Part shown: one piece after another, positions 1-48,211 of the stretch | Layout of the letters: the number at the start of each line of letters is the position of its first letter | Position numbering within the stretch: position 1 is the stretch's first letter | DNA from: an uncultured Ectothiorhodospiraceae bacterium | Lineage (GTDB): Bacteria > Pseudomonadota > Gammaproteobacteria > S012-40 | Length of the DNA stretch: 48,211 bases | Assembly: GCA_945787715.1 (NCBI GenBank) | Contig: CALZJE010000020.1 | Coordinates: 1 to 48,211 of the forward strand | Direction of reading: 5' to 3' | The notes under the pieces: generated by a model | Databases searched by the model: none | The model's input: only the letters and a program-made list of their open reading frames with translations | What the model was told of the DNA's origin: nothing | Translations under genes and position numbers: made by a program

Positions 1-23
1 TAAAGACTGGAACAAGTTTGTTA

Positions 24-1004
24 TTAGTCATGTAACACTTTATTTTCTAACAGAGAAAAATCTACATGTTTTAGTAAGTCAGAAAGACTTTCGTTTTCCA
101 CATGTGTTGCAACACCGTAACTCAGATGTATTTCTAGTTCATGGGTGCCTATCTGAAATATTTTTTCACCGATAACCGTATGAATATGCATAGCTTGTTC
201 TTGTGCATTGTCATTATCCTTACCTGGTAAAACTATGATAAATTCATCACCACCATACCGACCAAATTTATCAACGTCGGAAAGCAAGGGTTTGATCACT
301 TCTACTGCAGATTTCAATAATAAATCCCCTACCATATGTCCATACTTATCGTTAACTGTGCCGAGATTATCAAAATCTATCATTACTATTGAAAGTGGCG
401 TATCTTTTTTATCTGCTTCAAGTATAGAAGAACGTATATTCTTGAGAATACAATTTCGATTAGAAATATTTGTTAATGGATCAATATCACACCGATATTG
501 AAGTTTTCTACTTATTTTAGTCAGTTGGTCTATGTTGTCTTCCAGTTGATGCATATTCGCATCCATATAACTATCTATTGCAAGCGACATATCCAAGCTA
601 ATAATTTTCAATACTAAAATTATTGCTCGCAGCTTTTGGTAAGCACACTCATATAAACTCAGTGGCATACCAATTTTATTATGTGTAACACCAACAAGTA
701 AACGATTATCAAAGTAGTTCTCACTACCAAAATTTTCACCCAAAGTCATTAAATAATGTAATTGAGTATTTTTTATGTCTTCCAAGATTTTATCTGAAGG
801 CAGAAATGACCGATATTCTTTGTGATTAAAAAGATAGGAATAAAATTTATTAATTATCGGCCCGGAATTCGGCTGTACAACCATCTCTTGTAGTAACTTA
901 GCGGTTTCAAGGTCATTTTTATTCAGCTGAAATAGTCTTAGTCGTTCTTTTATTTTTTCACGATCAAAACCGTAGGTATGACAATATTGGTATTGGATGG
1001 ACAT
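24..1004 (-). CDS. Globin-coupled diguanylate cyclase (DosC/YddV-like)
   Basis: Predicted heme oxygen sensor that makes cyclic di-GMP from two GTP in the cytoplasm. Residues about 10-165 match the protoglobin/globin-coupled sensor fold, with His108 in the context VGVTHNKIGMP as the likely proximal heme ligand. Residues about 172-320 form a GGDEF domain that starts at DPLTNISNRN and carries an intact GGDEF motif at 251-255, so catalysis is plausible. The inhibitory I-site RxxD expected just before GGDEF reads SDVD, so product inhibition is probably absent. The C-terminus ends early and is degenerate compared with the usual ADxALYxAK ending. At 326 residues it is shorter than DosC, which has a longer linker. 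A GAGGTG ribosome site precedes the ATG. It is a single gene with no obvious operon partner. Confidence 0.88.
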   Translation of the reverse strand: MSIQYQYCHTYGFDREKIKERLRLFQLNKNDLETAKLLQEMVVQPNSGPIINKFYSYLFNHKEYRSFLPSDKILEDIKNTQLHYLMTLGENFGSENYFDNRLLVGVTHNKIGMPLSLYECAYQKLRAIILVLKIISLDMSLAIDSYMDANMHQLEDNIDQLTKISRKLQYRCDIDPLTNISNRNCILKNIRSSILEADKKDTPLSIVMIDFDNLGTVNDKYGHMVGDLLLKSAVEVIKPLLSDVDKFGRYGGDEFIIVLPGKDNDNAQEQAMHIHTVIGEKIFQIGTHELEIHLSYGVATHVENESLSDLLKHVDFSLLENKVLHD

Positions 1005-1341
1005 TCACACCTCTAAACTGACTATTATCAGAAGAAAAACAGCTGGACGTTGAAATAGTAAGATCTATAATATTTTCTCGGCTACCTGATTACCCGAGGA
1101 TTTTCAATCATTCTATATATACATGCTTGTGAAGCTATCGGTAGCGAATTATCAAAGCTTTAGAATCGAGTTAATTCTTGTATTGGTGTAACTACTCAGC
1201 GTATTCTAAATTTAAAACTTAGAATTGAGCGTTTGGTGCTATACCTGTCGTAGAAACCGTTGTCCGCATGGATGCGGACTTCGAGCGCCCATGGATGGGT
1301 TCACATAAATCCCCAATTTTTGTTTGGTAGTAAGTTTACCT
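1005..1341. other. Intergenic region with a paired hairpin element
   Basis: No coding potential seen. It holds the 5' region of the globin-coupled cyclase and the 3' region of the TssB-TssC fusion gene. The only structure I see is the pair of CATGGATG hairpins at 1262-1299, listed separately. Confidence 0.6.
1262..1299. repeat. Two adjacent hairpins sharing a CATGGATG core (REP-like)
   Basis: Hairpin 1 is 1262-1279 (GTCCGCATGGATGCGGAC) and hairpin 2 is 1288-1299 (CCCATGGATGGG), eight bases apart. Both have the same ATGGAT centre with different flanking stems. They lie downstream of the TssB-TssC gene and are not followed by a T-run in either direction, so they look more like a REP-type intergenic palindrome pair than a classical terminator. 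Confidence 0.55.
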
Positions 1342-3096
1342 TTATAAGGGAATCCCTAAATCAACTTCTACACCATTCATTATTCGATTACCCATTTTAA
1401 TCTTTATTTTCGCCAGATGATGACCTGGATTATGACTGTCAGCTACCACGTGAACCGCAACAGATCTGTCCTCCCCTGTTTCTGCTATTAAAGGATGAAG
1501 AAGCTCCTCAATCTCTGAACTCATTACTTCTGTTGTTGGTGCAGAAAGAATCTCATTTAATTGCAGAAGAATGATGTTAACAATGCGTGAACTGACTAAT
1601 TGATAAGGTAAGCTAGCAAGTAGTTTCTGTTTATAATTAAGTACAGCATTATCATAAAACGCAGGTTTGAACATAGTCGGTAATTTTCGAAAAAATACAC
1701 TGTCTTTATCCGGTTGACAAAGCAATGCCACAATGCCTAATTCAGCAACTTCATCAGCTAACGTATCGTCGATGATCGTCTCCAAAGGTATCGAAAATCG
1801 TCGTTCTGAAGAAAGGTCGAAACTGTGCATTGAAAGATTTTTAATCACACCATGTGGTGGAGTAAGTTCAGATGGCCATTGGAATTCATTGATGCTCTCT
1901 ATTACTAAGCGAGCTAACACCCAGCTTGGATGCCCCATTAATAGCACATCATCGCCTGCTACCCATTCATTGAATTCCAAATCGCTATTGTTGTGACGGT
2001 TATAGGGAGCACGCAAAAGAAATCGGTTAAAACAGGTTGTTATCCAACGTCCATGAGATTTGTTCCTTAGCGACTTCCATTTTACATATTGAGGCTGAGA
2101 GAACATGCGAGATAAATCGTTTGCTGAACCTATCAATGATTGAGCACGAGTTTTCCCCATAAAATTGTTAGATAGGTTTATAATTGACGGTACTTGGTAT
2201 GCTTCACTAGATATTGCGATATCATCAAGCATATTTAAATCATTGGTTGTGCAGTTAATTTCAATATCAAAAATTGCTAGTGCAGGTAAAAGTGTTTCGT
2301 CTGTATTTGATAATACAGTGGTATAGTCTAACGCCAAGTTGTTCTTATCCGTATTCAGTAGTGTAAGAATAATACTTTCGTCATCTGGCAGAGTATCAAC
2401 TAAAAATTTCACTCCCCTCCATGTTTGCTCCAGCGCTTGAAACTGATTGTTGTGTATTATTTTATCCAGTTGTTGAAATAGAGTACGCTGTATTTCAAGC
2501 ATACTGGAATTTAGCAATGTTCTATAGGATTGAGAAAGTGTATCCGAAAATTTTTCTACACTCGAAGGCGCCTCAACTTGTTGGTCACCCAGATCCAGCA
2601 TTCCAAAAAGCCGATCAATATCTTTGTCGTCACTATTTGAAGAGATTGAAGAGTTTGTAGATTGTTGTGCAACTGTAACCGTTTCGTTAACTGCATTAAT
2701 AACATTATTAAGTGTATTGCCGATTAGCGGGTGAGTTTGATGACGAGTTAAAATCTCATTGCACTGAGTTTCTGTGATCTTTTCTTCCAGCCTCTTTTTT
2801 AATGCTTGATGTGAAGAGAAGAGAGGTTTTAGTACTTCAATAGTTGACGCAATACGGTAGGGATGAAAATCCTTGATGGATTTAATTGGCAAAGATACAA
2901 AAGAAACACTATCGCTTTGGGGTATAAGATTTTCAATTTCCAGCATGATTTCGATATTAAAATCTGCCATCACTTGGTCAAAATTTTGTGTATTGATAAC
3001 AGTCGTGCGAGCCATGTTATCGGAACTAGTGTTATATTGAGCAAAAACCCATATATGATAAGGAACAAATAGATCGCTGTTTGCGGGATTGGACAT
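1342..3096 (-). CDS. Orphan TssB-TssC fusion, T6SS contractile sheath-like protein
   Basis: The 584-residue protein appears to join both subunits of the type VI secretion contractile sheath in one chain. Residues about 15-105 resemble TssB/VipA: TTVINTQNFDQVM, then VSLPIKSIKDFHPYRI. A variable Ser/Asn-rich linker follows (about 110-185). Residues about 190-584 resemble TssC/VipB: LEQTWRGVKFLV (222-233), YVKWKSLRNKSHGRW (337-351) followed by RFLLRAPY, and a C-terminal beta-rich tail ending GVEVDLGIPL, like the handshake region. TssB and TssC are normally separate genes. No TssK, TssF, TssM, ClpV, Hcp or VgrG gene is within the window, so it is an orphan here. Start: ATG preceded by AGGAG. A 17-bp tandem repeat lies directly upstream. 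It could be a cytoplasmic sheath-like structural protein or a relic of a T6SS; I cannot tell which. Confidence 0.75.
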   Translation of the reverse strand: MSNPANSDLFVPYHIWVFAQYNTSSDNMARTTVINTQNFDQVMADFNIEIMLEIENLIPQSDSVSFVSLPIKSIKDFHPYRIASTIEVLKPLFSSHQALKKRLEEKITETQCNEILTRHQTHPLIGNTLNNVINAVNETVTVAQQSTNSSISSNSDDKDIDRLFGMLDLGDQQVEAPSSVEKFSDTLSQSYRTLLNSSMLEIQRTLFQQLDKIIHNNQFQALEQTWRGVKFLVDTLPDDESIILTLLNTDKNNLALDYTTVLSNTDETLLPALAIFDIEINCTTNDLNMLDDIAISSEAYQVPSIINLSNNFMGKTRAQSLIGSANDLSRMFSQPQYVKWKSLRNKSHGRWITTCFNRFLLRAPYNRHNNSDLEFNEWVAGDDVLLMGHPSWVLARLVIESINEFQWPSELTPPHGVIKNLSMHSFDLSSERRFSIPLETIIDDTLADEVAELGIVALLCQPDKDSVFFRKLPTMFKPAFYDNAVLNYKQKLLASLPYQLVSSRIVNIILLQLNEILSAPTTEVMSSEIEELLHPLIAETGEDRSVAVHVVADSHNPGHHLAKIKIKMGNRIMNGVEVDLGIPL

Positions 3097-3106
3097 GTAA
3101 TACTCC

Positions 3107-3140
3107 TATGGTTTACTAATAAATATGGCTTACTAATAAA
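3107..3140. repeat. Tandem 17-bp repeat in the tssBC-like 5' region
   Basis: Two abutting copies, 3107-3123 and 3124-3140, of TATGGYTTACTAATAAA, identical except for one T/C. They lie immediately upstream of the AGGAG ribosome site (3102-3106) of the leftward gene that starts at 3096, so they would be in its leader or promoter. Confidence 0.85.
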
Positions 3141-3235
3141 CCGCCACTATGCTCGAAATAAAAGAAAGAAACTAAAATGATATACCCGTAGCGTATATAC
3201 TAAACAAATATCCACTTTAACCAACAGGATGCAGC

Positions 3236-4111
3236 ATGTCACACCTTGATTTATCGAACAAAGATCTTTCGATCAAAATTAATCCACTTGGCGCAGAATT
3301 ACAATCCTTCTACGCCAACAAACTCGATCTAGAGCTCCTGTGGCAAGCGGATGCTGATTATTGGCCAAGACACGCGCCCATTCTTTTTCCGATTGTTGGT
3401 AAATTAATCAATAACCAACTCATTGATAATAATAAAACCTATCCACTCACACAACACGGCTTTGCCAGAGACATGGAATTTGAGCCTATCTTTCAATCAG
3501 CAGAGTTTTTACAACTTAGACTACAATCCTCAGATGCAACGCTTGAAAAATACCCATATCCATTTGAGTTACTTGTTGAGTATCTGCTGAAAGATAATAT
3601 GCTACGGACAACTTTCGTGATCCGTAATAATTCTGAAACGTCTCTGCCATTCAGTGTTGGGGGACACCCTGCTTTTAACTGGCCACTGATTCCTGGCATC
3701 GAAAAAGAATCTCACTATATTTTATTTGAAGAAAATGAAAACACTCCACTGCGACAACTGGAAAAAGGACTTGTATCACCAAAAAGCTTACCCTCACCTA
3801 TTATTAATAAGAAACTTGCACTAAAAGACGAATTATTCAAAAACGATGCACTAATTTTTGATGGCTTAAACTCGAACAAAATTACCTATGTCGCAGGTGA
3901 ACAATGTAAGCTGGAAATGCGGTTTGATGATTTCCCTCAGTTTGGAATCTGGACAAAATATGGTGCTGATTTTATTTGCTTAGAACCTTGGCTAGGTTAC
4001 GCGAGCCCACAAGGTTATGAAGGTGAGTTTAGAGATAAACCAGGAATTAAGACGTTGCCAAGTTACGCAGAAGCTGCTGTTAGTTTTGATATATTGTTAA
4101 ACTTATCGTAG
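3236..4111 (+). CDS. Aldose 1-epimerase family protein (LacX-like)
   Basis: Cytoplasmic galactose-mutarotase-fold enzyme that likely interconverts alpha and beta anomers of a hexose or sugar phosphate. The LacX-type subgroup is indicated by the sequence order: NPLGAELQSF near the start, WPRHAPILFPIVGKL (about 44-58), THGFARD-like QHGFARD (about 75-81) and SVGGHPAFNWP (about 141-151), which carry the conserved His residues. Length 291 fits the family. It is transcribed divergently from the TssB-TssC gene and convergently to the PilZ gene, with only 64 bp to that gene's stop. No sugar operon surrounds it, so the substrate cannot be inferred. Confidence 0.88.
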   Translation: MSHLDLSNKDLSIKINPLGAELQSFYANKLDLELLWQADADYWPRHAPILFPIVGKLINNQLIDNNKTYPLTQHGFARDMEFEPIFQSAEFLQLRLQSSDATLEKYPYPFELLVEYLLKDNMLRTTFVIRNNSETSLPFSVGGHPAFNWPLIPGIEKESHYILFEENENTPLRQLEKGLVSPKSLPSPIINKKLALKDELFKNDALIFDGLNSNKITYVAGEQCKLEMRFDDFPQFGIWTKYGADFICLEPWLGYASPQGYEGEFRDKPGIKTLPSYAEAAVSFDILLNLS

Positions 4112-4175
4112 CTTCTCATGAAGATATAAAAGAAAATTTAGTTTATGCGAAGACTACTATTTTGAAGCCTAGTGT

Positions 4176-4766
4176 TTAATCAGTTGTACGATTTTTTAAT
4201 TGCTCACGTTGCTTATCTAATATATAGCGGGTGAGATTTTTTCGGTCTATTTCTTTTAGATAGGGCAATTCTACAGCAACATTAAATTTACCTGTTTCGT
4301 TTTTAATTGGCTCTTGTCGTACGACTTTACCAAATGTTTCCATCCCCAGACGATAACCAACTATCGCGATCTTGCAGTACAGATATGAGCCTATAACTAA
4401 CTCATGACTGCTTTTAAAGCTAAATCCACCTTCACTAATATCCATTGTTTCAGCATTTTCAAGCACGCCTCGTTCTGCATCCATTTCGAACTGTTGAAAT
4501 GTAACAATTGAAGAGATTAGATCAATTTTTTGGTTAAGCAGATCAACATACTGTGCAATCCCAGGAGAATCACGGCGTATATTGATTAAGAGCGGACTCA
4601 ACTGGCGAGATATTTGATCAAGCTGATGGGTAATATCAATACTGTCAGATTGAATATAATCCTCATTATTCAGAAATTGCTGAATGTCCTCTTTGCTTGC
4701 TTTTCGATAACCCACGTAAACCTTATTACATAATCGAAAATAATTTCTTCGTTCTTTGCTAGACAT
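4176..4766 (-). CDS. PilZ domain protein, putative c-di-GMP receptor
   Basis: Predicted cytoplasmic cyclic di-GMP binding protein of 196 residues. The two ligand motifs are split: RNYFR (residues 7-11, RxxxR type) at the extreme N-terminus and DISEGGFSF (DxSxxG type) at about 109-117. About 100 residues of mainly helical sequence lie between them. The C-terminal half is the beta-barrel part. It has no catalytic domain and no membrane segment, so it is a receiver or adaptor. It is 100 bp downstream of lipoprotein B on the same strand and could be the last gene of that cassette. A weak GGA-type ribosome site precedes the ATG. The link to the cassette is inferred from position only. Confidence 0.8.
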   Translation of the reverse strand: MSSKERRNYFRLCNKVYVGYRKASKEDIQQFLNNEDYIQSDSIDITHQLDQISRQLSPLLINIRRDSPGIAQYVDLLNQKIDLISSIVTFQQFEMDAERGVLENAETMDISEGGFSFKSSHELVIGSYLYCKIAIVGYRLGMETFGKVVRQEPIKNETGKFNVAVELPYLKEIDRKNLTRYILDKQREQLKNRTTD

Positions 4767-4866
4767 GGTTCAATTTCCAGATTGCTCGACCAATATTCAT
4801 GATGCACTCTAGATCCAGCACAAGTTATGCCGAGTTCTCTGCTTTTATGAATTTCTTCACCATAAC

Positions 4867-6645
4867 TTAATTTTCTGACTCGCCTTTCGATGATTTTTCC
4901 TCTGGATTGTGATCTTCGTTCATGGATTTCTCTTCCTCCCACTCACTATCCTCAATAGAATGACCTTTTTCAGACTCATCTTTCGATGTTTCATTTTCTT
5001 CGTTTAATTTACTCTTTCCTGCTTTTTCATCACTCTCATCGTCGATCTCCATTTCGATAACATAACGAACTCCATCATCAATGACTCCTTCCATATCCAC
5101 CACGTTCCCCACAGAAGCATTGAATACGATTTTTGACACGTTTACTTCGCCAAACTCTTCGATAACAACGATTTCATTGTCTAAATCTATTGAGCTGATG
5201 ACACCTTCTACGTCCCATTCTTCTTTTGACGATGAATCTGTAACTTGCCAGGCACCATCTATATTGATAACTCCTTCTAACTCTACCTTGTCACCAATAG
5301 CACCGGTAAACTCACCATCTAAATATTCGACTACTTGGCCATCAATAGTCAATGGATCCAACGAGGTTACCTTCCCTTCAAGTTCCCAACCTGAGGATTC
5401 ATCACTAAAATCTTGCTCATCCCGTTTTAATCGAGTGGCAACAAATACCTCATTGTTATTTTTGTAAGCACTAATTTCTACAAAATCATTTTTAACCAAG
5501 TCTTCAAAATTAAAATAGCGCTGTGAATTTTCATCTACATCATCACGTTCGTCTTTTAAACGGGTGGTATTTGTGATTAAAATTTCCTGTCCTGCAACAG
5601 TAATGACTTTATCATCGGAATTCACAACTGTTATGACCCCCTCAAACTGACGATTACTCTCTTGCTTTATTTCTATTTCACTGGCAACGATAATATTTTG
5701 TGCATTAGCAATGCCTTCAACTTTAATTTTTACAGCTTTAAGTAACATATCTTTGTTACCCGATTCAAATTTGGTCAAAGTATCAATTTTTATCTGCTGC
5801 CCATTGACAGAAAAGGTATTCAAAAGCAAGTCTATATTTTGATTAATATAGCCCTCGATTTCTACTTCACTGCCCACAACGTTCTCGACACCACTACTAC
5901 CGACTTTTTTAAATTTAATCTCCGTAGCAATGAACTTATCGTTCAAATCTTCTTCACCTTCTGTTTTAACCGAAACAAATTGTCCGGAATCAAAGCTTAT
6001 ATTGTTAAAGTCTTTAAAAACTGCCTCAGAGTAGGAGAAGGCTCTTTTACCAATTTGAAATTGATCCACACTAACATTAGTTGCGATGCCTTGTACCTTA
6101 AACTCTTCACCAAGGGAATGCACCAGCTTTTCCAACGAAACACGAGTTGCGTAAATGACTCCGTCACCTGATGTATATCCGCTGACCTGAACCACATGAC
6201 CGGGAAGGATTTTTTCGATTTCGTTTATCGTGCTCTCTTTACTCTCAAATATTGTGTCGTTATCAACGATGACTATTTGACCCATAACATCAAGACGATT
6301 AGTGGTAAGAATTTTATTTTCAACAACAATACCTTCAACATTTTTTTCAAAGCTAATTACCGACGCGTTTCCTGTAACGCCATCACTATTCACGTTGCCT
6401 TTTAAGTTGACCAGCATGCCAATGCCCAAAGCGCTTTCTAATGCAGATGCACCGTCAACTGAAATTGAGGCCTGATCGGTTTCATATTTAACGCCATTAA
6501 CATAGACACTCCCAAAACTGGTAATTACACCAACAGTTGTCTTGTCATCCAACCCAGTACCAGTTTCACCACCGCCAGCACTACAACCAATAAGTGTGGT
6601 AACAATCGCAGCAATTACTGCCTTCCTTAGAAAACTATTGGGCAT
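4867..6645 (-). CDS. Lipoprotein B: DUF5666-like repeat protein, seven modules
   Basis: Predicted 592-residue lipoprotein. A start at 6645 gives MPNSFLRKAVIAAIVTTLIGC, a clean signal peptide with lipobox LIGC, and AGGAG lies eight bases upstream; the longer frame reaching 6819 lacks such a signal. The mature protein has about seven repeats of some 70 residues, each reading roughly GxI, then IxVxG, then VGxxVxVxG, then ATxIxxK, the pattern I associate with DUF5666 (small beta-barrel, OB-like). The tail after the last module is very rich in Glu, Ser and Lys. It is clearly a paralogue of lipoprotein A: both begin with GVITxFGSxxxNGVxYETDQA and share RDDVD in module 5. The start overlaps the end of the HTH gene by 11 bp, which indicates translational coupling. 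Function unknown; perhaps a periplasmic or surface scaffold. Confidence 0.75.
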   Translation of the reverse strand: MPNSFLRKAVIAAIVTTLIGCSAGGGETGTGLDDKTTVGVITSFGSVYVNGVKYETDQASISVDGASALESALGIGMLVNLKGNVNSDGVTGNASVISFEKNVEGIVVENKILTTNRLDVMGQIVIVDNDTIFESKESTINEIEKILPGHVVQVSGYTSGDGVIYATRVSLEKLVHSLGEEFKVQGIATNVSVDQFQIGKRAFSYSEAVFKDFNNISFDSGQFVSVKTEGEEDLNDKFIATEIKFKKVGSSGVENVVGSEVEIEGYINQNIDLLLNTFSVNGQQIKIDTLTKFESGNKDMLLKAVKIKVEGIANAQNIIVASEIEIKQESNRQFEGVITVVNSDDKVITVAGQEILITNTTRLKDERDDVDENSQRYFNFEDLVKNDFVEISAYKNNNEVFVATRLKRDEQDFSDESSGWELEGKVTSLDPLTIDGQVVEYLDGEFTGAIGDKVELEGVINIDGAWQVTDSSSKEEWDVEGVISSIDLDNEIVVIEEFGEVNVSKIVFNASVGNVVDMEGVIDDGVRYVIEMEIDDESDEKAGKSKLNEENETSKDESEKGHSIEDSEWEEEKSMNEDHNPEEKSSKGESEN

Positions 6646-7465
6646 CGTCTTGCTCCTTGATATCTTTGTTCTCGAAATAATAAATCCCCACACCAATTGC
6701 ATTTCGACCAGTACCTTTTGAATTTGGATTCGCATCTCTATCGTGCTTCGCCATTGCCTGATCAACTTTTTCCAATAGCGTCTGCGAGTCTGTGTTGATA
6801 ATATCCTGTAATTCAGCAATGGCTTCGTCTGGCAAATTATCGTAATAAACTTTACGTTGGAAAAACGGTTTTAATTCTGGTTGGTAAATATTTCTATCCA
6901 TGGTATTTAATAATGCGGACACATCAGTGCCAATATAATAAATCTTTTCATTAACGCCGGATTTGGGAATATAGGCACGTGAAAGTAGGTGAATATTTTG
7001 TTGCTCATCCACTTCTACCACACCAACACGCTCTAGCTCATCCAAAATTGCACGAGGAGGCACATCACCGCTGTATGCTTTAACCAATGAAGTAAACGTG
7101 GGGGCTTCGCCTTCAAACTGCAATGCTAATGCTTTGCTATCGTCCTCTTGATATGTTTCATCGTGAACCCAGCCATAGACGACACGTGCCGCACGGTTGT
7201 ATTTTTCAATTAGCAAGTTGTCCGGCTCGTCTTCCAACTCTTGAATACGTTTAACTTCTTTACGTGATAATCCTGTAATAGTTGCTATTCGGGAATTGCT
7301 TTGTTTTCGACCTTCTACAGTAAAATCTTTTGTTGCAACTTCGATATACGCGCGGCGAACCAAATCAGCAAATGCACCGTAAGGGACATTATTGCGCAAT
7401 AACATTCTAACCAATGGTTTAAGAACACTGACTATTGCTCTATTTAATAATGATTGCTGAGTCAT
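6635..7465 (-). CDS. DUF6502-like protein with N-terminal helix-turn-helix
   Basis: Cytoplasmic protein of 276 residues without signal peptide or membrane segment. The N-terminal third (LKPLVRMLLRNNVPYGAFAD, then SNSRIATITGLSRKEVKRI at 57-75) looks like a DNA-binding helix-turn-helix, and the overall pattern matches what I recall as DUF6502. The middle region (about 130-200) may be a second winged-helix-like or partner-binding part. It sits between the two paralogous lipoprotein genes: 82 bp after A, and overlapping B by 11 bp. AAGGA precedes the ATG by five bases. The most economical idea is that it is the cassette's own transcription regulator and binds the twin palindromes upstream of lipoprotein A. 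That role is inferred from fold and context; no direct evidence is visible. Confidence 0.72.
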   Translation of the reverse strand: MTQQSLLNRAIVSVLKPLVRMLLRNNVPYGAFADLVRRAYIEVATKDFTVEGRKQSNSRIATITGLSRKEVKRIQELEDEPDNLLIEKYNRAARVVYGWVHDETYQEDDSKALALQFEGEAPTFTSLVKAYSGDVPPRAILDELERVGVVEVDEQQNIHLLSRAYIPKSGVNEKIYYIGTDVSALLNTMDRNIYQPELKPFFQRKVYYDNLPDEAIAELQDIINTDSQTLLEKVDQAMAKHDRDANPNSKGTGRNAIGVGIYYFENKDIKEQDDAQ

Positions 7466-7481
7466 TTAATCCTTCAAGTTT

Positions 7482-7507
7482 GCACGAACCTCTTGCGAAG
7501 TTCGTGC
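7482..7507 (-). promoter_or_regulatory. Intercistronic hairpin before the DUF6502-like gene
   Basis: A perfect 8-bp stem, GCACGAAC (7482-7489) with GTTCGTGC (7500-7507) and a 10-base loop, lies in the gap between lipoprotein A and the HTH gene. It ends seven bases before the AAGGA ribosome site. There is no T-run after it in the direction of transcription, so it is more likely an mRNA processing or stability structure, or one that sets the ratio of A to regulator, than a full terminator. Confidence 0.6.
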
Positions 7508-7547
7508 TTATTTTTAAATCGAATACCTAAGCTACTTCTATTTCAGA

Positions 7548-9125
7548 TTAGATATTATCATTTTTATCGTCGGAATCAGAGATATCATCTTCGTCTTTAT
7601 CATTATCATCATGTTCAGGCTCTTCATGATCCTCATCATCTTCATGCTGATCCGAACCACCGATATAAACACTATCATCAGTTTCAGCATCGCCTTCACT
7701 TGCTGTGAATACATTATCAGTAAAAGAACCCTTTAGTTCTGCTTTCATCCCAACTTCAGGGGTAAACTCACCAGCAGACGAATAATCAACTGTTACGCCA
7801 GCAACTACCGTCGTCAGAGCAAGCATATCAACAGATTCGATTTTACCTTCAAGTTTCTCTTCTTTACCCTCTTTAAAAGTTTTTCGCTTAGCTTTCGTTG
7901 CTGTCAGCCCACCTGACGCATTTTTAAAAGCCTTAATTTTAATCCAATCGCCAACAACTAAATCATCAACGCCGAATTTATATTTTACTAGTTCACTTTT
8001 GTCCACATCGTCTCGGTCATCTTCTACCATCGTTGAGTTATTCAAGGTAACTGTTAATCCAAACAATTTAATTGTGTTATTGATAATATCTGTTGCTTCT
8101 ATTTTACCAGTCATTTTGATATCACCACTTGGTTTAAAAATCAGTTTTTCCGCAACTAAGTTTCCATCGACATCCACATTACCTTTCACTTTAACTTTCA
8201 AACCATTCGTTAAAGTTGAGACATCACCATGAACAATACGAGTTGTTGTCTCAAGTAACACTGTTGATCCATTCACTTCAATTTCTGTGCTACTAATAAC
8301 ATTAGTAATGACACCTTGAACTTCGACTTCTTCGTCATCTTCTTCATATTTGTGTTTTTTCTTGCCACTATTTTTTAATTCGATTTTAGTCGCTACCAGC
8401 TCTTTTGCATCGTTAAGTTCGGTGTCGCTTTTAACTTCCAATAATAAACCTTCGGCTATCATATCTACTGTCATATCATCAAATTCTGCAGAAGCATAGT
8501 TAACAACCATTTCACCAATCATAAATGTTGTATCAGTAATAGGAAGTGAAACCCGACCTTTCATTTCAATATCATCGCCATCAGAAAGTAAAGGTTTTTT
8601 AACTTCTAAACGAGTCGCCCAGACACTCCCATCACCTGAAGAATAACCACTAACCTCTATGATATTATCATTGGCAATTTCTGCCATTGACGTTACTGAA
8701 TCAACAGCGCTTTCAAACACTGTGTCTTCGTCTGTATGAATGGTCAAACCCATAATATTGAAAGTTCCATCTGTTCCATAATTGGAGTTATCAATGACTA
8801 TGCCTTCCACTTCATTTTCGAATTCAACGGCGACGGCATTACCTGTCCCATCAGCTGCAGCATCGCCCGACAAAGTGACGACCATTCCCAGTTTTAATAA
8901 GGACTCATCACCGGCAACGCCATCGACAACGAAACTCGCTTGATCTGTCTCATACTCCACACCATTGATAAAAATACTGCCGAATCCAGTAATTACGCCC
9001 GTTGATGACTTGTTGATAACTGTAGAATCGTTTGTTGTGCTTTTATCTTCATTGCACGCGGATAGACCCAAAGATGCGATTACTGCAAGTGCGAGTGTAG
9101 ATTTTTTCAAAATGGCTTTCATCAT
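7548..9125 (-). CDS. Lipoprotein A: DUF5666-like repeat protein, six modules
   Basis: Predicted 525-residue lipoprotein and first gene of the cassette. The signal peptide ends in the lipobox LSAC. The first two codons are both ATG; AGGAG is four bases from the first and seven from the second, so initiation at 9122 is more likely. About six repeats of roughly 70 residues follow the same plan as lipoprotein B, with RDDVD in module 5. The C-terminal 45 residues are almost all Asp, Glu, His and Asn, suggesting binding of divalent cations or simply strong surface charge. Two palindromic operators and a TATAAT box lie just upstream, so it is probably the most strongly controlled member. It shares no catalytic motif that I recognise; the function is unknown. 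Confidence 0.77.
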   Translation of the reverse strand: MMKAILKKSTLALAVIASLGLSACNEDKSTTNDSTVINKSSTGVITGFGSIFINGVEYETDQASFVVDGVAGDESLLKLGMVVTLSGDAAADGTGNAVAVEFENEVEGIVIDNSNYGTDGTFNIMGLTIHTDEDTVFESAVDSVTSMAEIANDNIIEVSGYSSGDGSVWATRLEVKKPLLSDGDDIEMKGRVSLPITDTTFMIGEMVVNYASAEFDDMTVDMIAEGLLLEVKSDTELNDAKELVATKIELKNSGKKKHKYEEDDEEVEVQGVITNVISSTEIEVNGSTVLLETTTRIVHGDVSTLTNGLKVKVKGNVDVDGNLVAEKLIFKPSGDIKMTGKIEATDIINNTIKLFGLTVTLNNSTMVEDDRDDVDKSELVKYKFGVDDLVVGDWIKIKAFKNASGGLTATKAKRKTFKEGKEEKLEGKIESVDMLALTTVVAGVTVDYSSAGEFTPEVGMKAELKGSFTDNVFTASEGDAETDDSVYIGGSDQHEDDEDHEEPEHDDNDKDEDDISDSDDKNDNI

Positions 9126-9178
9126 AGTGCTCCTATTGAGAGTTTTTAACCAATCGTTGTCTCTGTATCGCTCACCAT

Positions 9179-9198
9179 ATTGGGATCTTTATCCCAAT
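9179..9198. promoter_or_regulatory. Palindromic operator, proximal copy
   Basis: ATTGGGA-N6-TCCCAAT, perfect half-sites. It overlaps the last two bases of the TATAAT box (9197-9202) and the expected transcription start of lipoprotein A, so a bound dimer would block transcription. The same palindrome recurs 73 bp upstream. Confidence 0.75.
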
Positions 9199-9202
9199 TA
9201 TA
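9197..9202 (-). promoter_or_regulatory. -10 box of the lipoprotein A cassette
   Basis: A perfect TATAAT on the minus strand, 72-77 bases before the start codon at 9125. I see no good TTGACA at the usual distance, so it may need an activator or depend on other contacts. Confidence 0.5.
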
Positions 9203-9251
9203 CGCAATATTTGTTTAATGAGACACTGATTACAGTTTAATTCTACCTAGG

Positions 9252-9271
9252 ATTGGGAATATTTTCCCAAT
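9252..9271. promoter_or_regulatory. Palindromic operator, distal copy
   Basis: Second ATTGGGA-N6-TCCCAAT, with the same half-sites and spacer length as the proximal copy but a different spacer sequence. The arms extend by one more pair to GATTGGGAA/TTCCCAATC. Centre-to-centre distance is 73 bp, close to seven helical turns. Confidence 0.75.
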
Positions 9272-9588
9272 CTCAATGACGAAATTATAGTACTAACCTC
9301 TAATAAATTAAAAGCGGTTTCGTATAAAAACGAGATCTAATAGGCGTTTTTTTTAGCAAATGAAATATTTACCTATATTAAACATATAGTTAAGTCTTTA
9401 TTGAAAACTATGGGATTTTGAGAGATGGCATCACCGCAGATACCTCTTAGCAGTATTTTGTAAAGATCGTCAGGAATATCTAGCAGGAGTTTGTGTGTTC
9501 TAAAAGAGGTGTAATCATTAATCGGTAGATATGCAGGAATGCTTGTCTGATCTGAATAACACGCTCATCCCCATTTATCCTCTTATCT
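9272..9588. other. Intergenic region upstream of the lipoprotein cassette
   Basis: Between the distal operator and the DUF1566 gene on its right I see no coding potential and no strong further structure, except the possible terminator at 9589-9621. Confidence 0.5.
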
Positions 9589-9621
9589 AAAAAAAAACCA
9601 CGGTAACTCATATGAATGAGT
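9589..9621 (-). terminator. Possible terminator of the small DUF1566 gene
   Basis: Stem ACTCAT (9606-9611) with ATGAGT (9616-9621) and a 4-base loop, followed after about eight bases on the minus strand by a run of nine T. The stem is short and the spacing to the T-run is loose. Confidence 0.4.
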
Positions 9622-9644
9622 GAGTATCGGGGAGGCAAGAGTTG

Positions 9645-10187
9645 CTAGGGTGTTACACTGCGCACTAACCGAACCAAATTGCCCTGGTAACGGCTAATAT
9701 CGCTCAAACTGCCACCAAAACTGACGAACCAGGCATTGTTCGAATTATTGACGTGAGGTGTGGAAGACCAATGCCAAACATAATTCGTATTCGGAAAATA
9801 ATTCAAATTGATCGCAGGATCATTACAAGTTTCATCCACAAGCGAAAATAACTCTTTAACATTGGGCAGTCGCCAATCAAAATGATTCGCAAAACCTGTT
9901 GTCGCATTTAAGTCAACAACGTATAGCAGAGCTCCCCCCCAACTGTATTTTTCCAAAGCCCCAGTAGCACAATTGCTACCCGTCCGACCAGCCGAACATT
10001 GTTGCCACATCAATCCTGTGTATAGATCCGTCACAGTTCCATTGGCGTTGTCAATGTATCGACTATCTGGCGCAGCACGGGGAATAGCACTATTACAGGT
10101 TTGCGCCCAGATATGAATACTCGGAAACAGCATCAGCAATAAACCAGCAAATAATTGCTGCAGCCAAGTCACACCTGTACTATTCAT
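9645..10187 (-). CDS. Secreted DUF1566 (Lcl-C) protein
   Basis: A 180-residue protein with a signal peptide that probably ends after IHIWA (about residue 28), followed directly by a single DUF1566/Lcl C-terminal domain. Typical pieces are visible: GTVTDLYTGLMWQQC, the Trp-rich DWRLPNVKELFSLVD, FPNTNYVWHWSSTP, and the closing NLVRLVRS. The family is found on bacterial surface proteins, including the C-terminal domain of the Legionella collagen-like adhesin, and may bind glycans. Four Cys residues suggest disulfides. GGAG lies seven bases before the ATG. It follows the large DUF1566 lipoprotein by 116 bp on the same strand and may be co-transcribed. Function unknown beyond probable surface binding. 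Confidence 0.82.
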   Translation of the reverse strand: MNSTGVTWLQQLFAGLLLMLFPSIHIWAQTCNSAIPRAAPDSRYIDNANGTVTDLYTGLMWQQCSAGRTGSNCATGALEKYSWGGALLYVVDLNATTGFANHFDWRLPNVKELFSLVDETCNDPAINLNYFPNTNYVWHWSSTPHVNNSNNAWFVSFGGSLSDISRYQGNLVRLVRSVTP

Positions 10188-10303
10188 TCCACCACTCCAT
10201 TAAAAAACCTCTTGTTAAAATATAGTTCGAATTCATCTTGGTCCATAACAACAATGTCACTGTGAAGCATATGGATGTGTAAGTATCCCATAAGTCACAA
10301 CGC

Positions 10304-13300
10304 CTAGGGAACCCCGCTACGCACTAAGCGAATATAATTGTTGTTAGCATGATTACTGATGTGAATATTGCCATCACTAAAGTTAACAACCCTAGCGTAG
10401 CTCACAGGATTGCCATCCATCGAGATTGACCAATAACCACTGCTAATTGTTTTTGGAAAATAATTTGTATCAACTGAGGGAGAGTATTTATTATAGTTCA
10501 TAATACTCAGCAATTCTCCTCGGGTAGGCATGCGCCAGTCATTAATCCCGCAATAACCGGCCTGATTTACCCTTTGAACAAAACTTTCAGTATTGCAAAA
10601 GCTAGCAGGATTATTAACATCATAGCCATCACAGATCGCACCATCATCATCGGCATAGCCAGCTATGCCACCGTTGGTGTTAGGATTGGTATCGTACCAA
10701 TTATAGCGATCATCGCTATCATGCAAACCTTCATCGGCCGCAACACTATTACCCCCTTGTTTTACCTCCCAAAGCAACCCTGTCACATTATCTTTAACAC
10801 AAAACCATTCGGTGGCATCTGCCGACAGAGAATTGCCATTGGCATCAAGCTTGGTAAAGTTAAAACCACTATGACCGTCGATGTTATCATTTTGAGCAAT
10901 GTTACTATCACGACCTTGGCTACAATCTTGTTGGTTAACGGCTACGCCATTACAATTGCCAATAGGACTATTACCATATGGAGAGTAACCACCGAAAGTG
11001 ATGCCTGTATCATTAAGTGGTTTCGATGGAACAATCATCACTCGTACCGATTTTTCTACGCTCGGGGTAGATTCTAAATTGTTCGCTAATGCAGTGATAA
11101 CAAAATGATAATCTACCCAGAGTTTTAAATCGGACAATACTAATCCGCTGCTTTGATCAAGTAGCATTGTACCATCCATTGCGCTATAGTTATCCGGTGT
11201 TACCCCACTTTGCTGAGCGTAATAGACATTATATGAAGTTGCACCGGAGACATCCGCCCAGTTTAGGGTAACTTGGGCATTACCATTTAGCAAAGAGAGT
11301 GCAGGTGCGAATGGCACATCGTCGTTTCGAATAGTGACAAGACTTTGCCCATCACTAATTGTTGCGCCAACAACATTACTCAAATTAATTATAAACTGTT
11401 CATCGTTTTCAACAATGACATCATCTTTGATGTTATAAATAATAATATCGCTGGAAACCCCAGGAGTAAATCTTAAGGTGCCACTCTTTGCCTCGTAATC
11501 ATTTCCATCAATGGCACTATTATTTTCTGTGACATAATCAACCTGAACCATAAAATCACTAGCTTTACTCAGCTTAACGCTTACAGCGGCTATCGTATCC
11601 GATTCATTAACGGTCACATCTTCAAGGCTCAAGCTCGGTAGATCGTTGTTGTCGATTATGGTTACTTGTATATTTGTTTTATCTAAAATGGCTCCCTGAA
11701 TGTTGCTCAGATTTATTAATAATGTTTCATCTGTTTCGTAGATTTCGTCGTCGTTGATCTTTAGCGTAATAGTTTTTTCAGTTTCACCTACATTAAACAC
11801 AATGTTTCCAGTCTTCGCTTCATAGTCATTGACGCCATCCTCATTTGCTTCGGTTGCAGTACCATTTGCGGTAGCATAATCGAATGTTATTGGTGATGCG
11901 CTGGCTGAGTTTAGAGAAATAGTCATTGTGAGGTTTGTGTTTTCCTCATCAACACTAACATCTTCCATACTGACTTTAGTTAATGCTGTGGAAAAGCGTG
12001 AAGTAAACACGGCTGCTAGTGATTCACCACTTACATCTTTTATATCGGTTCGGAGTTCGATGCGGTACAACTCATTGCTTAACCAAGTATTGATTGGGCT
12101 GAAGCTAGCTGTTTTAGTGCTTTGATCATAAGTTACTGTACCACTTACTGGACTACCATCAGGATGCGAGACACGAAAGGTGTCAACATTTATACTAATT
12201 ACGTCCATATCTATGTCAAAAGTGACATCGATTTTATTCAAAGTGATGTCTACATCTTTCTGCTCACTCCCCGGAGAGGTGGCTAATACTTTGGGGCCCG
12301 CAACCAGAGGCTCATTATCAATAATTGCAATAGCAACGGTACTTTGACTACCTAATGTGGCACCTGTGACACTACTGAGTACCACCGTAAAGGATTCAGT
12401 GTTTGGCCCTTCATGCAGACTGTCGTCGTTGATTTTCACATCGAAACTCAGCTGCTTGCTGCCAGCAGGTAACGTTATCAATTGATTATTTAAAGTCGCA
12501 TAATCATCGAGTGATGCTGTGCCGGGCACAGTATTAATACTCACGGCAATGTTGTTTTGTGTATCAGCTTTATCCAATTTTAAACTGAGCGTGGCAACCC
12601 CATCCTCTTCCGATACGGATACATTTGTTTGGGAAAAATTAATCTCCGGTAATACCTCATCAATATTAAGCACAGCTACCTGTAGTGACTGCTGAGCTAT
12701 GTTACTACCGTCGCTAACCTCAATATCGAGTTGATAAATATTATCTGTATTGCTATCTTCAGGGATTAGATAATCTGGTGGGTTGTTAAACAGCAATGCA
12801 CCGTTATTACTATTTATTGTAAACAAACTCGCATCAGGTCCACCAACAATACTAAAAGTTAAATTCTCACTATCTACATCTGTTGCGGTTATGACAGTGA
12901 TTGCACCGCTATTTTCAGAGATGCTAAACTCAGAAGACGATGTAATCACGGGCGCTCGATTTTCAATGACATCTTCGTTAACCATAGCAACACTAACATT
13001 TGAAAACGCACTAATTTGCTCATCTCTATTTGCAACAACCCAATAATAATAATTCTGATTGGGTATCAGAGCATTGTCTTCATAAGGTGATGAAACATTT
13101 TCAACAATTATTGCCGTATCAATATCAAAAACATCACTCATGTTTCGATAAAGTGTATAGCTATCTACCGCTTCAACGACATCCCAACTAATCTTTATCG
13201 AATTTTTATTGTTAACTTCGCTGGTAAAATTAACGGGTATTTTAGGGGGCACGGTGAATGTTAATGTTTTAGAATCTGGACTTTCATTGTTTGACCAATT

Positions 13301-13624
13301 TGATTTTATTCTAACGAAGTATTGCTGACCATTGTCATCAGCAGTGATGATATGGGGTGGTCTATCTAAGGTGATTTTTGTTGTTTCATTAGCATCAAAT
13401 AGCTCTGATGTAGATAAATACAAGGTGTAGTTTTCTACACCACTTTGTTCATTCCAGTTCAATATCAGCTGATGCTTATTATTTCGTTCCAAGAATATTT
13501 TAGGTGCACTTGACGGTGCCTGCTGCGTGGGGTGAGTATTTTCGACATCGCCAACCGCGCCAGTACCGCAGGCTTGCAATTGAACGACACTCATTAGAAC
13601 GATGATTAGTTTTAATATATGCAT
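10304..13624 (-). CDS. Large multidomain lipoprotein: Fn3, cadherin-like, Calx-beta, DUF1566
   Basis: Starting at 13624 gives a 1106-residue lipoprotein with signal MHILKLIIVLMSVVQLQAC (lipobox LQAC) and a GAGAG site; the frame is open 26 codons further to 13702, but those starts give no signal peptide. Order, roughly: two fibronectin type III modules (40-215), one cadherin-like module (220-325, with ATDVDSENLTFSI), a Calx-beta (330-440), an Ig-like Big_5 type module (445-545), two Calx-beta modules (550-775), a further Fn3 (775-870) and a C-terminal DUF1566 domain (about 900-1106) ending NYIRLVRSGVP. Calx-beta and cadherin modules usually bind calcium. It is presumably an outer-membrane or surface adhesin. 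Its DUF1566 end is related to the next gene and its plan to the partial gene at the right edge of the window. Confidence 0.85.
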   Translation of the reverse strand: MHILKLIIVLMSVVQLQACGTGAVGDVENTHPTQQAPSSAPKIFLERNNKHQLILNWNEQSGVENYTLYLSTSELFDANETTKITLDRPPHIITADDNGQQYFVRIKSNWSNNESPDSKTLTFTVPPKIPVNFTSEVNNKNSIKISWDVVEAVDSYTLYRNMSDVFDIDTAIIVENVSSPYEDNALIPNQNYYYWVVANRDEQISAFSNVSVAMVNEDVIENRAPVITSSSEFSISENSGAITVITATDVDSENLTFSIVGGPDASLFTINSNNGALLFNNPPDYLIPEDSNTDNIYQLDIEVSDGSNIAQQSLQVAVLNIDEVLPEINFSQTNVSVSEEDGVATLSLKLDKADTQNNIAVSINTVPGTASLDDYATLNNQLITLPAGSKQLSFDVKINDDSLHEGPNTESFTVVLSSVTGATLGSQSTVAIAIIDNEPLVAGPKVLATSPGSEQKDVDITLNKIDVTFDIDMDVISINVDTFRVSHPDGSPVSGTVTYDQSTKTASFSPINTWLSNELYRIELRTDIKDVSGESLAAVFTSRFSTALTKVSMEDVSVDEENTNLTMTISLNSASASPITFDYATANGTATEANEDGVNDYEAKTGNIVFNVGETEKTITLKINDDEIYETDETLLINLSNIQGAILDKTNIQVTIIDNNDLPSLSLEDVTVNESDTIAAVSVKLSKASDFMVQVDYVTENNSAIDGNDYEAKSGTLRFTPGVSSDIIIYNIKDDVIVENDEQFIINLSNVVGATISDGQSLVTIRNDDVPFAPALSLLNGNAQVTLNWADVSGATSYNVYYAQQSGVTPDNYSAMDGTMLLDQSSGLVLSDLKLWVDYHFVITALANNLESTPSVEKSVRVMIVPSKPLNDTGITFGGYSPYGNSPIGNCNGVAVNQQDCSQGRDSNIAQNDNIDGHSGFNFTKLDANGNSLSADATEWFCVKDNVTGLLWEVKQGGNSVAADEGLHDSDDRYNWYDTNPNTNGGIAGYADDDGAICDGYDVNNPASFCNTESFVQRVNQAGYCGINDWRMPTRGELLSIMNYNKYSPSVDTNYFPKTISSGYWSISMDGNPVSYARVVNFSDGNIHISNHANNNYIRLVRSGVP

Positions 13625-14104
13625 TTTTCTCTCGTATAAAGTTTCGTTCATCCTAGAAAACGCAGTTGGATGTAAAATAGAACGTAGAATATTGTTTTTC
13701 ATATAGCTAGGCGAAACAAGAGGCTGCGTTACGCCCCTAAGGAAGTGCCCTTGGGGTATATTTCATGGATCAATTGCTTTTTCTAGGTTCATCAAGTGAT
13801 GACTTAATGACCACACAGAGGTACTCATGGGTTTCAAATTGCGCATATTATATACTCAACCTCCCCCCAAAGTCTGAGTATTATTGATCGAAACTATTAA
13901 TTGACTGTTATTTATTCGCTGCCGTAAAAATTAGTATACGTTTATAGGTTTTCAATCGCCATTTTAGCAAGGCATGAGGAAGGCGAATAGTGCACTATTC
14001 AACTGACGAACAACACAGCTAAAATGAGTGAGTGGAAAGTCAGAAATGTGAAGTAATTTTTGAGGCAGACCTTAGGCCATTCACCGTTTAGCTATTTTTT
14101 ATTA
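13625..14104. other. Intergenic region with hairpin and dispersed-repeat-like palindrome
   Basis: About 480 bp without a supported gene. It contains a bulged hairpin 13734-13756 (CCCCTAAGG with CCTTGGGG) in the leader of the DUF1566 lipoprotein and the nested palindrome 13960-14026 listed separately. I see no coding sequence. Confidence 0.5.
13960..14026. repeat. 67-bp nested palindromic intergenic element
   Basis: The outer arms CATTTTAGC (13960-13968) and GCTAAAATG (14018-14026) are perfect inverted repeats. The centre holds a perfect 16-bp palindrome, GAATAGTGCACTATTC (13985-14000). The two symmetry axes nearly coincide (about 13993). It lies downstream of the RND pump gene. It resembles dispersed intergenic repeats I have seen in marine gammaproteobacteria, but that is recollection. 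Confidence 0.6.
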
Positions 14105-17100
14105 TTAGATTTGAGATCGCTCAGGAAAACTGTCTTCAAGTAAGGGGGCGTCAGACGCGTCAATCCGATCTTCTGCCCTACCTTCTCCGATACGGAGCAA
14201 ACTTGGCAGGAGAATGAGCGTAAATAGCGTACTGACCAGCATGCCACCAACAATAACCACCGCCAATCCAGAATAAAGTTCAGCACCAGCAGCAATTCGG
14301 ATAAAGCTAGGGAGATATTGAAATCCAACCATCTCTTGAATGGCGGGGTAATTGTTTTTAATGCTGACAAAAATCAACGGCAGCATACCGAAAATACTTG
14401 TCAGTGTAGTCATGAAAATAGGTCGCATTCGCATATTTACCGCTTGCTGCACAGCGAGGCGGCGCGCTAACCCTTCGCGTTCTGCAACACGCGTTTGATG
14501 CACTAATAGAATGGCATTGTTGACAACCAAGCCAAGTAAAATAATGAAACCAATCATGGTTAACAAGTCCATAGATTGATTTGTAATATTAAGAGCAATT
14601 ATACCACCTACCGTTGCCAGTGGAATTGTTAGTAATACCAAACCACTATCTTTAAATGATCGAAAAAGAGCCGCCATTAACAGAAAAAGGATAACGGTGG
14701 CAAGTATAAAACTGTTTATCATACTCTTTTGCGCAACTTCCAATTGCTGTGCAGTTCCTGAATATTGCATGTTTCCGTCTTCAGGCAAAAGCTCCAACAA
14801 TTTAGGCTCAACCTGTTGCTTAAGGATTGTTATACCTTCTTCAATTGACATTCCTGTTGGTAAACCAACAGATAACGTAACAGTACGCCGTCGATCGATA
14901 CGACGAATTTTATCAGGCCCAGCTGTACGCTCTAACGTTACCAATTCCCCCAATGGTACAATACCTGAGTTGGGAGTAGAGATCGGTATGGAAACTAAAT
15001 CTTCAGGATTCTGCCAATTTTCTGCGCGTAAAATCACATCCAAACGTTGGTCCCCATCAAAATAGTCACCCACATAAAGACCTGTGCCCATCGCCCGAAT
15101 AATATTTCCCAGACTTGCCCTATCCAACCCCGCTTCAACAAGTTTTCTCTCGTTAGGAATAAGTCTTAGCTCAGGTTCTGCCATGTCCAATCCTGGTTTT
15201 GGCCTTACACGCACGCCAGGCAAGGCGGCGCTAATTTCGCGAAAGCCCATTTGTGCCGTTAATAACAAGCTTTCCAAGTTGCGGCCCTGAATATTGACAT
15301 CGATATTATTACCGCCCCCACCTCGACCAAATAGAGATGTGCGATAAGCAAACGCAATTGTATCGGGAAATCCGCGTACTACTCCGTTAATAAGAGGAAC
15401 CAGCATATCTGTTTTCGCTGGATCAACTGCACGAACTCCCATAAATGCACCAGCTGGAAATACGACAAAGAAATAATCATTAACCTTGGGTTCTTGATCA
15501 CCATCAATGTACGGCTGCATTCGCTCAGCAATCACAAGCCCCATCTCTTTTTCCAATGTATCCACATTAACGCCAGGAGGCGCTTGCACGAAGGCGAAAA
15601 CTAGATTGCGATTACCAGTCGGTAAATAATCACTAGGGGGCTTAAATTCATAAGCAAGATAGGCAGGTAACGTTAATAAACCAACAATCCAAAAACCGCG
15701 TTTTAATGGAGTGCTTGTTATTGCCATAATAATTCGAGTTAATCCCTTCCACCAATGTGCATGAGGATCTTTTGGGGTATCTCCTTTCAACCATTTTTTT
15801 GCAACTGCTGGTAAGACGCTAATGGCAGTAATAAACGAAAATATGATCGCTACTGATATGGTGAGTGCTAAATCGGCAAAGAGTTGTCCACTCTCTTCTT
15901 TCATAAACACGATGGGTAAAAATATCGCAACAGTGGTAATGGTGGAAGCAAGTAACGCTCCCCAAACCTGCAATGTACCGGATAAAGAAGCTTCTTCACT
16001 ATCCTGACCTTTTTCTCTTAAGCGGGTAATATTTTCTAAAACCACAATGGCAGCATCGAGAACCATACCTACGGCAAATGCTAATCCTGCAAGAGAGATA
16101 ACATTGATAGTCCGGCCAAACATATCAAGCAATATAAATGTGCTAATAATAGAAACAGGAATAGCAAGAGCTACCATTAATGTGGCGCGGAACTTTCGCA
16201 AAAACCACCACAACACACCAATTGCGAGAAAAACACCCAATATCAAATTACTTGCAACCAGATCAATTGAACGATCAATATAAAGCGTTTCATCATAGAC
16301 TTGCTGAATGGATAATCCAGCTCTTTTTAAAGCACCTTCACTCAACTCATCTCGTGCTTCTCGCAAGCCATTCATGACTTGAATGACATTAACTCCGGTT
16401 TCACGATGTGCATTCACCGCCATTGCTGGTTGGCCGTTTTGAATAACAAATCCCGTTCTATCAACCAAACGTGTTTCAATTTTAGCCACATCAATTAATC
16501 GAATGGGTCGCCCGTCACGCCATTCCAACACCATTTGTTCCAGTGCTTTAGTGTCATATTTACCCGCATAACGTATGACATAGCGACGTTTGCCCACATC
16601 AGCACTGCCAGCCGAAACATCTTTATTTTCTCCGACGAGTTTTGCAACAACTGGAAGCTGGATACTTAAGCTCGCCGCTTTGAAGGGATCAAACGTAATC
16701 CGAACTTCCGTTTCACGTCCACCTCTGACTTCAGAGAGGGCAACACCTTGAACACGCTCAAAACGAGTTTGGACAACATCTTCAATATAGTTTTGATAAG
16801 AGGCAATATCTCGCTCATTACCTTCATCGGGCTTAATAATAAACCATGCAATAGCGCGAGAATCTCCCCCAACACTGCTAATAATTGGTTCGTCTGCATC
16901 TTCAGGATAAAATGGAACACGATTAAGTCGATTTAGTACTTCCAGCAACGCACGCTGCATGTCCATTCCCACGACAAACGTTATCGTAACTGATCCCTTA
17001 CCTTGGCTGGCTTCAGAAACAATTTCCGTCATCCCGGGTAAACCACGAAACACCTTTTCTTGTGGTTCAATAATTTCAGACTCTACTTCTCCCGGAGCGG

Positions 17101-17260
17101 CAGAACGCCAGGTGGTTGAAATCGTAATTTCAGGTTTTTCGACTTCCGGTGTCAGTTGAACAGGCAAACGATCGAGACTAAGAAAGCCAAAAATAAGCGC
17201 AAGTAATACAGCGACGAGTACTGCAATTGGATTGGAAATTGATATTTTAGTGAAATTCAC
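14105..17260 (-). CDS. RND efflux transporter, inner-membrane pump (HAE-1 type)
   Basis: A 1051-residue proton-driven pump of the AcrB/MexB superfamily: N-terminal TM1 (about 10-30), a large periplasmic loop, a block of six TM segments (about 335-500), a second periplasmic loop and a second TM block (about 860-1025). The TM4 signature reads GMVLDAAIVVLEN: the first Asp of the AcrB pair is present (Asp402) and the second is Ala, as in many other RND members. Family motifs APGEVESEI and GLPGMTEI are near the N-terminus. The start codon overlaps the stop of the adaptor gene by four bases, so the two are translated together. No TolC-type outer-membrane channel and no regulator gene is adjacent. 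Substrates are unknown. Confidence 0.93.
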   Translation of the reverse strand: MNFTKISISNPIAVLVAVLLALIFGFLSLDRLPVQLTPEVEKPEITISTTWRSAAPGEVESEIIEPQEKVFRGLPGMTEIVSEASQGKGSVTITFVVGMDMQRALLEVLNRLNRVPFYPEDADEPIISSVGGDSRAIAWFIIKPDEGNERDIASYQNYIEDVVQTRFERVQGVALSEVRGGRETEVRITFDPFKAASLSIQLPVVAKLVGENKDVSAGSADVGKRRYVIRYAGKYDTKALEQMVLEWRDGRPIRLIDVAKIETRLVDRTGFVIQNGQPAMAVNAHRETGVNVIQVMNGLREARDELSEGALKRAGLSIQQVYDETLYIDRSIDLVASNLILGVFLAIGVLWWFLRKFRATLMVALAIPVSIISTFILLDMFGRTINVISLAGLAFAVGMVLDAAIVVLENITRLREKGQDSEEASLSGTLQVWGALLASTITTVAIFLPIVFMKEESGQLFADLALTISVAIIFSFITAISVLPAVAKKWLKGDTPKDPHAHWWKGLTRIIMAITSTPLKRGFWIVGLLTLPAYLAYEFKPPSDYLPTGNRNLVFAFVQAPPGVNVDTLEKEMGLVIAERMQPYIDGDQEPKVNDYFFVVFPAGAFMGVRAVDPAKTDMLVPLINGVVRGFPDTIAFAYRTSLFGRGGGGNNIDVNIQGRNLESLLLTAQMGFREISAALPGVRVRPKPGLDMAEPELRLIPNERKLVEAGLDRASLGNIIRAMGTGLYVGDYFDGDQRLDVILRAENWQNPEDLVSIPISTPNSGIVPLGELVTLERTAGPDKIRRIDRRRTVTLSVGLPTGMSIEEGITILKQQVEPKLLELLPEDGNMQYSGTAQQLEVAQKSMINSFILATVILFLLMAALFRSFKDSGLVLLTIPLATVGGIIALNITNQSMDLLTMIGFIILLGLVVNNAILLVHQTRVAEREGLARRLAVQQAVNMRMRPIFMTTLTSIFGMLPLIFVSIKNNYPAIQEMVGFQYLPSFIRIAAGAELYSGLAVVIVGGMLVSTLFTLILLPSLLRIGEGRAEDRIDASDAPLLEDSFPERSQI

Positions 17261-18372
17261 GAGCGTTCGTCCATAGATGCCTTAACTTCAGAAGCCTTTA
17301 CTTCAGATGTCTTAACTTCCTGGCCAGGCCGCAGACGCTCGCCACCACGAACAACGATACGATCACCCGCAGATAAATTACCGATAACTTGAATATATTC
17401 ACCACTCGCTATTCCGGTAGAAACACTAATTTTTTCCGCTTTGTTTTCGTCATTGATCCGGAAAATACTGGTACCAGAACTACGCATCACTAACGCATCA
17501 CGAGGCACAGTTAACACTTCCCGCGCTTCTCCCGTAGGCACTTCAACACGTACGACCTGGCCTGCCATCCAGTCTTTACCCGCTACATCAATACGCATAT
17601 CATATAAATGGGATTGGGAATCACCAATCCGAACTATCGCACGGATATCACCCGACGTTGCACCACTCGAACGCACCACCCGCAGCCTATCTTTCACATG
17701 AACAAACGGCACTGAAATTTCACTGACACGAGTAATCACTTCTAATTGATTTGGATTGGAAAGCGTAACAACAGAATCCCCACTACCAATCCACTCGCCT
17801 TCACGTTTTTGACGCGCAATGACTACCCCGCTAAATGGCGCGCGAATCTCATACTGTCGAAGCATCTCTTCATCGACCTCAACTTTTGCAGCAGCAACCG
17901 CTAGTTCACTGAGTGCCACATCATAGTCAAGCCGAACTTTTTCTTGTTCAGTTTTCGAGGAAAAGTCACTTTTGCTTAACTGTTTTTGTCGCTCTAATTC
18001 TTTTTCAAGATAAACTAACTTTGTTTTTTCTCGTTTTAAGGTCGCTTTATTTTCGGCCAATTTTAAGCGAAATAATTTTGAATCCAAGCGTGCAACCGCC
18101 TGCCCTTTTTTTACCCTAACACCCACATCAGCAACCCAGGTTAATCTCCCTGCCACCTCTGCTGGTAATTCTGATTGCTGTTTGCTCACTACAGTGCCAG
18201 GCACACTTATGGTTGGAGAAATAAATTGACTGTGCGCTTCACTAATAACCACGGGAGTTAGATGTTTTCTTGGGCCTTTTTCCGCAGCGATTACCGGCTG
18301 GACTAATACCCCACACCAAAATGCACACAAAATTGATAAGAGTATAGTTTTGTTTGATTTTTTATTTCGCAT
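17257..18372 (-). CDS. RND periplasmic adaptor (membrane fusion protein)
   Basis: A 371-residue MFP/HlyD-type adaptor that would link the RND pump to an outer-membrane channel. The signal peptide is visible at residues 1-30 (ends QPVIAA). Then come a lipoyl-like half motif (VPGTVVSKQQSELPAEVAGRL), an alpha-helical hairpin rich in Lys and Glu (about 100-170), the second lipoyl half (IRAPFSGVVIARQ), a beta-barrel domain and a membrane-proximal domain (GDRIVVRGGERLRPGQEV). It ends with a short degenerate repeat SEVKASEVKAS. It is the first gene of the two-gene pump operon, transcribed away from the aspartic protease gene with a 165-bp shared upstream region. Confidence 0.92.
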   Translation of the reverse strand: MRNKKSNKTILLSILCAFWCGVLVQPVIAAEKGPRKHLTPVVISEAHSQFISPTISVPGTVVSKQQSELPAEVAGRLTWVADVGVRVKKGQAVARLDSKLFRLKLAENKATLKREKTKLVYLEKELERQKQLSKSDFSSKTEQEKVRLDYDVALSELAVAAAKVEVDEEMLRQYEIRAPFSGVVIARQKREGEWIGSGDSVVTLSNPNQLEVITRVSEISVPFVHVKDRLRVVRSSGATSGDIRAIVRIGDSQSHLYDMRIDVAGKDWMAGQVVRVEVPTGEAREVLTVPRDALVMRSSGTSIFRINDENKAEKISVSTGIASGEYIQVIGNLSAGDRIVVRGGERLRPGQEVKTSEVKASEVKASMDERS

Positions 18373-18537
18373 GAAATGTTTTAACTTTCTATTAATTTAG
18401 CACTGTAGTTTAATGAATTCTGTAGAATAAGACATAGTGAATGCAAAAATATTACCGCTTACTTTACAGACAATTTTGCGAGCAACAATTCGTACAAAAA
18501 GAGTACAATATAAACATTAATCATTCGGCAGCAAAAA

Positions 18538-19062
18538 ATGAGCAACGACATCAATAAATTCGGAAGAGTTATGATTTGGCTAACATGGCTAATTGTTCTC
18601 TACTTCCTCTTTATATTATTCAGTAAAGTTCTGGATCAACAAAAAAATCCTAACCAAAGCATTGATAGTTTTGTTTCAGATAATGGCGTCATTGAGATTA
18701 TGCTAGAAAGAAATAGAGGTGGTCAATATGTTGCCAATGGCCAAATCAATAACCAGCCTGTGACATTTCTCGTAGATACTGGAGCAAGTGATGTCGCAAT
18801 CCCCATGCATATTGCAGATCGCCTCAATTTAGCCAAAGGTCATCAACTCACCTACCATACTGCGAACGGTACAACCATCGGTTACCGAACCCAATTGGAT
18901 GAAATTCAATTAGGAGACATTCTCATGACGAATATACGAGGCGGAATTACACCAAATATGCAAAGCGATTTTATATTATTAGGCATGAGTTTTTTGAAGA
19001 AGCTGGAATTTACCCAGCGTGGTAATACGTTAACTATTCGCCAATATCGGAATGAACATTAA
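18538..19062 (+). CDS. Membrane-anchored retropepsin-like aspartic protease (TIGR02281 type)
   Basis: A 174-residue protein with a single N-terminal membrane helix (about 11-29), so the catalytic part is likely periplasmic. It has the clan AA core: FLVDTGASDVAIP, with the catalytic Asp80 in DTGAS, and a later ILLGMSFL strand typical of the family. Such proteins act as homodimers, each supplying one DTGA loop. Physiological substrates are unknown for this subgroup. The stop overlaps the start of the Nudix gene by 11 bp, suggesting a two-gene operon. No strong ribosome site precedes the ATG. Confidence 0.88.
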   Translation: MSNDINKFGRVMIWLTWLIVLYFLFILFSKVLDQQKNPNQSIDSFVSDNGVIEIMLERNRGGQYVANGQINNQPVTFLVDTGASDVAIPMHIADRLNLAKGHQLTYHTANGTTIGYRTQLDEIQLGDILMTNIRGGITPNMQSDFILLGMSFLKKLEFTQRGNTLTIRQYRNEH

Positions 19063-19510
19063 CATGCGCTGGCAACCTTTTGTAACTGTTGCTGCAGTTA
19101 TCGAGAACGCCAATAAATTTTTACTAGTTGAAGAGAATATTAATGGCCAAATATTCTTTAACCAACCTGCTGGGCATTGGGAATACGGAGAGTCTTTGCA
19201 AGAAGCCATAACTCGAGAAGTATTAGAAGAAACAGCATACCATTTTACTGCAACATATCTTGTTAGAATTTACCAATGGTCGCCAAAATCAGAAGAAGAT
19301 AAAACTTTCTTACGATTCACATTTTGCGGGAATATTGCAGGTTTTGAAGAAAATTTGCCGCTTGATGAAAAGATAATACGAACTCATTGGCTCTCGTATG
19401 AAGAAATCAAAGCATTAAAAGCGCAGCATCGAAGCCCACAAGTAATGCGGTGCATTGATGAATATATTGAAGGCAAACGGTATCCTCTCGATAGCATATC
19501 TGTCGTTTAA
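19052..19510 (+). CDS. nudJ: Nudix hydrolase, NudJ-like
   Basis: A 152-residue Nudix pyrophosphatase that closely follows NudJ (phosphatase acting on HMP-PP and nucleoside di- or triphosphates): PFVTVAAVIE at the start, VEENINGQIFFNQPAGHWE, and a C-terminal RYPLDSI. The Nudix box runs from Gly41, with E47 and REVLEE at 55-60 giving the metal-binding Glu residues. The usual Gly near the box end is Ala62. A second ATG at 19064 would make the N-terminus MRWQPFVTVA, matching NudJ better and leaving a 1-bp gap to the upstream stop; which start is used is uncertain. It is likely translated together with the aspartic protease gene. Confidence 0.85.
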   Translation: MNINMRWQPFVTVAAVIENANKFLLVEENINGQIFFNQPAGHWEYGESLQEAITREVLEETAYHFTATYLVRIYQWSPKSEEDKTFLRFTFCGNIAGFEENLPLDEKIIRTHWLSYEEIKALKAQHRSPQVMRCIDEYIEGKRYPLDSISVV

Positions 19511-19516
19511 ATCACT

Positions 19517-20092
19517 TTAGGAAAAATCCATCATCTGTGTATGATTAAACTGTTTTTTTAAAAAATCCATTTGATCCGCAAAAATTTTTCTATTTTTTAG
19601 TGCCAAAAACTCTGCTCGATTAGGCGTGAATGGTATAGCCAGAAGCTTCATGTTTGCCTGCTCTGGGGTTCTTCCACCTTTAGCCACGTTGCAGCGACGA
19701 CACGCTGTAACAACATTACTCCATCGATCAATCCCACCCAAGGAACGCGGTATAACATGGTCTCTTGTCAATAGTTTGTCTTTATAAATCTGACCACAGT
19801 AAAGACACATGTGTCTGTCTCGACGAAATAGTTCAGCGTTATTCAATCCCGGTACTACTTTATAGCCTGTATGAATCGTACACTTACCTTTGACGGCAAT
19901 AATTGAATTTATTTCTACCTCGCTATGACATAGTGTGATTCGACTATAACCACCATGAACACGAAAATCCTGATTTCCGATTTGCCACGCAACCCGATCA
20001 CGAACGTAGAGTCCTACCGCTTCTTGCCATGTTATCCATGATTGAGGAAACCCTCTCACATCAAGCTTAAGAATAATTGGGCTTATTTTCAT
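19517..20092 (-). CDS. HNH endonuclease family protein
   Basis: A 191-residue protein with an HNH nuclease core in its C-terminal half. Visible pieces are the zinc pair CLYC (96-99), DHVIPRS (Asp111-His112), N126 in SNVVTAC, and the second zinc pair CRRC (131-134). The N-terminal 85 residues are a beta-rich domain seen in stand-alone housekeeping HNH proteins of gammaproteobacteria; the natural target is unknown. GGAG lies five to six bases before the ATG. Convergent with nudJ with a 6-bp gap. No restriction-modification or phage genes are near, so a defence role has no support here. Confidence 0.85.
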   Translation of the reverse strand: MKISPIILKLDVRGFPQSWITWQEAVGLYVRDRVAWQIGNQDFRVHGGYSRITLCHSEVEINSIIAVKGKCTIHTGYKVVPGLNNAELFRRDRHMCLYCGQIYKDKLLTRDHVIPRSLGGIDRWSNVVTACRRCNVAKGGRTPEQANMKLLAIPFTPNRAEFLALKNRKIFADQMDFLKKQFNHTQMMDFS

Positions 20093-20173
20093 AATCGCTC
20101 CAAACCAGTCCCTAAAAGTAAGTAGTCAAGATTTTACATTACAGGATTTATACCGATTTGAATATCTTGATGA

Positions 20174-20207
20174 CAAAAAAAAACGCCCTTGGATCACAAG
20201 AGCGTTT
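20174..20207 (-). terminator. Rho-independent terminator of the SleB-like gene
   Basis: Stem AAACGCCCTTG (20181-20191) with CAAGAGCGTTT (20197-20207), one internal mismatch, 5-base loop, and a run of T on the minus strand from 20183 to 20174. It lies 29 bases after the stop of the hydrolase gene. Confidence 0.88.
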
Positions 20208-20235
20208 AAAAAGTTGAGGATTATAAAGCTATTGA

Positions 20236-20739
20236 TTAGGAATTTTCACCAACCAAGAATATGTGTCCACCGATTTGGCGACTAACTTCTTTTGATTTTG
20301 CCCAAATAGGATCAGCCATCTTTGGCGCATAGTAATGAAGAGCACCACGTGTGAAATCAAGTGCACCATTACTTCGCACCTTTAAAGTATCGTACTTGTA
20401 ATAGATAAACTCAGCTAATTTCTTAGCCTGCTTCCAAGATTTCTTGTCACTTGGATTATTTTTTGGGTTATCGCTTTTACCATCATGAGTCCAGCTAAAC
20501 TGACGCTTTTGCCAAACAACCCCGCAGACAGAATTAGGAAATCGTTTAGATTTCACGCGGTTCATTGTCACCATAGCGACAGCTAATTGGCCTGTGGTAC
20601 GCTCGCCTCTTGCTTCAAAGAATATATTTTGAGTAAGACAACGTAATTCTCGTTGATCTTTCTTTGAATCGGTTTTTGTTGATGATGCTGTTGCATCAAA
20701 TGTAAGTAACATCAAAAGAAGTAAAATTAGCTGTTTCAT
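20236..20739 (-). CDS. SleB-type cell wall hydrolase
   Basis: A start at 20739 gives a 167-residue exported protein: MKQLILLLLMLLTFDATAS is a good signal peptide, and GAGG lies six bases upstream. The longer frame to 20796 lacks that. The mature part is a Hydrolase_2/SleB lytic-transglycosylase-like domain: CLTQNIFFEARGE with the likely catalytic Glu, AVAMVTMNRV, CGVVWQKRQFSWT, and GALHYYAP near the end. Cleaves peptidoglycan in the periplasm; in non-spore formers these proteins are thought to act in wall turnover. Single gene with its own terminator. Confidence 0.87.
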   Translation of the reverse strand: MKQLILLLLMLLTFDATASSTKTDSKKDQRELRCLTQNIFFEARGERTTGQLAVAMVTMNRVKSKRFPNSVCGVVWQKRQFSWTHDGKSDNPKNNPSDKKSWKQAKKLAEFIYYKYDTLKVRSNGALDFTRGALHYYAPKMADPIWAKSKEVSRQIGGHIFLVGENS

Positions 20740-21246
20740 GAAAATCCTCATACTTTCACTATTAAGAAACGATAAAAGTAGAACTGCACCATACATGCCA
20801 CTTTAAACTTCCTCATTAATTCAATCACTTAAATCTTTTTTTATTAACTTCTGATCATTTATGTCAACAAATTCGACAAGATACCCCGCTCCATCGTGTG
20901 ACCAATAATTAAACTTAATATGCACTGATTTAACCTGAAAAATCAGTGAACGCTATCTCATTGATTTATTTGTTCATTTTTTAACCTAAATAATCATCCA
21001 TGACTTATTCATAATATTAAACCCTGTCCATTGGATATTTCATGCGATAAACCCAACAGTTTTATTCAAGAGATCTTTCAAAAGTGTAAAATAAACTGAC
21101 AACACACTCTTTTATATTCATAGCCTTAATAGAAAAACAAGAATATATCTTAGAAATCGCTTAAGGAATGACCGTTTCCATAAAAAATACGATTATTTAT
21201 CTCCAATTCATTAATTATTTCTACATCGTGTCTCTATTTGACTACA
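20740..21246. other. Intergenic region between the hydrolase and uup
   Basis: About 500 bp of AT-rich sequence with no supported gene. The only clear structure is a perfect 9-bp hairpin 20923-20948 (CACTGATTT with AAATCAGTG, 8-base loop) without a T-run, listed as a finding. Confidence 0.5.
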
Positions 21247-23139
21247 CTATTTTGCATCCAATTCTTCCCAAAGCGTGTATGTTTCCTCGATGTTTTTGGC
21301 TAAGCTATTGAGTTCAGTTAATATTTTCTGTTGTTCGTTGATAGGAAGTTGATAAAACTCAGCTTCAGATACTTGTTTTTGTAAGCTATTTTGTTTCTTT
21401 TCTAGTTCATCTATTCTACCGGGGAGACTATCCAGCTCACACTGCTCTTTATAACTTAGTTTTTTCTTTGGCCCCGATGTCGACTTTATAATCTGCTGGA
21501 CTGGCTTTCCCTTTTTTGGCGTCGCGATGTTTTCTTCGTTTTGCCGTTTTGCTTGCCTTAAATAATCTTCATAACCACCCACATATTCAGATATTTTACC
21601 GGCGCCTTCGAATACCCAGGTGCTGGTAACAACATTGTCGAGGAACGCCCTATCATGGCTCACAATTAAGATCGTACCTTGATAATCAGTAATCAAACTT
21701 TCCAATAATTCTAGCGTTTCCATATCCAAATCATTCGTCGGCTCATCGAGCACTAAAACATTTGCCGGCTTGGTAAATAATTTAGCCAGTAATAATCGGT
21801 TTGTTTCACCACCTGACAATGTTTTTGCAGGCGATCTTAATCGCTCAGGATCAAACAAGAAATCTTTCAGATAACTAACAACATGTTTACTTTTACCTTG
21901 AACAGTAATCATGTCACTGCCCTCAATCACATTATCAACAACTGATTTTTCAGGATCGAGCTGAGCCCGCTGTTGATCAAAATAGGCAATTTCCAACTTG
22001 GTTCCTTGAGTGACTTCACCACTGTCGGGCTGAAGTTGCCCTTGTATGATTTGCAGCAGTGTACTTTTGCCCGTACCATTAGGACCAATTAAACCAATAC
22101 GATCGCCACGTATAACTAATGTAGAAAAGTCTTTAATTAACAGGTTGTCGCCATAACTAAAACTGATGTTTTTCGCTTCAAAAACCAGCTTCCCTGATTT
22201 TTCACTACTGTCCAGCGATAAGTTAACAGTACCTTGTACGTTTCTTCGTTTTGTTCGTTCAACACGAAGTGCTTTTAAACGACGCACTCGGCCTTCGTTG
22301 CGGGTACGGCGAGCTTTTATACCTTGCCTAATCCAAACTTCTTCATCGGCCAGGCGTTTATCAAAAAGGGCATTTTGCTCCTCTTCTATTTTTAAGGCCT
22401 CTTCTTTTTTAACCAAAAAGTTATCAAAATCACCCGGCCAGGATGTGAGTTTCCCTCTATCTAATTCAATAATTCGCGTAGCAAGTTTGCGAAGAAATGT
22501 TCGATCATGGGTGATGAATAACAGGGTTACATTCTGTGTAAGCAGGAAATTTTCAAGCCACATAATCGCTTCGACATCGAGGTGGTTAGTCGGCTCATCG
22601 AGAAGTAACAAATCTGGGCCTGAAACTAAAGCTCTTGCCAACAACGCTCGTCGACGCCATCCACCCGAAAGATCAGATATCTTTGTTTCTGCAGGAAGTT
22701 CCAGCTGAGTAATAATTGAATCTATTTGTTGCTGAACTGCCCAACCTTCTTTTGCATCAAGCTCATGCTGAAGTTTAAACATCCTCTCCATGACCTGCTC
22801 AGATGGGTCAGTTTCTAATTCAACGATAACATGATGATAGTCGCTGATTAGTCCGGCTAGTCCACCAAGGCCTTCAGCCACAATATCATATACAGTTCGT
22901 GTATCATCGATTGGAACATCTTGATCAAGCTTCGCTATTTTTAACTCATTTTGATAAATCACACGCCCATCATCACAGGGAGTTTCTTTATTCAAGACTT
23001 TGAGCAGGCTGGATTTTCCAGTCCCATTTCGTCCAACCAAACAAACTCTCTCATTGGGCTCAATGGAAAAATCGACATGATCTAGTAACTGGTGATGGCC
23101 AAAGGCAAGAGAAACTTTTTCAAACTTTATTAGTGACAT
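21247..23139 (-). CDS. uup: ABC-F ATPase Uup
   Basis: A 630-residue soluble protein with two ATP-binding cassettes and no membrane domain. Cassette 1 has Walker A GRNGTGKS (36-43), signature LSGGWRRR and LLLLDEPTNHLD; cassette 2 has GPNGTGKST (about 353), LSGGETNR and VLVLDEPTNDLD. Between them is the charged linker (about 235-310) rich in Arg and Lys typical of ribosome-acting ABC-F proteins. A Lys/Gln-rich C-terminal coiled coil (about 560-630) is the feature that marks Uup within this group. Known roles are in ribosome function and genome stability. Single gene with no partner. Confidence 0.95.
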   Translation of the reverse strand: MSLIKFEKVSLAFGHHQLLDHVDFSIEPNERVCLVGRNGTGKSSLLKVLNKETPCDDGRVIYQNELKIAKLDQDVPIDDTRTVYDIVAEGLGGLAGLISDYHHVIVELETDPSEQVMERMFKLQHELDAKEGWAVQQQIDSIITQLELPAETKISDLSGGWRRRALLARALVSGPDLLLLDEPTNHLDVEAIMWLENFLLTQNVTLLFITHDRTFLRKLATRIIELDRGKLTSWPGDFDNFLVKKEEALKIEEEQNALFDKRLADEEVWIRQGIKARRTRNEGRVRRLKALRVERTKRRNVQGTVNLSLDSSEKSGKLVFEAKNISFSYGDNLLIKDFSTLVIRGDRIGLIGPNGTGKSTLLQIIQGQLQPDSGEVTQGTKLEIAYFDQQRAQLDPEKSVVDNVIEGSDMITVQGKSKHVVSYLKDFLFDPERLRSPAKTLSGGETNRLLLAKLFTKPANVLVLDEPTNDLDMETLELLESLITDYQGTILIVSHDRAFLDNVVTSTWVFEGAGKISEYVGGYEDYLRQAKRQNEENIATPKKGKPVQQIIKSTSGPKKKLSYKEQCELDSLPGRIDELEKKQNSLQKQVSEAEFYQLPINEQQKILTELNSLAKNIEETYTLWEELDAK

Positions 23140-23172
23140 TGAGGAATCCGGTTAATAATTCTACGTTACGAA

Positions 23173-23300
23173 CAGGTTGTTGAAGATCGTTATGTATGCA
23201 GCAAAAACAGGCTGAAAAACGCAGTTTACACCGAGTAAATGGGCATTTGAGCCAGTTTTTAACAACGAATTTTCAAGCGCAACAGCTTTTCAGCAACCTG
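23173..23300. repeat. 128-bp intergenic element with terminal inverted repeats
   Basis: The ends are CAGGTTGTTGAA (23173-23184) and TTTTCAGCAACCTG (23287-23300), inverted repeats with one mismatch over 12 bases. The interior is non-coding. Its sequence style resembles dispersed intergenic repeats in gammaproteobacterial genomes, but I see only one copy in the window. Confidence 0.5.
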
Positions 23301-23420
23301 CCAAAAAAAGAGAAGGGATTTTAACAACAATGAAGCTTTATAGCGATGAAGTTACTTGGGGATTTTGATATTTTCTCAAGGATCTTTGTACGAAAAACAG
23401 TTTCCGCACAAAGGCTTCTT

Positions 23421-24722
23421 TTAATAGGTAGAGTAATAGTAACTCAATGCTCGGTAGAGTGAAAACGCATCCTCGCTGCCTGCCAGCTCCCGAATTGAAT
23501 GCATGGCAAACGTAGGTACTCCAACATCTACGGTTTTCACACCCAATTCACTAGCGGTGATTGGACCGATAGTGCTACCGCAAGCCATATCACTACGCAC
23601 CACAAATGATTGCACGGGTACTCTAACCTGCTGGCAGATAAGACGAAACATTCCACTGGTTTCGCTATTTGTTGCATAACGCTGGTTAGCGTTAATTTTA
23701 ATGACCGGGCCTTTATTGAGTATTGGCCCATGATTTCCATCATGTTTATCCATGTAATTTGGATGAATACCGTGTGCATTATCAGCAGAAATCATCACCG
23801 AATGGTGCATACATCGGGTGAGCGATTCTTGTGAAGCTGTTATTCTTTCAAGTACCGAGCGTAAAAATGGACCCTGAGCGCCGGTTGTGGAAGCGCTGCC
23901 GACCTCTTCATGATCATTACATACCAACAAACAATTACTCTTCACACCTGATTCTAAAATCGCCATCAGACCTGTATAACAACTCAATAAATTATCCAAC
24001 CTAGCACTTGCAATAAAATCTTGTCGAACTCCCAGCAAAGAAGCAGCTTGTGTATCGTAAAAGAAAAGTTCGTAATCGAGAATTTGATCTATGAAAATAT
24101 CATTATTTTGCGATCTAAGCGTTTCGATTAATATGTCATGGAAATCTATCTCGTCACTATTATCGCCACACAACAAAATAGGAGGTAATTCTTTTTGCTT
24201 GTCAACTGTTCGGTTTTCATTCGCTTCCCTATCAAGATGGATTGCTAAATTGGGAATAACAGCGATTGGCTTATTGAAGTCAATCAATGTTGATTCAAGC
24301 TTATTCTCTGTTGTTTTGTAGGATACCCGACCGGCAAGTGAGAGGTCACGATCAAACCATGGGTTTAATAATGCTCCACCATAAACCTCAACACCCAATT
24401 GGAAATAATCTTTAGCTGCTATCTCTGGTTTTGGTTTAACCTTTAAACATGGGCTGTCAGTATGTGCACCCACCATTTTAAATCCATCGGTAACAACATC
24501 GTCAGTTCCCAATGTAAATGCAATGAGTGACGAATCATTACGAGTAACATAATATTTTCCAGGTTTGCTTAACTGCCACTCATCCGCTTCATTGAGAGGA
24601 ACGAATCCATTCTCGATTAAAATTCTGGTTGCTGTTACTACGGTATGGAAAGGAGTTGGCGATTGGTCCAAAAAACGCAATAGGCCATCATTAAAACTCT
24701 CACTGATTAAATTGTTATTCAA
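23421..24722 (-). CDS. apeB: M18 family aspartyl aminopeptidase ApeB
   Basis: A 433-residue zinc aminopeptidase of the M18 family, the usual length for bacterial ApeB. Metal-binding and catalytic segments are all present: [15 protein letters not shown] (His87), [22 protein letters not shown] and the C-terminal [14 protein letters not shown]. It removes N-terminal acidic residues from peptides and forms large cytosolic assemblies. The start follows without a strong ribosome site. Single gene with no operon partners. A 128-bp repeat-like element lies downstream. Confidence 0.95.
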
Positions 24723-25443
24723 ATTTATTACCTAACTACTGTATTGAAATTCATTGCAATTCGCGCATAACACTATACGATTTTTATGCATACGGATATC
24801 ACGGAAGAGTTAACCTAAAATCACCTTCCCATTAAAATTTCTCAATATAATCTAACAGACCATTATATGCATTTTCATACTCAAGCACAGTACCAACTTT
24901 TAATTATAACGTTTCTACTAAACCTGCTGCGCTGATAATACGCCATCTTGGTTTTACAACTCAGTAAGCCCATCCGATTTAACGTGGCAACTCAGCATTT
25001 TGAGCATACTGATACATCTCTGCCTCTAAAGTGAATGCCTCAATGTCCGTCTAGTAGTGGCTTCATTCCGTCTATCAGTGCGATTTCTGGTCTATTTATC
25101 GGATACATTTCGACGGCTTCTTGATCTTTATCTGCTACGCTAACTTCATAGTCCTTAACTTCAATGAATTTATTAATAATCTTCACATTCGTTGAGGTAT
25201 CATCAACAACTTTGACTTTAATTGTTTCTTCAGACATAAAAATTGATACTTTTTTAAAAAATTTACAAAAAATAATATTTGGCGAATGAGTTAATTTTCA
25301 TAATCCATTGAGGAAAACGGCAATATATAGGCCAGTAAATTTAATTGTTAGGCCCCCAAACAGGGTTAGCATAAACATTGCTTTATAAAAATAAGTTAAA
25401 CAACACGATCTATCTATGACAACGATGACGTTTTTTTAAACTA
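24723..25443. other. Intergenic region carrying a receiver-domain remnant
   Basis: Only the broken response-regulator fragment (25040-25237) is recognisable. Reading left of it on the minus strand, short open stretches in shifting frames continue to about 24832 and end in GLLDYIEKF, which would suit the decayed remainder of the same gene, but I cannot align them to a family. Confidence 0.4.
25040..25237 (-). pseudogene. Truncated response-regulator receiver domain
   Basis: The 65 residues match the first half of a CheY-like receiver: VKVVDDTSTNVKIINKFIE (acidic pocket Asp12 and Asp13), then EIALIDGMKPLLDG, where Asp56 fits the phospho-acceptor in the usual LxDxxMP context. The frame stops right after DGH, where intact receivers continue for about 60 more residues including the conserved Thr/Ser and Lys. 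In the next frame the sequence reads DIEAFTLEAEMYQYAQ before another stop, so a frameshift is likely. No sensor kinase is nearby. A very short real protein cannot be excluded but is less likely. Confidence 0.6.
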
Positions 25444-27132
25444 ATGAAAAACATAGTAATTTATATTATTGTACTTTTTTCAATAGGTATTGAACCTGCT
25501 ATTTCAGATGATGGAAGTATTTTAAGCGATACTCTTCATTGGTACAGCATTATCCCTCCTTTCATGGCAGTTTTATTAGCTTTTATCACTAAACGCTTAC
25601 TGATAAGCCTTGGTGCTGCCATTGTTGTTGGTGCTTTTTTGGCATCACTAAATCAGACTGACTCAACCATCTTTAACACTCTCAGCAATACCAGTGGTTA
25701 TTTTTTTGACAATATAACCAATACTTGGAATTTAACGGTGCTTAGTTTTGTCATTGTTATATTAGCAATGATTTCAGTAATTATTGTCTCTGGAGGGTTA
25801 AAAGGATTGGTTTCACATCTCCTTCCTTTTGCAAACACACCACGCTCCTCCAAGCTTATAACTGCATTCGCAGGCTTTATTGTCTTTATTGATGATTATG
25901 CCAATACAATGATTGTTGGCTCTGCGATGCGACCTATCACAGATCAGTACAGAGTAAGTCGTGAAAAGCTAGCTTTCATTATTGATGCTACGAGTGCTCC
26001 CGTTGCAGGCCTGGCTGTTATCAGCACCTGGATCGGTTTTGAAGTAGGATTGTTTGGCGATGTATCGCAATCGCTATCGCTTGGGAAAAACGGCTATAGC
26101 ATGTTTTTTGATGCACTTGCATTCCGTTTTTACTGCATCATCATGTTAGTTTTTGTCATTATTTCTATAATTACTGAACGAGACTTTGGCCCCATGGCAG
26201 CAGCGGAACAGCGTGCTATGAAAACCGGCGCACTGTTAGCAGCTGATGCACAACCAGCGACAGCCGCATCTTTTTCTCTCGTAGAAGTAGCAAACGATGT
26301 ACGAATTAAAGCTCGTACTGCTTTAATCCCGTTTTTTGTACTATTCACCGTATTATTGGTGGGCTTTTGGTTTGATGGTAATGGTCAACAACATTTTCAA
26401 CAAAATTGGTTTAGCCCATTCTCACTGCAAGTATGGCAAGAGGTCATCTCAAATATAAAAAACAGTACTACGATATTGTTGATATCAGCAATTATTGGAC
26501 TCATTAGTGCTGTTGTTATCAGTATCACGCTCGCTAAAACACCTTTACAATCCATTCAAAAGGCAATATTAATTGGCGTAAAAAGTAGCTTACTGCCGAT
26601 TATGATATTGCTGTTGGCCTGGTCGCTTAAGTCGGTGTGTGATGACCTCGGAACCGGTAAATATATGGTGGAAACACTCTCACCGTATATGAGCCCTCTG
26701 TGGTTTCCTGCACTACTATTTTTTGTTGCTGCAATTACAGCGTTTGGTACAGGAACAAGCTGGGGCACCATGTCAATTCTTATCCCCATCGCGATTCCAT
26801 TAGCCTATGAGCTTGATATGCAAAGCTACGGGCTAATCACAATCATTTCATTAGGCGCAGTTTTAGATGGTGCGATTTTTGGAGATCACTGTTCACCAAT
26901 CTCAGATACAACAATCATGAGTTCCATTGCAAGTAATTGCGACCATCTTCACCATGTGAAAACGCAAATCCCCTACAGCCTTGTTGTTGCTGCGACAGCC
27001 TTGCTGGCCGGTTACCTTCCGGCTGCAGCTGGCCTGTCACCACTAACGAGTTATGGCATTTCTATTTTATTGTTAATTTTAATTTTGTTCAAATTAGGCA
27101 GAAAAATTGACAACTCTATCGCCAAGGCATAA
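25444..27132 (+). CDS. Na+/H+ antiporter, NhaC family
   Basis: A 562-residue inner-membrane transporter with about a dozen hydrophobic segments. It is longer than Bacillus NhaC, partly through a loop near 245-285. The diagnostic C-terminal signature is present: GAIFGDHCSPISDTTIMSS followed by NCDHLHHVKTQIPY. An earlier conserved block, FIDDYANTMIVGS, is also typical. It would exchange sodium for protons and so maintain ion balance; the fine specificity (or amino acid exchange, as in some relatives) cannot be read off. The N-terminus looks like a first TM or cleavable signal ending near SDDG. The stop region overlaps the convergent creA gene by 17 bp. No clear ribosome site precedes the ATG. 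Confidence 0.88.
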   Translation: MKNIVIYIIVLFSIGIEPAISDDGSILSDTLHWYSIIPPFMAVLLAFITKRLLISLGAAIVVGAFLASLNQTDSTIFNTLSNTSGYFFDNITNTWNLTVLSFVIVILAMISVIIVSGGLKGLVSHLLPFANTPRSSKLITAFAGFIVFIDDYANTMIVGSAMRPITDQYRVSREKLAFIIDATSAPVAGLAVISTWIGFEVGLFGDVSQSLSLGKNGYSMFFDALAFRFYCIIMLVFVIISIITERDFGPMAAAEQRAMKTGALLAADAQPATAASFSLVEVANDVRIKARTALIPFFVLFTVLLVGFWFDGNGQQHFQQNWFSPFSLQVWQEVISNIKNSTTILLISAIIGLISAVVISITLAKTPLQSIQKAILIGVKSSLLPIMILLLAWSLKSVCDDLGTGKYMVETLSPYMSPLWFPALLFFVAAITAFGTGTSWGTMSILIPIAIPLAYELDMQSYGLITIISLGAVLDGAIFGDHCSPISDTTIMSSIASNCDHLHHVKTQIPYSLVVAATALLAGYLPAAAGLSPLTSYGISILLLILILFKLGRKIDNSIAKA

Positions 27133-27580
27133 TTGGAATTGCTGAAACACTGTTCTTAGGTGAACCATCGACTAATTTATCACTGTAGGTTAAATAAACG
27201 AGTGTGTTTCGCTTTTTATCGTAATAACGCACGACTTGCATTGTTTTAAAAAGTAGCGAAATACTTTTGCGGAAAACCTTATCACCATCACGTTTACCCT
27301 CTCGGATGTCGTCAGATAAATTGATAGGCCCAACTTGACGACAGGCTAGCGATGCATCAGAGGTATCTTCTGCAACACCAAGCGCACCTGATATTCCACC
27401 CTTTTTCGCACGACTTAAGTAACAAGTTGCACCGGGAATTTTAGGATCATCAAATGCTTCAATCACAATTTTATCATTAGCAGTAAGTAATTTGAAGGTA
27501 GTGCTTACAGTACCGATTTCTTCAGCAACAACGATTGATGAGAGTGAAATACATATCAATATAGCTAAAATATTTTTCAT
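27116..27580 (-). CDS. creA: CreA family periplasmic protein
   Basis: A 154-residue protein that follows E. coli CreA almost end to end: signal peptide MKNILAILICISLSSIVVAEE, then EIGTVSTTFKLL, KIVIEAFDDPKIPG, TCYLSRAKKGG, GVAEDTSDASLACRQVGPI, VVRYYDKKRNTLVYL and the terminal SAIPIMPWR. Two Cys residues probably form a disulfide in the periplasm. The molecular role of CreA is not established; creB/creC/creD are absent here. Convergent with the NhaC-type antiporter and overlapping its 3' end by 17 bp. Upstream, GAGGAG lies close to the ATG. Confidence 0.93.
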   Translation of the reverse strand: MKNILAILICISLSSIVVAEEIGTVSTTFKLLTANDKIVIEAFDDPKIPGATCYLSRAKKGGISGALGVAEDTSDASLACRQVGPINLSDDIREGKRDGDKVFRKSISLLFKTMQVVRYYDKKRNTLVYLTYSDKLVDGSPKNSVSAIPIMPWR

Positions 27581-27811
27581 TTTGCTCCTCGCTAAATATC
27601 TAAAAAAACTTGCCTCTAAACAATACTCAGTACGCAGCTGCTTCGCCGATACCTAGGTAATAATTCTAAAGGCATAGTAGTCTTCCATGATGTTTGACGC
27701 CAATATCCCTACTGGCGACACTTCAAAATCAGCGCCGGCGAATCATGAACTTGAAGCACCCACTGAGTTTTGTTTAGTGGCAAATAAAAAAGTGATTATG
27801 CTGGATAGTTA

Positions 27812-29497
27812 TTATTTGTCATCTTTATCACCACGCCATATATTAACCAGCAGCGCAATTCCCCAAAGGGCCGCTAAAATAAAACCAATAAAACCCCATG
27901 CCGGCAAGCCCATTAGTGTTGGTTGATTTTCAATAGAAGAGACAATTGCGGTACCAACAATTAATGCTGCGATCACCAATCCAATTGTCACTCTGCTTGC
28001 GGCCCGATCAAGCTGATGACCAAAATGATCCAGTCGCTTCATTTCGATATTCACCTGAAAACCGCTGCGGCGCACAGATTTTATAAAACCTTTGATATCG
28101 TTAGGCAAGGAGGCGATAACTTTCGCTAACTCGATACTTTGATCAATCCCTTGCTTCAACATCACATCCGGACGATTTTTTTTGCCAATGATATCCAATA
28201 AAAATGGGGAAGCAACTTCAACTATATTAAAATCAGGATCCAGTCTTCGGCCCACACCATCAAGCGATATTAGTGTTTTAAAAAGCAATGCCAGATCAGC
28301 GGGTAATGTGAGCTCATGTTCACGAAGAATAGCCACAAGATCGGAAAGCAAAGCACCAAAATTAAGCTGTTTTAACGTTCTTCCGTGATAGTGATCCAGG
28401 AAAGTATCAATCTCAATACTTAACGCATCTTCGTTTACCTGACCACTGGGCATCCATTCAAATAGCACGTTGACGACTTCGGGCGTATTTTTTTTCACTA
28501 AGGCATATAATAGTCTGATGATTTCCTCTCTGCGACGAGCGGATAACCGACCGACCATGCCAAAGTCGATCAAGCCCAAGCGATCTTCGGGTAAACAAAT
28601 AATATTACCTAAGTGAGGATCCGCATGAAAAAAGCCGTCCACTAATACCATGTGCATAACGGACTGCGCACCAATAAAAGCGATTCTTTTACGATCGATT
28701 TTTTGATCTTCTTTCGCAACTAATTCGCTGGCACGGATACCTTCAATGAATTCTTGAACATTTAAGGTAGCACTAGACCACTGCCAGTAAATTTTAGGAA
28801 TGACGATATCGGGATAAGATTTCAAATTTTCAGCAATGCGTTCTGCATGGCGGCTCTCCCCTTCCAAATCCAGTTCGCGACGAAGAGAAAGGGAAAATTG
28901 GCGCACCACCTCATCAGGATCAAAACGTTTCAGTTCAGGGTAACTATTGCTTGCGATTTCTGCCAGACGTTTTAACAAGCGTAAATCAGCTTCGATTCGC
29001 CGTTCAATATTCGGCCGACGTATTTTTAAAACAACCTTTTCACCTGTTTTTAGCGTGGCTTTATGAACCTGCGCTATCGACGCGGCAGCAAAGGCCTGAT
29101 TAGAAAATTCGGCAAAAACTTCTTCCGGTTCGCCACCAAGATCTTCACGTAATTGAGGTAAAAGTTCTTCATAAGAGCTGGCGGGGACTTGATCCTGGAG
29201 TTTTTCAAACGCAGTAATCCACTCAGGCCCAAACATATCGACCCGTGTCGCCAACATCTGCCCGAGTTTCACAAATGTGGGACCAAGCTCTTCCATCACT
29301 TTAGTGACACGTTCGGGAGGCTCAAGATCAGCTAATGACTTAGGATCCTTCCATTTTAATACGCGCCCGGCTTTTTCTAGAGCGCTGCTCATCCCCAAGC
29401 GGCGCACCATATCACCAAACCCCCAGCGAATTAGCACCACCGCTATTTCATGTAAGCGTCCCAGATCCCGTGCAGCACTTAACGTTTCGCGTATCAT
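27812..29497 (-). CDS. ABC1/UbiB-family atypical kinase with C-terminal membrane anchor
   Basis: A 561-residue member of the ABC1 (UbiB/COQ8/ADCK) atypical kinase family. The hallmark KxGQ motif (VKLGQ, 76-80) and the Ala-rich loop AAAS (137-140) are present, with the ATP-binding Lys in VVLKI (158), HADPHLGNI and the metal-binding LIDFG. Two membrane helices end the protein (about 500-520 and 530-555). Relatives support ubiquinone synthesis through ATPase activity, but no ubiE or ubiJ gene is adjacent and the gene is paired with a DUF6781-like partner, so I do not call it ubiB. Upstream partner ends 33 bp before the start; the two are probably co-transcribed. Confidence 0.88.
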   Translation of the reverse strand: MIRETLSAARDLGRLHEIAVVLIRWGFGDMVRRLGMSSALEKAGRVLKWKDPKSLADLEPPERVTKVMEELGPTFVKLGQMLATRVDMFGPEWITAFEKLQDQVPASSYEELLPQLREDLGGEPEEVFAEFSNQAFAAASIAQVHKATLKTGEKVVLKIRRPNIERRIEADLRLLKRLAEIASNSYPELKRFDPDEVVRQFSLSLRRELDLEGESRHAERIAENLKSYPDIVIPKIYWQWSSATLNVQEFIEGIRASELVAKEDQKIDRKRIAFIGAQSVMHMVLVDGFFHADPHLGNIICLPEDRLGLIDFGMVGRLSARRREEIIRLLYALVKKNTPEVVNVLFEWMPSGQVNEDALSIEIDTFLDHYHGRTLKQLNFGALLSDLVAILREHELTLPADLALLFKTLISLDGVGRRLDPDFNIVEVASPFLLDIIGKKNRPDVMLKQGIDQSIELAKVIASLPNDIKGFIKSVRRSGFQVNIEMKRLDHFGHQLDRAASRVTIGLVIAALIVGTAIVSSIENQPTLMGLPAWGFIGFILAALWGIALLVNIWRGDKDDK

Positions 29498-29530
29498 TTC
29501 TACTTAAATGGAAATTTAAGGCGTTTGATT

Positions 29531-30169
29531 TTAATCAGACTTACCTTTGGGTTTTATTGCCTCGGCCATACCCGAGAGTATTCCACTGGCAATACTGCCA
29601 AACTGTTCACTCACGGATTTCGATGCTTGAGTTAGTTCACTTATAGTCTCTTTACCAACACCTAACAGAACATCATTAATCCCCTTAACCGCTTCCAACG
29701 CTTCTTTACCTGAAACTGTACCAGTGTTTTTTAAATGATCTGATAATTCTGTTAGCGCGGAACTTGTTAGTTCGGATGTCTGCTTTGCCACGGTATTAAT
29801 CGTATCGATAAAAATATCCTCTAGACTTCTTAGATCATTTATTGCGCTATTTAAATCATCTTTTGCAAACTTTTCAGTACGACTCGCCGTTTCTTCCACC
29901 GCAAGTTTTATGGCAATTGCACTTTTGCTTAATGCATCATCAATACCGTTGAGGGATGCTTGTAATTTTGGTTTGAGTTTATCAGATGAGTCGCCGACGC
30001 CTTCAGAAGCACCTTCTACGACTGCACGAATCACCTCTTTTATGCTATCTTTATCTAATTGGTGATCACTTAACGCTTTTATGGTGATATTTTTTACTTG
30101 CTCACGAATATCATCTTCAGAAACTGCTTTTTTTGCAGCTTCGCGTGTTTCATCGTAATTTTCAGTCAT
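29531..30169 (-). CDS. DUF6781-like helical protein, partner of the ABC1 kinase
   Basis: A start at 30169 (MTENYDETREAAKK) is chosen because GGAG lies six bases upstream; a GTG at 30181 and an ATG at 30175 are in frame but badly placed. The 212-residue product has no signal peptide or TM segment and is predicted almost wholly alpha-helical, with amphipathic stretches such as SLNGIDDALSKSAIAIK and LNSAINDLRSLEDIFIDTI and a Lys-rich tail. It matches what I recall as DUF6781; function unknown. It is the first gene of the pair with the ABC1 kinase, so it may bind membranes or the kinase. An inverted repeat (30213-30250) lies at its promoter. Confidence 0.65.
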   Translation of the reverse strand: MTENYDETREAAKKAVSEDDIREQVKNITIKALSDHQLDKDSIKEVIRAVVEGASEGVGDSSDKLKPKLQASLNGIDDALSKSAIAIKLAVEETASRTEKFAKDDLNSAINDLRSLEDIFIDTINTVAKQTSELTSSALTELSDHLKNTGTVSGKEALEAVKGINDVLLGVGKETISELTQASKSVSEQFGSIASGILSGMAEAIKPKGKSD

Positions 30170-30212
30170 TGCCATCTCCACTTGTTGGTTAGGTGATAAT
30201 AAAGGTCAAGAC

Positions 30213-30250
30213 ATTTGTCAGATTATAATAGGAACAAGCCTCTGACAAAT
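30213..30250. promoter_or_regulatory. Perfect 10-bp inverted repeat at the DUF6781-ABC1 promoter
   Basis: ATTTGTCAGA (30213-30222) and TCTGACAAAT (30241-30250), 18 bases between. On the minus strand a TATAAT lies across the inner edge (30222-30227) and TTGTCA is in the outer arm, a short 15 bases apart. A bound dimer would cover the promoter. It may equally act as an RNA hairpin. Confidence 0.6.
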
Positions 30251-30358
30251 CCCTAGAGAATTTCATGCTTATACCCAAATCATAAACCGAGACTCAACTA
30301 TTCGCCACTTATGTTAATGACAAACACCTGAAAATTGAATAGTTTCACTATAGTGGAC

Positions 30359-30393
30359 ATGCGCACCCCATAAATGAGTGCGCATATTTTTTT
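30359..30393 (+). terminator. Rho-independent terminator on the plus strand, no known gene
   Basis: Stem ATGCGCAC (30359-30366) with GTGCGCAT (30378-30385), 11-base loop, then a run of seven T (30387-30393) on the plus strand. The genes on both sides are on the minus strand, and the minus side has no T-run. It may close an unannotated plus-strand transcript. Confidence 0.65.
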
Positions 30394-30398
30394 AAAAA

Positions 30399-30857
30399 TT
30401 ACGGCAAAACAGAAACTGATGATGCAAAAATAATCTTATCAAATGTTTTGTTCAAAGAACGACTGGTAAAACCTTCCATGGCGACATTCTCAATATAGCT
30501 CACAATATCACCAACTTTTGCATTTATTTGAATACCTGCAATCCAAACTTTATGTCCATCAGCTTCAAGATTCAAATAACTATAACCACCACCGTTGATT
30601 ACTTCAGTCACCTTTCCATTTAATATTGGGCCTTCAGGAACTTTTGGGAAATCTTTTGGCATTGCTGCCATTGGGCTACTCTCACCACCTTGAGGCATAG
30701 AGTGAGGCGATCCCATGCTGTGAGAACTTCCCATATCATGTCCGCCACTGCCATGGGGATTATGACTGACGCCGTCTGCAATTTTATTTTCAGCCAGAAT
30801 TGTTGCGCTAAAAAGCGAAAGAACTGCGATTGCAGCAATCATACGTACATTTATCAT
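30399..30857 (-). CDS. NrfJ-like periplasmic protein with His/Met-rich linker
   Basis: A 152-residue exported protein. The signal peptide ends near ATILA (about 22). A low-complexity linker follows (about 30-60) with repeats of the type HSMGSPHSM, rich in His, Met, Gly and Ser, which could bind copper or another soft metal. The C-terminal 75 residues (NGKVTEVINGGGYSYLNLEADGHKVWIAG, then KVGDIVSYIENVAM and SLNKTFDKIIFAS) follow the pattern of the small NrfJ/OB-like periplasmic domain. No nrf genes are near. GGTGGA lies about eight bases before the ATG. The metal-binding idea is inference from composition. Confidence 0.65.
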   Translation of the reverse strand: MINVRMIAAIAVLSLFSATILAENKIADGVSHNPHGSGGHDMGSSHSMGSPHSMPQGGESSPMAAMPKDFPKVPEGPILNGKVTEVINGGGYSYLNLEADGHKVWIAGIQINAKVGDIVSYIENVAMEGFTSRSLNKTFDKIIFASSVSVLP

Positions 30858-31036
30858 TTTAAAATTCCACCATTAATCAAATTCACTACCCGCCGGATTA
30901 GCAATTGTATTGCTCTATTTTTACCCAACTTACGTAATTACTAATTATTTGCTCTTTATTAAACCTTGGGTTTATCATAAGAGCACGAAAAAGCGACTAT
31001 ACACTGAGATCTAACTATTATCTATGACAACTATTT

Positions 31037-31645
31037 ATGACAACAGATTCTTGGAATAAACGCTACGCAACGTCAAAAAATTTATTTGGCCATTCACCCA
31101 ACGAATTTCTAGTTTCTTATAAAAGACACTTAAAACCGGGGATGACCGCACTCGCGATTGGAGATGGCGAAGCGCAAAATGGAATTTGGTTAGCTCGACA
31201 AGGATTAGATGTTACTTCGGTTGATAACTCACAAGTTGCGCACGAAACCGCTAAACGCCATGCAAAAGAAGCGGGTGTTGCAATGCACATAATCTGTAGT
31301 GACATATTGGATTATCTATCCAGGGGAAAAAAATATGATATTATCGTTCATTTTTTCGTCCATTTACCCGCTCCGTTAAAACAAGATTTGCATCAAAAAA
31401 TCATCAATTCACTAAATCCCACTGGATATGTTTTATTCGAATGTTTTCATAAAGACCAATTACACTACGGAACCGGTGGTCCCCAAGATATTAATATGCT
31501 CTATGATGAAGCTGATATAGAAAGAGAATTCAGCCAACTCAAAATCGATACTTTGCAAAAGAGCATGACCAATGTTTACGAAGAAACACGCGGTTCACAA
31601 CCCGGTGTTTCACTGCAATTTGTAGGATTTAATTCGCGGGATTAA
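31037..31645 (+). CDS. Class I SAM-dependent methyltransferase (TehB-like)
   Basis: A 202-residue cytoplasmic enzyme with the Rossmann methyltransferase fold. Motif I reads ALAIGDGEAQNGIWLA (about 39-54), then an acidic residue after the second strand in VTSVDNS, and a later FVHLP segment. The N-terminal WNKRYATSKNLFGHSPNEFL is typical of the TehB/thiopurine-methyltransferase-like group. Substrate unknown; tellurite resistance should not be assumed. Upstream, a tandem ACAACTATxTATGAC region precedes the ATG without a clear ribosome site. Single gene about 180 bp ahead of yajQ on the same strand. Confidence 0.85.
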   Translation: MTTDSWNKRYATSKNLFGHSPNEFLVSYKRHLKPGMTALAIGDGEAQNGIWLARQGLDVTSVDNSQVAHETAKRHAKEAGVAMHIICSDILDYLSRGKKYDIIVHFFVHLPAPLKQDLHQKIINSLNPTGYVLFECFHKDQLHYGTGGPQDINMLYDEADIEREFSQLKIDTLQKSMTNVYEETRGSQPGVSLQFVGFNSRD

Positions 31646-31826
31646 AAGGTTCGCAATTCAACAGACTCCCCATAATATATTGTCCTGTTATATAATCCTC
31701 AAAAACCTGTATTCTTGGAGCCTGTAGGAGTTAGGTGATTGTAGCGAGGGAAAGATCTTTTGAAGCAATAGATTTATCTTACGTCCGACAGATTCCTAGT
31801 TCAACTCTTAGTAGAAGGAGCAAATA

Positions 31827-32309
31827 ATGCCCGCATTCGATATTGTCTCTGAAGTAGACGCACATGAAATTAGCAACGCAGTTGATCAAGCCCAAAAAGA
31901 AGTAGGCACACGTTACGACTTTAAAAATTGTACCGCTGAAATCGAATATGCTAAAGAGGTTATTACACTAACATCAGACAGTGATTTCCAAGTTAGCCAG
32001 ATGCGAGATGTTCTTTATAATAAAATGACTAAACGTGGTGTGGATATTGGCTGTTTTGAGAAAAGTAGAATTGAAACCACAGGGATGAAGTGCCGTCAAA
32101 AAATCACGATTCGCCAAGGGATTGACAAAGATAACGCCAAAAAAATTATAAAACTGATTAAAGATAAAAAGTTAAAAGTACAAAGTGCAATCCAAGGCGA
32201 ACAAGTTCGTGTCACCGGAAAAAATCGTGACGACCTGCAATCAGTAATCGCTATGCTACGTGAAGCTGATGTTGGAGTGCCACTTCAATATATAAATTTT
32301 CGTGATTAA
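31827..32309 (+). CDS. yajQ: YajQ family nucleotide-binding protein
   Basis: A 160-residue protein, close to the E. coli length of 163. It begins with the diagnostic MPAFDIVSEVD, continues with DQAQKEVGTRYDFKN and IGCFEKSRIETTGMKCRQKI, and ends VGVPLQYINFRD. It has two ferredoxin-like domains. YajQ family members bind nucleotides, and some have been shown to bind cyclic di-GMP and act with a transcription regulator. AAGGAG lies seven bases before the ATG. Single gene in a region that also encodes a GGDEF-EAL protein. Confidence 0.95.
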   Translation: MPAFDIVSEVDAHEISNAVDQAQKEVGTRYDFKNCTAEIEYAKEVITLTSDSDFQVSQMRDVLYNKMTKRGVDIGCFEKSRIETTGMKCRQKITIRQGIDKDNAKKIIKLIKDKKLKVQSAIQGEQVRVTGKNRDDLQSVIAMLREADVGVPLQYINFRD

Positions 32310-32637
32310 AATCGGCTTAGTAAATTGGTGCAATACTTGCGAAAGGAGAAGCGTAGTCGAATCCTAGTCATTCTAGATTTGTAAAAACAAGCACTCTCAA
32401 TTCAAGTGGATATAAATCACCCACCCAATAGAGAGTGACTTATAAAAAAGTTTTGAGGATGAATGAAACAAGGAAAGCTACACCGAGAAGCACTGAATTA
32501 AAAGTTAATCACTTATAACTCAGCACTGACTATGCCCGATAGTATTTATTTGGCAATTTATAAAACACAGTCAGTCATAACTTAAAAAAAAAGGTTATGC
32601 GCGTTGTTCAATATTTTGATCAAGGATTCTCTTTGTT
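32310..32637. other. Intergenic region downstream of yajQ
   Basis: No coding sequence seen. A long-loop inverted repeat CACTCTC (32392-32398) with GAGAGTG (32431-32437) might end yajQ transcription, but it lacks a T-run, so confidence is low. Confidence 0.35.
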
Positions 32638-34770
32638 ATGCTTGTTAACAATGATTTTAAGTCGCAGTTTATAAACAACTACCCGCAACACCAGTTTCAT
32701 CTCAATATTGCTAATGTTAATACTCAAGCTCTCGCCATTTTATTTTCTATCGACAAATTAGGAAATGTTACCTGTTTTGATGGTTCGGCATTTGATGATA
32801 TTGATATTGACAAAAATGATATTTTAAATTATTCAATTTACGATACAACCAATCCACTTCATGCTATTCATCCCTCTATCAACATGGCTCTTTCGGGTGA
32901 AAGTGTTTCAACCCATATTGAAATTAAAAACGGGATGTATTCCATTTGGCTCGCCCCGATTGTCATTGATGCTGTGATTACAGGCATTTCAGGCACCTGC
33001 GTTGAAGTGACCAAACAGAAAGATGCGGAATCAGCTCTGGTACAAATTCAAAATCATTACCTATTATTAGCTGAATATTCAACCGACTTAATTACTAAAT
33101 ATACATCAGATGGGAACTGTACGTATGCTTCCCCTGCTATTACTAAAGTATTAGGTTATCGACCAGATGAATTAGTCGGTAAACCTGTCTTCCATTTTTT
33201 TCACCCGGATGACCTTAAATCAAAACGTCGTTTCTACACAAAACTATTAGACGCACCAACAAACGAGTCAGTTTGTTATCGAGTTCGACGTAAAGATGAT
33301 AATTATATTTGGTTAGAGACCAAAAGCACTGCAGTAATCCATCCTGTAACCGGTGAAACCATCGAAATCGTTGCTGTTTCACGCGATATTACTGAACGTA
33401 AAGAGACCGAAGACCGTCTACTCTACCTAGCAAATTATGATTCAATGACAGGTTTACCCAATCGCGCACTTTTTAGAGATCGTTTACGTCATGCTGTAAC
33501 CCGAGCTCAACGCAATAAAACATGTGTTGCATTATTTTTTATCGATTTGGATCGATTCAAAACCATAAATGATAGTCTTGGACACCATGCTGGAGATCAG
33601 TTACTACGAAGTGTGTCACGACGCTTAAAGCAATTCGCTAGAAAAGGAGACACCATTGCTCGGCTAGGTGGTGATGAATTTACAGTCATTCTCGAAGGTG
33701 TCAATGATCCCGAAGATGCTGCTGTATTCGCAGAAAAAATTATCGAACTAATGGCACCACCGTTTAAGTTGGACGGCCATAAAATTGTCGTCTCTCCGAG
33801 TATAGGAATCACAATGTTTCCCAATGACTCTTCGGATTTGCGAAGCCTACTGAAAAATGCAGATACCGCTATGTATCGCGCAAAGGAAAAAGGCGGTAAC
33901 TGTTACCAGTTTTACACTTCTGATATGAATGCTAAAGCCTATGAATATTTAGTGCTTGAAAGCAATTTACGTAACGCGATCCAACGAGAAGAATTTTGCT
34001 TGTTTTTCCAACCACAGGTTGACCTGCATACAAAAAACATCATCGGTATAGAAGCTTTGTTGCGCTGGGAGCACCCAGAGCATGGGCTACTCAGTCCTGA
34101 CGAGTTCATCCCCTTTACTGAAGAGACAGGGCTTATCGAACCCATTGGAGAATGGGTTCTAAAAACTGCTTGTCTTGAAGCAAAAAAATGGCAGGATATA
34201 GGGCTACCTCCCGTTCGTGTAGCCGTTAATTTATCCATGAGACAATTTGTTGCAAAAGATTTTGTTGGACAAGTGGCTCAAGCACTTCAAGAAGCAGATC
34301 TCGCAGCAGAATATTTAGAATTGGAAATAACTGAGGGATTTTTAGCCTATAACGTGGATCAGGCTGCCGATATTTTACAAGACTTGCACAAGCTCGGGGT
34401 TCAACTCTCTATTGATGATTTTGGTACTGGCTATTCTTCATTGAGCTATCTAAAAAGATTCCCCCTTAACACCTTAAAAATTGATCAAAGTTTTGTGCAA
34501 GATATCTCAAGTGACCCAGATACCGCCACAATTGCTGAAGCAATAATCGCTATGGGGCAAAGTTTACAACTGAATGTCATCGCAGAGGGTGTCGAGACCG
34601 AAGAGCAAGTTTTCTTTTTACGTGGCCGTGGTTGCGATTGGGTACAGGGTTTTTTATTCAGCATCCCTCTTTCTTCTCAAGATATTGTTCCATGGCTTAC
34701 AGAAAATTTTTCGCAACAGGTTCAATTCAAGCAATGGGCATTTTGGCCAGAAAATGGAGTTGCGTGTTAA
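32638..34770 (+). CDS. PAS-PAS-GGDEF-EAL cyclic di-GMP enzyme
   Basis: A 710-residue cytoplasmic protein. The N-terminal 30-125 is PAS-like, and a second, clearer PAS occupies about 135-250 (LLLAEYSTDLITKYTSDGN, then DELVGKPVFHFFHPDD and a PAC end at SRDITERK). GGDEF domain: motif intact at 344-348 with an I-site RKGD at 335-338. EAL domain from about 445: GIEALLRWEHP (EAL at 472-474), EITEGFL and DDFGTGYSSL. Both enzymatic domains keep key residues, so it could make or degrade cyclic di-GMP, probably switched by the PAS signal. No membrane segments, so the signal is cytoplasmic. Single gene. Confidence 0.93.
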   Translation: MLVNNDFKSQFINNYPQHQFHLNIANVNTQALAILFSIDKLGNVTCFDGSAFDDIDIDKNDILNYSIYDTTNPLHAIHPSINMALSGESVSTHIEIKNGMYSIWLAPIVIDAVITGISGTCVEVTKQKDAESALVQIQNHYLLLAEYSTDLITKYTSDGNCTYASPAITKVLGYRPDELVGKPVFHFFHPDDLKSKRRFYTKLLDAPTNESVCYRVRRKDDNYIWLETKSTAVIHPVTGETIEIVAVSRDITERKETEDRLLYLANYDSMTGLPNRALFRDRLRHAVTRAQRNKTCVALFFIDLDRFKTINDSLGHHAGDQLLRSVSRRLKQFARKGDTIARLGGDEFTVILEGVNDPEDAAVFAEKIIELMAPPFKLDGHKIVVSPSIGITMFPNDSSDLRSLLKNADTAMYRAKEKGGNCYQFYTSDMNAKAYEYLVLESNLRNAIQREEFCLFFQPQVDLHTKNIIGIEALLRWEHPEHGLLSPDEFIPFTEETGLIEPIGEWVLKTACLEAKKWQDIGLPPVRVAVNLSMRQFVAKDFVGQVAQALQEADLAAEYLELEITEGFLAYNVDQAADILQDLHKLGVQLSIDDFGTGYSSLSYLKRFPLNTLKIDQSFVQDISSDPDTATIAEAIIAMGQSLQLNVIAEGVETEEQVFFLRGRGCDWVQGFLFSIPLSSQDIVPWLTENFSQQVQFKQWAFWPENGVAC

Positions 34771-34887
34771 CAATATATTTACAATTGAGGCAGATTAACT
34801 CTGCCTCAATAATAAACTCATTTTTTCTCCGTTTTTCTCCAAGTTTTATTAACGATTAATCAGTTTTTTCCAAATTTCAAATTGTTG

Positions 34888-34893
34888 TATAAT
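34888..34893 (+). promoter_or_regulatory. -10 box of the gene at 34922
   Basis: TATAAT 29 bases before the ATG at 34922; the -35 position is only T-rich. GAGG eight bases before the ATG is a good ribosome site. Confidence 0.4.
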
Positions 34894-34921
34894 CTCGATT
34901 CCAAAGAGATGAGGTACTACA

Positions 34922-35788
34922 ATGAGTTTTGAAATTCTCCGAAATATGGAAGCCTTTACAGAGGAAATGTTCAATGGAATCATTACATTCCAAGAACGAG
35001 AGCACTCTGCATGGGATGAAACAAAAAGCTTTCAAGATCGTATTAAAAATCTGCCCCTACACTATTTAATGTTTAGTAACCCCGATCGCAATCCGGAAAC
35101 TCATGGTCCAACTGTTGCCCATTTTTATCCACTAAACTATGAAATAGCAAAAATAGCGGCTTATGCCAACGCAGTATCTGATAGCCCAGTCGTATGTGAT
35201 GTTCATACACGCAATGGCTTTGTCGGAAGTTTATTGTCAGAGCAGGGATTAAACGTTATTGGCTTAAAAGACCCTAATGAAAAACCCAATCAAATTGAAA
35301 GTTTTCATGCCGATGAAAACTACGAATTAAAAATGGGTACTGCTGCCGACGTAGACTTCCCAGTAGATGTTTTGTTTTCATCTTGGATGCCAGCAGGACA
35401 AAACATTACCGATGATATTATTCGTATAAATCCAAAGTTAGTCGTCTTTATTTTCACAGAACACACCAACGAATATTCTGGTGAAAGACAAACGGGAACG
35501 AATGAATCATTTGGTGAAAAATTACCAGAGAGCTATAAACTCATTGAAGAATGGTCTGTTACACGTCCTAAAGATTTACTCAACGAGATCTGGCCAGATT
35601 TGAGTCCAAATATTGAAGAGACAAGAGTTACACGTATTTACGCCAACTCTGGTTTCCATGACATATCAATTGATGAAGATACCATTTCAGTTAAACCCTA
35701 CGATTGGGAAAATGAATTGTTAATGGCAGACACCGCTTTGCAAGCCAAAAATCAAATGCAACAACGTGGCTTTCCATTGAATACGTAA
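34922..35788 (+). CDS. Rossmann-like protein, possible methyltransferase relative, function unknown
   Basis: I do not recognise this 288-residue family. The sequence shows a soluble protein without signal peptide. Residues about 88-117 (VVCDVHTRNGFVGSLLSEQG, then LNVIGLKDP) have the beta-loop-alpha pattern and second-strand acidic ending of a SAM-binding Rossmann fold, though the motif is not the usual Gly-rich one. A later strand, LVVFIFTEHT (about 178-187), could be the fourth strand. A strong ribosome site, a -10 box and a terminator (35809-35838) flank it, so it is a single-gene unit that is clearly expressed. A nucleic-acid or small-molecule methyltransferase-like function is a guess. 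Confidence 0.7.
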   Translation: MSFEILRNMEAFTEEMFNGIITFQEREHSAWDETKSFQDRIKNLPLHYLMFSNPDRNPETHGPTVAHFYPLNYEIAKIAAYANAVSDSPVVCDVHTRNGFVGSLLSEQGLNVIGLKDPNEKPNQIESFHADENYELKMGTAADVDFPVDVLFSSWMPAGQNITDDIIRINPKLVVFIFTEHTNEYSGERQTGTNESFGEKLPESYKLIEEWSVTRPKDLLNEIWPDLSPNIEETRVTRIYANSGFHDISIDEDTISVKPYDWENELLMADTALQAKNQMQQRGFPLNT

Positions 35789-35808
35789 TATTCAATGAGC
35801 TTATGACA

Positions 35809-35838
35809 AAAAAGGGGATGTAGAGACATCCCCTTTTT
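35809..35838. terminator. Bidirectional Rho-independent terminator
   Basis: Stem AAAAAGGGGATGT (35809-35821) with ACATCCCCTTTTT (35826-35838) and loop AGAG. It lies between two convergent genes and serves both strands, with T-runs at each end. Confidence 0.92.
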
Positions 35839-35864
35839 ACTACCTCCCTCCCCAGGAAAGTGCT

Positions 35865-36659
35865 TTAGTTTAATGCAATACTTGATTCATCAGCTTCTGA
35901 AGTACCCTCTGTTTTTCCCAATAAAGGCAGAATTTCCTGAAGCGTTTTACGGGCGCCTTTAACGCCATTCTCTATCGCTGATTTCACCCAGTAATGCGCC
36001 GTATTGTAGTTTCTGTAAACCCCTTCCCCATCAAAATACATTTTTGCTAGCGCCAACTGCGCGTCACCATGACCTTGTTTTGCAGCCTTTTCTAACCAAT
36101 ACGCAACTTGAATTGGATCTTTTTCTCCACCTAGCCCAAAACGATACATCAAAGCTAAATTAAATTGTGCGCTTACCACACTCTGATTAGCCGCCAAACG
36201 ATAGTAGTAACGCGCTCTAGCATCGTCTTTTTCAGTACCAAATCCTAAATGATACAAATTAGCTACATTATATTGTGCCATTGAAAAACCTTGATCGGCC
36301 GCTTTTTGAAACCACATGACAGCAAGCTCATTACTTTGAACAACGCCAAATCCTTTCATGTATAAAAGCGCCAAATCTATTTGTGCTGGACCATAATCAA
36401 GTTTAGCCGATTGAGTTAAAAGGTCTGCAACTCTCAACATATTACTATCAAGCGAGTCAATTTCACTGTACTGTTGAGCTTTCTCATAGAGCATTTTTGC
36501 ACTGGTATTAGTATAATTTGTTGAAGTAACTTCGGAAATTATTGGTAAAAATGATAATTCAGAAGATGAGAAACTTAATGCAGCAGAACTATAAAGAAGG
36601 GTAATGGATGAGAAACACTTCAAGACAATGAGAGATTTGGTTTGTTTTGAAAAAGCCAT
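35865..36659 (-). CDS. Secreted Sel1-repeat protein
   Basis: A 264-residue protein with an N-terminal signal region (about 10-30). Four Sel1-like repeats (SLR, TPR-like alpha solenoid) run over about 96-240: AQIDLALLYMKGFGV, AQYNVANLYHLGFG, AQFNLALMYRFGLGG and AQLALAKMYFDGEGV. Such solenoids bind partner proteins, in the periplasm if the signal is cleaved. No enzymatic residues are seen. Single gene, divergent from the MFS-deaminase-mob operon, with a tandem ACCGGTG element 30 bases upstream. Confidence 0.85.
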   Translation of the reverse strand: MAFSKQTKSLIVLKCFSSITLLYSSAALSFSSSELSFLPIISEVTSTNYTNTSAKMLYEKAQQYSEIDSLDSNMLRVADLLTQSAKLDYGPAQIDLALLYMKGFGVVQSNELAVMWFQKAADQGFSMAQYNVANLYHLGFGTEKDDARARYYYRLAANQSVVSAQFNLALMYRFGLGGEKDPIQVAYWLEKAAKQGHGDAQLALAKMYFDGEGVYRNYNTAHYWVKSAIENGVKGARKTLQEILPLLGKTEGTSEADESSIALN

Positions 36660-36689
36660 CTTAGTACCCCTTTATTCATAACAATTCAT

Positions 36690-36703
36690 ACCGGTGACCG
36701 GTG
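36690..36703. promoter_or_regulatory. Tandem ACCGGTG element between divergent genes
   Basis: Two perfect copies of ACCGGTG, 36690-36696 and 36697-36703, inside an imperfect palindrome with outer TTCA/TGAA (36685-36705). It sits between the Sel1 gene (start 36659) and the MFS gene (start 36865). A possible operator; not proven. Confidence 0.45.
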
Positions 36704-36864
36704 AATATAACAATTTGCAATTACAAGATGGGTGGTGCTTTACAACTCAATGTCAAAAGTAAACGTATAATATTTAACCTATCTTAAGCATCCAGTAGTA
36801 AAAATTATTATTACAATAATCAATAAGATAAAATAACCTAAATATTCAATATGAGTCCCTAACC

Positions 36865-38166
36865 GTGATAAAAAAGCGTGAACAATTTGGCTGGGCAATG
36901 TATGATTTCGCAAATTCTGGCTATACAACTGTTATACTCACCGCAATTTACAACACCTATTTTGTAAGTGTAGTCGCTAGCGACTATGAAACAGGGCTTG
37001 CTACCTTTTTATGGACAATCACCATAGCCATTGCAAATGCATTGGTGCTATTAACAGCGCCATTAATAGGCGCTATCGCAGATTATAGTAATAACAAAAA
37101 AAAGTTTTTGCTTGTCACCACTGTCGGTTGTGTATTTTTCACCTCCCTTTTATTCTTTACCAAGCAAGGTGATGTAATGCTTGCAGCGATATTGGTGATT
37201 CTTTCCAGCATTATGTTTTATAGCGGTGAAAATCTTATTGCCGCATTTCTTCCTGAAATATCAAACGAATCTAATATAGGGAAAATCTCTGGGTATGGCT
37301 GGGCTTTGGGCTATCTGGGTGGATTGCTTGTACTCGCTCTATGTCTTGGTGCTATCAATTGGGGACAGGCTCAAAATCAGACAGCTGAAGAATATATCCC
37401 GATGACCCTGCTAATAGTCTCACTGTGTTTCGCAGTAGCTTCCATTCCTACGTTTGTTTGGCTAAAAGAGCGTGGAAGTAAAACCGTAAAACCATCAGAT
37501 CAAAGTTACGCTAGCATCGGCTTCAATCGATTAAAACATACCTGGAACCACGCGCATCAATATAAAGATCTATTTCGTTTTCTTATTGCTTTGACTGTAT
37601 TTTACAGTGGCATAATTACTGTCATTGTACTTGCTGCTGTATATGCACAGGAGGTGATGAACTTTAAAACAGAGGACAGCATTAAGCTCATTATCGTCGT
37701 CAATATTACTGCGGCAATTGGTGCTTTTGTTTTCGGACTGATTCAAGATCGCATTGGCGCGTGTAGAACACAATCAATAACACTTTACCTCTGGATAATT
37801 GCCATGCTACTCGCCTTTTTTACCAGTAGCGAAATCATGTTTTGGGTTGTTGCAAATATAATCGGGCTTGCATTAGGCGCAAGTCAAAGCGCCGGTCGTA
37901 CACTGATCGGATTATTCTCGCCCGAAAATCGTCATGGAGAATTTTTTGGATTGTGGGGTTTAGCCATTAAACTCTCCGCAATAATAGGCCCGATAAGTTA
38001 TGGATTTATCACTTTTGTATCACAAGGCAATCATAAAATTGCGCTGCTTAGCACGACACTATTCTTCATCGCAGGGTTGATTTTGTTGTATAGTGTTAAT
38101 GAAACTCGTGGCAAGGAAGCAGCAAAGTTGGGCAATCTTGTCGATCATACCAACAACAAGGCATAA
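36865..38166 (+). CDS. MFS transporter, UMF1 (Atg22-like) family
   Basis: A 433-residue inner-membrane protein with twelve apparent TM segments. The N-terminus EQFGWAMYDFANSGYTTVILTAIYNTYF is split by the motif MYDFANSGY, characteristic of the UMF1/Atg22-like group. A central charged loop (about 205-235) separates the two halves. The start is GTG; no in-frame ATG lies near enough to be better, and there is no good ribosome site. First gene of a five-gene rightward operon: the deaminase follows after 6 bp, then mobA, mobB and moeA. Substrate unknown; a purine-related compound is possible from context only. Confidence 0.85.
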   Translation: MIKKREQFGWAMYDFANSGYTTVILTAIYNTYFVSVVASDYETGLATFLWTITIAIANALVLLTAPLIGAIADYSNNKKKFLLVTTVGCVFFTSLLFFTKQGDVMLAAILVILSSIMFYSGENLIAAFLPEISNESNIGKISGYGWALGYLGGLLVLALCLGAINWGQAQNQTAEEYIPMTLLIVSLCFAVASIPTFVWLKERGSKTVKPSDQSYASIGFNRLKHTWNHAHQYKDLFRFLIALTVFYSGIITVIVLAAVYAQEVMNFKTEDSIKLIIVVNITAAIGAFVFGLIQDRIGACRTQSITLYLWIIAMLLAFFTSSEIMFWVVANIIGLALGASQSAGRTLIGLFSPENRHGEFFGLWGLAIKLSAIIGPISYGFITFVSQGNHKIALLSTTLFFIAGLILLYSVNETRGKEAAKLGNLVDHTNNKA

Positions 38167-38172
38167 CACTTC

Positions 38173-38655
38173 ATGAGATACCAACCTCAAAAACAATATA
38201 TGGATGCAGCCATCGAAGATGTAAAAACACATACATCATTAAACGAAGGAGGCCCCTTTGGAGCCTGTATTGTAAAAGATGGAGAAATAATTAGTGTTGC
38301 CCACAATACGGTATTAAGGGATCACGACCCAACAAAACATGCAGAAATTAATGCTATTATTAAAGCAAGTCAGGAATTAAAAAATCATGACCTTTCGGGT
38401 TGCGTAATTTACTCAACAACAGAACCCTGTCCTATGTGTTTTAGTGCTATTCACTGGGCGAATATCGACCATATCGTCTATGGTACTGACATATCTGATG
38501 TTAAAAAACTTGGCTTTAATGAACTAGATATTAGTAATGAAACAATGAAAGATCTCGGTAAGAGCTCGTTAACTATCAGCCGAGATTTTGAGAAAGAAGC
38601 CTGTCAAAAGCTTTTGAATTACTGGGTTTCCCATTCAAATAAACAATTATATTAG
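38173..38655 (+). CDS. Guanine/nucleoside deaminase (GuaD-like CDA fold)
   Basis: A 160-residue zinc deaminase of the cytidine-deaminase fold. Zinc ligands and general acid are in place: HAE (His56, Glu58) and PCPMC (Cys86, Cys89). GGPFGACIVKDGEII, the DPTKHAE context, the aromatic-lined AIHWA after the second zinc motif, and the C-terminal GFNELDI follow the pattern of Bacillus guanine deaminase rather than that of TadA. Guanine to xanthine is the most likely reaction, but related nucleosides cannot be excluded. It is 6 bp from the MFS gene and 8 bp from mobA; the shared operon with molybdenum-cofactor genes fits supply of xanthine to a molybdenum xanthine dehydrogenase. Confidence 0.82.
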   Translation: MRYQPQKQYMDAAIEDVKTHTSLNEGGPFGACIVKDGEIISVAHNTVLRDHDPTKHAEINAIIKASQELKNHDLSGCVIYSTTEPCPMCFSAIHWANIDHIVYGTDISDVKKLGFNELDISNETMKDLGKSSLTISRDFEKEACQKLLNYWVSHSNKQLY

Positions 38656-38663
38656 TAGAGTAA

Positions 38664-39254
38664 ATGGCTTACTCAACAGAGCAAATTACCGCAGTCATTC
38701 TTGCTGGGGGTCAATCAACTAGAGCAAATGGGAAAAACAAGGGGCTACTACTGCTCCATAAAAAACCACTGATTGAGCACATACTGAGTGCAATTGAAAA
38801 TCAGGTTCAACACATAATTATTAATACCAATAGTGACCTAGCGTTTTATCAACAATACAATTTCCCTGTTATTGAAGATGATGATCGCCAGTTTTTGGGT
38901 CCACTAGCCGGATTAAAAAGTTGTACACCTTACATTTGCTCACCTATTATAATCACCCTACCCTGTGATTCGCCATTTATTCCGGCAGACCTTGTTAATA
39001 GAATGCTCACTGAACTAAACAAAGATGAGAGTAAACTTCAGGTCGCCAATAATGGCAGGCAACAAAATTTGTTTATGATGTTTCACCAAAACCTACTCGC
39101 AAGTATTGATGATTACTTAAAAAGTGGAAAACGTAGCGTATATGGTTGGATAACTTTACATAATCCAAATCAGGTTGATTTCACTGATAAAGCTGATAGT
39201 TTTATGAATATTAATACACTTGAAGAACTTAATAAGGCCAATAAAGAGAAATAA
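38664..39254 (+). CDS. mobA: Molybdenum cofactor guanylyltransferase MobA
   Basis: A 196-residue nucleotidyltransferase that attaches GMP to molybdopterin to form MGD. The fold's N-terminal nucleotide loop is LAGGQSTRANGKNKG (13-27); the family usually has Met after the Arg and Asp in place of Asn, so these positions are slightly divergent. IEDDDRQFLGPLAGLKSC carries the GPLAG motif and LPCDSPFIP the catalytic Asp region. Eight bp to the deaminase upstream and 8 bp to mobB downstream. Cytoplasmic. Confidence 0.93.
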   Translation: MAYSTEQITAVILAGGQSTRANGKNKGLLLLHKKPLIEHILSAIENQVQHIIINTNSDLAFYQQYNFPVIEDDDRQFLGPLAGLKSCTPYICSPIIITLPCDSPFIPADLVNRMLTELNKDESKLQVANNGRQQNLFMMFHQNLLASIDDYLKSGKRSVYGWITLHNPNQVDFTDKADSFMNINTLEELNKANKEK

Positions 39255-39262
39255 AGCGAGAT

Positions 39263-39787
39263 ATGTCTTTTTACAAACAACTTCCAATTATTGGTTTTGT
39301 TGCTAAAAGCGGCACCGGAAAAACAACGCTTTTAGAAAAGCTCCTTCCTCATCTTATCGAAAACCAGTTAAAAATCGGCCTGATTAAACACAGTCACCAC
39401 GATTTAGACATCGATTACCCAGGAAAAGACAGCTATCGCTTAAGAAAAGCAGGCGCAATAGAAACACTTGTCGCATCGAAAAACAGATGGGCACTTATCC
39501 ATGAAAATAAAGATAATCAACATGAACCGAATTTATGGGAACTCGTTTCTAGGATTGATCATAAAAATCTGGATCTCATTCTGGTTGAAGGCTTCAATTA
39601 TGAAAATTATCCCAAAATAGAACTCATACGCAATTGTGAAACTTCAGAATATAAAACTTCAGATACATGCATAATCGCAATTGCGACAGATAAAAAAATG
39701 AATATCAAAAACAAAATACCAGTGCTCGATATTAATAGCCCAGCTGAGATCTGCCGTTTTATTTTAGATAATATTGTCACAAAATAG
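39263..39787 (+). CDS. mobB: Molybdopterin-guanine dinucleotide biosynthesis protein MobB
   Basis: A 174-residue P-loop GTPase that assists MobA in making MGD. The Walker A is AKSGTGKT (14-21); KIGLIKHSHHDLDID follows as in the family, then DSYRLRKAGA and DLILVEGFNYE. Eight bp after mobA, 59 bp before moeA. Cytoplasmic accessory protein; not essential in E. coli. Confidence 0.93.
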   Translation: MSFYKQLPIIGFVAKSGTGKTTLLEKLLPHLIENQLKIGLIKHSHHDLDIDYPGKDSYRLRKAGAIETLVASKNRWALIHENKDNQHEPNLWELVSRIDHKNLDLILVEGFNYENYPKIELIRNCETSEYKTSDTCIIAIATDKKMNIKNKIPVLDINSPAEICRFILDNIVTK

Positions 39788-39846
39788 CAAATATCCAGTC
39801 TCTGTTCAGATGGCCGTTTGCATATCGAATATATAAGGAAATTTCT

Positions 39847-41127
39847 ATGAATAAACATATATCGCCAAGCAACAGAGCAGCTACCTGCCAAGATGATTTC
39901 GATCCAAATTCCATTAGCGTAAAAGAAGCTCATCAACGTGTTTCCAGTATGCTAACTGCAGTAGCGGAAATAGAGACAATCACGATTCGTCATGCGCTTA
40001 ATCGAACGCTTGCTTCCGATGTACTCTCAACAGTTAATGTCCCCCCTCAAACCAATTCTGCGATGGATGGTTATGCCCTAAAATTTGATGATCTTATTGC
40101 AAACAAACCGTCTGACCTACGAATAATAGGGGTTGCTTACGCAGGAAAACCTTTTGAAGGAGAAATTAGTCCAGGAGAATGTATACGAATAATGACTGGC
40201 GCAGTCATTCCAGAGAGCATTGACACAGTCGTTATGCAAGAAAACACTGAAGTTAATGATAATGTGTTGACGGTACTTGGACAGCACAAAAAAGGACAAA
40301 ACATACGTCTTTATGGGGAAGACCTACGAAGAGGTGAAGCAGCGTTAATAAAAGGGACTCTGTTAAAACCTACAGATATAGGAATTGTCGCTTCTTTAGG
40401 AATTGACTCTATCCAAGTATACCGCCGAGTGAAAGCAGCCGTATTTTCTACGGGTGATGAACTAAAAAACATTGGTGAAGCATTGGAAAAAGGTCAAATC
40501 TACGATAGTAATCGTTATACCCTTGTTAACCTTCTCGAAAACTTAGGGATCGAAATTACTGACATGGGCATATTAGGAGATGATCCTGATGTTATTCAAA
40601 AAGCCTTTCTAGCGGCGAAAAACAACTTCGATATTCTAATTACAAGTGGTGGTGTTTCAGTTGGTGATGCTGATTATGTAAAACAGACCTTAGATTCCCT
40701 CGGTGAAGTCAGCTTTTGGAAAATTGCGATGAAACCAGGGCGGCCTTTGGCTGCGGGCAAGTTGGGGAATACTTTATTTTTTGGCCTGCCTGGCAACCCA
40801 GTATCCACAACGGTAACCTTTTATCAAATTGTACAGCCTGCTTTACGGCAACTTATGGGTCAAAACGAGACTCACATCCCAACATTACGAATGAAATCGC
40901 TCTCTAAGTTGAAAAAACGGCCTGGGCGAGTTGAATTTCAACGCGGCATTGTGACACTCGATGAAAATGGTGAGCATTGTGTTAAATCTACCGGCAATCA
41001 AGGTTCACATGTATTAAGTTCGATGAATAATGCAAACTGTTTCATTATACTAGATGAAGATTGTGGCAATGTAGATGAAGGAAGTTATGTAGAAATACAA
41101 CCGTTTCGAGGAATTATCGGATTATGA
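39847..41127 (+). CDS. moeA: Molybdopterin molybdenumtransferase MoeA
   Basis: A 426-residue enzyme that inserts molybdate into adenylated molybdopterin. Family landmarks are NVPPQTNSAMDGYAL near residue 63, IRIMTGAVIPES, FSTGDEL, TSGGVSVGDADYVK (the MoaB/Mog-like nucleotide region), MKPGRPLAAG and FGLPGNPVS. Length is normal for MoeA. AAGGA lies about eight bases before the ATG, the strongest ribosome site in this operon. It is the last gene; a hairpin terminator follows at 41198-41230. Confidence 0.95.
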   Translation: MNKHISPSNRAATCQDDFDPNSISVKEAHQRVSSMLTAVAEIETITIRHALNRTLASDVLSTVNVPPQTNSAMDGYALKFDDLIANKPSDLRIIGVAYAGKPFEGEISPGECIRIMTGAVIPESIDTVVMQENTEVNDNVLTVLGQHKKGQNIRLYGEDLRRGEAALIKGTLLKPTDIGIVASLGIDSIQVYRRVKAAVFSTGDELKNIGEALEKGQIYDSNRYTLVNLLENLGIEITDMGILGDDPDVIQKAFLAAKNNFDILITSGGVSVGDADYVKQTLDSLGEVSFWKIAMKPGRPLAAGKLGNTLFFGLPGNPVSTTVTFYQIVQPALRQLMGQNETHIPTLRMKSLSKLKKRPGRVEFQRGIVTLDENGEHCVKSTGNQGSHVLSSMNNANCFIILDEDCGNVDEGSYVEIQPFRGIIGL

Positions 41128-41197
41128 GGTGAATCACAACAAATAATTTCAGGTAATCTCCTCAATTTATTGTCGGTATAGCAGCATTAGACACAAA

Positions 41198-41230
41198 AAA
41201 AACCGCATTCCTCAACAGAAAGCGGTTTTT
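41198..41230. terminator. Bidirectional terminator after moeA
   Basis: Stem AAAAACCGC (41198-41206) with GCGGTTTTT (41222-41230), extended by TTC/GAA with one A-A mismatch. T-runs lie on both sides, between the convergent moeA and Lys/Ala-rich genes. Confidence 0.9.
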
Positions 41231-41271
41231 ATTCTTCAAATTGAAGAATTACAACTTCAAATCAGTAAATT

Positions 41272-41838
41272 TTAGCTTGCTGAAGAAGATGCTGCGCTAG
41301 AAGCTGTTGCAGTAGATTTTTTTGCAGTTTTACGCTTCTTACCTGTAGATTTTTTACGTTTCGCTGCTGCTTTTTCTTTAGCCGCTTCTTTTTTATTCCA
41401 ATCGCTTTCCCATTTTGCGGCATAAGCTGCAACAGCTTTTGCTTTAGCGTCGTCTTTTTTCTTCTTATCAGCAATTACTTTCGCTTTAGCGGCACGAATG
41501 TCTTCAGCTGCTTTCTTTTTAGCTGCAGCTTCACGTTTTTTAGCAAGTGCAGCACGTTTTTTTTCTGCTACGGCTTTCTTTTTGGCAACTATGGCTTTCT
41601 TTTTAGCTGCTGCTACTGCTTTTTTCTTTGCTGCTGACGCTTTTTTAGCTGCTGCCGCTGCTTTTTTCTTTGCTAGCATTTCCTTTTTCTTGGCTGCTGC
41701 TACCTTTTTAGCTGCTGCTGCTTTTTTTACTGCTGCTGCTTTTTTTGCAGCCGCTTCCTTTTTCTTTGATGCTGCTACTGCAGACTTCTTTTTAGCTGAA
41801 CCAGCTGCTGCTTTTTTGCTACCTGAAGTTTTAGCCAT
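41272..41838 (-). CDS. Lys/Ala-rich histone H1-like protein (AlgP-like)
   Basis: A start at 41838 (MAKTSGSKK) gives 188 residues; AGGAG lies ten bases upstream. About 30 residues in, the chain becomes repeats of AAKKK-type units with short spacers for roughly 100 residues; then come a KWESDWNKKE segment and a basic tail ending SSAASSSAS. No globular domain is recognisable. The composition matches eukaryotic H1 C-terminal tails and bacterial AlgP/AlgR3 or Hc1-like proteins, which bind DNA. Function here is inferred from composition. It lies beside the longest AT-rich gap of the window. Confidence 0.8.
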   Translation of the reverse strand: MAKTSGSKKAAAGSAKKKSAVAASKKKEAAAKKAAAVKKAAAAKKVAAAKKKEMLAKKKAAAAAKKASAAKKKAVAAAKKKAIVAKKKAVAEKKRAALAKKREAAAKKKAAEDIRAAKAKVIADKKKKDDAKAKAVAAYAAKWESDWNKKEAAKEKAAAKRKKSTGKKRKTAKKSTATASSAASSSAS

Positions 41839-43093
41839 GATTTTGTTGCTCCTTACATTGTTATCCAAAAACGGATCTTAATAATTCCAAAAATAGTCTT
41901 AAGTACTTACCTTCAACTAACTTTCGTCATTACCTAAAAATAGTTTAGTCATTTTTATTAAAATTTCTTCTTAAAACAAAAAATAATTCAATTATTTTTG
42001 ATTAAAAGCAAATTATCTTCTCTTCGAGTAAATTTTTGGTGGAAAATTTTTGAAAAGTGACAATTCCGAGCAGACTTCCTAATGAGTCATTTTATATTTT
42101 AAACGAAAAAGAAATGCAACAGTTATTGTTTCAATTTCTTTTTTTTTTACTAAAAATCCAATTATATGGTTAATGAACTATCGATTTGAAGATTTTTTTT
42201 CGAAGTAGTCACCAATCATTGCAATCAACTGCTTTTGCATTTCAAACCTGTAATTTTCAAATTCTATTCAGATTTAACATCTTTGATTGAAATTTCTTGT
42301 AGAAAAAGGTGATTATTTTTCGTTTCTGGTTCTACTCCTTCTCTTGATTCGAATAAAACCAGCGATTCATTTTGTCAAAATATTCTAGAGAGAGATAGAA
42401 AACCACAAGATCACCATTAAAGATAATATTAGATGTTAACCTTTTGTGAGCATCGAATTGACTGTCTGATTCAGACGAAAATTATCAATATTAATTGTTA
42501 AAGCTGTAGAAATTCATTTCAATTTTTAAAAGTATCGGATTTCAGCTCTTTCGCTCTTCATAAAACTGGCCCTTATTAATCATCCAAGCGAAATACTGAT
42601 CTTAATTCTCAAGTTTTTACTCGCAAAAAAGTATCTATGTAGTGAAGTGCTGCCCTCTCTTTCGTATTTGTAACCATTCATCTTCTGTGTTGGTGGAATA
42701 CAAGAAAATAATATGATTTCAGTAAGAAATTATAACTTCCAGAACATTTAACACCGAAACCTCCCTTCACCTTAGCTATGTGAGCGTAAATAAACAGATT
42801 AAAACATGTGTCTAGTAAGATTTATTCAGTCAAAAATCTTTTATTCAAGTTATTTTTCTCGACAATTCACAGTAAAAACGCCAAATAAACAACAAAAACG
42901 GGTTCAGCTTCTTACTCACGTACCCCAATCTAAAAAACAGCAGATATAAAATATGAAATATTTCGGATAACAATTAATATAAGCGAATAAGATAAAATAC
43001 CGTAAATATCACACTACCCTCCATCATTCAGTCTATTAATTGATAACAATTTACTACTCATAACGTATATGACAATTAATCAAGAGAGTTAAA

Positions 43094-43156
43094 ATGACAA
43101 AAGCAGTTTCATTTCGTGTTTTTCAACATAATAAAGTCGAAAATATAGAGCGCTGA
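43094..43156 (+). CDS. Possible small protein or leader peptide, 20 residues
   Basis: ATG at 43094 with GAGAG eight bases upstream; reads MTKAVSFRVF..., stop TGA at 43154-43156. An AGCGCT (43149-43154) that overlaps the last codons can pair with AGCGCT at 43177-43182, followed by TTTT, a weak terminator-like structure. No relative is recognised; it may be chance. Confidence 0.25.
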   Translation: MTKAVSFRVFQHNKVENIER

Positions 43157-43213
43157 ATTATCAAATCTGAATGAAAAGCGCTTTTTGATACTTTTCGTAT
43201 CGCCTTATTAACT

Positions 43214-43251
43214 TTTATCGCATGCACCCAATTACATGCACCCACGATAAA
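43214..43251. repeat. Two direct repeats inside an inverted repeat
   Basis: CATGCACCCA occurs twice (43221-43230 and 43235-43244), four bases apart, framed by TTTATCG (43214-43220) and CGATAAA (43245-43251). A 38-bp unit with two levels of symmetry in an AT-rich gap. Confidence 0.8.
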
Positions 43252-43678
43252 GAAAATTTGTAACTAATGCATAAAAGAATGAATAGTTTATTCTTCCTTT
43301 TGTTTTGGATTAAGAATAAATGAAAACAATGAGGGAGGAATGTTTGTAGTAACAGTCAATTCGTCGAAATATTCGTATCAAAAACTATATGTTGAGCCGA
43401 TTTGTTCAATTTGTTAGCGATACGCGCTCGATATTGTTGAAAACCAGGTACACGGGTCATGTTAATCGATGCGATTTCAACGTCAAACATCTAGCATGGA
43501 AAATCCAAGAAATTTGGAGACGTAACTTACCAACATATAAGATCAACTGAAACTAGTTTGATTTTGTGAATTCTAGTGAAAAAATGCAAAGATATTCGTT
43601 AATATTTATAATGGAAAAGTGATGCTGGAGCTCATCCCAATATATAAAGTGCAGCAAATAAAGACGGAGCCTTTACTC

Positions 43679-45826
43679 TTATTTTGAAAACCACTTTGTT
43701 ATTTTCCTAAGTCGGAAACATAGAACAACAATAAAAATAGTGATGATGTGGTGAGTATGAAGAAACAAGCCAAATATTTCTCCATCAGAATCGCACTTCA
43801 GAGGTGTTATATGCGCTTTCAACGTGTAATTTATGTCTGTAGAGAATGTATCATTAGGAGTGACTACGATAATATGATAAGTACCCGGGGCAAGATTCTT
43901 GAGCACAACCCTTTCTTCTCCAAAAACAGTTTGTGCAGCAACTGTTGCCCCCTCTTCAACGCCCCCATAAAGATCTGGCTCATCCCAATAACTTAAATAG
44001 TCAAAATTCGGCGCATTATCTTTTTTTACAACCATATCTAAATCCCTGAAACCCGCATCCAATATGATTTCTAGTTTTTCAGCAGGCTTAACCACATTAA
44101 TGTAATAATAGTGAAAATCATCCTGCCCGTTCGTGGTTCTCCGGATCACAGCACTAACAGACTCATTATTGCGTAAACTGCCGGCATCCAATGTAAATGC
44201 ACGAGAAAAGGAGAACGCATTCCCTATTTGATCAAATCCTTCACCTTCAAGTGTAAAAACCATGTCTTGTTGCAAAAGCTGAGCGCCAAAGTCCACGACA
44301 AACTGTTCTTCTATTCGACTGGCTTGTAAGTTTGAACGATCAAAGCCATTAAAATTCGCTAATACCTGTTGCTGAGAAATAAAACCCAAATCTGGACTAA
44401 CAAGTCTCATTGAAAGATTGCTTGCTTCATAACTAAAATTTTCCAGTGTGATTTTTAAACTGATTTTTTCATTATCATCCACTTCTCCATTGTGATTTCC
44501 AATAATCTCGTCAATATTAACCTCACTGATCACTATTATTGGTTCTGTTCTATCATTTTGTAGAAAGTTATATGCAGCGATCGCATTAACATACCCATCT
44601 GTGACAAGCCTTGCTTTTAAATTGTCTGTGAAAGGTTCGACAGTGGCCATTAGAGCGGTCTTAATGTCATATACCGACGCGGAGGCATCACGTGCCATTA
44701 AAGATGCAGCTACGCCTGCGACCAAAGGTGCAGAAAATGAAGTTCCATCTGCAGTTGTGTATTTTGATGCCGTGTATGTTGTGTAAAAACCTTCTCCAGG
44801 AGCGGCTATGTCGACAGAGGTTGCTCCATATTGTGACCAGTTGGTGAGATAGTCGTCCTCAGTTGTTGCCGCAACGCTCAATATATTGGGTAAGTCGATA
44901 CTTGAGGGATAATCCGGAATACGATCGTTATCTACCTCCCAATTGCCAGCGGCAACAACAACCAATATGTTTTTTTGTGCTAATTGGTAAATTGCGTCTC
45001 TTTCAAGTTCTGAATAAAGTGGTCCTCCCCAACTCAAGGAGACAATATCAACATTATTTGAAATCACGTGATCATAAGCAGCCAATTCCGCACTTAATAG
45101 ATATTCGCACCCCATACGAATCGGAACAAATTCGGCATGATCAGCTGCCCCATCTAATTCAAACCCATTTGCCGCTAACACGCCTAGAACTTGGGTTCCA
45201 TGTGTTTCAAGATCAACGGAGATCTCACTGTCACAGAACTCCGGTGTAGGATCATCATCATTATCCAGCGCATCAAAAGGAAAAATGATATTTTCTGCAA
45301 ATTCTGGGTGATCAATATCAAATCCATCATCTAATACAGCAACGCGAATCTTCTTTACGCGGGCACTATCGATAGAAATGTTGCTCCATAGTTCAGGTAA
45401 GTTAACCTGCGCTAAACGAGCCCGACTATCTGCATTCCTCGCTTGAATTCGTTGATTAATGCGAGATGTTTTTGGAAAACGTCGAATATTCGGCTCTGCA
45501 TACGCTACAGAGGGATCTTTTCTTAGCTTTTTTAGCGTCTCGTCTAGATTTTGAGCTTGAGTCAACTTCCAATGTTCGATATTTAAGTGTCGGAAGTGTT
45601 TTTTAATGGCGGCTTTATACAAAACAGGTTTTGCTCGTCTGCTTAAATCTCGGTTTTTAAATTTAACCAATATTTCATTAGGGATTGAATGAATGACACT
45701 TGAGGATAATACATTTGAATAATTTTTCTCAAATGCATGAAGTTGCGACATATAAAGGGTAAAAAATCCTATCAATGAACTTAGAAGAACCATGAATAAA
45801 TAATTCTGAAAACACTTTTTAATCAT
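43679..45826 (-). CDS. Subtilisin-like serine protease (S8), membrane-tailed
   Basis: A 715-residue exported protease. Order: signal peptide (1-31), inhibitor-like prodomain (about 50-116, EILVKFKNR, VAYAEPNIRR), S8 catalytic domain (about 155-425) with Asp166 (AVLDDGFDIDH), His209 (THGTQV), oxyanion Asn295 (AAGN) and Ser363 (GTSFSAP), then beta-rich domains (about 430-680) of which the last looks like a PPC (prepeptidase C-terminal) domain. The C-terminus has a hydrophobic segment followed by FRLRKITKWFSK. That is a TM-plus-basic tail as in sorted surface proteins, but the usual GlyGly motif is absent. Likely acts at the cell surface or outside the cell. Confidence 0.9.
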   Translation of the reverse strand: MIKKCFQNYLFMVLLSSLIGFFTLYMSQLHAFEKNYSNVLSSSVIHSIPNEILVKFKNRDLSRRAKPVLYKAAIKKHFRHLNIEHWKLTQAQNLDETLKKLRKDPSVAYAEPNIRRFPKTSRINQRIQARNADSRARLAQVNLPELWSNISIDSARVKKIRVAVLDDGFDIDHPEFAENIIFPFDALDNDDDPTPEFCDSEISVDLETHGTQVLGVLAANGFELDGAADHAEFVPIRMGCEYLLSAELAAYDHVISNNVDIVSLSWGGPLYSELERDAIYQLAQKNILVVVAAGNWEVDNDRIPDYPSSIDLPNILSVAATTEDDYLTNWSQYGATSVDIAAPGEGFYTTYTASKYTTADGTSFSAPLVAGVAASLMARDASASVYDIKTALMATVEPFTDNLKARLVTDGYVNAIAAYNFLQNDRTEPIIVISEVNIDEIIGNHNGEVDDNEKISLKITLENFSYEASNLSMRLVSPDLGFISQQQVLANFNGFDRSNLQASRIEEQFVVDFGAQLLQQDMVFTLEGEGFDQIGNAFSFSRAFTLDAGSLRNNESVSAVIRRTTNGQDDFHYYYINVVKPAEKLEIILDAGFRDLDMVVKKDNAPNFDYLSYWDEPDLYGGVEEGATVAAQTVFGEERVVLKNLAPGTYHIIVVTPNDTFSTDINYTLKAHITPLKCDSDGEIFGLFLHTHHIITIFIVVLCFRLRKITKWFSK

Positions 45827-45894
45827 TCACATTCCTGTCCGTTAAAGTTTTTGCCAAGAAGCTCATTCTAACGTGTATTAATGAACAGGGACAA

Positions 45895-45927
45895 AAAAAG
45901 CCTGGTCAGTCAATGAACAGGCTTTTT
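45895..45927 (-). terminator. Rho-independent terminator after the beta-barrel gene
   Basis: Stem AAAAAGCCTG (45895-45904) with CAGGCTTTTT (45918-45927), 13-base loop, T-run on both strands. A second hairpin (CCGGATATTT and AAACATCCGG, 45954-45977) lies just ahead of it on the minus strand, directly after the stop codon at 45983. Confidence 0.9.
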
Positions 45928-45982
45928 AAAAAACGAGCTGTTTAGATGGCCCGGATATTTCAGGAAACATCCGGACTTGCGT

Positions 45983-46738
45983 TTAAAATCGTAATCCTAG
46001 TTTTCCACTAACTGTCACTGCATCACCGGTAGTATCAACTTCAGCCGCAAGATTCATTAATCCTAAATTGAAATTCAAACCAACAAACCATTTAAAGAGT
46101 GATGGATCAGATGACAAGCTCACTTTAACTGGTGTAGCAGGAATAGTTTTATCTGTATAATCTAAATCACTACTCACCCAGACTTGTCCAATACCCGCGT
46201 AGGGTGTTGCCATTAAAAATCCTTTTGACACAGTCAACTCAAGACCCATGGTGGAAAAATCCAGCTCATCAATGCCAACTAATGTAGTGTACGTACCCCT
46301 AACTGCAACAGCAGGAAGTGCGATATTTCCACTTACGAAGCTGTAACGCAATTCTGCTCCCATATATTGAATATCTGTGCTTGGTATCTGAGAATAAACG
46401 GCACCTACATCGATACCAAAAGGTAATCCTTTATGGGCATGTAGTTTTACTAAAGGCAAATAATCCGCATCAGTTTCTAGCGCGTCACCCCACTTTTCCA
46501 CACTTTCTAGTCCTGTGAAAGAACCTTCCAAACCAATATCAAAACCCAATAAACCGAGTGGTTCAGCTGGCGCAATAGCTTTGTAACTTAATACGGCTCC
46601 CAAGTCTTCAGACAATGCATCAAATTCTGCATCCATTCCGCTCTTAAAAAAGTCGCTACTAAAATTTCCCAACGCGAATGCAGGTCCTGCAATTACTGTT
46701 AGCGCAGCACCTGCAACTAAAGATTTAAACTTATTCAT
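45983..46738 (-). CDS. Outer-membrane beta-barrel protein
   Basis: A start at 46738 (MNKFKSLVAGAALTVIAG) gives 251 residues with a good signal peptide ending PAFA; AGGAG lies nine bases upstream, while the ATG at 46747 would touch the ribosome site. The mature protein is made of alternating hydrophobic/polar beta strands with short turns and ends in a terminal Phe (SGKLGLRF), the usual outer-membrane barrel insertion signal. No characterised family is recognised. Single gene with its own terminator. Confidence 0.8.
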   Translation of the reverse strand: MNKFKSLVAGAALTVIAGPAFALGNFSSDFFKSGMDAEFDALSEDLGAVLSYKAIAPAEPLGLLGFDIGLEGSFTGLESVEKWGDALETDADYLPLVKLHAHKGLPFGIDVGAVYSQIPSTDIQYMGAELRYSFVSGNIALPAVAVRGTYTTLVGIDELDFSTMGLELTVSKGFLMATPYAGIGQVWVSSDLDYTDKTIPATPVKVSLSSDPSLFKWFVGLNFNLGLMNLAAEVDTTGDAVTVSGKLGLRF

Positions 46739-47278
46739 ACGGCACATCTCCTATTTGCCATGCAACTTCTCATATCGTTCCTGTCTCACACTAAATAATA
46801 AATTAATCGATTAATTTGCACTCTAATCCATTTTAAACATTTCTATGTCTGTTTATTTTACCCGATACGAATAAAGTTAAAACCTTAGTATCATTAGTTC
46901 AATAAATTTTATCGACAATAAAAACAACTTCTTAATTATCAATAGAACATAAAATAAGCTAACGCTGTTTATCTGTTCACAAAAAAAGAAAACAACTAAA
47001 ACGAACACTTTGATCGTTTTCAATACAACCTTTGTTCCAGTTTGATACGAATTTAAACTAAAATACGAACTTATCCCAGATAAGCTATGAAATATCTGAG
47101 TTTTTAGACGATTAAGTAGAAGATTGATGAATTAAACAACACAATTTATGCTATAAGAAATTTTCATGAGATAATTACTGGCGAATTGTAAAATATTGTC
47201 AATGGCATTACATAGTCAGTTTGTCCGCATATTGCATTTTATAAATTTTGAACATCAGTGAGTTTTAAAAAAACGCTA
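46739..47278. other. Intergenic region between divergent envelope genes
   Basis: About 540 bp of AT-rich sequence that must contain the promoters of the barrel gene (leftward) and of the partial surface protein gene (rightward). I cannot point to specific promoter elements, and there is no ORF of interest. Confidence 0.5.
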
Positions 47279-48211
47279 ATGGATATTAAAAAACACAATC
47301 CACTTTTAGCCTTTGCCAGCAAATTGTTGGTGTTTGTGATTATCTTTTTCACATTCCAGGGTAAAATTTTTGCCGCAGATCCAACAATTACTTTTCAAAT
47401 GGGGTCTCAAATTGAAGTGCCCTTTAAAGTTGCAGAGTCATCACGTCTCGTACAACTGGTTGCTATACTTTCAGAGCCATTTCCAAACGAAGTTTCTTTT
47501 ACCTACGAACTAATTTCGAACGGGACAACAGCATCGAGAAATGCTGACTTCCGATTTAATTCAGATGATGATCCAAGCCAAAGAACAAATGAGGTGAATC
47601 TCACATTTGAGGCTTTTCAAACCGAACTCCCAATTCAGATAGAAATTATTGATGATAAATTTAAAGAAGAAGACGAAATTATTCGTTTTCTCATTAAAGA
47701 TGCTTCTCAAGGTTTTTCGATTCCCCAAAATTTAATCGATATTAAAATTAGTGATGACGAAGATACACCGGAAATTGTACTTTCAGCCGGAGATATAGGG
47801 AGAAATGATGATGATTCAATTAATGCGGCCGTGGATGAAGGGGACGGCATTGAACTAACGTTGGAAATTATCAATAACGCCAGTAGTAAGGACATAGAAG
47901 TTATCTATGAAATTATCTACACACCAGCCGCCTTGGAAGGTGAACCCAATGATTATAGAGATATCATTGGCTCCGAAAGAATTGATGATAAACCGGGTAT
48001 CTTAACCATAGAAGCAACAGATGCATCGTTGGACTTTAGTATTTTTATTAAACGAGATAATACGCCAGAAGAGCAAGAAGAACTGACTTTTAAACTTATC
48101 TCTGCAACCAACGGCGTTGTACATCAAACCCAAAATATTCTATATCTAACCATTAATGATATGGATGGCAATGCCGGGGCGATTAACGATACGGGAGTAA
48201 CCCTCTGTTAT
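47279..48211 (+). CDS. Partial Calx-beta-like surface protein, cut by the window edge
   Basis: Reading from ATG 47279, the frame stays open for 311 codons to the end of the window with no stop. It begins with a signal peptide (MDIKKHNPLLAFASKLLVFV, through FAADP). Two Calx-beta-like modules follow (about 40-155 and 160-290), with Asp-rich ends such as ISDDEDTP and TINDMDG. The last visible residues, AINDTGVTLCY, resemble the NDTGIT entrance to the DUF1566 domain in the large lipoprotein at 10304-13624, so a third DUF1566 protein probably continues past the edge. Complete length unknown. The ribosome site is weak. Confidence 0.75.
   Translation, partial: MDIKKHNPLLAFASKLLVFVIIFFTFQGKIFAADPTITFQMGSQIEVPFKVAESSRLVQLVAILSEPFPNEVSFTYELISNGTTASRNADFRFNSDDDPSQRTNEVNLTFEAFQTELPIQIEIIDDKFKEEDEIIRFLIKDASQGFSIPQNLIDIKISDDEDTPEIVLSAGDIGRNDDDSINAAVDEGDGIELTLEIINNASSKDIEVIYEIIYTPAALEGEPNDYRDIIGSERIDDKPGILTIEATDASLDFSIFIKRDNTPEEQEELTFKLISATNGVVHQTQNILYLTINDMDGNAGAINDTGVTLCY

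Follow-up and report, generated by a model that had tools for sequence, protein, structure and literature searches.

In local repressors of the MarR/TetR type and in autorepressors of the phage type, an HTH protein is encoded in the operon under its control, its palindromic operator covers the promoter, and the regulon is small and local. Palindromes of the GGGnnnnnCCC type are bound by HetR, the heterocyst regulator of cyanobacteria (PMC4192349). The locus described here resembles the former systems in the layout of its genes and sites, and the latter in having a palindrome of the GGG...CCC type. It lies in a stretch of 48,211 nucleotides (the window; contig CALZJE010000020.1) from an uncultured Ectothiorhodospiraceae bacterium and comprises the following features:

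4867..6645 (about), minus strand: second DUF5666 lipoprotein-like gene (Pfam PF18914, E 4.2e-37)
6635..7465, minus strand: DUF6502 protein, the proposed repressor (Pfam PF20112, E 1.6e-80)
7481..7507 (ends approximate), minus strand: RNA hairpin between DUF5666 and DUF6502, formed by the inverted repeat GCACGAAC...GTTCGTGC
7548..9125, minus strand: DUF5666 protein with a lipoprotein-type signal, encoded by the gene that heads the operon (Pfam PF18914, E 6.6e-42)
9179..9198, no strand: candidate proximal operator ATTGGGA-N6-TCCCAAT, exact match, sharing 2 bp with a TATAAT
9197..9202, minus strand: candidate -10 box TATAAT (from sequence), overlapping the proximal operator, without a good -35
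9252..9271, no strand: candidate distal operator ATTGGGA-N6-TCCCAAT, exact match
9284..9289, minus strand: candidate -10 box TATAAT (from sequence), 12 bp upstream of the distal operator, without a good -35

An earlier note on this DNA had described two identical ATTGGGA-N6-TCCCAAT palindromes 73 bp apart, the proximal one over a perfect TATAAT. Both palindromes are indeed exact (ATTGGGATCTTTATCCCAAT at 9179-9198 and ATTGGGAATATTTTCCCAAT at 9252-9271), each is 20 bp long with a start-to-start spacing of 73 bp, and the minus-strand TATAAT at 9202-9197 overlaps the proximal one by 2 bp. In the whole genome (4.4 Mb) this pair represents the only two exact copies. At up to three mismatches the window contained 11 matches where 2.6 were expected, a number reached in none of 100 shuffles. 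A weak third match at 9135-9154 with three mismatches is at chance level, and the near matches found in other parts of the genome (L003, L004) are intragenic.

The palindromes precede a minus-strand operon with the gene order DUF5666 lipoprotein, DUF6502, DUF5666. The DUF6502 protein matched PF20112 over residues 8-268 with 270 bits and the two DUF5666 genes matched PF18914 with 142 and 127 bits; the cut-off (Pfam gathering score) is 27 for each. For the second DUF5666 gene the start was placed at an ATG ahead of a lipoprotein-type signal. This start lies within the end of the DUF6502 gene (6635-6645), an overlap as in translational coupling. The plus strand has no gene start near the palindromes. 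Going upstream, the first gene (10187-9645) encodes an Lcl_C-domain protein on the same strand as the operon; this gene and its neighbour at 10304-13702 both have an Lcl_C domain at the end, and the larger of the two also carries Calx-beta, Big_5 and fn3 repeats. The 82 nt that separate the leading DUF5666 gene from DUF6502 (7466-7547) fold with -20.3 kcal/mol. A strong RNA hairpin is present in the corresponding gap in L060, L065, L010, L006 and L069 as well. The sequences of these hairpins differ between loci, some are accompanied by a T run, and they resemble a leaky terminator that reduces expression of the regulator.

DUF6502 homologues were found in 78 of 276 sampled gammaproteobacterial genomes, i. 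e. in about a quarter. About 80 loci were compared, plus those of Marinobacter nauticus (L006) and a Nitrospirota MAG (L005). In the set of 58 closest homologues, whose members are Gammaproteobacteria (Marinobacter among them) and one Nitrospirota MAG, the motif recurs upstream of the orthologous DUF5666/DUF6502 cassettes: WTTGGGA-N6-TCCCAAW with at most one mismatch was present within 2.6 kb upstream at 40 of the 58 loci and exact at 22, whereas 59 permuted half-sites matched on average 0.03 loci and at most one. It is located before DUF6502 itself or before the DUF5666 gene heading the operon. No site at this threshold was found at the remaining 18 loci, some of them because the available upstream stretch was short. 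A de novo scan for dyads in the 90 nt upstream of 99 DUF6502 genes, in which the motif was not assumed, revealed one dominant dyad, GGGA-N6-TCCC, the commonest with 45 occurrences. Any 4-bp dyad with a spacer of 6 occurred in 59 of the 99 upstream regions as compared to 17 in shuffles. A separate later genome draw contributed three close homologues (L256-L258), all with a site at no more than one mismatch near DUF6502; searches for fresh relatives at the order level yielded almost no new genomes.

The DUF6502 protein contains a near-invariant HTH at residues 57-76, with helices at 57-64 and 68-76 in both structure models. In an alignment of 40 DUF6502 proteins T64, G65 and R68 never vary, and K69, E70 and V71 are almost invariant. 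The second part of the protein (about residues 88-165) is winged-helix-like; residues 82-169 of the model resemble many winged-helix DNA-binding domains (Z 5.8-6.9), a likeness that is suggestive only. The full-length model (pLDDT 52) yielded no usable result in a fold search, Foldseek returned no match for the DUF6502 model at E under 0.001, and no sequence relation of DUF6502 to any solved regulator was detectable. The sites had been proposed to be operators located at a promoter, with the adjacent HTH gene as the natural candidate regulator. The recurrence of the motif before orthologous cassettes supports the first proposal, and together with the conserved HTH it leaves DUF6502 the best candidate. 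The palindromes are real and conserved, and judged from the sequence, operators are by far the best reading of them.

At the orthologous loci the sites have a fixed geometry. In many cases the site directly adjoins the start codon of DUF6502, the ATG following TCCC after 3-5 nt in 29 of 48 sites. TTGAC accompanies 21 of the 48, always at an offset of -19 to -17 from GGGA (1.3 in shuffles), and in 15 of these 21 sites a -10-like hexamer, 16-17 bp beyond TTGAC, occupies one exact position inside the palindrome; mostly this hexamer is found at +5 to +10, within the site. With the -10 in the palindrome, transcription would start about 7 nt later and hence at or beside the ATG, so that the DUF6502 transcript of such loci is probably leaderless. 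With a protein bound there, the -10 box would be covered, which makes repression by occlusion the natural reading. Across 398 genomes of the phylum the loose composite TTGAC-N12/13-GGGA-N6-TCCC showed no enrichment relative to its reversed control; one of its matches (G607) lies directly before a DUF6502 gene.

The same geometry bears on the idea that the palindromes are RNA hairpins in the leader. Each could form a 7-bp stem, and at least the proximal site of the window could be transcribed from the upstream TATAAT. Yet it is the letters that are kept and not pairing alone, GGGA dominating the arms of the spacer-6 dyads, and in leaderless loci the site would be upstream of the expected transcript start. 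We regard RNA hairpins as extremely improbable.

What we observed, then, are the sites, their conservation, their fixed geometry relative to -35, -10 and ATG, their co-occurrence with DUF6502 (see below) and the conserved HTH; from these we infer binding by DUF6502, repression rather than activation, the leaderless start and release by a signal. It is highly probable, as far as sequence can tell, that the operators are bound by the DUF6502 protein of the same operon, which occludes the promoter and represses the operon and a few genes for envelope proteins until a signal arrives. A DUF6502 dimer would bind WTTGGGA-N6-TCCCAAW and, by occluding the promoter, would repress its own operon; a few other envelope-protein genes would be repressed as well, and the signal would release DUF6502 from the operator. 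In many orthologues the palindrome encloses the presumed -10 and ends 3-5 nt before the DUF6502 ATG, the mRNA probably being leaderless. In the window one candidate site overlaps a putative TATAAT box and the other follows a second such box just downstream, both ahead of the leading DUF5666 gene.

The second of these boxes (9289-9284) was absent from the earlier note. The -35 boxes in the window are poor; no good -35 was found for either TATAAT, and thus the promoters here may be weak. The window sites also differ from those of many relatives in that the -10 box is not enclosed by the palindrome. In the nearest orthologous operon (L060) a single site is positioned 11 nt downstream of a TATAAT. 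A -10 box lacking a good -35, as at both window sites, is what one finds at activated promoters, and DUF6502 could be an activator on these sites, e. g. under an inducing signal. However, the typical locus has TTGACA and a TATAAT-like box with the site over the -10, which fits occlusion instead, and we consider activation very unlikely.

As 73 bp is close to seven helical turns, it had also been suggested that two dimers face the same side of the DNA. Cooperative looping from one face of the DNA would be an addition to DUF6502 binding, not an alternative to it. A comparable spacing of 69 bp was found at one further locus (L061), but the comparison of loci does not support this part of the earlier note. 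Most loci have one site each, as does the nearest orthologue L060. The 15 site pairs that were found at up to two mismatches have spacings of 22-30, 38-39, 69 and 73 bp, and when placed on a 10.5-bp helix they share no common phase (phase coherence 0.34, mean phase about half a turn). Moreover, each window site has a TATAAT of its own, so that two operators occluding independently explain the window without looping. We consider looping unlikely.

Exact sites were present in 28 of 58 genomes having DUF6502 and in 3 of 58 without it (Fisher p 1.3e-7). In the DUF6502-bearing genomes the pattern occurred 47 times forward and only 3 times when written backwards. Twenty of these 47 exact sites are away from DUF6502, some of them before genes that share no theme, and a part of the 20 may be due to chance. 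The genes with an exact site in front include additional DUF5666 genes (L172, L174, L187), genes for Beta_propel lipoproteins (L188, L189), one for a glycine-zipper protein that recurs in three related genomes (L173, L175, L176) and one that weakly matches DUF4382 (L183). An operon encoding a multihaem cytochrome c also follows an exact site, in two genera of the family (L184 in G007, L190 in G001). A small regulon of envelope proteins is the likely interpretation. In G001, which belongs to the genus of the window and is 80% complete, the site L190 is present and DUF6502 was not found.

This last genome, together with the exact sites far from DUF6502, could point to another, unlinked transcription factor that uses the sites to control the DUF6502 and DUF5666 genes, DUF6502 itself doing something else. 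Against this stand the correlation of the sites with the presence of DUF6502, the frequency with which the DUF6502 gene itself is the immediate target, and its conserved HTH. In addition, where the paralogue or the class differs, other palindromes appear in the same place. AACGGGA-N6-TCCCGTT was found at L078 and L124, and GTGGGA-N5-TCCCAC just upstream of five alphaproteobacterial DUF6502 genes from the separate later draw. A DUF6502 paralogue in the genome of the window (L079, C67:7732-7790) has P at the position of K69, and just before its ATG are two GTAA-N6-TTAC palindromes 41 bp apart. The GTAA pattern has three exact places genome-wide, two of them before this paralogue; the third (window 4714-4731) lies inside another gene. 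P for K69 coincides here with GTAA for GGGA, in one case only. We consider control by an unlinked factor unlikely and retain DUF6502 as the protein that would bind the sites.

A literature search, with most subscription journals and preprints outside its scope, retrieved no paper naming DUF6502 and just passing mentions of DUF5666 in four papers. A described TTGGGA/TCCCAA operator was sought as well, and the one bacterial near match examined belongs to an unrelated motif of the TTGTGA type. Taken together, the comparisons make it probable that DUF6502 is a widespread, hitherto unrecognised family of transcription regulators, found in Pseudomonadota as well as in at least one Nitrospirota MAG, whose sub-families each have their own GGGA-N5/6-TCCC operator, often with the -10 inside and a leaderless regulator gene behind it, and which would control DUF5666 and other envelope lipoproteins. 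If this is true, a domain family of unknown function would gain both a function, that of a sequence-specific autorepressor, and a target sequence, and the DUF5666 lipoproteins, whose function is likewise unknown, would be tied to a defined regulon. With the operator, the regulon could be listed genome by genome and the inducer would become searchable. The family would also be a natural set for studying how changes in the HTH shift the letters of the operator, as with K69 to P and GGGA to GTAA.

How does DUF6502 compare with the described systems in detail? The resemblance to HetR that the eye suggests extends to structure rows covering DUF6502 residues 17-165 (Z 6.1-6.5), yet the rmsd is 6.5-7.5 and GGG and CCC are 8 or 7 nt apart in the DUF6502 sites as opposed to 5 in those of HetR. 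Homology to HetR found no support in hhalign, where full and N-terminal DUF6502 profiles gave a probability of 0.1% and scored below the median of 150 shuffles; with two HetR rows only, and these near-identical, the exclusion is not a firm one. The resemblance to winged-helix domains of the MarR/DtxR type concerns residues 82-169 of the DUF6502 model, but these are only 6-20% identical, a Z below 8 may mean only a common arrangement, and the most conserved HTH of DUF6502 lies outside this region. The closest parallel is in organisation. As in a local autorepressor, the regulator gene is within the unit that it would control and a conserved palindrome is at the promoter, the site being 3-5 nt before the DUF6502 ATG or ahead of the leading DUF5666 gene. 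Unlike the repressors of the MarR/TetR and phage types, DUF6502 stands apart in sequence from the solved regulators with which it could be compared, and its putative operator follows a fixed GGGA-N5/6-TCCC pattern, which at many loci surrounds the -10 box and directly adjoins the start codon.
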